Origin: Campylobacterota bacterium
GTDB taxonomy: Bacteria; Campylobacterota; Campylobacteria; Campylobacterales; Sulfurovaceae
NCBI GenBank assembly: GCA_003252535.1
Contig: QKDN01000047.1
Location: 1 to 37,527 of the forward strand
DNA length: 37,527 nt
Direction of reading: 5' to 3'
In this document: positions 1-37,527 of the stretch, in pieces
How the letters are laid out: each line of letters begins with the position of its first letter
How positions within the stretch are numbered: the stretch's first letter is position 1
Position numbers and translations under genes: made by a program
The notes under the pieces: generated by a model
The model's input: the letters and a program-made list of their open reading frames with translations, nothing else
Told to the model about the DNA's origin: nothing
The model's database searches: none

Positions 1-91
1 ACAAAAACAGTATCTCTCCGGGGTTTGTATACCCTACTTGATTTTTTCTATAATCGGGCAGCTTTTTGAACTCTTCTAACAGTATCTTCAT
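1..91 (-). CDS. N-terminal fragment, possible ISAs1-type transposase (runs off the window)
   Basis: An open frame begins at an ATG at 91 on the minus strand and stays open to the window edge, so only the first 30 residues are visible. They read MKILLEEFKKLPDYRKNQVG, followed by about ten more residues ending in EILFL. The pattern of a short helix, then LPDYRKNQ, then a hydrophobic stretch resembles the start of ISAs1-family transposases with a DDE_Tnp_1-associated domain (typically PDPR or PDYR followed by a hydrophobic region). The ribosome binding site is weak. The match rests on a few residues only. The gene could equally be a small unrelated protein. Confidence 0.4.
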   Translation of the reverse strand, partial: MKILLEEFKKLPDYRKNQVGYTNPGEILFL

Positions 92-298
92 ACTCACTAT
101 TATATCAACTAATATTAGTTTTTTGTTAAACTTGAATTACCGTGATGTTTAGACCGATCAGATAAAAGTTTAAACATTAATCTGGTATCATTCCGGCGTT
201 ATTTCATGGTGTTAAGTAGGGATACGCAAGCCGAACGGACTTTGGATAGCAGTCAAAAGGGGACTCTAAACCCAATAATTACTTTTAAAGGATATAAA

Positions 299-604
299 AT
301 GAAAAAGTTTTTCATGCTTTTCTTGGCACTTGGTGCTGTTGCTTTCGCTGGCGAAGGTGAATCAATGATCCAGGCTTACTCTGTAGTAGCTGCTGGTGTT
401 GGTCTTGGTCTTGCTGCTCTTGGTGGTGCTATCGGTATGGGTCACACTGCTGCTGCAACAATCGCTGGTACTGCTAGAAACCCAGGTATGGGTGGTAAAC
501 TTATGACTACTATGTTTATTGCTCTTGCGATGATCGAAGCACAGGTTATCTATACACTTGTTATCGCTCTTATCGCTCTTTACGCTAACCCTTTCCTCGG
601 TTAA
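299..604 (+). CDS. atpE: F0F1 ATP synthase subunit c
   Basis: This is the proteolipid that forms the membrane rotor ring of the F0 sector and carries the ion during ATP synthesis. The ATG at 299 follows an AAAGGA ribosome binding site, giving 101 residues. In-frame sequence further upstream lacks membrane character and is treated as leader. A short signal-like hydrophobic N-terminus (about 1-17) precedes two membrane helices (about 25-48 and 70-98) joined by the polar R60-N61-P62 loop. The proton-binding carboxylate is E80, in AMIEAQ. No other atp gene is adjacent, as is usual in Campylobacterota, where atpE is separated from the main atp operon. A possible extended -10 (TGGTATCAT, about 183-191) would give a leader of about 100 nt. 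Confident. Confidence 0.96.
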   Translation: MKKFFMLFLALGAVAFAGEGESMIQAYSVVAAGVGLGLAALGGAIGMGHTAAATIAGTARNPGMGGKLMTTMFIALAMIEAQVIYTLVIALIALYANPFLG

Positions 605-615
605 TCTTATTTTAA

Positions 616-644
616 GTTTGTGATGGTATAATTCCATCACAAAC
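616..644 (+). terminator. perfect 11-bp hairpin after atpE
   Basis: GTTTGTGATGG (616-626) and CCATCACAAAC (634-644) pair perfectly around a 7-nt TATAATT loop, 12 bases after the atpE stop. There is no clear T-run after it, so it may be a weak terminator or an mRNA-stabilising 3' end for the highly expressed atpE message. Confidence 0.55.
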
Positions 645-695
645 AAGCCAAGTGCAAAGTTTGAAAACCTCATTCTAAAGATATTTAGTCTATGT

Positions 696-780
696 GCGGC
701 AGTGGTGGAACGGTAGACACGCTACTTTGAGGTGGTAGTGCCCCCCGGGTGTGGAGGTTCAAATCCTCTCTGCCGCACCA
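696..780 (+). tRNA. tRNA-Leu (anticodon GAG)
   Basis: The acceptor arm GCGGCAG (696-702) pairs with CTGCCGC (770-776), followed by A777 as discriminator and an encoded CCA (778-780). The D-arm TGGTGGAACGGTAGACA is typical of class II tRNAs. The anticodon stem CTACT/GGTAG encloses the loop TTGAGGT, giving anticodon GAG (codons CUC/CUU). A long variable arm and the GGTTCAAATCC T-loop complete a standard tRNA-Leu. Confidence 0.95.
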
Positions 781-900
781 TCTTCTATCCAAAAACAATC
801 CTAAAAATTCTCTCAATTTAGCTTATACAGTATAGATAAGTAACACATTATTCATTTCTCTATAATCATATTCCCAAATTAGACTCATGGTTCGAGCGGA

Positions 901-1488
901 CTATATGAGCCGCGCCAGAATTTCCATGGAGATGTCACCCGTCCGGACCACCGGCCTGATCCCCTTCGCAAGGAGGGAATGCTTGAGCCCTTCCCCGATA
1001 TACGATGCGACAAAGAGATTGACCTTCTTCTCCAAAAGTATTTGAGGCAGGACGATGGCAGGTTTTTGCCCGGAATCATACGCAGGATTTTCCATCACCT
1101 CAACCGGTTCGACAGTGTTGCCATTGAAGTGGTAGATATGCAGGTACTCTCCTGATGGTCTGCTCTCTCCCGCTTCATCGCGAGAATCGCTGCACAGTGC
1201 TACCAAAGTATCCTCCCGCTCATCCTCTATCACTATCCTGTAGCCACTCACAAGTGCACCGGCTATCTTGCCACGTGCACTCTTGAGTATCCTGGCGAAT
1301 GTTGGTCTTGACACCTCCATCTGCGCTGCTGCATCCTCCTGGTAGAGCCCCAGCACATCCATCAAGTAGATGGCACTGATCTCCTCGTGGAGGAGTGTGA
1401 CTCCTCCCTCCGCTTCCCCCTCTTCGGGGATGAAGCTTCTGAATATCGGCTTGAAATCAAGCTTTCTTCTGTTTTTCCCTCTTGGCAT
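901..1488 (-). CDS. DUF134 (UPF0251) helix-turn-helix protein fused to a NifX/NifB-like domain
   Basis: This 195-residue protein has two parts. Residues 1-80 match the DUF134/UPF0251 family: the start MPRGKNRR, then a helix-turn-helix of the sigma-region-4 kind around ISAIYLMDVLGLYQEDAAAQMEVSRPTFARIL. Residues 85-195 resemble the dinitrogenase iron-molybdenum cofactor (NifX/NifB C-terminal) fold, with NPAYDSGQKPA, IVLPQILLEKKVNLFVASYIGEGL and a final GIRPVV strand. The same fold occurs in two genes at the far end of the divergent cyd operon. The likely role is a DNA-binding regulator with a metal or cluster-sensing domain that controls itself and the cyd operon. That role is inferred from domain order and position. 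The family has no settled function. Confidence 0.8.
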   Translation of the reverse strand: MPRGKNRRKLDFKPIFRSFIPEEGEAEGGVTLLHEEISAIYLMDVLGLYQEDAAAQMEVSRPTFARILKSARGKIAGALVSGYRIVIEDEREDTLVALCSDSRDEAGESRPSGEYLHIYHFNGNTVEPVEVMENPAYDSGQKPAIVLPQILLEKKVNLFVASYIGEGLKHSLLAKGIRPVVRTGDISMEILARLI

Positions 1489-1510
1489 AATCCATCCTTT
1501 TCTTTCGTCA

Positions 1511-1540
1511 ATTATAACAAAACCATCTTTATTATTGACA
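1511..1540 (-). promoter_or_regulatory. promoter of the DUF134/NifX-like regulator
   Basis: On the minus strand an extended -10, TGTTATAAT (TATAAT at 1516-1511), lies about 22 bases upstream of the start at 1488. Its poor -35 (TGTCAA) occupies the same six base pairs as the TTGACA of the divergent cyd promoter, so the two promoters overlap back to back. Confidence 0.55.
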
Positions 1541-1563
1541 TATGTTCATAATAATGGCATAAT
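1535..1563 (+). promoter_or_regulatory. sigma-70-type promoter of the cyd operon
   Basis: TTGACA (1535-1540), a 17-bp spacer and CATAAT (1558-1563) make a near-consensus promoter. The first transcribed base would fall about 20-25 nt upstream of the DUF4492 start codon at 1592. Confidence 0.75.
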
Positions 1564-1578
1564 TTGGTCATATGTTCA
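1538..1578. promoter_or_regulatory. candidate operator: two direct repeats of CATATGTTCA bracketing the cyd -10
   Basis: CATATGTTCA occurs at 1539-1548 and again at 1569-1578. The 30-bp period is about three helical turns, so both copies lie on the same DNA face. Each is centred on a CATATG palindrome. The first overlaps the shared -35 region of the divergent promoters, and the second lies downstream of the cyd -10. The adjacent DUF134 protein is the obvious candidate ligand; this is inference. Confidence 0.5.
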
Positions 1579-1591
1579 AAAAGGAACTATT

Positions 1592-1804
1592 ATGAACAGT
1601 ATTATTTCAGTTTATAGATTCTATCTCGATGGATTCAAAAATATGAAGATCGGCAAAGCGCTCTGGAAGATCATTGCGTTCAAGCTGCTGGTGATCTTTC
1701 TCTTTTTGAACTACTTCATTCATGATAGATCGATCAATACGGAATACAGGACACAACAACAGAAAGCAGACTTCGTCTACAACAATCTAATAGGAGAGAG
1801 ATAA
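1592..1804 (+). CDS. DUF4492 family small membrane protein
   Basis: This 70-residue protein starts at the ATG at 1592, six bases after an AAGGAAC ribosome binding site. An upstream in-frame extension would cross the promoter and is rejected. The sequence MNSIISVYRFYLDGFKNMKIGKALWKIIAFKLL... has one membrane helix (about 28-45), with a basic, tyrosine-rich region before it. It matches DUF4492, a family found directly upstream of cydA in Campylobacterota and Bacteroidetes. Its stop overlaps the cydA start (TAATG), so the two are translationally coupled. A role in assembly or stability of the bd oxidase is likely from position but not shown by sequence. Confidence 0.8.
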   Translation: MNSIISVYRFYLDGFKNMKIGKALWKIIAFKLLVIFLFLNYFIHDRSINTEYRTQQQKADFVYNNLIGER

Positions 1805-3330
1805 TGGAAGAGCATTTAGTTGACTGGTCGAGAGCACAATTCGCCTTGACCGCGATCTACCACTTCTTGTTTGTACCCCTGACACTGGGGCTCGGGTTCA
1901 TCGTAGCGATCATGGAGACGATCTATGTCCGCACGGGAAGCGAGGAGTGGAAGAAGATCACGAAGTTCTGGATGACCCTCTTTGCGATCAACTTCGCTAT
2001 AGGGGTCGCCACAGGGCTGATCATGGAGTTCGAGTTCGGTACGAACTGGGCGAACTACTCTTGGTTCGTCGGAGACATATTCGGTGCGCCGCTGGCTGTG
2101 GAGGGGATACTGGCGTTCTTTATGGAGAGCACCTTCTTCGCAGTGATGTTCTTCGGATGGAACAAGGTGGGCAAGAGGTTCCACCTCGTCTCTACATGGC
2201 TCGTCGCCGTCGGATCAAATCTCTCGGCACTGTGGATACTCGTCGCCAACGGCTGGATGCAGTATCCCGTGGGGATGACCTTCAACCCCGATACCGTCAG
2301 GAACGAGATGACGAACTTCTGGGAGGTGCTCTTCTCGCCTGTGGCGATATCGAAGTTCCTCCATACGATAGGGAGCGGCTATATGGTCTCGGCGCTTTTT
2401 GTGACGGGGATCAGCGCGTGGTATCTGCTGCGCAACAGAGATGTGCTATTCGCCAAACGCTCGATGATCGTGGGTGCGACATTCGGTTTTGTCGCTTCGC
2501 TCTTTCTCACCCTCAGCGGTGACGAGTCGGCACATCAGGTAGCGCTCAAGCAGCCTGTGAAACTGGCAGCGATGGAGGGACTCTACGAGGGTAGAGAGAG
2601 CGCGGGGATTGTAGCTGTAGGGATACTTAACGGTGACAAGAACCTCACCAACGATCTCGAACCATACCACTTCGAGATCGAGATACCTTACGCCCTCTCG
2701 CTGCTGGGCTACCACGACGCGAATGCCTATGTGCCGGGGCTCAGAGACCTCGTCTACGGCAACGAAGAGCGCGGCATCATCAGCACGGCGGAGAAGATGC
2801 GCAGAGGCAGAATAGCCGTCAATGCGCTCGAAGCGTACAAAGAGGCCAAAAAAGGAGGCGATATCCTGAAAGCAGCGGAAGCCAAAAAACTGCTGGATGA
2901 AAATATGAAGTACTTCGGGTACGGACATATCAAAGCAGCCGAGGATGTCGTACCGCCGATAGCGCTGACATTCTATACTTTCCATATCATGGTGACGCTC
3001 GGGGGCTGGTTCCTGCTGCTCTTTGCGCTGCTGCTCTTCTATGTGACCAAGAGGGATATCAGCGCCTACCCGCTGCTGCTGCGCTCTGCACTCTGGTCGA
3101 TACCTCTGGGATATATCGCTGCGGAGGCAGGATGGATCGTTGCGGAGGTGGGGAGACAGCCGTGGGCTATACAGGATCTGATGCCCGTAGGTATCGCAGC
3201 GACCAAGATAGCGACGACCAATGTACAGATCAGCTTCTGGCTCTTCGCGATCCTCTTTACTCTGCTGCTCATAGCAGAGATCAGGATCATGACCAAGCAG
3301 ATCAAGATCGGACCGGAAGGGGGACACTAA
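1804..3330 (+). CDS. cydA: cytochrome bd ubiquinol oxidase subunit I
   Basis: CydA is the haem-bearing subunit of the bd-type quinol:O2 oxidoreductase in the inner membrane, which reduces oxygen at high affinity without pumping protons. The 508-residue product has the expected landmarks: H20 in AIYHFLFVPLT (haem b595 ligand), a histidine in KFLHTIGSGYM (haem b558 ligand) with the methionine ligand probably in the Q-loop region, GWMQYPVGM, and a quinol loop beginning GDESAHQVALKQPVKLAAMEG. The C-terminal GRQPWAIQDLMPV motif is also present. Several hydrophobic helices span the protein. It starts by overlap with the DUF4492 stop and is followed by cydB after one base. Identification is firm. 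Confidence 0.97.
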   Translation: MEEHLVDWSRAQFALTAIYHFLFVPLTLGLGFIVAIMETIYVRTGSEEWKKITKFWMTLFAINFAIGVATGLIMEFEFGTNWANYSWFVGDIFGAPLAVEGILAFFMESTFFAVMFFGWNKVGKRFHLVSTWLVAVGSNLSALWILVANGWMQYPVGMTFNPDTVRNEMTNFWEVLFSPVAISKFLHTIGSGYMVSALFVTGISAWYLLRNRDVLFAKRSMIVGATFGFVASLFLTLSGDESAHQVALKQPVKLAAMEGLYEGRESAGIVAVGILNGDKNLTNDLEPYHFEIEIPYALSLLGYHDANAYVPGLRDLVYGNEERGIISTAEKMRRGRIAVNALEAYKEAKKGGDILKAAEAKKLLDENMKYFGYGHIKAAEDVVPPIALTFYTFHIMVTLGGWFLLLFALLLFYVTKRDISAYPLLLRSALWSIPLGYIAAEAGWIVAEVGRQPWAIQDLMPVGIAATKIATTNVQISFWLFAILFTLLLIAEIRIMTKQIKIGPEGGH

Positions 3331-3331
3331 G

Positions 3332-4465
3332 ATGGGATTTGGAGAATTGGAACTATTGACACTACAGCAGTACTGGTGGATCATCATCGCACTGCTCGGA
3401 GGACTCTTCGTCTTTATCATGTTCGTACAGGGTGGACAGACGCTCATCGACACCCTCAGCGACGACGAGACAGAGAAGACGATGCTGATCAACGCTATAG
3501 GGCGCAAATGGGAGCTGGGGTTCACCACCCTGGTACTCTTCGGCGGAGCGCTCTTCGCGGCTTTTCCGCTCTTCTACTCCACGAGTTTCGGAGGGGCGTA
3601 CTGGGTGTGGCTGGCGATACTCTTTTGCTTTATCATCCAGGCGGTGAGCTATGAGTACCGTACGAAACCGGACAACTTCCTCGGGCAGAAGGTCTATGAG
3701 AGCTTCTTGAAGATCAACGGAAGCGTGGGGGTATTTCTCCTCGGGGTCGCCATCAGCACCTTCTTCAGCGGTGCGGAGTTCGTCCTCGACTCCAACCGTT
3801 TCGTCGAGTGGCAGAATCCTCTCCGAGGACTCGAAGCGCTGGCAAACCCCTACAACTACCTGCTGGGATTCGCCCTCGTGTTCCTCGCCCGTATCAGCGG
3901 AGCCCTCTACTATCTCAGCAGTATCGACCATGAGCCGATCCGTGACAAAGCTGTCGTATCGATCAGGTTCAATATGCCGCTCTTCCTCCTCTTTTTCCTC
4001 TCCTTTATGGGGTGGATACTCACCAAGGACGGCTACGCGGTCAGCGCAAGCGGGGTTGTGACCATAGAGAGCTACAAGTACCTGCACAACTTCCTCGATA
4101 TGCCGTTCGTGCTCATAATGTTCATCGCAGGGGTGGTGATGGTGATCTTCGCCGTCTTCTCGGCCGTGGTCTACCGCAAGACCTGCTGTATCAAGACCGG
4201 CGGAGCGGGGATCGTCCTCACCGTTATGGCGATACTGCTCAATGTGGGGTTCAACGGCACGGCATACTACCCCTCCACATCCGACCTGCAGAGCTCGCTC
4301 ACGATCGTCAACAGCTCGGGGAGCCACTACACCCTGACAGCTATGAGCTACGCATCGCTGATGGTACCGTTCGTACTGGGCTATATCGCGCTGGCATGGT
4401 ACAGCATGGACAGGGTCAGGATCACCAAAGAGGAGATAGAATCTCCCGACGCACACAACTACTAG
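3332..4465 (+). CDS. cydB: cytochrome bd ubiquinol oxidase subunit II
   Basis: The 377-residue partner of CydA is a polytopic membrane protein that stabilises the haem-bearing subunit. The N-terminus LQQYWWIIIALLGGLFVFIMFVQGGQTL is typical of CydB, as are the following long hydrophobic helices, FGGAYWVWLAILFCFIIQAVSYEYR and the glycine-rich loops. The length fits the family. It begins one base after the cydA stop region and is followed nine bases later by a small membrane ORF. Confidence 0.95.
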   Translation: MGFGELELLTLQQYWWIIIALLGGLFVFIMFVQGGQTLIDTLSDDETEKTMLINAIGRKWELGFTTLVLFGGALFAAFPLFYSTSFGGAYWVWLAILFCFIIQAVSYEYRTKPDNFLGQKVYESFLKINGSVGVFLLGVAISTFFSGAEFVLDSNRFVEWQNPLRGLEALANPYNYLLGFALVFLARISGALYYLSSIDHEPIRDKAVVSIRFNMPLFLLFFLSFMGWILTKDGYAVSASGVVTIESYKYLHNFLDMPFVLIMFIAGVVMVIFAVFSAVVYRKTCCIKTGGAGIVLTVMAILLNVGFNGTAYYPSTSDLQSSLTIVNSSGSHYTLTAMSYASLMVPFVLGYIALAWYSMDRVRITKEEIESPDAHNY

Positions 4466-4474
4466 GAGAAGATC

Positions 4475-4588
4475 ATGGAGTATCTAACGGAAATAGCATG
4501 GTTCAGTCTGTGGCCGATCGTCATCGCGGTCGCCTGGAAACTCAGCGTCAGCAACACGCTCAAATTTGAACAAAAACAAGGAGAATAA
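4475..4588 (+). CDS. 37-residue CydX-like single-pass membrane protein
   Basis: The ATG at 4475 follows AGGAGAAG with good spacing and opens a 37-codon frame: MEYLTEIAWFSLWPIVIAVA, followed by WKLSVSNTLKFEQKQGE. One Trp-rich membrane helix (about 7-24) is followed by a short polar tail. Position directly after cydB and size match the CydX/CbdX class of bd-oxidase accessory subunits, but the sequence is not the familiar proteobacterial CydX consensus, so the name is by position only. The downstream gene's ribosome binding site (AAGGAG, 4578-4583) lies inside its last codons, so the frame is embedded in the operon. Confidence 0.65.
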   Translation: MEYLTEIAWFSLWPIVIAVAWKLSVSNTLKFEQKQGE

Positions 4589-4589
4589 A

Positions 4590-5015
4590 ATGATAGCAAT
4601 ACCCGTAAAAACCAACAAAGAGAACCCGCCGGTCAGCACACTTTTCGGTAAGTCAAAATGGTTCGCTATGATCGACGGTGACAAAGTGACCATCGAGGCA
4701 AATGAGACAGAGAGCGGGAGAGCGGTCGTCGATCACCTCGCTGAGAGAGGTGTAGATACGCTGGTCTTCCACCATATGGGAGGCAACCCCTTCATGCTGC
4801 TCCAGAGAGCAGGGATCAAATGCTACCACAGCGGCGGCGAGAGGATACTGCTCGGCGATGTCCTGGAGAAGCTCAAGAACGGTGAACTGACCGAGGTGAA
4901 CGGGATGAATATGGGAGAATATGTCGAACAGGGCAATATGCACAACAAAGGCTCGAACCACCATCACGACCACGATCACCATCATGACCATGACCACGGT
5001 CATCACCACCACTGA
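4590..5015 (+). CDS. NifX/NifB-like (dinitrogenase Fe-Mo cofactor fold) protein with His-rich tail
   Basis: A 141-residue protein starting at the ATG at 4590, seven bases after AAGGAG. An ATG 24 bases earlier lies within the preceding small gene and has no better ribosome site. Residues 1-105 form an alpha/beta domain of the NifX/NifB C-terminal kind: MIAIPVKT, STLFGKSKWFAMID, then GVDTLVFHHMGGNPFMLLQRAGIKCYH. The last 18 residues (124-141) consist almost only of His, with Asp and one Gly, a plausible metal-binding or storage tail. It is co-transcribed with cydAB. In nitrogenase systems this fold carries Fe-S or Fe-Mo clusters, but no nif genes are present here, so it more likely handles a metal or cluster for another protein. 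Confidence 0.8.
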   Translation: MIAIPVKTNKENPPVSTLFGKSKWFAMIDGDKVTIEANETESGRAVVDHLAERGVDTLVFHHMGGNPFMLLQRAGIKCYHSGGERILLGDVLEKLKNGELTEVNGMNMGEYVEQGNMHNKGSNHHHDHDHHHDHDHGHHHH

Positions 5016-5028
5016 GAAGGAGAAAAAT

Positions 5029-5394
5029 ATGAGACTTGTATTCCCCACCGATGAGAACATGGGCTATCTCAGTCCCAGAGGCGCGCACTTCGGCAAAGCG
5101 AAGTACTATACGATTGTTACGCTCAAGAACAATGAGATCGTCGATGTCGAAGGGATCGCCAATCCCGGACACGACGCAGGAGGATGCGGCAATGCCGTCA
5201 CCAATATCATGCAGCTCCGCCCCGACGCGCTGATCGTGGGCGGCATAGGGGGGAGTCCTGCCAAAGGCTTCGCCAATGCAGGGCTCACGGTCTATTTCGA
5301 CAGAGAATCAGCCATCGTCAAGGATTCGATAGAGCGTTTCATCTCAGGAGAACTCGAAGTGATCGGCGGCAAAGGGACCTGCTCGACACACTGA
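5029..5394 (+). CDS. NifX/NifB family iron-molybdenum cluster-binding-like protein
   Basis: A 121-residue single-domain protein, starting at the ATG at 5029 after GAAGGAGA. It carries the standard family layout: FPTDENMGYLSPRGAHFGKAKYYTIV, an NPGHDAGGCGNAV segment, LRPDALIVGGIGGSPAKGFANAGLTVYF and a C-terminal helix with GKGTCSTH. It lacks the His tail of its neighbour but has cysteines at the G-C-G-N turn and near the C-terminus. It is the last gene of the cyd operon. The same fold forms the C-terminal half of the divergent regulator at 901-1488, so the locus holds three copies of one domain. Confidence 0.82.
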   Translation: MRLVFPTDENMGYLSPRGAHFGKAKYYTIVTLKNNEIVDVEGIANPGHDAGGCGNAVTNIMQLRPDALIVGGIGGSPAKGFANAGLTVYFDRESAIVKDSIERFISGELEVIGGKGTCSTH

Positions 5395-5428
5395 GCGCCC
5401 CGAAAACATCGGTGGCACTGATCATTCA

Positions 5429-5917
5429 CTATTTTGCCAGGATGGCGACGATCCTGAACGGTGAAGTCTTGTTGTTTTTTGCTATTGCGCTGAGCGAAGC
5501 AGCATTCTCCATCGTGATCCCTTCGGCGCTGAGCTTTTCTGCTGCACTCTTGCTGTCCACCTTGAGCACTTGCAATGCGGTATCGATCGGGGCTTCGAGA
5601 ACGGAGCGTATCAGGAGGTCTTTGGGGTTCGGGCCGCTCTGGGCTGAGGCATTGGCGAGGAAGCCGACCGTGACCGCAATGACAGCGGCAGCTGCGAAAT
5701 GAAAGACCCTCTTGCCGAAATATCCCTGCATCGCTTTCCAGTTGAAGAATATATGCAGCAGCGCTGCGGCTACGAAGAGGAGTCCGAGTATCTCGTGGAG
5801 ACTTTTGGTATACTGATCCAGGAGATGGAAGTACATCAGCACTCCTGTCGTCCCGACGATGAGGAAGACGGTCGCTGTCAATGATGTGGCGAGGTTTCTA
5901 CCCTCTGATCTGGTCAT
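5429..5917 (-). CDS. DUF4405-like membrane protein with C-terminal soluble helix region
   Basis: The ATG at 5917 follows AAAGGA eight bases upstream and gives 162 residues. A 14-residue upstream extension has no ribosome site. Three hydrophobic helices are visible (about 8-30, 40-58, 70-90). The second contains HEILGLLFVAAALLHIFFNWK, the pattern of DUF4405/cytochrome b561-like helices, in which the two histidines could ligate haem. The last 65 residues are soluble and helical (PKDLLIRSVLEAPIDTALQVLKVD...). It is convergent with the cyd operon and divergent from the MarR gene. A redox or haem role is inferred only from the helix pattern. Confidence 0.65.
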   Translation of the reverse strand: MTRSEGRNLATSLTATVFLIVGTTGVLMYFHLLDQYTKSLHEILGLLFVAAALLHIFFNWKAMQGYFGKRVFHFAAAAVIAVTVGFLANASAQSGPNPKDLLIRSVLEAPIDTALQVLKVDSKSAAEKLSAEGITMENAASLSAIAKNNKTSPFRIVAILAK

Positions 5918-6035
5918 ATCTGATCCTTTGGTTTGAATTTCCCCCATTGTAACACACATTATTTCACATGTATCTTACTAGGAAGATATAATTGGCCGGA
6001 TTGATTTTTCATTTTGTTTCCTATATACTTACAGG

Positions 6036-6536
6036 ATGGACATCAATGAATTAGACTCTGATATACAGGAGCACAAAGCCAGACTCGGATCGCTATACAG
6101 CAGTGTGCTGGAGACGACACTGCCGTTCTTCATCTTCGAGCAGAGGTTGCAATCAGGCACTGCGAAGATCGAAGAGGGGAGATACAGACTCGCAAGCAGC
6201 GAGGTCGATGTCCTCGTGACGGCGCTCGTCTCGGGGGACGAGGACTACACGATCACCCCCACGAGGCTCTACGAGAAGCTTCTTTTCACCTCCGGCGCCA
6301 TCACCAAGGTGCTCAAAAAGCTCGAGGAGAAGGGGTATATCGAGCGGCTCGACTGCGAGCATGACAAGAGGAGCCGTCTCGTGAGGCTCACACCGATGGG
6401 CAAAGAGACCTGCGAAAACATCCTCTCGGAGGTGTTCGCCTACCAGCAGAGTTGTTTCGATGTGCTGAGTCGGGAGGAGCAGGAGAGCTTCCGGAAGATC
6501 CTGGTCAAACTTGCCAGGGGGATGCCGGGAGGGTAG
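6036..6536 (+). CDS. MarR family transcriptional regulator
   Basis: A 166-residue protein with a winged helix-turn-helix of MarR type. The recognition region reads YTITPTRLYEKLLFTSGAITKVLKKLEEKGYIERLDCEHDKRSRLVRLTPMGKE. LDCEHDKRSRLVRLTPMG is the family's wing signature. Flanking helices at both ends would dimerise. ACAGG lies seven bases before the ATG. It is followed 42 bases later by a gene for an exported protein on the same strand and faces away from the DUF4405 gene, both possible targets. The ligand cannot be read from sequence. Confidence 0.9.
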   Translation: MDINELDSDIQEHKARLGSLYSSVLETTLPFFIFEQRLQSGTAKIEEGRYRLASSEVDVLVTALVSGDEDYTITPTRLYEKLLFTSGAITKVLKKLEEKGYIERLDCEHDKRSRLVRLTPMGKETCENILSEVFAYQQSCFDVLSREEQESFRKILVKLARGMPGG

Positions 6537-6578
6537 TACCTGCAGAGTTCGCACCACGGCAGTGCAAAGGAGGAGACA

Positions 6579-8267
6579 ATGTATAGAGATACCCAAGACA
6601 CGACCCCAAACGCGACCCGATCGGCGCTGCTCGACAGCCTGCTGCTCCTACTCATAAGTGTATTCCTCTTTTCCCCACAACACCTCTCCGCCAAGTCCAC
6701 ATCGAACGAAGAACAGGTCAAAGTGCAGATCGAGAGCCTGGATGAAATTGCATCGGCCATAGGTACATTGCAGGGTACGGCCGCAGGCATCGTCATCAAG
6801 CAGGAGTACTGTATCCCAGGGACAGGCTACCCGCTCAAGGCGCCGGTCTATGAAGCCATACAGGAACACGCTGCGCAGCTGAACAGCCTGCAGGAGAAGT
6901 TCGTCAAACTGCGATTCACCGTCAACAAGATGCGTATCCAGCCGTTCTTCCAGAACTGGGTACCCGAGAATATCGACAAACGGATGATAGCGGTCGAGAA
7001 ATCGATCCATACCGTCCGAAGCATACTCCATGACAAAAAGAGCGCACTCGACAGCGCCAGGGTCAAAGACTGCCGCGCAAAAGCCCCCGTCGTCAAGTAC
7101 GAGCCCCTCACCCTGCCCGATATCCCGGACTATCTCTGTACCAAAAAAGAGAAACAAAATCTCGTAACCAAGGCCTCCGATACCGTCGAGACCGCCAGGA
7201 GAAATGTGCTCAAGGCACAGTCGACAGCCGACTGGTACGCCAAGGCACCCAAGGGGGAGAGCCCGGAGGCCGCAGCATCGTACAACAAGCTCTTTGAGAA
7301 AGCTCTCGAGGTATACAACGGGCACAAAAAGATATGGGAGAAGGCAAAGGCGCTTCTGAAGGCCGCGAAGAAGCTCAAAGTGGTCAAATGCGATAAGAAC
7401 GGCGTGATGATCTCCACACCGCCGCTGGAGAGAACCGCACTGCAAATCCCCGAACTGCTGCGGCCGATGACCGGGGTGTGCGAACCGTGCAGGGAAGAGC
7501 AGGAAGCATACAACAGAGAAGTGGAAAAGCTCTCGGAGATACGAACCAGGATAGCCGATATCGTCCGCCTCCACGGCGGGTCGTTCGGTTATGTGCTTCC
7601 GGGCGTGGCGGCAGAGTACCGCCTGCTGACCAAGGAGTGGGAGGCGAAACACGGTCTGGCGGTAGAGCTGCGGTATGCCCTTGACCAATGTATCAGGAGC
7701 AGGTGCGCCGCCGAGCCCGAGACTCCTGTCGGGGCCATACACAGCGAGACCCCGGTCAGTGTCGAGGAGAATGCGACAGGGGACTCTTCGGGGATGCTGG
7801 AGGGGATACACCCCGGCGATCTCGACGGGTGCGGCGTGGGATACTGGAAAAGCAAAGAGGATATGATCAAAGCGATGCGATCGCCCAAAGGGATACGGGG
7901 ACTCGGCTGGGAGCTCATGGGGATACCCAAGCCCTGCCCGAAACTCGGCAAAGGGAAGATCGTACAGTTACAGACGATCTGCGAGCGCTTCACGGACGGC
8001 GACTACATGACACTCAGCCCCGACGGCATCCCCCTCTGCTGGTCAAAGCACGCAGCGCCGCCCGCCACCGCCGGAGCCTACATGACCCACTGGGGCATCA
8101 GGGGTCTGACTCTGAGCTCCATCTGTATGAGCGAGCATTTCGACGAGAAACCTACGATAGCCCAGATGCAGGAGCTCGTCCCCATCATCCGCTACAACAC
8201 CGGAGAGATGCATGTCGAGTGCTTCTATATGAAGAGGAGTGCGTATGAGGAGGTGATGGGGGAGTGA
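6579..8267 (+). CDS. exported 562-residue protein of unknown family, helical and cysteine-containing
   Basis: I do not recognise this gene. The ATG at 6579 follows a strong AAAGGAGGAG. Residues 18-34 are a hydrophobic stretch preceded by a polar, weakly charged N-terminus, with a plausible signal peptidase site after LSA (38). From about 40 to 380 the chain is mainly charged and helical, with likely coiled coil (LQEKFVKLRFTVNKMR; TVETARRNVLKAQ). It has evenly scattered single cysteines or pairs, including CEPCREEQ near 305 and CIRSRC near 370. The last 150 residues look globular (DGCGVGYWKSKEDMIKAM, GLGWELMGIPKPCPKLG, MTHWGIRGLTLSSICMSEHF). The cysteines suggest disulfides in the periplasm. 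It may be co-transcribed with the MarR gene 42 bases upstream. Confidence 0.6.
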   Translation: MYRDTQDTTPNATRSALLDSLLLLLISVFLFSPQHLSAKSTSNEEQVKVQIESLDEIASAIGTLQGTAAGIVIKQEYCIPGTGYPLKAPVYEAIQEHAAQLNSLQEKFVKLRFTVNKMRIQPFFQNWVPENIDKRMIAVEKSIHTVRSILHDKKSALDSARVKDCRAKAPVVKYEPLTLPDIPDYLCTKKEKQNLVTKASDTVETARRNVLKAQSTADWYAKAPKGESPEAAASYNKLFEKALEVYNGHKKIWEKAKALLKAAKKLKVVKCDKNGVMISTPPLERTALQIPELLRPMTGVCEPCREEQEAYNREVEKLSEIRTRIADIVRLHGGSFGYVLPGVAAEYRLLTKEWEAKHGLAVELRYALDQCIRSRCAAEPETPVGAIHSETPVSVEENATGDSSGMLEGIHPGDLDGCGVGYWKSKEDMIKAMRSPKGIRGLGWELMGIPKPCPKLGKGKIVQLQTICERFTDGDYMTLSPDGIPLCWSKHAAPPATAGAYMTHWGIRGLTLSSICMSEHFDEKPTIAQMQELVPIIRYNTGEMHVECFYMKRSAYEEVMGE

Positions 8268-8316
8268 GGTGAAGTTGTGTTTGTGCGTTGGGAGACAGGT
8301 CAATAAAGTGACCCTG

Positions 8317-9279
8317 TTATTGTGACGGCTTTTCTCCCTGTTGATACGGTCCCATAAATTTGTCACCATTGAAGTGGATCATGTGATCAGGTTCTTCGGA
8401 TATCCATACTTCAGTCTCCCATGCGATATCTGCAACATATCTCCTGAAGGTTGCTCTGTCTGGAAATGCCGTAATATATATCTTGTCAGCAGGACAGTTT
8501 TGAAACATAACTTCTAAATCGTTGACCCTTTTTTGATCTATAGGGCCATGCGTGGTAACTGCTTCAATGAGATATATCCAGTTCTTTTTCGAATCGTACA
8601 AAACGACATCCGGTAATTGCAGTTTGTCATTTGTAGAGATCGGTATCCCGATGGATTCAAGCGTATCATTATCTACAAAAATGTATTTATCGGCTGTATC
8701 TCCGATGTAGAGGAGTTTTGTACCATGAGCAAAACGGGGAGTAAACTCATTGATAATGTTCACTTGTAACTGATTATGAGAACCTGCCGATAAACTGAAT
8801 TCTTTACCCTCCACCAGTAGAGGGATTTTATGCATATCTCTTGTTTTTGCGTACTGATCTGCCAGGGTAAGATATTTGCTTTTGAAATCACTGAGAAGTT
8901 TCTCATATTGATTGCTTCCGAAACTCTTGATAACGGTCAGTGCTTCTGAGGATATCGAATAGTTTGTTTTACCGCTGTTGGTCGGTCTTGATGGATCATC
9001 GATATTTCTTAATGCTATATGGGCTTGCTCAAAAACTTTAGCTACTCTTTTTCTCAGTGTTTCCCTCGAGTTCTCTGCATACTCTACACCAAAAACTTCT
9101 TTGATGTAGCCAAATATATCATGGAGTCGCATGAGTTTGTGATTGGTTGCCATACTCCATGAAGACCGATCGTGAATATCCAGTAGCGCAAGAAAAGCAT
9201 ATCTCATAAGATCACTATTGTATTGATCCGGTATACCAAGATCGGACAAGAGTACTTTCGAATCTTTCAAGCGTGACAT
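8317..9279 (-). CDS. type II restriction endonuclease, BsuBI/PstI family
   Basis: The 320-residue product matches the BsuBI/PstI restriction enzymes, which cut CTGCAG. The C-terminal catalytic region contains LPDVVLYDSKKNWIYLIEAVTTHGPI (222-247). D224 and E239 fit the metal-binding acidic residues of the family's PD-(D/E)xK-like core, and EAVTTHGP is close to its signature. The N-terminal half (1-110) is a helical region typical of the family. The ATG at 9279 follows AAAGG. It overlaps the end of the methylase gene by 13 bp on the same strand, so the methylase is made first. Its A+T content is visibly higher than that of flanking genes. CTGCAG specificity is a family inference. Confidence 0.88.
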   Translation of the reverse strand: MSRLKDSKVLLSDLGIPDQYNSDLMRYAFLALLDIHDRSSWSMATNHKLMRLHDIFGYIKEVFGVEYAENSRETLRKRVAKVFEQAHIALRNIDDPSRPTNSGKTNYSISSEALTVIKSFGSNQYEKLLSDFKSKYLTLADQYAKTRDMHKIPLLVEGKEFSLSAGSHNQLQVNIINEFTPRFAHGTKLLYIGDTADKYIFVDNDTLESIGIPISTNDKLQLPDVVLYDSKKNWIYLIEAVTTHGPIDQKRVNDLEVMFQNCPADKIYITAFPDRATFRRYVADIAWETEVWISEEPDHMIHFNGDKFMGPYQQGEKPSQ

Positions 9280-10712
9280 AGATAGCCTTTATAGAGTTGA
9301 TTTGGAATCGGTAAATTAAGGATGTCTGTTGCGTTGACCTGAGTATTACCGTTGAGTATTCTAAAGTATTGATCAACATTTTCAGAAACCAAAAAATCTC
9401 CAAGATGCTTCATCTCTTCTCGTGTGAGCTCCCGATTTTCTCTATATAGATAATTCAGATGGTTTTCCAGACCGATATATCCGCCGTGTAAATCGTCTTT
9501 GAAAATGTAGCCTATATTGATCCGACGATGTTGCTCTTTTGAACTGAATCGCTTGATAATCAGATAGTTTTGATTCGGTATGAGCAGTGCAGCCGATTTA
9601 TCGGAACACTCGATATACTGTTCTTTGATTCTGTCAATCGGGAAAATCAATGTCTCATTTTTGAAGTTATGCATCCAAAGTAAAGGACAATATACTTTAC
9701 CAAGATTAAATAGTCCATTAGTTGTTGTTGCAAGCAATTCTTTATTTCTGAAGGTGACTACTTTCCCGGTCGAAATTTTGTAACCAAGTTCTTCCATGGT
9801 CGCAGGTGCGTTGTGAAATTGTGTAAGAATATCAAGATCACTTGTTGATGACGGTATACAAATGATGTTGCGTCTGCTTTCAACTATCAAGTCTTTTGTG
9901 GTATGAAGAGTATCAATATGACTGAAAGTACTGTCTTCACTGGATGTTATTGACACATCTTTCGAGAGTAATTTGGAAAACTTTGTAATAATTGTTTCTT
10001 GAAGAATATTTTCATTCTGAAAATGATTCTTTCTTGTATTAAAAATATGTATATGGTTTAGTGAAAGACTATGAAGCAGATACTCCCTGAATTTTTTAAA
10101 GTATGTACCTGCGGTAAAGCTACGAGGCGTAATAAACACCATTTCACCATGATCTTTTAAGAGTTCAGCACTTTTTGCCATAAAGAGCATATATATGTTC
10201 GGTTGACCATGTATGACATGTGGCATCGCCTGAGCTTCAGGCGATTGTTTATTGAGTTTAAAATATGGAGGATTTGAAATAATATAGTCAAACTTCTGAT
10301 CAATATGATCCAGGATAAAATTCTGTTCGACGATGGTGTAATAAAAAGATATTCCCGGATTGTTCTTTTTGAATTCTTTGAGATTTTTATCAAGTTCCAT
10401 CAAAACAGTCGGGTCAATCTCATAAAGAGTCACCGCTATATTTTGATAACCTTTTTGGATCAGTTGATTAGCAAGTGAAATTGAGAGTATCCCATGTCCG
10501 GCGCCGCAATCAAGGATATGAATCGTATCAGAATGAGGTAGAGTGAAAGAAAAAAGATGAGCCATGAAGTCAGCAATACGATGATCGGTAAAAAACTGTC
10601 CTAATTCTTTTTTCTTAGTAAGTGAAGTAGCCTGTGTATGAACATAGGCTTTCTTTTCAACCGCTTGGAGTAGGTTTAAGTGTTTTTGCTTTATCAGGCT
10701 TAATGTGGTCAC
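9267..10712 (-). CDS. N6-adenine DNA methyltransferase of the BsuBI/PstI restriction-modification system
   Basis: A 481-residue class I methyltransferase. The AdoMet-binding motif is LDCGAGHGILSISLA (67-81), the acidic strand end is LYEID (97-101), and the catalytic motif is NPPY (147-150), diagnostic of adenine-N6 or cytosine-N4 amino methylases. KKELGQFFTDHRIADFM (34-50) is the usual amino-terminal motif of gamma-type enzymes such as M.PstI/M.BsuBI. The C-terminal 250 residues form the target-recognition region. The start is a GTG at 10712 preceded by AAGGAGG. It protects host DNA from the overlapping endonuclease. The gene is A+T-rich, consistent with acquisition. Confidence 0.9.
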   Translation of the reverse strand: MTTLSLIKQKHLNLLQAVEKKAYVHTQATSLTKKKELGQFFTDHRIADFMAHLFSFTLPHSDTIHILDCGAGHGILSISLANQLIQKGYQNIAVTLYEIDPTVLMELDKNLKEFKKNNPGISFYYTIVEQNFILDHIDQKFDYIISNPPYFKLNKQSPEAQAMPHVIHGQPNIYMLFMAKSAELLKDHGEMVFITPRSFTAGTYFKKFREYLLHSLSLNHIHIFNTRKNHFQNENILQETIITKFSKLLSKDVSITSSEDSTFSHIDTLHTTKDLIVESRRNIICIPSSTSDLDILTQFHNAPATMEELGYKISTGKVVTFRNKELLATTTNGLFNLGKVYCPLLWMHNFKNETLIFPIDRIKEQYIECSDKSAALLIPNQNYLIIKRFSSKEQHRRINIGYIFKDDLHGGYIGLENHLNYLYRENRELTREEMKHLGDFLVSENVDQYFRILNGNTQVNATDILNLPIPNQLYKGYLCHA

Positions 10713-10761
10713 CTACAGCCTCCTTAGCTTGTTCAGAACTTCATTGACTATAATATTTTGT

Positions 10762-10789
10762 ATTATAACTCCATCTATATAATTTCAAA
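10762..10789 (-). promoter_or_regulatory. promoter of the restriction-modification operon
   Basis: On the minus strand TATAAT (10767-10762) is preceded after 15-16 bp by TTGAAA or TTTGAA (about 10789-10783). It lies some 50 bases before the methylase GTG. The surrounding 10713-10901 stretch is very A+T-rich and holds no gene. No controller (C) protein gene is present. Confidence 0.5.
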
Positions 10790-10901
10790 AAAAATATTTT
10801 ATATTGTCATATTTCTTCAAAAAGTATATTGAGAATTCATCAAATTCAAAACTAGTCACCACAAAGATAATCATACTTTTGTGCTGACAATAAAATATCA
10901 T

Positions 10902-11274
10902 TGGTGGAGATGAGGGGGATCGAACCCCTGTCCTAAAATAGCTAGAACTATGACTCTACATGCTTAGGCGGTATTGATAGGTCTCATCTTGCTTCGCTCA
11001 ACACCCAAGGCTTTGCAAGACCAGTCTGAGAGTTCGTCCGCAGGTTAGACAGCCTGTGGATATAGTCATCAGATATGATACCTCAAACTCCGGCTAAGAT
11101 GACACTCACCGGCGAGGCAGTCCTCCGCTTGCGCGGGGTTAAAGACTTACGCTACTGCGTAAGCTGGACGATAATCTGTATTGTTTGCAGTTATGCGATT
11201 GGGCCGCGTAACGGAATTGCCCAGTCCGACATGCACATAGCCCCGACTACTCCAGTCGAAACCAAGTCATCCCC
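10902..11274 (-). ncRNA. ssrA: transfer-messenger RNA (tmRNA)
   Basis: The RNA starts GGGGAUGA at 11274 and ends UCAUCUCCACCA at 10902. The tRNA-like acceptor stem pairs with the G3:U70 wobble that marks alanine identity, and GGUUCGAUCCCC forms the T-arm. The tag reading frame (11188-11147, minus strand) is GCA AAC AAT ... GCG TAA and encodes ANNTDYRPAYAVA. tmRNA rescues stalled ribosomes and tags the nascent chain for proteolysis. The tag is close to those of Helicobacter and Campylobacter (NN..., PAYA...) but ends VA rather than the usual AA. The boundaries rest on the paired ends. Confidence 0.97.
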
Positions 11275-11290
11275 ATAAAATGTGTTCGCA

Positions 11291-11319
11291 ATGTTAGCAT
11301 GAATCGCGTATTCTGTCAA
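11291..11319 (-). promoter_or_regulatory. ssrA promoter
   Basis: Minus strand: consensus TTGACA (11319-11314), an exact 17-bp spacer and TAACAT (11296-11291), placing the start about 10 nt before the mature tmRNA 5' end at 11274. Confidence 0.8.
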
Positions 11320-11328
11320 GAGAGGCTG

Positions 11329-11360
11329 AGAGCCGAGAGTATTTTCGATCGTACGGCTCT
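11329..11360 (-). terminator. hairpin at the end of the HAD phosphatase gene
   Basis: AGAGCCG (11329-11335) pairs with CGGCTCT (11354-11360). It overlaps the stop of the HAD gene and lies just before the ssrA promoter, so it could separate the two transcripts. There is no strong U-run, so termination is uncertain. Confidence 0.4.
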
Positions 11361-12195
11361 AAGCTCCAGGCTCTGTACTCTGCTCGTCTAAGAATTTCGC
11401 GACCGCATCCTCGTCGTTGGTATGGGGGAGGATGATATCGGCGTGTGCCTTGACCTCCTCGAGGGCGTTGGCGACCGCTACGGAGGTGCCGGCGAGGCGG
11501 AACATCCCGATATCGTTGACAGAGTCGCCGAAGACCGTGAGGCGAGTCGTATCCGCTCCGATATATTCGCACAGCGTGTCGAGGGCGTGGGATTTGTCGG
11601 CGGTGGGGTGGAGGATGGTGAGGAAGTACCCTTTGGTGTAGTTCTCGGGTGAGAGCTTGAGCGAGATCATCGTGCCGAATGTCCGCGCGAGCTGCCCGGC
11701 GAGGATTCTCAGCTGCTCCTCGTAGCCGAAATAGACGATCTTCAGCGTCATCTCCATCGCTTCGATACGGGGCTGGAAGCGGAGTCTCGGATCGTCGGTG
11801 TAGTTGGCGAGGACGGAGCGCTGGATGTCGTTGAGCCTGTCGGTGTAGTAGAAGGCCTCATGGAGGTCGGTGTCGAGCAGACCGATCACGAACGGGCAGA
11901 TACCAAATCCCCGCCCCTCCTGGATGATCGCATCGGCGAGAGGCTTGCGGATCGTTTTGAGGTCAATGATCCTCTTGGCGGGGGTCACCACCATCGCCCC
12001 GTCGAGGAGGATCATGGGGGTGTCGAGCCGGAGACCGCGGAGGAATTCGAGCGATTTGCTGTAACTCCTGGCGGTGGCTATGGAGAGGATGGAGTCCTGC
12101 GCTCTGGCGTTCCAGACACGGCGGCTGAAGTCGCTGACCGAGTGGTCGCTGCGCAAAAAGGTGTGATCGAGATCGGTGATATAGACAGGTTTCAT
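11359..12195 (-). CDS. HAD superfamily (Cof-type, subclass IIB) phosphatase
   Basis: Starting at the ATG at 12195 the protein is 278 residues and begins MKPVYITDLDHTFLRSD, the HAD motif I with both catalytic aspartates in DLDHT. A 26-residue upstream extension has no ribosome site and is not HAD-like. Motif II/III features follow, with a C2B-type cap in the middle. Near the C-terminus, LTVFGDSVNDIGMFRLAGTSVAVANA is motif IV of Cof-like hydrolases, so sugar phosphates or related small phosphates are the probable substrates. It is a single gene, with ssrA downstream on the same strand and ArsRS-like genes divergent from it. Substrate unknown. Confidence 0.85.
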   Translation of the reverse strand: MKPVYITDLDHTFLRSDHSVSDFSRRVWNARAQDSILSIATARSYSKSLEFLRGLRLDTPMILLDGAMVVTPAKRIIDLKTIRKPLADAIIQEGRGFGICPFVIGLLDTDLHEAFYYTDRLNDIQRSVLANYTDDPRLRFQPRIEAMEMTLKIVYFGYEEQLRILAGQLARTFGTMISLKLSPENYTKGYFLTILHPTADKSHALDTLCEYIGADTTRLTVFGDSVNDIGMFRLAGTSVAVANALEEVKAHADIILPHTNDEDAVAKFLDEQSTEPGA

Positions 12196-12470
12196 GGCGT
12201 GTATCGTTTTTTGGGCGGCATTATAGCGAAGGATCGTGGCAGGGAGCTTAGGAGTTCTATTTTGGCACGGCAATTTTCTATTGGCAAAGAGCCGAGAGCT
12301 TTAAATTAAGTACAAATTCTATCATTTGCTCTATGCTCTTAGCCTTTTTGCACTTGAGATCCAAGTTGAAATACCGTGCTATTTTGGGAATTTTTTAAGT
12401 TTCTAGCTTTGAGCATTAAAATGTTATGATTACATACCGCCATATCAAGCATTATTATAGAGGATACATT

Positions 12471-13154
12471 ATGATCAAGATACTCCTAGTAGAAGACGAT
12501 GCCGAGCTGGCATTGATACTCACCAACTATCTTACAAAATACGATATGGAAGTGACTGGCGCAGAGGACCCGTATATCGGCCTCTCGCTGCTGACCCAGC
12601 ATCAGTTCGACCTGATCATCCTCGACCTCACGCTGCCGGGGATGGATGGGCTCGAGGTGATCCCCAGGATCAGGGAACGCTCCAATATCCCCATCATCAT
12701 CTCCTCGGCGCGCGACGATATCACCGACAAGGTGATCGGGCTCGAGCGTGGTGCCGACGACTATATGCCCAAGCCCTACGACCCACGCGAGCTCGTCACC
12801 CGTATCAAGACGATCCTCAGACGGACTAGCAGTGCCGTCGAAGAGCAGGTCGAGAAAAAAGAGGAGCTTTTCAGGGTCGACAAGGGGTCGCGCACGATCT
12901 ACTTCAAGGAGCGGATGCTCGATCTCACTGCTGCGGAGTACGATATCCTCTCGATGCTGATCGCCCACAAGAACGGCTCGGTCTCCAGGGAACAGCTCCT
13001 CTATGAGAGCGAACATATCGATGATGACAGCTCGGTCAAGAATATCGATGTCATCATCTCCCGCATACGCCACAAGATCGCGGCGATCGACAGCGAGAAC
13101 ATCTATATCAAACCTATCAGGGGGATCGGCTACCTCCTCTCTACCAACGTATGA
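12471..13154 (+). CDS. OmpR/ArsR-type response regulator
   Basis: A 227-residue two-component regulator. The start at 12471 (MIKILLVEDD) follows AGAGGA. An upstream in-frame ATG would add 15 residues outside the receiver fold. The receiver domain has the acidic pair E8-D9-D10, phospho-acceptor D52 in LIILDLTLPGMDG and the lysine of PKPYDP near 102. The C-terminal winged helix (about 130-227) shows the OmpR pattern (LTAAEYDILSMLIAHKNGSVSREQL ... IKPIRGIGYLL). The next gene starts inside its stop codon (ATGA). Close family members in Campylobacterota include the acid-response regulator ArsR of Helicobacter pylori, but the stimulus here is unknown. Confidence 0.9.
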   Translation: MIKILLVEDDAELALILTNYLTKYDMEVTGAEDPYIGLSLLTQHQFDLIILDLTLPGMDGLEVIPRIRERSNIPIIISSARDDITDKVIGLERGADDYMPKPYDPRELVTRIKTILRRTSSAVEEQVEKKEELFRVDKGSRTIYFKERMLDLTAAEYDILSMLIAHKNGSVSREQLLYESEHIDDDSSVKNIDVIISRIRHKIAAIDSENIYIKPIRGIGYLLSTNV

Positions 13155-14386
13155 ACAACCTCTCTGTAACGACCTTTATCCACATCCTTTTCTCACTGGC
13201 GATATCGATACTGATCGCGACCTTTGTCTTCTTCTTCTCCTGGGACAGGGACAGGCGCAAGATAGACGAGATCAGCCACTACAAGCTCCTCGCAGATGCC
13301 TTCCTCTCGAACGTGCAGCTCAACCCAACCGCAGACAAGCTCCAGCAGTTCTACAAGGACTTCTCGCTCAAGCCGGTCAAGCTCGAGGATGTCAAGGAGA
13401 CGATATCCCTGAAAGGGAAGACGGTCTTCGGCGGGAAGTCGATCTACGGACAGGTGCGTGTTTTTGAGATAGAGGACGAGCACTATATCTATGTGCAGCG
13501 TCTGGGGTACAACCTCATGCTGGTAGACAACCGTTCGAAAAACTACAATATCGGTATCGCGATGGCCGTGGGGATCGTACTCATCATCACCCTGCTGATC
13601 ATCTACCTCGCGATCCTCAACAAGCTCTACCCGCTCAAAAAGCTCCACAAGGAGATCGAGAAGTTCGCCAAAGGGGATATGAACGTCTCCATCAGCTACG
13701 AGAATGAAGATGAGATCGGCGCGATCGCCAAGAACTTCGACAATGCCATCCTCCATATCAAGGAGCTCATCGCCTCGAAGAATCTCTTCATGCGTAATAT
13801 GATGCACGAGCTCAAGACCCCCATCACCAAAGGGCGAATCGTCGTCGAGTCGCTCGAGGACGAGGCGATCAAGGGGATACTGGTGCGTGCTTTCGAGAGG
13901 ATGAACGAGCTCATCAAGGAGCTCGCGCAGGTCGAGAGGGTCACGACTCGCGACTTCGAGCCAGAGATCGCACCGACAACACTCAAAAAAGTGATCAACG
14001 AGAGCCAGCAGCTGCTGATGGCAGAACGCGGCAAGGTTATCACCGAAGTGACCAACTGTTCCTTCCGCACCGACTCCAGGCTTCTCGCGCTGGCTATCAA
14101 GAACCTCCTTGACAACGGTATCAAGTACAGCAAAGACCACAAGGTCACCCTCATAGCCAAAGACCACAACAAGATCAAGATCATATCAAAGGGCGAAGGG
14201 CTACAGTATCCCCTGGCATACTACACAGAGCCCTTTACTCAGGAGGAAAAACGGAGCCAGGGGTTCGGCCTGGGGCTCTATATCGTCCACAATATCCTGA
14301 TCAAGCTCAGGTACAGACTCGGGTACCGCCACGAGGATGGGGAGAATATCTTCGTGATCCTCAAGGACGAACCCCAGACGGTCTAG
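13151..14386 (+). CDS. ArsS-type sensor histidine kinase
   Basis: A 411-residue membrane kinase overlapping the response regulator by 4 bp. TM1 (about 8-30) and TM2 (about 134-156) flank a periplasmic sensor of about 100 residues, followed by a HAMP-like segment (LYPLKKLHKEIEKFAKGDMNVSI). The phospho-accepting histidine is H219 in MRNMMHELKTPITKGR, a form typical of the Campylobacterota ArsS group. The N-box is NLLDNGIKYS and the G2 box GFGLGLYIVHNIL. The usual DxGxG G1 box is replaced by SKGEGL, apparently a group feature rather than damage. Likely substrate: the adjacent regulator. Signal not readable. Confidence 0.88.
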   Translation: MNNLSVTTFIHILFSLAISILIATFVFFFSWDRDRRKIDEISHYKLLADAFLSNVQLNPTADKLQQFYKDFSLKPVKLEDVKETISLKGKTVFGGKSIYGQVRVFEIEDEHYIYVQRLGYNLMLVDNRSKNYNIGIAMAVGIVLIITLLIIYLAILNKLYPLKKLHKEIEKFAKGDMNVSISYENEDEIGAIAKNFDNAILHIKELIASKNLFMRNMMHELKTPITKGRIVVESLEDEAIKGILVRAFERMNELIKELAQVERVTTRDFEPEIAPTTLKKVINESQQLLMAERGKVITEVTNCSFRTDSRLLALAIKNLLDNGIKYSKDHKVTLIAKDHNKIKIISKGEGLQYPLAYYTEPFTQEEKRSQGFGLGLYIVHNILIKLRYRLGYRHEDGENIFVILKDEPQTV

Positions 14387-14976
14387 GGCTTCGGCTCAGC
14401 CCGCACACCCCAGCGGAACCGCTCTTTGTAAAACCCCTCGTCGAGCTTCGAGACCGTCACGCTGAATGCCTTCCCCGAAGAGGCGTGGATGAACTCCCCG
14501 TTGCCGAGATAGATGCCGCTGTGGTTGACATGCCCCGCCGATGAGGTGTCGAAGAAGAGCAGGTCGCCGACTTCGATGGCATCGCGGGTGAGCTTCGTAC
14601 CCGCTTCCGCCTGGTCTATCGAGGAGCGGGGGATAACGATACCGTTGTTTTTGAACACATAGTAGACGAACCCCGAGCAGTCGAAGGTATCGGGGCCAGC
14701 AGTCGCCTCCTTGTAGGGGGAGCCGAGCTTGCTTCTGGCAAGGGTGACGATCTTCTGGACGACTGTTGCGTTGGCTTCGCTGATATTCAGGTCTGCGGCA
14801 GGGGCCGTGGCATTGAGCTCCTCGATGGCGAGGGTGCAGTTGGCATCATGGATGAGGGTGACCTTGATGTTCGAGGGGGAGATGTGGGTGATCCTGACGG
14901 TGACATCACAGTCGTTCCCGGCGTACAGCGCGGCACTCAAAACGAAGATCCATATAAAAAATATACCTGTTCTCAT
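14383..14976 (-). CDS. NlpC/P60 family cell-wall peptidase, exported
   Basis: The 197-residue precursor has a signal peptide (1-19, cleaved near LYAG) and a 50-residue linker or small N-terminal domain. The NlpC/P60 papain-like hydrolase (about 74-190) follows. Catalytic residues are visible: C100 in TFDCSGFVYYVF, H152 in HVNHSGIYLG and a third polar site at H164 in EFIHASSG. Such enzymes cleave D-gamma-Glu to diamino acid bonds in peptidoglycan stem peptides. It is convergent with the sensor kinase and overlaps it by 4 bp. A GGGAG ribosome site precedes the ATG, and a structured repeat sits 22 bp upstream of the start. Confidence 0.9.
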   Translation of the reverse strand: MRTGIFFIWIFVLSAALYAGNDCDVTVRITHISPSNIKVTLIHDANCTLAIEELNATAPAADLNISEANATVVQKIVTLARSKLGSPYKEATAGPDTFDCSGFVYYVFKNNGIVIPRSSIDQAEAGTKLTRDAIEVGDLLFFDTSSAGHVNHSGIYLGNGEFIHASSGKAFSVTVSKLDEGFYKERFRWGVRAEPKP

Positions 14977-14998
14977 GGCACTCTCCCTATGATGGTCT

Positions 14999-15113
14999 CA
15001 AGAACTCCGGCCCCGAAGAGGGCGCTCCTGCGCCATGCAAACGCAAGCGCCCATTTCATGGGTTGAGTGCATGGCTTCTCGCCCCCTCTTCGGAGCGGGT
15101 AATAGAGTCTTGG
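14999..15113. repeat. structured repeat R1, copy 1
   Basis: About 115 bp with nested inverted arms. The outer CAAGA-A-CTC (14999-15007) pairs with GAGTCTTG (15105-15112). CCGAAGAGGGCG (15013-15024) pairs with the CGCC...CTCTTCGG stretch at 15080-15093. The inner stem CATGCA (15034-15039) pairs with TGCATG (15068-15073), and the tip is CCCAT/ATGGG. The core 15025-15075 is almost identical to that of copies at 24214-24339 and 31911-32040, while the arms differ in sequence but still pair. It lies 22 bp upstream of the NlpC/P60 start codon. Confidence 0.85.
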
Positions 15114-15237
15114 CAACTTCCCCAATTATACCTTCTGATACTTAGAGGCTCAACTTGCTTTAGGAATAGCAATGCTAGGATAACGCAAAGAATTTTATGG
15201 CTGATTGCCGCAGGGTGGATGGTGGCTCCAATCTGCG

Positions 15238-15317
15238 AGACTTCTTGCATAACCTCCTTTTCGAGGACAAATCCTCCCGTTGGTCTGAGCCTCTCAAGGA
15301 GGTTATACAAGAAGTCT
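15238..15317. repeat. palindromic repeat R2, copy A (80 bp)
   Basis: AGACTTCTTGCATAACCTCC (15238-15257) pairs, with one mismatch, with GGAGGTTATACAAGAAGTCT (15298-15317). The interior contains AAATCCTCCC followed three bases later by GGTCTGAGC, a string also present in copy B inside namZ (34875-34994). It occupies the gap between repeat R1 copy 1 and anmK. The rest of the 15114-15396 gap shows nothing I can assign. Confidence 0.7.
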
Positions 15318-15396
15318 CATTGGATAGTTTTTGAGACACCAGAAACAGACGTCAAGACGGAATTTGCCAATAAACTCAATACAACAAGGTTTGCAG

Positions 15397-16494
15397 GTGA
15401 CAGAAGAGAAGAAACAAAACTACTATATCGGTCTGATGTCGGGGACGAGCCTCGACGGTATCGATGCTGCGCTTTGCGAGATCGATGCGGAGGGGTGCAC
15501 CCTGGTCGGGGGGCTCACCTACCCGATGCCCTCGGGGCTGAGGAAACGGATCGTCGGGATGATCACCGCCGGGGAGGGATCGCTCCATGAGATCGGGATG
15601 CTGGACAGGGAGATCGGGATGATCTTCGCGAGGGCTGCGAACGCCCTTCTCGAAAAGCTCGGTGTTTTCAGAGAAGAGGTGAGAGCGATAGGCTCCCACG
15701 GCCAGACCCTCTGGCATGCCCCCGAGGGCACTGTCCCCATGACGATGCAGCTGGGCGATCCCAGTACGATAGCCGCCCTCACAGGGATCACCACCGTAGC
15801 CGACTTCCGCCGCAAGGATATCGCGCTGGGGGGTCAGGGGGCGCCGCTCGTCCCTGCATTCCACCGTTTTGTTTTTGGCTTGCTTGATGAGAAGAGCGCC
15901 GTGGTCAATATCGGCGGGATCGCCAATATCACGATGCTCGGAGAGAAAACCATCGGATACGATACAGGGTGCGGCAATGTCCTTATGGACAGCTGGATAT
16001 CGAGACATCGCTCGCTCCCCTACGACGGGGACGGAGCATGGGCGAGAGAGGGGAAGGTCGATGATGCGCTGCTGGAGCGGATGCTGGACGATCCCTATTT
16101 TGCACTCCCCTTTCCCAAGAGCACGGGGAGGGAGTACTTCAACCCCGCATGGCTCGATGGGTATCTGGATGGGCTGGAGATCGTCCCCGCCGATGTGCAG
16201 GCGACCCTCCTCGAGCTCACCGCCCGCACGATCGCCGACGAAGCGTTGCGCCACGATGCAGCGCGTCTGGTGCTCTGCGGCGGGGGTGCGAGGAACGGCG
16301 CGCTGGTCGCGAGGATCGCGGCGCTGACCCCTGCGCGGGTGGAGACGAGCGGGGAGCACGGCGTGAGCATCGACTTCATGGAGGCGATGGCCTTCGCATG
16401 GCTGGCATACAAGCGGCTGCGCAACGAAAAGATCGCGCTGAGCAGCGTGACGGGAGCGCGCGAAGATACGATACTGGGAGGTGTGTATGAATGA
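15397..16494 (+). CDS. anmK: anhydro-N-acetylmuramic acid kinase
   Basis: AnmK opens the 1,6-anhydro ring of anhMurNAc and phosphorylates it to MurNAc-6-phosphate during cell-wall recycling. From a GTG at 15397, eight bases after AAGG, the product is 365 residues. A longer frame from a TTG at 15331 adds non-homologous sequence. The start YYIGLMSGTSLDGIDAAL carries the family's nucleotide-binding loop. Further landmarks are GSHGQTLWHAPEG, NIGGIANIT, DTGCGNVLMD and LCGGGARNGAL, all in the usual order. The stop overlaps the amgK start by 8 bp, making a three-gene operon with amgK and murU. Confidence 0.95.
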   Translation: MTEEKKQNYYIGLMSGTSLDGIDAALCEIDAEGCTLVGGLTYPMPSGLRKRIVGMITAGEGSLHEIGMLDREIGMIFARAANALLEKLGVFREEVRAIGSHGQTLWHAPEGTVPMTMQLGDPSTIAALTGITTVADFRRKDIALGGQGAPLVPAFHRFVFGLLDEKSAVVNIGGIANITMLGEKTIGYDTGCGNVLMDSWISRHRSLPYDGDGAWAREGKVDDALLERMLDDPYFALPFPKSTGREYFNPAWLDGYLDGLEIVPADVQATLLELTARTIADEALRHDAARLVLCGGGARNGALVARIAALTPARVETSGEHGVSIDFMEAMAFAWLAYKRLRNEKIALSSVTGAREDTILGGVYE

Positions 16495-17428
16495 GATCGA
16501 AAAGTGGCTGGAGAGCATCGGTCACCCTTTTGACGGGATTTGCAGTGCATCGAGCGATGCGAGCTTCCGCAGATACTTTCGCATCACGGAGGGTGCGGGC
16601 ACCACGATAGTGATGGACAGCAGCCTCCAGAAGGAGAGCGTGGAGAGCTTCCTCTCGATGAACCGCCGTCTCGCCGATGCGGGGGTGCGGGTGCCGAAGG
16701 TACTGGCATCCGATATGGAGCAGGGGTTCATCCTCCTCGAAGACCTCGGCTCGACCCATCTGCTCGACCTTTTGGATGGAAGCAATTTTGAGAAGTACTA
16801 CGCCGAAGCGATCGGTATGATCCTCACCATCCAGGATGCTTCCACTGAGGGGTTATCGCCGTATGACCGGGAGTTCCTCCTCTTCGAGATGGGGCTGATG
16901 GAGGAGTGGTATCTCGGGAAACACCTGGGATATGCATTGGAAGAGAATGAGGCGAAAGAGCTACATGGACTCCTCGAACATATCGCCGATACCGTCCTCA
17001 CCCAGCCGCAGGGGGTGGTCGTCCACCGCGACTTCCATTCGCGCAACCTGATGGCGGCGGGGGACGGGCTCGTCGCTATCGACTACCAGGATGCCAGGGT
17101 CGGGGCGGTCACCTACGACCTCGTTTCGCTGCTGCGCGACTGCTATATCTCCTTTGACCCCGAGAAGATAGAGAAGCTCGCGCTTTCGTTCAGGGATCGC
17201 AAGGGGCTGGATGTGAGCGATGAGGTGTTCCTCCGATGGTTCGACTACATGGGGCTCCAGCGCCATATCAAGGTACTGGGTATCTTCGCCCGGCTCAGCA
17301 TCCGCGACGGCAAGCACGGCTACCTCGGGGACATCCCCCAGACGCTTGCCTATGTCATCGAGGCCGCATCGAAGTACCCGGAGCTCTCGCCACTACTTGA
17401 ACTTCTCGACCGGGCAGGTGCGCGATGA
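16487..17428 (+). CDS. amgK: N-acetylmuramate/N-acetylglucosamine kinase (aminoglycoside phosphotransferase fold)
   Basis: AmgK phosphorylates the anomeric carbon of MurNAc (and GlcNAc), the first step of the MurU salvage route. The 313-residue product starts at the ATG at 16487, behind GGGAGG. It has the APH-type kinase layout: a small N-lobe with SSDASFRRYFRI and GTTIVMDSS, and the catalytic loop VVHRDFHSRNLM with H180 and D182. The metal-binding AIDYQDARVG follows. The family assignment rests on these motifs and on the neighbouring murU, whose start overlaps its stop (ATGA). With anmK upstream the operon handles both anhydro- and free MurNAc. Confidence 0.92.
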   Translation: MNEIEKWLESIGHPFDGICSASSDASFRRYFRITEGAGTTIVMDSSLQKESVESFLSMNRRLADAGVRVPKVLASDMEQGFILLEDLGSTHLLDLLDGSNFEKYYAEAIGMILTIQDASTEGLSPYDREFLLFEMGLMEEWYLGKHLGYALEENEAKELHGLLEHIADTVLTQPQGVVVHRDFHSRNLMAAGDGLVAIDYQDARVGAVTYDLVSLLRDCYISFDPEKIEKLALSFRDRKGLDVSDEVFLRWFDYMGLQRHIKVLGIFARLSIRDGKHGYLGDIPQTLAYVIEAASKYPELSPLLELLDRAGAR

Positions 17429-18099
17429 AGGCGCTGATCCTCGCAGCGGGGAGGGGTGAGCGGATGCGCCCCCTCACCGACCATACCCCCAAACCGCTCC
17501 TCCCGGTCGGAGGAAAACCCCTCATCGTCTGGCATATCGAGAGGCTGCGGGAGCGGGGTTTCGGCGAGATCGTCATCAATGTCGCCCACCTCGGGGGGCA
17601 GATCATCGACCACCTCGGTGATGGCAGAGAGTTCGGCGTGAGTATCAGGTACTCCGATGAGAGAGAAGAGGGGGCGCTCGAGACGGCAGGGGGGATCGTC
17701 AAGTCCCTGCCGCTGCTGGGCAATGATCCCTTCCTGGTCGTCAACGGCGATGTGTGGTGCGACTATAGTTTCGACAGTGGGTTCGAGCTGGGGAACGACC
17801 TCGCCCACCTCCTCCTCGTCCCCAATCCGCCGCAGCACCCCGGCGGGGATTTTGCCCTTGACGGGTACAGGGTATTGCTGGAGGGGGCGGCCCGCTATAC
17901 CTATTCTGGGATAGGGTACTACAGCCCCGAAATGTTCAGCGGGTTATCTTACGGGGCGAGACCGCTGGCTCCGTTACTGAGAGAGTGTATCGCAAAAGAT
18001 CGGGTGGGAGGGAGTCTCTATCCCGGGGAGTGGCGGGATATCGGCACCCCACAGAGGCTCGAGGAGCTCGAGAGGGAGCTTGATATCGGACGACCCTGA
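17425..18099 (+). CDS. murU: N-acetylmuramate alpha-1-phosphate uridylyltransferase
   Basis: MurU converts MurNAc-1-phosphate and UTP to UDP-MurNAc, bypassing MurA/MurB and thus fosfomycin-sensitive de novo synthesis. The 224-residue protein is a short nucleotidyltransferase. The N-terminus MKALILAAGRGERMRPLTDH holds the GxGxRxxP/TxxxPKP signature, continuing TPKPLLPVGGKPLI. VVNGDVWCDY supplies the metal-binding aspartate, and PGEWRDIGTPQRL is the C-terminal family motif. It lacks the left-handed beta helix of GlmU, as MurU does. Translationally coupled to amgK. Confidence 0.92.
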   Translation: MKALILAAGRGERMRPLTDHTPKPLLPVGGKPLIVWHIERLRERGFGEIVINVAHLGGQIIDHLGDGREFGVSIRYSDEREEGALETAGGIVKSLPLLGNDPFLVVNGDVWCDYSFDSGFELGNDLAHLLLVPNPPQHPGGDFALDGYRVLLEGAARYTYSGIGYYSPEMFSGLSYGARPLAPLLRECIAKDRVGGSLYPGEWRDIGTPQRLEELERELDIGRP

Positions 18100-18111
18100 T
18101 AATATATCGGA

Positions 18112-18624
18112 TTATCGGCTTGTATCAAGTATCTGAAAGTTGTTGTCTAGGAGTGCCCCAAGCAGCGTCTCCCCCTTTTTATTGATCCTGAACTCGCCGT
18201 ATTTTGCATTCGCAAGCTCTTTCGCTTTGCCCTCCTGGAAGAACCATTCGTGTGATGTGCGCAACCTGACCTGTACAAAATCTCCATGTCCGATATTGGA
18301 GAAATACAGCAGCCGTTCGTCCTCCGCAAGCGGCTCTTTAGCCCTATAGATACGGACAAAACCGGCTACTTTGTCTTTGTCGATCCGGATCACAGCCGCA
18401 GCGTGTGAGGGTATACTCTTCCGGTGGTCAATATCTTCCAGTTCCCGTTCCAGTGCATAACGCAGCGCCATATAGTCCCCCTGCATCAGCGATCTGGGGT
18501 CTGCGGGGGCAAGTCTCAGACGTATAGTCTCGCCATGACTCAACAGCTCCTCTTTCTGGAGGATCGACCAAAAAAATAGCGCGCTGAAGAGCAAAAATAT
18601 CAATACAAGTATCTTCTTACGCAT
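18112..18624 (-). CDS. GDYXXLXY family protein
   Basis: A 170-residue protein with one N-terminal membrane anchor (about 4-20) and a periplasmic domain holding the family motif GDYMALRYALERE. The start at 18624 (MRKKILVLIFLL) follows AGGAGA. Seven upstream residues in the same frame lack a ribosome site. It overlaps the DUF4401 gene by a few bases and ends the operon. Members of this family occur next to DUF2157/DUF4401 membrane proteins in many bacteria. The three likely form one complex, but no biochemical role is established. Confidence 0.85.
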   Translation of the reverse strand: MRKKILVLIFLLFSALFFWSILQKEELLSHGETIRLRLAPADPRSLMQGDYMALRYALERELEDIDHRKSIPSHAAAVIRIDKDKVAGFVRIYRAKEPLAEDERLLYFSNIGHGDFVQVRLRTSHEWFFQEGKAKELANAKYGEFRINKKGETLLGALLDNNFQILDTSR

Positions 18625-19600
18625 GTGTAATTCTCCTGATGGCATAAAGTCCCAGCATCACCGCGCCTGCCAGCATCATCGAAAGCGATTTTTGCAGCAG
18701 TGTAAACTCCAGGTTATAATACCAGTGAGCCAGAAAGAGGACGATCACAGCCAGTGCGGCAGTCATGATACGGTAGTTCTTCCCATAGCCTCCGAGCGCC
18801 AGGATAATAAATGCAATGATCAGTTCGGGAGTCAGGTAAAAGAGCCCCATCAACAAGGCTGCCGTGACGTAAGCCCCTGTCGTGCGCCCGGAGTACCGCC
18901 CCAGGAGGGTATGGAGCGTATAGAATCCAAGCAGAGCCGAAGAGATGAATAAAAAGAGATGGCCCTCATGTTCTGCCGCTACCCTGTACTGCCGTGCGAC
19001 CGAGGTTAGGATCAGTAAGAAGAGATTGATCAGCAGAGCGTCATGGAGATCATAATACCACCCTTTTGAAAATACCCTTTTGGCCCGAAATACCAGAAAG
19101 AGGATCGCTCCGGTATAAAAGGGGATAAAGAGGTTCATCACAGACCCATACATCAGGGGATTAGGGATGAAAAAAAGTATTGAAAAAGTGAAGATCGTCA
19201 GGTTGAGGATCCGCTGCATATAATCTTCGACCATAAAAAAGAGCGCTATTTGCAAAACGCCGACTGTCAGGATACTCTCACGGACGCTTGCGATATCATT
19301 GCCGACAAGACCGATAGCGATACCGATCTCTCCGGCCAGGAGGAGGACAAAATATCCATAATATTGAGTAAGCGACTCCTTTTGATCGCGACCCATTGCC
19401 AATACCCAGACGATGGCTGCGATACCGAAGAAGAGAACGTTTTTTTCATCGAAAAGACGCATGACGGTAAAGAATGTGATGATACCCACACTACCGAGCA
19501 ATGCAACGACAGCCATCACCAGGTGTGTGATCCAGGGGATCTGCCGCTCCTGCTGCTCAAGCTTTGCACGGATACTTTCGATATCAGGAGTGTGCAGCAT
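18617..19600 (-). CDS. DUF4401 polytopic membrane protein
   Basis: A 327-residue protein. The start MLHTPDIESIRAKLEQQ at 19600 follows AAAGGA eight bases upstream. About ten hydrophobic helices follow a short soluble N-terminus with a coiled stretch (about 1-20). It overlaps the upstream DUF2157 gene by 17 bp and the downstream GDYXXLXY gene by 8 bp, so the three are co-translated. The DUF4401 assignment is by helix pattern and the conserved neighbours. Function unknown. Confidence 0.78.
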   Translation of the reverse strand: MLHTPDIESIRAKLEQQERQIPWITHLVMAVVALLGSVGIITFFTVMRLFDEKNVLFFGIAAIVWVLAMGRDQKESLTQYYGYFVLLLAGEIGIAIGLVGNDIASVRESILTVGVLQIALFFMVEDYMQRILNLTIFTFSILFFIPNPLMYGSVMNLFIPFYTGAILFLVFRAKRVFSKGWYYDLHDALLINLFLLILTSVARQYRVAAEHEGHLFLFISSALLGFYTLHTLLGRYSGRTTGAYVTAALLMGLFYLTPELIIAFIILALGGYGKNYRIMTAALAVIVLFLAHWYYNLEFTLLQKSLSMMLAGAVMLGLYAIRRITHA

Positions 19601-20513
19601 GTTTGATCCTTTTGACAAGATAGTTGAATGAGACGAATGCCGAGATAAGCAGCGTCAAAACCCCCAGATAGACCTTCGAATCATCACCGGGAGTGATCAT
19701 AACGGCAAACAGTGTCGAAGCGATCACTTCGGCGAAAACGGCAACCGAGATGACGACATTATTGGACGAGCGCAGATAGAAGGTAAAGAGCCCTATAAAT
19801 CCGGCAAAAAAGAGCAAACCGGGCATCTCCACTTCCGTGGTGTAAAGGAGCAGCAAAAAGGTATAGAGGAGGATAAACCAGACCTTATAGAGATCGTAGA
19901 ACCATCGCAGCCGGGACATCTCCCTGCGCTTGAGGAGCAGTGAGAGTCCGCCCAGCATAGCCACCCCAAGGACGATCAGGGCAATGATATCGCCTTTTTC
20001 GTTCATGGCGCTTACCTGATTCATATACAGATAAAGCGCTGTGTTGGCAACGACAGACCAGAGCAGCCAATGGACGCCGCATCGTGAAACAGCAATGAAG
20101 CCGACCCCGAACAACGCCCAGAGAGCAAAAAGGTTCCAGGCGTCCGCACCGCTTTGGTATATCTGTCCCAGAAGGGCAAGCGACGCACCGACAAGCGTCA
20201 GCGCGACAAAGCCGGAAGCCTCAAAGAGCATACTCCCGCTCTTGCTCAGCAGCGCCGTCACCGATGCCGCGGCAAAGAGACCATAGACCATCGCAAATTT
20301 CGTAAAGCGATGCATGTCGTCCCAATTGTAGGCGAAGAAGAAGATCACACCCGAAGCCAGCAGCAACCCTCCGAACCAGAGCAGCAGCAGATCGACAAAG
20401 CTGCGCCACTCCTCTTTGTCCGCACGCCAGCCAAATACGGTGACATACTCCTCATACCGTTCGTTATCGATCTCACCCGCAACAGCAAGCCGATGCAGAG
20501 CCTTTTGGTTCAT
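19584..20513 (-). CDS. DUF2157 membrane protein
   Basis: The first gene of a three-gene membrane operon, 309 residues. The N-terminal 40 residues are soluble and typical of DUF2157 (LHRLAVAGEIDNERYEEYV, suggesting a short helical cap). They are followed by eight to ten membrane helices with WFGGLLLASGVIFFFAYNWDDM and GQIYQSGADAWNLFALWALFGVGF, both characteristic of the family. No catalytic residues are evident. Its partners are DUF4401 and GDYXXLXY proteins. Confidence 0.85.
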   Translation of the reverse strand: MNQKALHRLAVAGEIDNERYEEYVTVFGWRADKEEWRSFVDLLLLWFGGLLLASGVIFFFAYNWDDMHRFTKFAMVYGLFAAASVTALLSKSGSMLFEASGFVALTLVGASLALLGQIYQSGADAWNLFALWALFGVGFIAVSRCGVHWLLWSVVANTALYLYMNQVSAMNEKGDIIALIVLGVAMLGGLSLLLKRREMSRLRWFYDLYKVWFILLYTFLLLLYTTEVEMPGLLFFAGFIGLFTFYLRSSNNVVISVAVFAEVIASTLFAVMITPGDDSKVYLGVLTLLISAFVSFNYLVKRIKHAAHS

Positions 20514-20719
20514 CTCCCCTCTCCTTGTGTATGAATGGGTTCATTGTATCCAAACTTTTTACCAAAGCGGAAGAAACTTAACGAAGTTCCTGAAAACCGG
20601 ACCCATAGATACAACCTGAGCGGGAGGAGCTAACACCGGGCTGCTCAATGACGTTTGTATTCGTATGGTGTAGGGGCGCTCTCCGGTGGAGTGAGTTTCA
20701 GCCAGTTTTTGCCAATAAT

Positions 20720-20746
20720 TTGGGATAATACACCAGATTATCCCAA
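20720..20746 (+). promoter_or_regulatory. perfect inverted repeat in front of pyrB
   Basis: TTGGGATAAT (20720-20729) and ATTATCCCAA (20737-20746) pair perfectly across a 7-bp spacer. The right arm abuts the ribosome binding site AAGGA (20745-20749) and the left arm contains a -10-like GATAAT. It could be an operator or an mRNA hairpin that hides the ribosome site. The rest of the 20514-20755 gap shows nothing I can assign. Confidence 0.6.
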
Positions 20747-20755
20747 GGAATAGCT

Positions 20756-21634
20756 ATGCAACATTTAGTCGATACTACCGGGCTCAGCGACGGGCAGATC
20801 AGGGCTATCATCGATGATGCCGCGCGGTTCAAGAAGCACAGACCGACAGCGCTGCTGCGCGACAAACTTCTCATCACACTTTTCTTCGAAAACTCCACAA
20901 GGACCAGGAGCTCTTTCGAGGTGGCGGCCAAGAAGCTCGGGGCTTCCGTCGTCCACCTCGATCCCTCCAGAAGTTCCACCAACAAGGGGGAGACCCTCGA
21001 AGATACCTTCGCCAACCTCTGTGCCATGGAGCCAGACGGGGTGATCATCCGCCACTGGGACAACGAAACGCCGCGTATCCTCGCCGACATGGAGATGACC
21101 AGCGTCATCAACGCGGGCGCGGGCAAAGATACCCACCCCACCCAGGCACTGCTCGACCTCTTCACGATGCAGGAGCACCTCGGGAGTCTTGAGGGGAAAA
21201 GTATCGCTATTGTCGGAGATATCGCCTCTTCGAGGGTGGCGCATTCGGGGATGAGACTCTTCCCACGCATGGGGATGAAGGTGCATCTCGTCGCCCCCGA
21301 TGCCTTCATGCCCGAGACAGACGAGTTCCCCAGACACGCTGCCCTTGCAGAGATCATCGACGAGGTCGACGTGGTGATGAGCCTGCGCGCGCAGCTCGAA
21401 CGCCACGATATGCCGATCTTCGAAGACTACAACGAGTATGCCAGGGAGTACTGCATCACGCCGGAGCTTTTCGGCGATAGGGATATCCTCCTCCTCCACC
21501 CCGGCCCGGTGATGCGCAATATCGACATCAGCGACGAGATGCTCAAAGACCCCCGCTGCAAAGTGCTCGAGCAGGTGACCAACGGTGTCTATATCCGTAT
21601 GGCGGTACTCAAGCTGCTGCTGCTTGATTCATGA
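20756..21634 (+). CDS. pyrB: aspartate carbamoyltransferase catalytic subunit
   Basis: Condenses carbamoyl phosphate with aspartate, the first committed step of pyrimidine synthesis. The 292-residue protein has the carbamoyl-phosphate loop S47-T48-R49-T50-R51 in FFENSTRTRSSFE. The second-site loop SRSSTNKGETLEDT, HPTQALLDLFT and the C-terminal HPGPVMRNIDIS are also present. Length fits class B/C catalytic chains. No pyrI regulatory-chain gene is adjacent. The pabB gene overlaps its stop (ATGA). The palindrome just upstream may regulate it. Confidence 0.96.
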   Translation: MQHLVDTTGLSDGQIRAIIDDAARFKKHRPTALLRDKLLITLFFENSTRTRSSFEVAAKKLGASVVHLDPSRSSTNKGETLEDTFANLCAMEPDGVIIRHWDNETPRILADMEMTSVINAGAGKDTHPTQALLDLFTMQEHLGSLEGKSIAIVGDIASSRVAHSGMRLFPRMGMKVHLVAPDAFMPETDEFPRHAALAEIIDEVDVVMSLRAQLERHDMPIFEDYNEYAREYCITPELFGDRDILLLHPGPVMRNIDISDEMLKDPRCKVLEQVTNGVYIRMAVLKLLLLDS

Positions 21635-22611
21635 GTTTCGGGGGGTGGCTCGGCCATCAGGAGGGGATAGCGGAGATCGACAGGCTCGGCAGCGAGCGTA
21701 CCCCTTTCCTCTTCGTCCTCTCCTACGACAAGCAAAAGATCTATGCCAAACCCCTCGACAGGCTTGACAGCGGTATATTCTACAAGGTCGGGGAGAAGCG
21801 CAACTATACCCCTCTCAAGGGGCACAAGCCCTACTGTCTGCACAAGTCCCCGATAGATTACGCACGGTACAAAGAGGCGCTTGAAAAGGTGCAGGAGCAC
21901 ATCAGGGCGGGCAATACCTACCTGCTCAACCTCACCTTCGAGACCCCCATAGAGACCGACCTCGACCTCAGAGAGATATTCGACCATGCGAAGGCGAAGT
22001 TCAAGCTCTATTTCCGGGGGGATTTCATCTGCTTTTCGCCCGAGATATTCATCTCTATCACAGGGAACACTATCGCGACCTACCCCATGAAGGGGACGAT
22101 CGAGGCTTCGCTGCCGGATGCTGCGGAGCGTATCCTCGCGGACAGTAAAGAGATGGCCGAGCATGTGATGATCGTCGACCTGATGCGCAACGATCTCGGG
22201 ATCGTGGCAGAGGGGGTGAGGGTAGAGGAGTTCCGCTATATCGACCGTATCGTCGCCGGGGAGAAGGACCTGTTGCAGGTGAGCTCACGCATCACCGCTA
22301 CGCTCACTCCTGACTGGCACGGTCGTATCGGTACGCTCCTCGACCATCTCACCCCGGCAGGTTCCATCAGCGGCACCCCAAAAAGACGCACACTGGAGAT
22401 CATCGAAGAGGTTGAGGGATATGAGAGGGGGTTCTATACGGGGGTTTTCGGACTCTATGACGGAGAGAGCCTCTCATCGGGGGTGATGATACGGTTCATC
22501 GAGTCCCGCGAGGGGAAGCTCTGCTACAAAAGCGGCGGGGGGATCACCCTCGACAGCGATGCCGGATCGGAATACCGGGAGCTCGTCGACAAGGTCTACC
22601 TGCCGATCTGA
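21631..22611 (+). CDS. pabB: aminodeoxychorismate synthase component I
   Basis: Aminates chorismate to 4-amino-4-deoxychorismate on the folate pathway. At 326 residues it is the short form without a full N-terminal half. Chorismate-binding landmarks are TYPMKGTIEA, MIVDLMRNDLGIVAEGVRVEEF, LTPAGSISGTPKRRTLEIIEEVE and SSGVMIRFIE, in canonical order. The PIDYARYKEALEKVQEHIRAGNTYLLNLTF segment also matches this family. It is translationally coupled to pyrB. Neither a pabA amidotransferase nor a pabC lyase is in the window. Confidence 0.93.
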   Translation: MSFGGWLGHQEGIAEIDRLGSERTPFLFVLSYDKQKIYAKPLDRLDSGIFYKVGEKRNYTPLKGHKPYCLHKSPIDYARYKEALEKVQEHIRAGNTYLLNLTFETPIETDLDLREIFDHAKAKFKLYFRGDFICFSPEIFISITGNTIATYPMKGTIEASLPDAAERILADSKEMAEHVMIVDLMRNDLGIVAEGVRVEEFRYIDRIVAGEKDLLQVSSRITATLTPDWHGRIGTLLDHLTPAGSISGTPKRRTLEIIEEVEGYERGFYTGVFGLYDGESLSSGVMIRFIESREGKLCYKSGGGITLDSDAGSEYRELVDKVYLPI

Positions 22612-23394
22612 CTATGAGGGCTTCACCTCTTCCACTTCGGCATCCTGCGCATCGTCATCGCCGTTCTCTTCATCTTTTTTCGGCTCCTCTTTGGGGGCTG
22701 AGAGGAGCATCTGGTTCTGTTCCTGTATCTGGAGTATCTTCACCAGTTCGTTTCTGATCTGGGGGTCGGTGCTCTCGCTTGAGATCATATCGAGTATCCT
22801 GGTGGTCTTCTCGTGGTACTGTTTGCTCGCCTGCATCTGCTCTTCGTGGCGGAGCTTCTCCTCCTGGAGCTTTGCTTCGATGGTCTTGTTCCTGCGGTGG
22901 ATGAAATTGAATATCAGGAGCCCTACGAGGATGAGTCCCGCTACGACAGCGGTGACAATATAGTAGAAGGAGATATCCTTCTCCTGCGTGGCGATGATGG
23001 TAGACTCTTTTTGGGCTGCGATCTCTTTTTTGGTCTGCTGGGCGCTGTCGGCTATCTCTTTCTGTATCTTGTGCTCGTGGAGCTTCGCCTCCTTTTCAGC
23101 TTCCGCCTTGGCTTTCTGGGCTTCGAGTTCGAGTCTCGCTTTCTCCTCTTTGGCCGCGGCCTCTATCTTGGCGAGCTCGAGCTTCTCTTCGGCTTTGATC
23201 CTGGCAAGTTCGAGCTGGGTCTCTTTGTCCTCGCGCGGGACCTTCAGTTTGGGAGCCTCGGTGGTGAATCCTGTCGGTGTCGCATGGTAGGGATCGCCCA
23301 TGACGCTGACCTTGTTCTCGCTGCCGCTTTGCTGGTTGCACCCCGTCATGGCGAGGAGTGCGAGGAGCGGGAGTGTCAAAAGTGTTGTTCTCAT
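22612..23394 (-). CDS. coiled-coil lipoprotein with C-terminal membrane helix
   Basis: A 260-residue predicted lipoprotein of unrecognised family. The N-terminus has a lipobox, LAMTGC, with C19 as acylation site. Residues about 50-120 are a long charged coiled coil of Lys/Glu/Ala repeats. One membrane helix (FYYIVTAVVAGLILVGLLIFNFI, about 128-150) follows, then a second coiled coil and a strongly acidic tail (KKDEENGDDDAQDAEVEEV). Being anchored both by lipid and by helix is unusual. The ATG (23394) overlaps the stop of the upstream DUF5718 gene (TGATG), so the pair is coupled. Function unknown. Confidence 0.7.
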   Translation of the reverse strand: MRTTLLTLPLLALLAMTGCNQQSGSENKVSVMGDPYHATPTGFTTEAPKLKVPREDKETQLELARIKAEEKLELAKIEAAAKEEKARLELEAQKAKAEAEKEAKLHEHKIQKEIADSAQQTKKEIAAQKESTIIATQEKDISFYYIVTAVVAGLILVGLLIFNFIHRRNKTIEAKLQEEKLRHEEQMQASKQYHEKTTRILDMISSESTDPQIRNELVKILQIQEQNQMLLSAPKEEPKKDEENGDDDAQDAEVEEVKPS

Positions 23395-24188
23395 CAATAG
23401 ACCTTTTGGTGGAGTATCACTTTGCCTTCACAGGGTTCGATCGAACCTTCACAGACCGAAGCGTCGTAGGTGACGACATAGATATCGTCGCCGGAGCGGA
23501 GGTAGTGCTTTTCCCCGAACTCGGCATATGCCGTGGCGCCGATCGAGATCAGGGCCTGTTTGGGGTAGCCGCTGTTCTTGAGGTGCTCGGCGATATCTTC
23601 GAGCGGGCCGAAATCCTTCTGCTCGTTCATCTTCTCGATCAGCCAGTTCTTCAGCTTGCCGTAGAAGTAGCTGTAGCCGGGCAGCGGCGCATCGACGCCA
23701 TAGGGGTGGAGCGTCCCATCACGCATGACAAAGGAGCAGAGGCGGTACCTGTCCATGATCCCGCCGGTCTCGAAGCGGTCGATCTCTATCCACTCTCTGC
23801 CGATACCCTTGGAGTCGCTCGACCAGCTTTTCTTCTCCGATATCTTTTTCGCCCCCTCCTTGCGGATCGTGCAGTCGTTGAATACGGTGAATTTCAGAGC
23901 CTTCAGGTCGCTCACCTGCATACCTTCGTTATAGACGATATCAAAAAGGACGGCGATCTCGGGTTCGACCTGTGCATTGGCCTCGTATTCTGGCAGGGTC
24001 AGCCTCTCCGAGCTGATGGGATAGGTTCCGAGGAACGAGGGGGAGCCGGGAAGATAGAAGGGGAAGATCCCTTTGGGGGCGTTCGCCTCTTTGGTCACGA
24101 CATCCTTGAAGTCCTCAAGCTCTCCTGCCTGTTCGAGATGGTGGGCGAAGTTGCCTGCGACCCCAAAGCCAATGATTGATAAAGCCAT
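23394..24188 (-). CDS. DUF5718 family protein
   Basis: A 264-residue cytosolic-looking protein, starting MALSIIGFGVAGNFAHHLEQAGE at 24188 with AAGGAT about ten bases upstream. An extension to 24293 would translate repeat R1 and is rejected. The family is a domain of unknown function. VEPEIAVLFDIVY and the surrounding strand pattern recall the metal-binding part of fumarylacetoacetase-like hydrolases, a weak resemblance I would not name a function from. Its stop overlaps the lipoprotein start. Repeat R1 copy 2 lies 26 bp upstream. Confidence 0.7.
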   Translation of the reverse strand: MALSIIGFGVAGNFAHHLEQAGELEDFKDVVTKEANAPKGIFPFYLPGSPSFLGTYPISSERLTLPEYEANAQVEPEIAVLFDIVYNEGMQVSDLKALKFTVFNDCTIRKEGAKKISEKKSWSSDSKGIGREWIEIDRFETGGIMDRYRLCSFVMRDGTLHPYGVDAPLPGYSYFYGKLKNWLIEKMNEQKDFGPLEDIAEHLKNSGYPKQALISIGATAYAEFGEKHYLRSGDDIYVVTYDASVCEGSIEPCEGKVILHQKVY

Positions 24189-24213
24189 ATTCGTATCCTT
24201 GAATAAAAGTAGA

Positions 24214-24339
24214 GCATCTCCAAAATCCCGTTCCCCAAGAGAGCACTCCTGCGCCATGCGAACGCAAGCGCCCATTTCATGGGTTAAGCGCATGACTTCT
24301 CACGCTCTCTTTGGGAACGGATAAAGGTATTGGAGATAC
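24214..24339. repeat. structured repeat R1, copy 2
   Basis: About 126 bp. The outermost arms GCATCTCCAA (24214-24223) and TTGGAGATAC (24330-24339) pair. CGTTCCC pairs with GGGAACG and AAGAGAGC with GCTCTCTT. The inner CATGCG (24255-24260) pairs with CGCATG (24289-24294), and the tip is CCCAT/ATGGG. Compared with copy 1 the inner stem has changed from CATGCA/TGCATG to CATGCG/CGCATG, a compensatory change. It sits 26 bp upstream of the DUF5718 start. Confidence 0.87.
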
Positions 24340-24465
24340 ACAATAGATATAGTATAGCCAGTGATCGATTATAGTGTTCTGTATAGGAAGGATGAAGTGA
24401 TCCTTCTCCCCAAAAGAGAGAAGAATGGTGATAGTCGCAGGTGCGACCATCGGAGATTAGAAGGA

Positions 24466-24747
24466 TTAGTTGCCTGCTACAGCATCTTTAAGTGTTTTAC
24501 CGATCTTGAACTTCGGTGCTGTGTGGGCAGGTTTTGTGTATGTTTTGCCTGTTCCCGGAACAGTACCGCTCTTCTCAGGTACGTCAACTGTAGAGAAAGT
24601 ACCGAAACCGACAAGATTCACGCTCTCTTTTTTTACCAGTGCAGCAGTTACAGCCTCTGTGAACGCTTTTACAGCCTGCTCTGCAGCTGCTTTAGTCTCA
24701 TAACCGCCAGTCTCTTTAACCAACTCAACGAATTCCGCTTTTGTCAT
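24466..24747 (-). CDS. HU family DNA-binding protein
   Basis: A 93-residue histone-like protein that bends and compacts DNA as a dimer. The ATG at 24747 (MTKAEFVELVKE) is chosen over one three bases earlier from AAGGAA spacing. The HU signature is present: VNLVGFGTFSTVDVPEKSGTVPGTGKTYTKPAHTAPKFKIGKTLKDAV. The DNA-intercalating arm is somewhat unusual, with few of the usual arginines. A single gene between the DUF5718 pair and hemN. Confidence 0.94.
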   Translation of the reverse strand: MTKAEFVELVKETGGYETKAAAEQAVKAFTEAVTAALVKKESVNLVGFGTFSTVDVPEKSGTVPGTGKTYTKPAHTAPKFKIGKTLKDAVAGN

Positions 24748-24841
24748 CATATTTTCCTTCATGATTGAATTTTCGTAAATAAGTATAGCATAAAAAGTTC
24801 AAATTATATAAAAAAAATATTCTTTTGCACTATTTAGGGAG

Positions 24842-24884
24842 AAAAATAGCCGGAAGTCAAACAATTTCCGGGGCAAAAGCCCCC
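24842..24884 (-). terminator. terminator region after hemN
   Basis: On the minus strand CCGGAA/TTCCGG (24871-24850) with a 10-nt loop is followed by a U-rich stretch (24848-24842), a standard intrinsic terminator. A second hairpin, GGGGC/GCCCC around AAAA (24870-24883), overlaps it. They lie directly after the hemN stop at 24895. Confidence 0.75.
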
Positions 24885-24894
24885 GAATAGGGGC

Positions 24895-26262
24895 CTAGAC
24901 GGTCTTGGAGAAGCTTTTTTTGCTTGTACCGTATTTACCCATATAGGCATCGAAAGGCATCGATATATTGCGGATGAGGAGCGTACCGGTGGGCGATACC
25001 CTGATATGGTCGGCATCGATGGTGACGAGATCGCTCTGTACGAACTCGTCCAGTGCGCTAAGGGCATCGGCGAAGTAGCTTCTGAAATCGATCCCGAACT
25101 GCGCTTCGACCCTTTTGATATCGACCGAGAAGTTCGCCATCAGCTCCATGATGACGCTTTTGCGGATGAGATCGTCATCGCTGAGCTCGATCCCCCGCTC
25201 GAAGGGGAGCCTGCCGTTGTCGATCGCGGCTTCGTATTCTGCCATATCCTTGGTGTTCTGCGCATAGTAGCGCTCACCCTCGCCGATGCTCGTCAGACCT
25301 ATCCCCACGAGGGTCGCGCCCCCCTTGGTGGTGTAGCCCTGGAAGTTGCGGTGGAGCTCCCCCTTCTCGATGGCGGCGAAGAGCTCGTCCTCGGGCTTGG
25401 CGAAGTGATCCATCCCGACCATCCTGTAGCCGTGGGACTCGAAGAACTCGATAGTATGGCTGAATATCCGGAGCTTCACATCGGGGCTCGGGAGGGTCGT
25501 CTCGTCGAACTTCCGCATCGTCTTCTTGAGCCACGGCACATGGGCGTAGTTGAAGACCGCGAGCCTGTCTGGATCGAGGGTCGCGGTGAGCTCAAGGCTT
25601 TTCTTGAAGCTTTCGAAGGTCTGGTACGGGAGCCCGTAGATGAGATCGATATTGATACTCTCGATGCCGTACTTCCTGGCGAGATCAACGGCCGCTTTGG
25701 TGAGCTCATAGGGCTGGATGCGGTGGATCTCCTGCTGGACTCTCGGGTCGAAATCCTGCACCCCGAAGCTGATACGGTTGAAGCTGTGTTTGCGGAACAC
25801 CTGCATCTGCTCTTCGTTGAAGAACCTCGGGTCGATCTCGCAGCTGATCTCGGCATCCCCGCTCCAGTTGGGGAACTTCGAGCGGATATAGCTGACGATG
25901 GTGTCGAGCTCATGGGCGCTGTAGAAGGTCGGCGTACCGCCCCCGAAGTGGAACTGGATCACCTCTTTGGATGTGTCGAGGTGCGAGGCGAGGATATCGA
26001 TCTCTTTTTTGAGGTACTCAACATAGCGGCTGAGCTTCTCCTCTTTGGAGGTGAAGACGACATTGCAGCCGCAGAAGTAGCATGCGGAGCGGCAGAAAGG
26101 GAGGTGGACATAGAGCGAGAGCTTGTTCGTATTGTTTTCGAGATACTTGATATAGCTCTCATACTTGAAGCTGTCGCTGAACTCCAGTGCGGTGGGGTAG
26201 CTGGTGTAGCGGGGCCCCGGTCTGGAGTAGCGGGAGAATTTTTCGAGGTCGATCGAACTCAC
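24895..26262 (-). CDS. hemN: oxygen-independent coproporphyrinogen III dehydrogenase
   Basis: A radical SAM enzyme that oxidatively decarboxylates coproporphyrinogen III to protoporphyrinogen IX without oxygen in haem synthesis. Start: a GTG at 26262, overlapping the argF stop (GTGA) behind GAGGAG, giving 455 residues. A longer in-frame reading overlaps argF and is discarded. The [4Fe-4S] motif is C57xxxC61xxC64 in [11 protein letters not shown], with the extra C66 typical of Hem[31 protein letters not shown] and the N-terminal [14 protein letters not shown] are all diagnostic. Haem production fits the haem-rich bd oxidase in the same window. Confidence 0.96.
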
Positions 26263-27191
26263 TTCTGCTCCTCGCGGCGGCGGTCGAGCCATACCATGAC
26301 ACCCTTCTGGGCATGGAGGCGGTTCTCTGCTTCGGTGAATATCTCCTCGGCGTGTTTCTCGAAGGTCTCTTCGCTCACTTCGTAATCGCGGTAGGCCGGT
26401 AGGCAGTGGAGGAAGATCGCATCCTCTTTTGCCAGCGCCATCATCGCTTCGTCGACCATATACCCTGCGAAAGCGGCGAGCCGCTTCTCCTTCTCGCTCT
26501 CCTGTCCCATCGAGACCCATGTATCGGTCGTGACGACATCGGCGCCTGTTACCGCCGCTTTGGGGTCGTTCATGAAGGTGATCTTCGCGCCGCTCTGTTT
26601 CGCTGCTTCGAGGGCGTCGGCGACGATACTCTCATCGCACTCGTACCCCACAGGGGTCGCGATACGGAGCTCGAAGCCCAGTTTCCCTGCGAGCATCAGC
26701 CATGAGTGGGCCATATTGTTCCCGTCGCCGACATAGGCGCATACGGGGTTCTGATCCTTGCCGAACTCTCTCATCGTGAGGTAGTCCGCCATCAGCTGCA
26801 CCGGGTGGTACTCGTCGCTCAGACCGTTGATCACCGGCACTTTGGAGTAGGCTGCGAACTCTTCGAGCTTCTTCTGCGAATAGGTGCGGATCATCACCAT
26901 ATCGACCATCCTCGAGATCACCCTCGCGGTATCTTTCATCGGTTCGCCACGGCCGAGCTGGATGTCGTTGGAGGAGAGGAAGAGCCCTATGCCGCCGAGC
27001 TGGTAGATACCGGTCTCGAAGCTGACCCGTGTCCTGGTCGAGCTCTTCTCGAAGATCATCCCGAGCGTCTGGTGCTCGAGGTAGGGGACATACTCCCTTT
27101 TCTTGGTCTGCGCCTTGATGGTCGCGGCCAGGTCGATCATCTCAAGTATCTCTTCTTTGGTGAAATCCTTGAGGGTTAAAAAGTGTCTCAT
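26259..27191 (-). CDS. argF: ornithine carbamoyltransferase
   Basis: Forms citrulline from ornithine and carbamoyl phosphate in arginine synthesis. The second ATG (27191, [11 protein letters not shown]) lies eight bases after AAGGA and gives 310 residues. The first, three codons earlier, sits on top of the ribosome site. The carbamoyl-phosphate loop is S51-T52-R53-T54-R55 in [33 protein letters not shown] and the ornithine-side [13 protein letters not shown] confirm the family. Coupled to hemN through a GTGA overlap, an unusual pairing of arginine and haem genes. Confidence 0.96.
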
Positions 27192-27292
27192 CTGAGTCAT
27201 CCTTTTTCTTTGCTGTTCTAAAAAGCCAGTAGTGTATCATAAATTTATTTGAAAGGTTTTAAAAAGGATACTTTTTGGGAACAATTTGGCAC

Positions 27293-27307
27293 AAAGCCGC
27301 AGGCTTT
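27293..27307 (-). terminator. small hairpin at the AI-2E transporter stop
   Basis: AAAGCC-GCA-GGCTTT is a perfect 6-bp hairpin touching the stop codon. An A/T-rich stretch follows on the minus strand but is not directly adjacent, so function as a terminator is uncertain. Confidence 0.35.
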
Positions 27308-28344
27308 CAGCCTTTGGGCTCTTCGCGGTTGTACTCTATATAGACGCGGGTCATCGCGATCAGGAAGGAGGTGATCGCCGGCCCCAGGATCATCCCCCAG
27401 AAACCGTAGCTGCTCATCCCCGCCACGATGGCGAAGAAGATCACCAGTTCGCTGATATCGTTGGTGCTTTTGAGCATATCCTCTTTGATGACCTTGATGA
27501 TGATCGGCTTGATGAAGGTATCGGCGATGATCGAAATGACGATGATCGAGTAGCCGATGATGATCCATGCCGAATCGGCACCGATATTGTGCCAGGCGTA
27601 GAGTGCGACAGGCCCCCAGACGATCACCCCTCCGATCACCGGGATCAGTGAGGCGAACCCGTAGACGATCCCCAGCAGCAGCCCGTTGAGTCCGAAGCTC
27701 CCCACGAGCACTCCGAAGAGTATCCCCTCGAGCATTGCCGTGGCGATCGTGGAGTAGAAGACCACCTCCATCGTCGACGATATCTCATGGATCATGCTTG
27801 TGCTTCTCATACGCGATACGGGCATCAGCTGGTAGATGAGCTCGAAGAGATAGTCGCCGTAGAGGTTGACGATAAAATAGAAAAGCATCACCAGGAACAT
27901 ATTCTTGATGAACCCAAGCCCTGCACTCCCGAGTGAAGTGAGGTAGAGCGCCACCTCCTGGGTAAAGGAGAGCATCTTCTCCTCACTGAGGTAGTCCCGG
28001 AACCACTCGTTGGCAAAGGGGATCGCCTCGAGCGAGTTCTGTACCGAGTGGATCATCTCTTTGAGGGTAGCCTTGTCGAAGTTGGTGATATAGGCGACCC
28101 CTGTCGTGGTGATATAGATCGTCGGGACGAAGATGAAGACCACCAGAAGGATCGTCATCAGGAGGGCGCTGAGCTTCCTCGAGCCCAGTTTTTTAGTGAG
28201 CGAGAGGGCGACATTGTAGGTTGCCATCGTCAGCAGCATCGCAACGGTGATCGAGAGGAGAAACGGCTTGTAGATCGTGTAGGCACCCATCAGGGCGAGT
28301 GCGAAGAGGATCATGATGACAATGTTCGTCTTATTCAAGGTCAA
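27307..28344 (-). CDS. AI-2E family (TqsA/YdiK-type) membrane transporter
   Basis: A 345-residue polytopic protein of the AI-2E family, whose members export small molecules or exchange ions. The N-terminal helix pair (about 8-50), a large central soluble region (about 85-150) and a C-terminal helix cluster match the family. That cluster includes [31 protein letters not shown]. The start is ambiguous. TTG codons at 28344 or 28338 lie within the end of ruvB and have weak ribosome sites, and an ATG at 28314 is also possible. Substrate unknown. Confidence 0.85.
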
Positions 28345-29338
28345 GTCCCCGGGTGTGGCTTAGTTTGAAATACTCGTAGCTTTTTGGGGTTGCGATCCGT
28401 CCCCTTGCCGTCCTCTCGATATAACCGTTGGCGATCAGGTAGGGCTCGAGGACATCCTCGATCGTCCCCTCATCCTCGCTCAGCGCCGCGCCGATGGTGC
28501 TGAGCCCCAGCGGCTTCCCCTTGGCGGAGATCAGGAGCTCGAGGAGCCTGATATCCTGTTCGTCGAAACCTATGGAGTTGACACCCAGTTCATCGAGGGC
28601 ATACCTCGTGGTCTCTATATCGATCCGGTGTTTGTCCGCCACTTCGGCGAAGTCACGCACCCGCCGCAGCAGCCGCAGGGCGATACGCGGCGTCCCCCTG
28701 CTGCGTCCGGCGATCTCCAGGGCGGCATCCTCTCGGGATGGTTTGTCGAGTTTGTGCGATGCCTGGGTGATGATGGCGGCGAGCTCTTTCGCATCATAGA
28801 ACTGCATCCTGAAATGCATCCCGAACCTCTCGCGCAGCGGGTTGGAGAGCATCCCTGCGCGGGTCGTGGCGCCGATGAGGGTGAAGCGGGGGAGGTCGAT
28901 CTTGACCGTCTGCGCCGCGGGGCCGCTTCCGATGATGATATCGAGCCTGAAATCCTCCATCGCCGGATAGAGTATCTCCTCGATGGCGGGGCTCATCCTG
29001 TGGATCTCGTCGATGAAGAGGATATCCCCCTCCTCGATATTGGTCAGCAGCGCGGCGAGGTCGCCGGACTTCTCGATCATCGGGGCGGCTGTGGTCTTGA
29101 TATTGGCGCCCATCTGCGAGGCGATGATATTGGCAAGCGTCGTTTTCCCCAGACCCGGAGGGCCGAAGAAGAGGATATGATCGAGCGCCTCGGAGCGCCG
29201 TTTGCTCGCCTCGATGAAGACCTGGAGGTTCTTCTTGATCTTCTCCTGACCGATGTATTCGCTCCAGACCTTCGGGCGGAGGGAGACCTCGTAGGAGCCC
29301 TCGCTCTCGAACTTCTCTATTTCGACGATCCTCTGCAT
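28331..29338 (-). CDS. ruvB: Holliday junction branch migration helicase subunit
   Basis: RuvB is the hexameric AAA+ motor that drives Holliday junction migration with RuvA. From the ATG at 29338 ([25 protein letters not shown]) it is 335 residues. The 24 extra upstream codons lie in the BON gene and are not conserved. Walker A is GPPGLGKT (59-66), Walker B is [11 protein letters not shown], and sensor 1 is [20 protein letters not shown]. The C-terminal winged helix carries [12 protein letters not shown]. Its end overlaps the AI-2E gene. ruvA and ruvC are absent from the window. Confidence 0.96.
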
Positions 29339-29339
29339 A

Positions 29340-29648
29340 CTACTGGAGAACCTCGATGTTGTTGTAGACCTTCGTGACCCCTTCGGTATTGTTCGCCACC
29401 TTTCCTGCAAGGTCCTTCTGTTCCTGCGTGGGGACGAAACCGCTCAGCAGGATATCGCCGTTGTAGGTCGAGACCGAGATGCGGAGGCTGTCGAGACCGT
29501 TGGTGCGGGCGAGCCTCGCCTTGACGCTGGTGGTGATCACCGAGCTCTCGGTGAACCCCTTGAAGGTCTCGTCGGTGGAAAAGGCCACGCACCCCTGCAC
29601 TAGCAGCAGGGTCAATGACAGGATCGATGTTTTGATCAGTTTGTTCAT
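29340..29648 (-). CDS. BON domain lipoprotein
   Basis: A 102-residue lipoprotein. The start at 29648 follows AAGGAG. The signal [20 protein letters not shown] gives a lipid-modified cysteine at 20. A single BON domain follows (about 38-100: [55 protein letters not shown]). BON proteins such as DolP bind phospholipids and support outer-membrane integrity. The usual two BON domains are reduced to one here. It lies between panB and ruvB, two bases before the latter's start. Confidence 0.87.
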
Positions 29649-29658
29649 TATGCTCTCC

Positions 29659-30450
29659 TTAGTAAGTGTAGTTCTCGTCGGGGAACTCCCCCGCTTTGAC
29701 CTCTTGGGCATACTGCGCCATCGCTCCTCTGACCAGATCGCCGCCGTTCAGGTAGGTCTTGACGAACTTGGGGACGAAGGTATCGAAGAATCCGAAGGCG
29801 TCGCTCCAGACGAGCACCTGCCCGTCGCATCCACTCCCCGCGCCGATCCCGATGACGGGTATCTTCACGCTCTGCGTCACCGCGGCGGCGACATCGGGCT
29901 TGACCCCCTCGATGATGAGCGCTACGGCTCCCGCCTCCTCGAGTGCGATCGCGCTCCCGACGATCTCCGCCTTCTCCTCTTCGCTCTTCCCTTTGACCGA
30001 GTATCCCCCCTCACTTCGTACGCTCTGGGGTTTGAGCCCGATATGGCCGAAGACCGCGATGGCGTTCTCACTGAGGTATCTCACGATATCGGCTTTCTCT
30101 TTGCCCCCTTCGAGCTTCACCGCGTCGGCGCCGCTCTCCCGGTAGGCACGGATGGCATTGGAGAGCGCCGTCTGCCGGTCAGGGTAGGTGCCGAAAGGCA
30201 TATCGATGAGGACATAGCTCTCCTTCGCGCCGTTGCAGACCGCCTGGGTGTGGTAGATCATCTGATCCATCGTGGCGCTGAGGGTATCCTCCTTGCCCGC
30301 AAAGCTCATATTGAGACTGTCGCCGACGAGTATCACATCGGCATAGGGCTCCAGAAGCGCAGCGAAAAGGGCATCGTAGGCGGTGATCATGACGATCTTC
30401 TCCTCCCCTTTCATCTTCTGGAGTTGTCTGAGCGTTTTTCTTTTCTTCAA
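29659..30450 (-). CDS. panB: 3-methyl-2-oxobutanoate hydroxymethyltransferase
   Basis: Transfers a hydroxymethyl group from methylene-tetrahydrofolate to ketoisovalerate, giving ketopantoate for pantothenate and CoA. The frame starts at a TTG (30450, KKRKTLRQLQKMKGEEKIVMITAYD) behind AAAGGGG and encodes 263 residues, the usual length. Landmarks are VGDSLNM (metal-binding aspartate), LIDMPFGTY, VKLEGGKE, GHIGLKPQS, LIIEGVKPDVA and GIGAGSGCDGQVLV. First gene of the minus-strand panB-BON-ruvB run. Confidence 0.95.
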   Translation of the reverse strand: MKKRKTLRQLQKMKGEEKIVMITAYDALFAALLEPYADVILVGDSLNMSFAGKEDTLSATMDQMIYHTQAVCNGAKESYVLIDMPFGTYPDRQTALSNAIRAYRESGADAVKLEGGKEKADIVRYLSENAIAVFGHIGLKPQSVRSEGGYSVKGKSEEEKAEIVGSAIALEEAGAVALIIEGVKPDVAAAVTQSVKIPVIGIGAGSGCDGQVLVWSDAFGFFDTFVPKFVKTYLNGGDLVRGAMAQYAQEVKAGEFPDENYTY

Positions 30451-30480
30451 AACGATCCCCTTTATTGCTTTTCAAAATAA

Positions 30481-30574
30481 GATGTATAATATCACAAAAT
30501 CATTAACTTTAGAAAAGCCGGATCAAAATTTTGGCTCTCTCCCGCTCCTTAAAGAATTCGATGTATAATACATC
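30481..30574. promoter_or_regulatory. divergent panB/trpA control region with repeated GATGTATAATA
   Basis: GATGTATAATA occurs at 30481-30491 and again at 30560-30570. At the second site it extends to GATGTATAATACATC (30560-30574), a perfect palindrome that contains the trpA -10 (TATAAT 30564-30569). The first copy also reads on the minus strand as a possible panB -10 (TATTATAC). A shared operator is plausible. Confidence 0.45.
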
Positions 30575-30597
30575 AATCAAATTACGAAGCGAGAACA

Positions 30598-31338
30598 ATG
30601 AAGAAACTTGTTGCATATATCACGACGGGTTACCCCGACCTGAAATTCACCGAAGATCTGGCGCTCTCACTGGCCGAAGCGGGGGTCGATACGCTCGAGC
30701 TCGGCATCCCGTTCTCCGATCCCGTGGCCGACGGCCCGGTGATCGAAAAGGCCAACCTCTACTCTCTCCAGAACGGTTTCAAGATGAAAGACCTTTTCGA
30801 GGTCTCCCGCAAGATCGCGCCCCATATCGACACCCTCTGGATGGGCTACTTCAACCCCTTCTACCACAAAGGGCTCGACCTCTTCATCAATGAAGCAAAG
30901 AGCAGCGGCGTGAACGGGTTCATCATCCCCGACCTCCCGTACGAAGAGGCTCAGGCGTACAAGCCGCAGATCGAATCGGCGGGACTCAGCCTCATCGACT
31001 TCATCGCCCCCACCGATACCGAACAGCGGATCGGGATGATCACGAAAGACGCGAAGAAGTTCATCTACCTCGTCGCCTACGCGGGGATCACCGGGGCTGG
31101 CAAGAGCGAATCACTCGACGAAGTGGTCGCGACGATCCGCAAATACACCCAGACCCCGGTCTATGTCGGCTTCGGTGTCGACGAGAACAGCGCCAAAGAG
31201 AAGGCGCAGGGTGTCGACGGCGTGATCGTCGGCTCCGCTTTTGTGAAGATACTTCTTGACGAGTCGCTTTCGTCGGCTCAGAAGATAGAGAAAGTAAGCT
31301 CGCTCGCACGCATTATCAAAGAGAAGATCAACGAATAA
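30598..31338 (+). CDS. trpA: tryptophan synthase alpha chain
   Basis: Cleaves indole-3-glycerol phosphate to indole, which passes to the beta chain. The 246-residue TIM barrel starts MKKLVAYITTGYPDLKFTED. Catalytic E34 (LELGIPFSDP) and D45 (DPVADGP) correspond to E49 and D60 of the Escherichia coli enzyme. GMITKDAKKFIYLVAYAGITGA and VYVGFGVDENSAKEKAQGVDGVIVGSAFV form the phosphate site. The N-terminus is about 15 residues shorter than in enterobacteria, as in other Campylobacterota. trpB is not adjacent. Confidence 0.95.
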   Translation: MKKLVAYITTGYPDLKFTEDLALSLAEAGVDTLELGIPFSDPVADGPVIEKANLYSLQNGFKMKDLFEVSRKIAPHIDTLWMGYFNPFYHKGLDLFINEAKSSGVNGFIIPDLPYEEAQAYKPQIESAGLSLIDFIAPTDTEQRIGMITKDAKKFIYLVAYAGITGAGKSESLDEVVATIRKYTQTPVYVGFGVDENSAKEKAQGVDGVIVGSAFVKILLDESLSSAQKIEKVSSLARIIKEKINE

Positions 31339-31347
31339 GGAATACCT

Positions 31348-31911
31348 ATGAAAGCCAGACTACTCTCGATTGCCGCCCTGTCGTTCCTGATGGCCGAGGA
31401 ACCACCGTTCCCCACGACGGCTACCGTCGAACCCACCCCTTACTCGAGGGATGAGCTGGAGAAGCACAGAAGCGAGCTCGAGAGCGAGAGGCAGAAGCGC
31501 AGTGATGCGATCATAGCGAAATCACGCGAGCTCTATACGGACGCAGGTACGGACAAAACAGCCTCGGATGAAGAAAAGCCGCAGGAGCCGAAAGGCGTAC
31601 CTCCAAAGCCCGAAGAGAAAGTGCCTCCGAAGAAAAAGGCAGAGACTCCGCCGCAGCCCAGTCAGAAGCCGGCCGAAGAAGCACCCAAATCCCATACAAA
31701 ACCATTTGCGCTCAATGTCAACGTCCCCAACGCCGCTGAAGAGCGCTCATACGAAGAGAATCCTTCGAATGTCAATACCAAAGTGATGCGCGGTATGCTT
31801 ACCGTAGAGATAGAGAACAGCCGGGAGGGAGATGTGGCGCTCGAAGTGATCAACCGCTGCAAGACCCCGTACCCGACCACATTCGTTACCTATAAGAAGA
31901 ACGGGGAGTAG
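31348..31911 (+). CDS. exported Pro/Lys/Glu-rich protein of unknown function
   Basis: Not recognised. 187 residues, starting nine bases after trpA with AAGGA before the ATG. A short signal peptide (about 1-16, ending LSFLMA) is followed by a charged helix (DELEKHRSELESERQKRSDAIIAKSRELY). A Pro/Lys/Glu-rich, presumably disordered linker (about 70-120, PPKPEEKVPPKKKAETPPQP) comes next. The last 60 residues (FALNVNVPNAAEERSYEENPSNVNTKVMRGMLTVEIEN...) look folded and beta-rich. The linker resembles the periplasm-spanning regions of TonB-like or cell-wall-bridging proteins, but no TonB motif is seen. Confidence 0.65.
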   Translation: MKARLLSIAALSFLMAEEPPFPTTATVEPTPYSRDELEKHRSELESERQKRSDAIIAKSRELYTDAGTDKTASDEEKPQEPKGVPPKPEEKVPPKKKAETPPQPSQKPAEEAPKSHTKPFALNVNVPNAAEERSYEENPSNVNTKVMRGMLTVEIENSREGDVALEVINRCKTPYPTTFVTYKKNGE

Positions 31912-32040
31912 GGCATCTCTAAAAACCTGTTCCAATAATGAGCGTTCCTGCGCCATACGAACGCTTTTCCCCATTTCATGGGTTTGGCGCATGGCTTGCC
32001 ACGCTCACTATTGGAATATGGCATGGTTTGAGAGGTGCCC
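31911..32040. repeat. structured repeat R1, copy 3
   Basis: About 130 bp starting on the last base of the preceding stop codon. The outer GGGCATCTCT (31911-31920) pairs with AGAGGTGCCC (32031-32040 region), AAAACC with GGTTT, and TCCAATA...GAGCGT with ACGCTC...TATTGGA. The inner CATACG/CGCATG stem has one mismatch, and the tip is CCCAT/ATGGG. Core sequence is shared with copies 1 and 2, and arms differ but pair. It lies between the convergent genes at 31348-31911 and dnaJ. Confidence 0.85.
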
Positions 32041-32060
32041 AATGGTTCAGAGGATGACGA

Positions 32061-33182
32061 TCAGCTGAACCACCCTTTGACCCTGTCGCATACGCTCTCG
32101 AAAAGTCCCTGGTGCGGCGTGCTCTCTACGCCGAAGCTCTCCTGGAGCTTCTGGAGGAGCTCTTTCTGCTCGCTGCTGAGCTTCTCCGGCATGATCATCT
32201 TCACCTGCGCTATGAGGCGTCCCTTGCGTCCCGTATGGACATCGACGACACCTTCACCCGGGAAGACGAACTGCGCTTTGTCCTTTGTTCCCGGTTTGAG
32301 GTCGAGTTTGAGTTCCTCTTCCAGCGAATGGATGGTGAGCTCAGCGCCGAGCACCGCCTGGGTGAAGAACACCGGCACTTCGATATAGATGTCGCTGCCG
32401 TTTCGGATGAAGTGTTCATCCTCCTCGACGATGAAGGTGAGATAGAGATCGCCCCTGCGGCCGTATTTGTCCTCGTTGCCGCGTCCCTGGACCCTGAGGC
32501 GGTTGCCGCTGTCGACACCTGCGGGGATCTTGATCGTGACGCTCTCCTCTTTGGTCTGGTATCCCCTGCCGTGGCAGGTGGAGCATTTCTCCGCGACCGT
32601 TTTCCCTTCCCCTTTACATTTGGGGCACGTCTGGGCGAAGGTCATCGGCCCCTGGCGCATCACCACCTGTCCCTGACCCTTACAGTAGTCACAGGTCTCC
32701 ATCTTGCCGTCTTTGGCCCCTGTACCCTTACAGTCGGAGCATGGTACCTTGTAGACGATATCGATCTTTTTCTCGCATCCGAAGACCGCTTCGTGGAATG
32801 CCAGTGTGATCTCCTGCTCGAAATCCTGGGCATACTTCTGATCGGGACTGCGGCGTGCCTGGCCGAATCCGCCGAATCCTCCGAAACCGCCGCCGAACAT
32901 CGAATTGAAGATGTCCATGAAGTCATCCATGCCGCCTCCGCCGAAACCACCATGGCGCTCAAGTCCCTCTTTGCCGTATTTGTCGTAGATCGAGCGTTTC
33001 TCCTCGTCGCTGAGTACCTGGTAGGCTTCGTTGATCTGCTTGAACTTCTCTTCAGCCTCTTTGTCCCCCTGGTTCCTGTCGGGGTGATATTTCATGGCAA
33101 GTTTGCGGTAAGATTTCTTGAGCTCCGCACCGCTGCAATCGCGGCTCACTTCCAAAATCTCATAATAATCGAATTGAGTCAT
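32061..33182 (-). CDS. dnaJ: chaperone DnaJ (Hsp40)
   Basis: Co-chaperone that delivers clients to DnaK and stimulates its ATPase. Starting at the ATG at 33182 ([16 protein letters not shown]) the product is 373 residues. The J domain has HPD at 33-35, followed by a Gly/Phe-rich linker with [11 protein letters not shown]. Four zinc-binding CxxCxGxG repeats ([32 protein letters not shown]) and the C-terminal substrate domains follow. All class I features are intact. dnaK and grpE are not adjacent. Confidence 0.97.
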
Positions 33183-33268
33183 TACTTTACCTCTGCATAT
33201 CGAATTTTGAGCGAATTTTAACATAAATTTATTATAATAGCCGATTCTGATTATAAGAGGAGTTCCAG

Positions 33269-33559
33269 ATGGTAACACATATCGTGATGTTCACATTCGC
33301 TGAAGAGAACAAAGAGTCCAATATCGCCAGGGCAAAAGAGATGCTTGAAGCTCTCATGGGCGCCGTCCCCACGCTGCGTAGCATGGAGGTGGGGGTCAAT
33401 TTCTCCGGCGAGGCGCGTGCGATGGATCTCTCGATCATCACGACATTCGACGACCGCGAAGGGCTCGACGCCTACGCCGTCCACCCCGTCCACCTCGAAG
33501 TGGTGGCGTTCATCAAGAGCGTCGTGGAGTATTCGAAAGTTGTGGATTACGAAGGATAG
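33269..33559 (+). CDS. Dabb family (stress-responsive alpha/beta barrel) protein
   Basis: A 96-residue dimeric ferredoxin-like barrel protein. The start [12 protein letters not shown], central [43 protein letters not shown] and final VVDYEG are typical of Dabb proteins. GAGG precedes the ATG, and a -10-like TATAAT (33233-33238) precedes that. Members range from stress proteins to polyketide cyclases, so the reaction cannot be assigned. Confidence 0.9.
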
Positions 33560-33568
33560 AGGTTCTGG

Positions 33569-33574
33569 TATAAT
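33569..33574 (+). promoter_or_regulatory. extended -10 of the toxin-antitoxin operon
   Basis: TGGTATAAT forms an extended -10 (TATAAT 33569-33574) about 20 bases before the antitoxin ATG, with a possible weak TTACGA -35 at 33547-33552. Confidence 0.5.
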
Positions 33575-33593
33575 ATTCCAAAAGGAGTTTGTC

Positions 33594-33824
33594 ATGCATA
33601 CACTCACGCTTAATATTGACGATGCTATCTACGATAAGTTCATGGGGCTTATCGATATCCTTCCCCGGGAGAGTATAGTGATAGAGGAAGCGGACAGTAT
33701 TCCCTATTATCCCGCTATCTCTTTTGAAGAGGCGAGAGAGAAAGTTGCCCGGGGGATCAGGGAGATCGATGAGCAGAGGGGCGAGGAGCTCCATCGTGTC
33801 TTCGACGAGATATTGGAGCGGTGA
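33594..33824 (+). CDS. small antitoxin-like protein
   Basis: A 76-residue protein starting MHTLTLNIDDAIYDKFMGLIDILPRESI behind AAAGGAG. The first 25 residues form a strand-helix pattern like ribbon-helix-helix or Phd-type antitoxin N-termini. The C-terminal half is a charged helix (EEAREKVARGIREIDEQRGEELHRVFDEIL) that would wrap the toxin. The next gene begins within its stop (GTGA), the classic antitoxin-toxin arrangement. Confidence 0.72.
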   Translation: MHTLTLNIDDAIYDKFMGLIDILPRESIVIEEADSIPYYPAISFEEAREKVARGIREIDEQRGEELHRVFDEILER

Positions 33825-34099
33825 GATACGGGATCATCGTCGAACCAACGGCAAAGCGAGACCTGTTTTCGATCTACGGGTATATACGGGAGAGTGATTC
33901 GAGTGCAAAAGCTAAGAAGTTCCTGGGTGAGCTTGAGCAAAAGATCGCGACCCTCGATCTCATGCCTCACAGATGCCGCAGGAGTCCTTACAGCGATCAT
34001 GTGGATGCGAGAGATTTGATATTCAAAGGGTATACGATCTCATTTTTGATAGTGGAGAAAAATGTACATATTATTGCCGTATTTCGCCAGCACAATTAA
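33821..34099 (+). CDS. RelE/ParE family toxin
   Basis: A 92-residue protein of the RelE/ParE fold, starting at a GTG (33821) overlapping the antitoxin stop. The sequence VEPTAKRDLFSIYGYIRESDSSAKAKKFLGELEQKIATLDLMPHRCRRSPYS then RDLIFKGYTISFLIVEKNVHIIAVFRQHN follows the ParE pattern. Members either cleave mRNA on the ribosome or inhibit gyrase. The two cannot be told apart from this sequence alone. Confidence 0.82.
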   Translation: MRYGIIVEPTAKRDLFSIYGYIRESDSSAKAKKFLGELEQKIATLDLMPHRCRRSPYSDHVDARDLIFKGYTISFLIVEKNVHIIAVFRQHN

Positions 34100-34152
34100 C
34101 AAACTGAATATATACTGTAATGTTCATAATGACAGTTTCAACACTATTTTTG

Positions 34153-34236
34153 GAAGTGAGGCTTTAGCCTCACCCGGCATTTTGAGAGAAATTACAACGC
34201 TACTCAAATTTTTTGGTGGGACTGAAGTCCCACTTC
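34153..34236. repeat. REPIN-like pair of hairpins with GAAG heads
   Basis: The left hairpin (34153-34173) is GAAG followed by the stem TGAGGC/GCCTCA. The right one (34215-34236) has the stem GTGGGACT/AGTCCCAC and ends in CTTC, so the two are inverted relative to each other and both start GAAG when read outwards. Stem bases differ between the halves but pair within each (GAGGC/GCCTC versus GGGAC/GTCCC). This is the layout of a REPIN, a pair of REP sequences mobilised by a RAYT transposase. No RAYT gene is in the window. Confidence 0.75.
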
Positions 34237-34291
34237 TGATGAAACTGCGTAACATCAGTTAACGATGATAAAGTCTTAAGGAGCCCCAAGC

Positions 34292-34861
34292 GTGAAACAC
34301 CACAGGATAGAGAGCTTCGAAAATCTCGTCGAGGCTTTCCAGACACTCCCCACCATCGGGCGCAAGTCGGCCGTGAGGCTGGCGTACCACCTCTGCATGG
34401 AGGATGGCTTCGGCGCGATGAAGCTCGCCCACGCCATCGAGAGCGCGGTCAATGCGATCGGGCGGTGCATGCAGTGCAACAACATGAGCGAGGACGAGCT
34501 CTGCGGGATATGCGCCGATGAGATGCGCGACAACTCCAAGCTCTGCATCGTCCAGAGCGCCAGGGATATCCTCTCCATCGAGGAGGGGCGCTACTACGAC
34601 GGTCTCTATTATGTCATCACGAAGATCGACGACCTCGACACCCGCCATCTCCAGGAGGCGGTGAGCGGCGTGGAGGAGGTGATCTTCGCTTTCCCTCCGA
34701 GCATCGCGACCGATGCGATGATCCTCTATATCGAGGACAAGCTCGAGGGGTCGGGGCTGCGGTTCACCAAGATCGCGCAGGGGGTTCCCTCCGGTGTCGA
34801 TCTCGAAAATATCGATATGGTATCGCTGAGCCGTGCGATGGAAGCGAGGGTACGGGCATGA
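34292..34861 (+). CDS. recR: recombination mediator protein RecR
   Basis: RecR works with RecF/RecO to load RecA on gapped DNA. The 189-residue product starts KHHRIESFENLVEAFQTLPTIGRKSAVRLAYHL, the usual helix-hairpin-helix region. The zinc finger is CMQCNNMSEDELCGIC and a Toprim-like domain follows (LCIVQSARDILSIEEGRYYDGLYYV ... VEEVIFAFPPSIATDAMILYIEDKL). The typical GGxxSPLDGxGP loop of the Toprim region is replaced by a shorter, different segment. The namZ start overlaps its stop (ATGA). Confidence 0.92.
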   Translation: MKHHRIESFENLVEAFQTLPTIGRKSAVRLAYHLCMEDGFGAMKLAHAIESAVNAIGRCMQCNNMSEDELCGICADEMRDNSKLCIVQSARDILSIEEGRYYDGLYYVITKIDDLDTRHLQEAVSGVEEVIFAFPPSIATDAMILYIEDKLEGSGLRFTKIAQGVPSGVDLENIDMVSLSRAMEARVRA

Positions 34862-36132
34862 TACTATTGTGGAAAGACTTTTTGCAAAACTATAGACTCA
34901 GCGGCAAAAGTATCAAATGCGGTTGCGAAAGCAAACTTTCTGTGAAATCCTCCCTTCGGTCTGAGCGCTTCGCTAATAGTTTCACAAAAAGTCTGCTGGT
35001 ACTATTCTTGCTGTTCACACCGCTTTTCTCAGCTCCCAAACCCGCAGCTGACTCTCCGCTGGCATATCTCCCGCTGCTCAAGGGGAAACGGGTCGCGGTC
35101 ACTGCCAACCAGACCTCGATGGTAGGGGGCACCCACCTGGTCGACTACCTCCTCGGCCATGATGTGGAGGTGGTCAGGATATTCACCCCCGAGCATGGAT
35201 TCAGGGGGGATGCCGACGCGGGCAAAGCGGTCAACAGCGGCAAAGACCCCCGCACGGGACTCCCTATCGTCTCCCTCTATGGCAAGCACAAGAAGCCCAC
35301 CGCTGCCGACCTCGCGGGTGTCGATATCGTCCTCTTCGATATCCAGGATGTGGGGGTGCGGTTCTACACCTACCTCTCGACACTCCACTATGTGATGGAA
35401 GCAGCGGCGGAGCAGGGGAAGAGCGTCATCGTCCTCGACCGCCCCAACCCCAACGGCCACACCATCGACGGCCCTGTTCTCGAACCCTCGCAGCGCTCCT
35501 TCGTGGGGATGCACCCCGTCCCGGTGATCTACGGGATGACCATCGGCGAATACGCGCAGATGATCAATGGCGAGGGGTGGCTGAGGGGCGGACGCAAAGC
35601 TGCTTTGAAAGTCGTACCGATGGGTGGCTACGATCATGATCTCCACTATTCTCTCCCCGTCAAGCCCTCGCCCAATCTCCCCACTGCCCGCTCTGTAGCC
35701 CTCTACCCGTCGCTGGCGTTCTTCGAGGGGACGGTATTCAGCGCGGGACGCGGGACGACGACACCGTTCGAGCTCTACGGCGATCCGCTCTACGGTGACA
35801 AAGGTTTCTCTTTCACCCCCAGACCGCGAAGCGGCGCGACCCAGCCCAAACACAGCGGCAAGGTCTGCTACGGGCGCGACCTCAGAAGCCTTTCGATCCC
35901 TTCGATCCGCTCCGGGGGTCTTGACCTCCGCTACCTCCTCGACGCCTACAGCAGGTATGCCGACAAAGGTCGTTTCTTCCTCAGGAACGGTTTCTTCGAC
36001 AAACTCGCGGGGACGACGACCCTCCGCCAGCAGGTCATCGCCGGCAAAAGCGAAGCGCAGATACGCGCAAGCTGGCAGCCTGCACTGAACCAATTCAAAA
36101 AGATACGCCGGAAGTATCTCCTCTACAAATAA
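34858..36132 (+). CDS. namZ: exo-beta-N-acetylmuramidase NamZ (DUF1343), exported
   Basis: DUF1343 proteins of the NamZ type release terminal MurNAc from peptidoglycan fragments. The domain starts at about residue 60 (YLPLLKGKRVAVTANQTSMVGGTHLVDYLL). It contains FTPEHGFRGDADAGKAV, LPIVSLYGKHKKPT, VLFDIQDVGVRFYTYLSTLHYVMEAAAE, VLDRPNPNG and a C-terminal GTTTLRQQVIAGKSEAQIRASWQP. The ATG at 34858 overlaps recR. The first 45 residues include a 40-residue insert encoded by palindromic repeat R2, ahead of the hydrophobic signal core (SLLVLFLLFTPLFSA). No good start codon lies between the insert and the core, so the insert is probably translated or the export signal impaired. The amidase gene follows by 10 bp. 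Confidence 0.9.
   Translation: MILLWKDFLQNYRLSGKSIKCGCESKLSVKSSLRSERFANSFTKSLLVLFLLFTPLFSAPKPAADSPLAYLPLLKGKRVAVTANQTSMVGGTHLVDYLLGHDVEVVRIFTPEHGFRGDADAGKAVNSGKDPRTGLPIVSLYGKHKKPTAADLAGVDIVLFDIQDVGVRFYTYLSTLHYVMEAAAEQGKSVIVLDRPNPNGHTIDGPVLEPSQRSFVGMHPVPVIYGMTIGEYAQMINGEGWLRGGRKAALKVVPMGGYDHDLHYSLPVKPSPNLPTARSVALYPSLAFFEGTVFSAGRGTTTPFELYGDPLYGDKGFSFTPRPRSGATQPKHSGKVCYGRDLRSLSIPSIRSGGLDLRYLLDAYSRYADKGRFFLRNGFFDKLAGTTTLRQQVIAGKSEAQIRASWQPALNQFKKIRRKYLLYK
34875..34994. repeat. palindromic repeat R2, copy B, inside the namZ signal-peptide region (120 bp)
   Basis: Arms AGACTTTTTGCAAAACTAT (34875-34893) and ATAGTTTCACAAAAAGTCT (34976-34994) pair at 17 of 19 positions. The interior shares AAATCCTCCC-3 nt-GGTCTGAGC with copy A at 15238-15317. 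It also has small hairpins: TTGC-GAAA-GCAA (a GNRA loop), a TTCG tetraloop, and AGCG-CTT-CGCT. The length is a multiple of three, and the reading frame passes through without stops. Confidence 0.75.
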
Positions 36133-36141
36133 GGAACTATT

Positions 36142-36804
36142 ATGAACAAACTCACTCTCGCAGCCCTCGTCCTCTCGACCCTCCTGTCCGCCGAATCGAT
36201 ACGGATCGTCAACAAGCCCATCAGCTTCAGCAAAGAGCGCGTCGAGATGACCAAAGAGTATATCGGCGAGCACTACGGCAAAAAGGTGAACGATATCACG
36301 ATCACACCGCGCATCATCCTCCTCCACTGGACGGCGGAGCTCGATTTCAAGAGCTCCTTTGACAGGCTCTACCCCGAGAAGCTCCTCGATGACCGCGGGG
36401 ATATCGCCAAGGCGGGCGCGCTCAATGTCTCGGCTCACTACCTCGTCGACCGTGACGGCACGATCTACCGCCTCATGCCTGACAACCACATGGCGCGCCA
36501 TGTCATCGGGCTCAATATGTCCGCTATCGGGATCGAAAATATCGGCGGCAAGGGGAACAAGACCCAGGACCTCACCGACGCGCAGCTACGGGCCAACATC
36601 GACCTGGTCTACTATCTCAAGAACAAATACCCCACCATCGACTATCTCATCGGCCACTACGAGTACAAAAAGATGGAGAGGACCCCGCTGTGGCTGGAGA
36701 AGGACAAAGGGTATCGCACGATGAAGAACGACCCGGGCGAGAAGTTCATGAAGGCCGTGAGAGGTGCGGTGAAGGACTTGAAACTGAAGGGTGCGCCGAG
36801 GTAA
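36142..36804 (+). CDS. exported N-acetylmuramoyl-L-alanine amidase (amidase_2)
   Basis: A 220-residue zinc amidase. A signal peptide (1-17, ending LLSA) is followed by the amidase_2 fold: LLHWTAELDFKSS with zinc ligand H62, NVSAHYLVDRDGTIYRLMPDNHMARHVIGLNMSAIGIENIGG, LIGHYEYKK and MKNDPGEKF. It cleaves the bond between MurNAc and the stem peptide and is AmpD-like in domain but periplasmic by its signal. It follows namZ by 10 bp with AAGGA. Together they could release stem-free MurNAc for AmgK/MurU. Confidence 0.92.
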   Translation: MNKLTLAALVLSTLLSAESIRIVNKPISFSKERVEMTKEYIGEHYGKKVNDITITPRIILLHWTAELDFKSSFDRLYPEKLLDDRGDIAKAGALNVSAHYLVDRDGTIYRLMPDNHMARHVIGLNMSAIGIENIGGKGNKTQDLTDAQLRANIDLVYYLKNKYPTIDYLIGHYEYKKMERTPLWLEKDKGYRTMKNDPGEKFMKAVRGAVKDLKLKGAPR

Positions 36805-36826
36805 GGCATTACCTGGGCAGATTGAA

Positions 36827-36913
36827 GTAGGGTGCAATTTATTGCACCGCAGATTCCGAATGCAGTTACATTATGATTTCATGAAAATATTGGTGCAATG
36901 AATTGCACCCTAC
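36827..36913. repeat. REPIN-like pair of hairpins with GTAG heads
   Basis: The left half begins GTAG (36827-36830) with stem GGTGCAAT/ATTGCACC around TT. The right half (36892-36913) has the same stem around GA and ends CTAC, i.e. GTAG inverted. The GTAG head and paired inverted hairpins match REP/REPIN elements mobilised by RAYT transposases. Confidence 0.82.
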
Positions 36914-36961
36914 GGCGAACTATTCCATGCCGTTCACGGCGACAGGTTGATTTGATGTCGT

Positions 36962-36985
36962 GTAGGGTGGGCTTGCCAGCCCACC
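36962..36985 (+). repeat. solitary REP hairpin with GTAG head
   Basis: GTAG (36962-36965) is followed by a perfect 8-bp stem GGTGGGCT/AGCCCACC around TGCC. It has the same head as the REPIN 49 bp upstream but a different stem, and no inverted partner is seen before 37102. Confidence 0.75.
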
Positions 36986-37102
36986 GTTTGTTCAGATTGA
37001 TAATGAGATTATGATTATTGGATAAACATTTTTGAAATCGTTTTGCTATAATCGTTGAGAAAGTGCTTTCGAGATGTCAGTATTATTATCAATATCAATG
37101 AA

Positions 37103-37527
37103 ATGGAAATAAAAAAGATGAACAATATGGAAATAAGTGATGAGCATATTAAAGAAAAAATCTTCAGTGGAGAACATTTAACAGATAAAGAAATACAACG
37201 AATAGAATTTATTCATTTTAGTGAAGATGAAGCAGAGATTATAAATGATGCAATACATAGGTATGAGGAAAAAGATTTAGATATATCAACAAGAATAAAA
37301 AAAGAACTGGAAAGTGGTGCTTCAGTTCTAAAAATTATTTCATATTTATCTGAATCCACTGGAATAGGTCAAAAAGAGGTAGGACAAATAGTATTTAGAA
37401 TTTGTCTGGAAAGTAAATCTTCATCTCCATGTATTCAAGAAATATTGGCCTTAATAGAGGCTAAGAAAAAAGAGGGATTGTCCAATAAAGAAGTATCCTT
37501 AATTATTGAGTCTGAATATGGGTTGAG
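37103..37527 (+). CDS. unknown A+T-rich gene, 3' end cut by the window
   Basis: An open frame from an ATG at 37103 (alternatives 37118 and 37127; ribosome sites are all weak) runs without a stop to the window edge, at least 141 residues. It reads MEIKKMNNMEISDEHIKEKI and continues with many Glu, Lys and Ile residues. There is no signal peptide or membrane segment. It looks cytosolic and helical, with no motif I recognise. Base composition is far richer in A+T than the core genes, like the restriction-modification genes, suggesting recent acquisition. Confidence 0.6.
   Translation, partial: MEIKKMNNMEISDEHIKEKIFSGEHLTDKEIQRIEFIHFSEDEAEIINDAIHRYEEKDLDISTRIKKELESGASVLKIISYLSESTGIGQKEVGQIVFRICLESKSSSPCIQEILALIEAKKKEGLSNKEVSLIIESEYGL

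Follow-up and report, generated by a model that had tools for sequence, protein, structure and literature searches.

Why should a cytochrome bd oxidase operon be faced by a regulator that ends in a NifX-like domain, and itself end in two further NifX-like genes? Campylobacterota living where oxygen meets sulfide have to choose between oxidases, and a sequence-only reading of one such locus had proposed an undescribed control circuit tied to oxygen or metals. The locus lies at positions 901-5394 of the window, the whole 37,527-nucleotide stretch of Sulfurovaceae DNA analyzed here. We surveyed 41 genomes (the window's own and 40 relatives), 399 genomes of the order and, in a scan based on an alignment of the fused regulator, GTDB species genomes.

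Gene content of the cytochrome bd locus

The window was annotated from six-frame open reading frames with Pfam and NCBIfam scans. The features of the locus, with the basis for each in parentheses, are:

901-1488, minus strand: DUF134-NifX fusion, 195 aa, predicted regulator (Pfam, AlphaFold, Foldseek, 60 relatives)
1535-1548, plus strand: predicted operator 1, TTGACATATGTTCA, spanning the -35 hexamer TTGACA at 1535-1540 (conservation)
1558-1563, plus strand: predicted -10 hexamer CATAAT, with TG ahead of it and 17 bp past TTGACA (promoter-match scan)
1565-1578, plus strand: predicted operator 2, TGGTCATATGTTCA, overlapping the predicted transcription start, expected near 1570 (conservation)
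1592-1804, plus strand: DUF4492, 70-aa protein immediately 5' of cydA (Pfam E 9e-24)
1804-3330, plus strand: CydA, cytochrome bd oxidase subunit I (Pfam E 1e-166)
3332-4465, plus strand: CydB, cytochrome bd oxidase subunit II (Pfam E 1e-67; NCBIfam TIGR00203 above cut-off)
4475-4588, plus strand: CydX-like small ORF, 37 aa (homologue in 97/101 cyd loci; Pfam match absent)
4590-5015, plus strand: NifX-like protein with an LFGKS motif and a His-rich tail containing 14 His (PF02579 E 1e-11)
5029-5394, plus strand: NifX-like protein with motifs RGAHFGKA and GGCGNAV and a C-terminal CSTH (PF02579 E 1e-12; TM1816 and ORP relatives)

The fusion is divergent from the run DUF4492-cydA-cydB-CydX-like-NifX (His tail)-NifX at 1592-5394. 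The sequence-only reading had placed the divergent regulator and its strand correctly, and the two NifX-like proteins that it described as completing the cydAB operon are confirmed by the PF02579 matches; DUF4492, the CydX-like frame, the His-rich tail of the first NifX-like protein and the double operator at 1535-1578 go beyond it. The intergenic gaps downstream of cydB measure about 10, 2 and 14 bp, and no promoter-like match was found on the plus strand between 3384 and 5600. A single transcript from cydAB to the NifX-like genes is therefore the simplest reading, which by layout would make these genes part of the cyd transcription unit. Separate transcription of the NifX-like genes, which the earlier reading had set against its own proposal, is disfavored by this arrangement.

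CydA and CydB, the two subunits of a cytochrome bd oxidase, are encoded in one operon. Their product may be a bd enzyme with a heme d spectrum or a cyanide-insensitive member of the bd family; a 2007 study by Jackson is said to have reported the C. jejuni cydAB product as not of bd type. DUF4492 was detected directly 5' of cydA in 100 of 101 Campylobacterota cyd loci and is likely an accessory subunit or assembly factor of the bd oxidase in this phylum. A CydX-like frame of 31-50 aa lies 3' of cydB in 97 of the same loci, and a paper on small proteins of C. jejuni reportedly mentions CydX.

The fusion carries a helix-turn-helix type DUF134 domain at residues 3-88 (PF02001, E 4.7e-18, 66 bits against a cut-off of 27), followed by PF02579 (Nitro_FeMo-Co) at residues 114-192 with E 3e-7. 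All three NifX-like domains of the locus pass the PF02579 cut-off of 26.3 bits, the fused one with 31.1 and the others with 45.4 and 48.6 bits; the fused C-terminal domain, at 31 bits, resembles the family only moderately. Structure comparison agrees with the profile matches, as the C-terminal part of a 34-sequence AlphaFold model of the fusion (pLDDT 88.8) matches NifX, NafY, ORP and TM1816 structures in Foldseek (9ian, 1p90, 2wfb, 1o13).

Among the relatives compared, the fused NifX domain keeps Asn134, Gly165, Gly167, a Lys or Arg at 169, and Gly176. A universally conserved Cys or His that could serve as a ligand was sought in this domain and none was found, so a Cys-ligated cluster there is unlikely. 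The conserved residues may fit an anionic or protein ligand better, and the earlier suggestion that oxygen or a metal specifically is sensed finds no support in the analysis. His-rich tails occur in many cyd-linked NifX proteins.

No nif genes were found among the annotated neighbors of the window, so the NifX-like proteins lie outside the nif cluster that defines NifX proper; for annotated genes, the earlier remark that nitrogenase genes are absent nearby holds. The genome has one DUF134 gene. Further PF02579 genes lie on contig C8 and on contig C48, which has three, one of them a 528-aa frame whose sequence resembles the NifB C-terminus.

Beyond the locus, a DUF4405 gene (5429-5959) and a MarR gene (6036-6536) have no homologues in the cyd loci of relatives. 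The 562-aa protein at 6579-8267 has a putative signal sequence and no Pfam match. A BsuBI/PstI-type restriction endonuclease and an Eco57I-like methyltransferase (8317-10712) form a probable restriction-modification system that adjoins a tmRNA gene (10902-11274, tag ANNTDYRPAYAVA), a neighborhood commonly used for integration.

A predicted double operator that accompanies DUF134

The cyd promoter of the window, TTGACA-17-CATAAT at 1535-1563, is the best promoter match of the region (11/12). Two copies of the near-palindrome TGAACATATGTTCA flank or overlap it, with cores at 1539 and 1569, 30 bp apart. The DUF134-associated site can also be written as the pattern TG[AC]ACATATGT[GT]CA.

Reading the divergent intergenic regions of the fusion loci revealed CATATG-centered sites in most of them, and TTGACATATG is present in 55 of 73 non-redundant fusion promoters. 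Of these 55 regions, 46 have their best -10 at a spacing of 17 bp and 8 at 18 bp; in 47 the -10 matches at least five of six positions (background 6%), and 44 have a second core at a distance of 30, 31 or 32 bp.

The motif was discovered and counted in the same phylum, and the fair comparisons are a reversed-pattern control and DUF134-negative genomes: the exact 14-mer TTGACATATGTTCA occurs 78 times in the 399 genomes against 2 for the reversed control, and 61 of the 62 genomes with the site encode DUF134 (Fisher p 3e-37). Of the 78 exact sites, 65 have a DUF134 gene no more than 500 bp away. Among the 46 DUF134-linked loci, the window included, 34 show a strict site upstream of cyd, versus 4 of 76 unlinked loci, and all four of the latter are in genomes that encode DUF134. 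Twelve linked loci have no strict-form site, some of them carrying a looser CATATG core. At forty DUF134 loci picked for having no cydA beside them, 39 promoters contain a CATATG core with flanks that give TGAACATATGTTCA, compared with 8.6% of background windows, which indicates that the site belongs to DUF134 and not to cyd.

The exact sequence ACATATGTTCA occurs once in the 2.92-Mb genome, at the window. The only other double core in this genome is on contig C44, with the cores 22 bp apart and without the flanking bases. A wider regulon in the same genome was considered and not retained, as 33 sites with at most one mismatch against 25 for the control is no clear excess. The locus itself has the arrangement of a local bd-operon regulator, with the regulator gene adjacent to the operon and a site, predicted from conservation, at the promoter.

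Three Sulfuricurvum loci (L165-L167) have diverged DUF134 fusions in which TTTACATATGTTAA replaces TGAACATATGTTCA, which suggests altered specificity.

Linkage and history across Campylobacterota

The sequence-only reading had called for a survey of cydAB neighborhoods in Campylobacterota, and the association proved not to be unique to this genome. Across the order, 119 of the 399 genomes encode DUF134 and 154 have a CydA that passes the cut-off. Of the 70 genomes for which the listed matches include both, 26 have DUF134 no farther than 5 kb from cydA, whereas a simple uniform-placement estimate predicts 0.41, so that adjacency is observed at about 63 times the expected rate.

The fusion was found in 60 named loci of the GTDB species genomes, nearly all labeled Campylobacterota and including Arcobacter, Malaciobacter, Poseidonibacter, Sulfurospirillum, Sulfurimonas, Sulfurovum and Sulfuricurvum. 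The cassette is present in Sulfurospirillum diekertiae JPD-1 (L136). A generic label (Proteobacteria, bacterium) is attached to two loci. A further one is named Desulfosporosinus and is apparently a mislabeled MAG contig, since its cyd locus is Arcobacteraceae-like. About half of the 60 loci have cydAB beside the fusion, in a recurrent map with the fusion divergent from DUF4492-cydAB-cydX and NifX genes upstream or downstream; in the remainder the fusion faces NifX genes alone, or a SLAC1/TehA transporter and DUF6858. A NifX-like gene is on the cyd strand in 23 of the 26 DUF134-linked cyd loci, and 69 of 75 NifX genes near cydA share its strand. We rejected the idea that NifX-like genes are general cyd accessories or bd maturation factors because 59 of 101 sampled cyd loci have neither NifX nor DUF134; the earlier suggestion of metal or cluster delivery to the oxidase is not supported.

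The CydA of the window shares 85% identity with its counterpart in family f16, and in the CydA tree it groups with f16 and f8 (Arcobacteraceae, including Arcobacter sp. CECT 8985), outside its own family, a sign of transfer. The fusion, DUF4492 and the small ORF share the nearest relatives of this CydA, and the second NifX is equally close to relatives within the genus. In the set of 41, the nine other genomes of the genus have no cydA, and several of these carry a DUF134-NifX-NifX operon. Over 37 loci, fusion and CydA distances are correlated (Mantel r 0.71, 0 of 2000 permutations). Linkage is patchy, its label changing at least six times on the CydA tree, which does not support a single ancestral cyd-NifX-DUF134 unit. 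These changes, the shared relatives and the correlated distances together suggest a cassette that was assembled, lost or transferred several times. By sequence comparison, no fewer than five families have conserved the DUF134-cyd association, and it has arisen or been moved more than once.

A Sulfurimonas MAG has, at L118:6184-7582, the fusion, the double operator, NifX and the small ORF, with only a 35-aa remnant of cydB; cydAB was apparently deleted there and the circuit retained.

DUF134 also occurs apart from cyd, in loci with NifX and 4Fe-4S MinD-type ATPases or with NifU-C proteins. In six loci (L124, L150, L154, L157, L159, L160), what lies opposite the fusion and operator is not cydAB but a SLAC1/TehA-family transporter, in many cases accompanied by DUF6858, and this is likely a second target of the DUF134-NifX class. 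Two standalone DUF134 genes (L293, L298), with the same operator core, are divergent from a sulfide:quinone-reductase-like flavoprotein.

Proposed mechanism and comparison with known systems

We consider it probable that 901-5394 is a self-contained regulatory cassette in which the fusion binds and controls the cyd-nifX operon, a judgment that concerns the regulatory half of the proposal and not the ligand. The fusion would bind two copies of TGAACATATGTTCA, one on the -35 and one on the cyd start site. Sites that cover the -35 and the start of a near-consensus promoter are typical of repression, and we infer on this basis that the bound fusion represses the DUF4492-cydAB-cydX-nifX-nifX operon, though activation is conceivable. 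Under repression, a signal arriving via the NifX-like domain would release the promoter, and the alternative oxidase would be produced only when needed. The co-transcribed NifX-like proteins would most likely handle the regulator's ligand by carrying, buffering or scavenging it, and could close a feedback loop, perhaps through ligand exchange with the regulator's NifX domain.

For the ligand, the likeliest candidate is an Fe-S or thiometallate species, or the sulfide or iron status that governs such species. Known ligands of PF02579 relatives are Fe-S or thiometallate species (PMC5524996, PMC6345978), and these ligands, together with the Fe-S neighbors of other DUF134 genes, make an Fe-S, thiometallate or sulfide effector plausible. 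Resistance to sulfide, NO and cyanide and local repressors are both known for bd oxidases of other bacteria (PMC4815019, PMC11837568, PMC6096048), so a stress-relief switch would be reasonable. More tentatively, we propose that DUF134-NifX proteins constitute a new class of one-component transcription factors. Their NifX fold, otherwise known for carrying metal-sulfur clusters of the nitrogenase type, would have turned sensor and, on reading an Fe-S, thiometallate or sulfide signal, would shift respiration to cytochrome bd, with the NifX proteins of the operon exchanging the same ligand with the fusion.

A narrower form of the ligand half of this proposal is a sulfide or reactive-sulfur switch, which we regard as possible but rather unlikely. 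The regulator would sense sulfide directly, or via an Fe-S or thiometallate species, and induce a sulfide-tolerant bd oxidase when heme-copper oxidases are poisoned. Bd oxidases do sustain respiration that resists sulfide (PMC4815019), and in other bacteria bd operons have dedicated local repressors, CioR and CydE (PMC11837568). Sulfurovum, Sulfurimonas, Sulfurospirillum and Sulfuricurvum are among the fusion carriers, and the flavoprotein genes at L293 and L298 fit as well, but their counts as neighbors are small and the NifX-like carriers indicate metal-sulfur species rather than sulfide alone. Sulfide:quinone reductases are, moreover, common in Campylobacterota genomes of this kind.

An oxygen or redox switch, the emphasis of the earlier reading, seems unlikely to us. 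In that scheme the repressor would stay active as long as its NifX domain bears an oxygen-labile cluster, and cydAB would be induced once the cluster is lost in oxygen. The regulated target is an oxygen reductase, and the Fe-S species bound by PF02579 proteins (PMC6345978, PMC5524996) are often oxygen-labile; the fused domain, however, has no conserved Cys or His, and DUF134 operators also precede loci with no obvious oxygen role, namely those of MinD-type ATPases and SLAC1/DUF6858.

It is improbable that the NifX-like proteins, one of them His-tailed, supply iron for the cytochrome bd heme while the regulator acts as a metal sensor. Tight co-transcription, as judged by layout, and the His-rich tails of many cyd-linked NifX proteins would suit such delivery, but a nearby NifX gene is missing from the 59 sampled cyd loci noted above, and the relatives G003, G005, G006 and G009 have the module without cydAB. 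Bd oxidases elsewhere function without NifX-like proteins. That cydAB was inserted by coincidence beside a pre-existing, functionally unlinked DUF134-NifX-NifX module, as the cydAB-free modules of the genus and the transferred look of the window's CydA might suggest, is highly improbable given the roughly 63-fold excess of adjacency, the co-orientation of NifX with cyd and a conserved operator that overlaps the cyd promoter itself.

Local repressors of the one-component type are already known for bd operons; for the protein class, its operator and its NifX partners we found no description. A search of open-licence literature on DUF134 (UPF0251) function returned nothing relevant and one on NifX-like genes linked to cytochrome bd returned only unrelated co-mentions, while a review of Campylobacterota respiratory regulation has cydAB only in its reference list. 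Linkage conserved in at least five families, NifX genes that by layout belong to the cyd unit and a two-site predicted operator lend good support to the earlier notion of an undescribed control circuit. With the cassette as proposed, DUF134, a Pfam family without an assigned function, gains a candidate function, DNA site and target, and NifX-like proteins outside nitrogenase assembly would be placed in respiratory control.

Among the closest known systems are CioR of Chromobacterium and CydE of Alishewanella, GbsR/MarR-type repressors of bd operons that are likewise dedicated, encoded with the operon and act at its promoter (PMC11837568, PMC6096048). CioR and CydE are winged-helix MarR/GbsR proteins, whereas the window has a DUF134 helix-turn-helix joined to NifX, its own predicted operator and co-transcribed NifX-like proteins. 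Lacking the MarR/GbsR fold, the fusion is predicted to work like this kind of regulator and is not a member of it.

The fold and sequence family of all three NifX-like domains are those of NifX, NafY and the NifB C-terminal domain (PF02579), from which the window differs in its position outside a nif cluster, a fused domain without conserved Cys or His and a His-tailed partner. ORP and MrpORP of Desulfovibrio also have a PF02579 domain outside nitrogenase assembly, and MrpORP binds Fe-S clusters (PMC6345978); the window operon has no Mrp ATPase, whereas the orp system as described is not known to include cyd genes or DUF134. IssA, the thioferrate storage protein of Pyrococcus, is a precedent for anionic iron-sulfur binding by an IPR003731 domain without a Cys-rich site (PMC5524996). 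Its tail is Gly-rich and cationic, whereas that in the window is His-rich and its gene operonic with cydAB. The DUF134-NifX-MinD-type Fe-S modules of the same phylum share the DUF134 operator core and NifX partners with the window but have 4Fe-4S MinD-type ATPases as neighbors where the window has cydAB.
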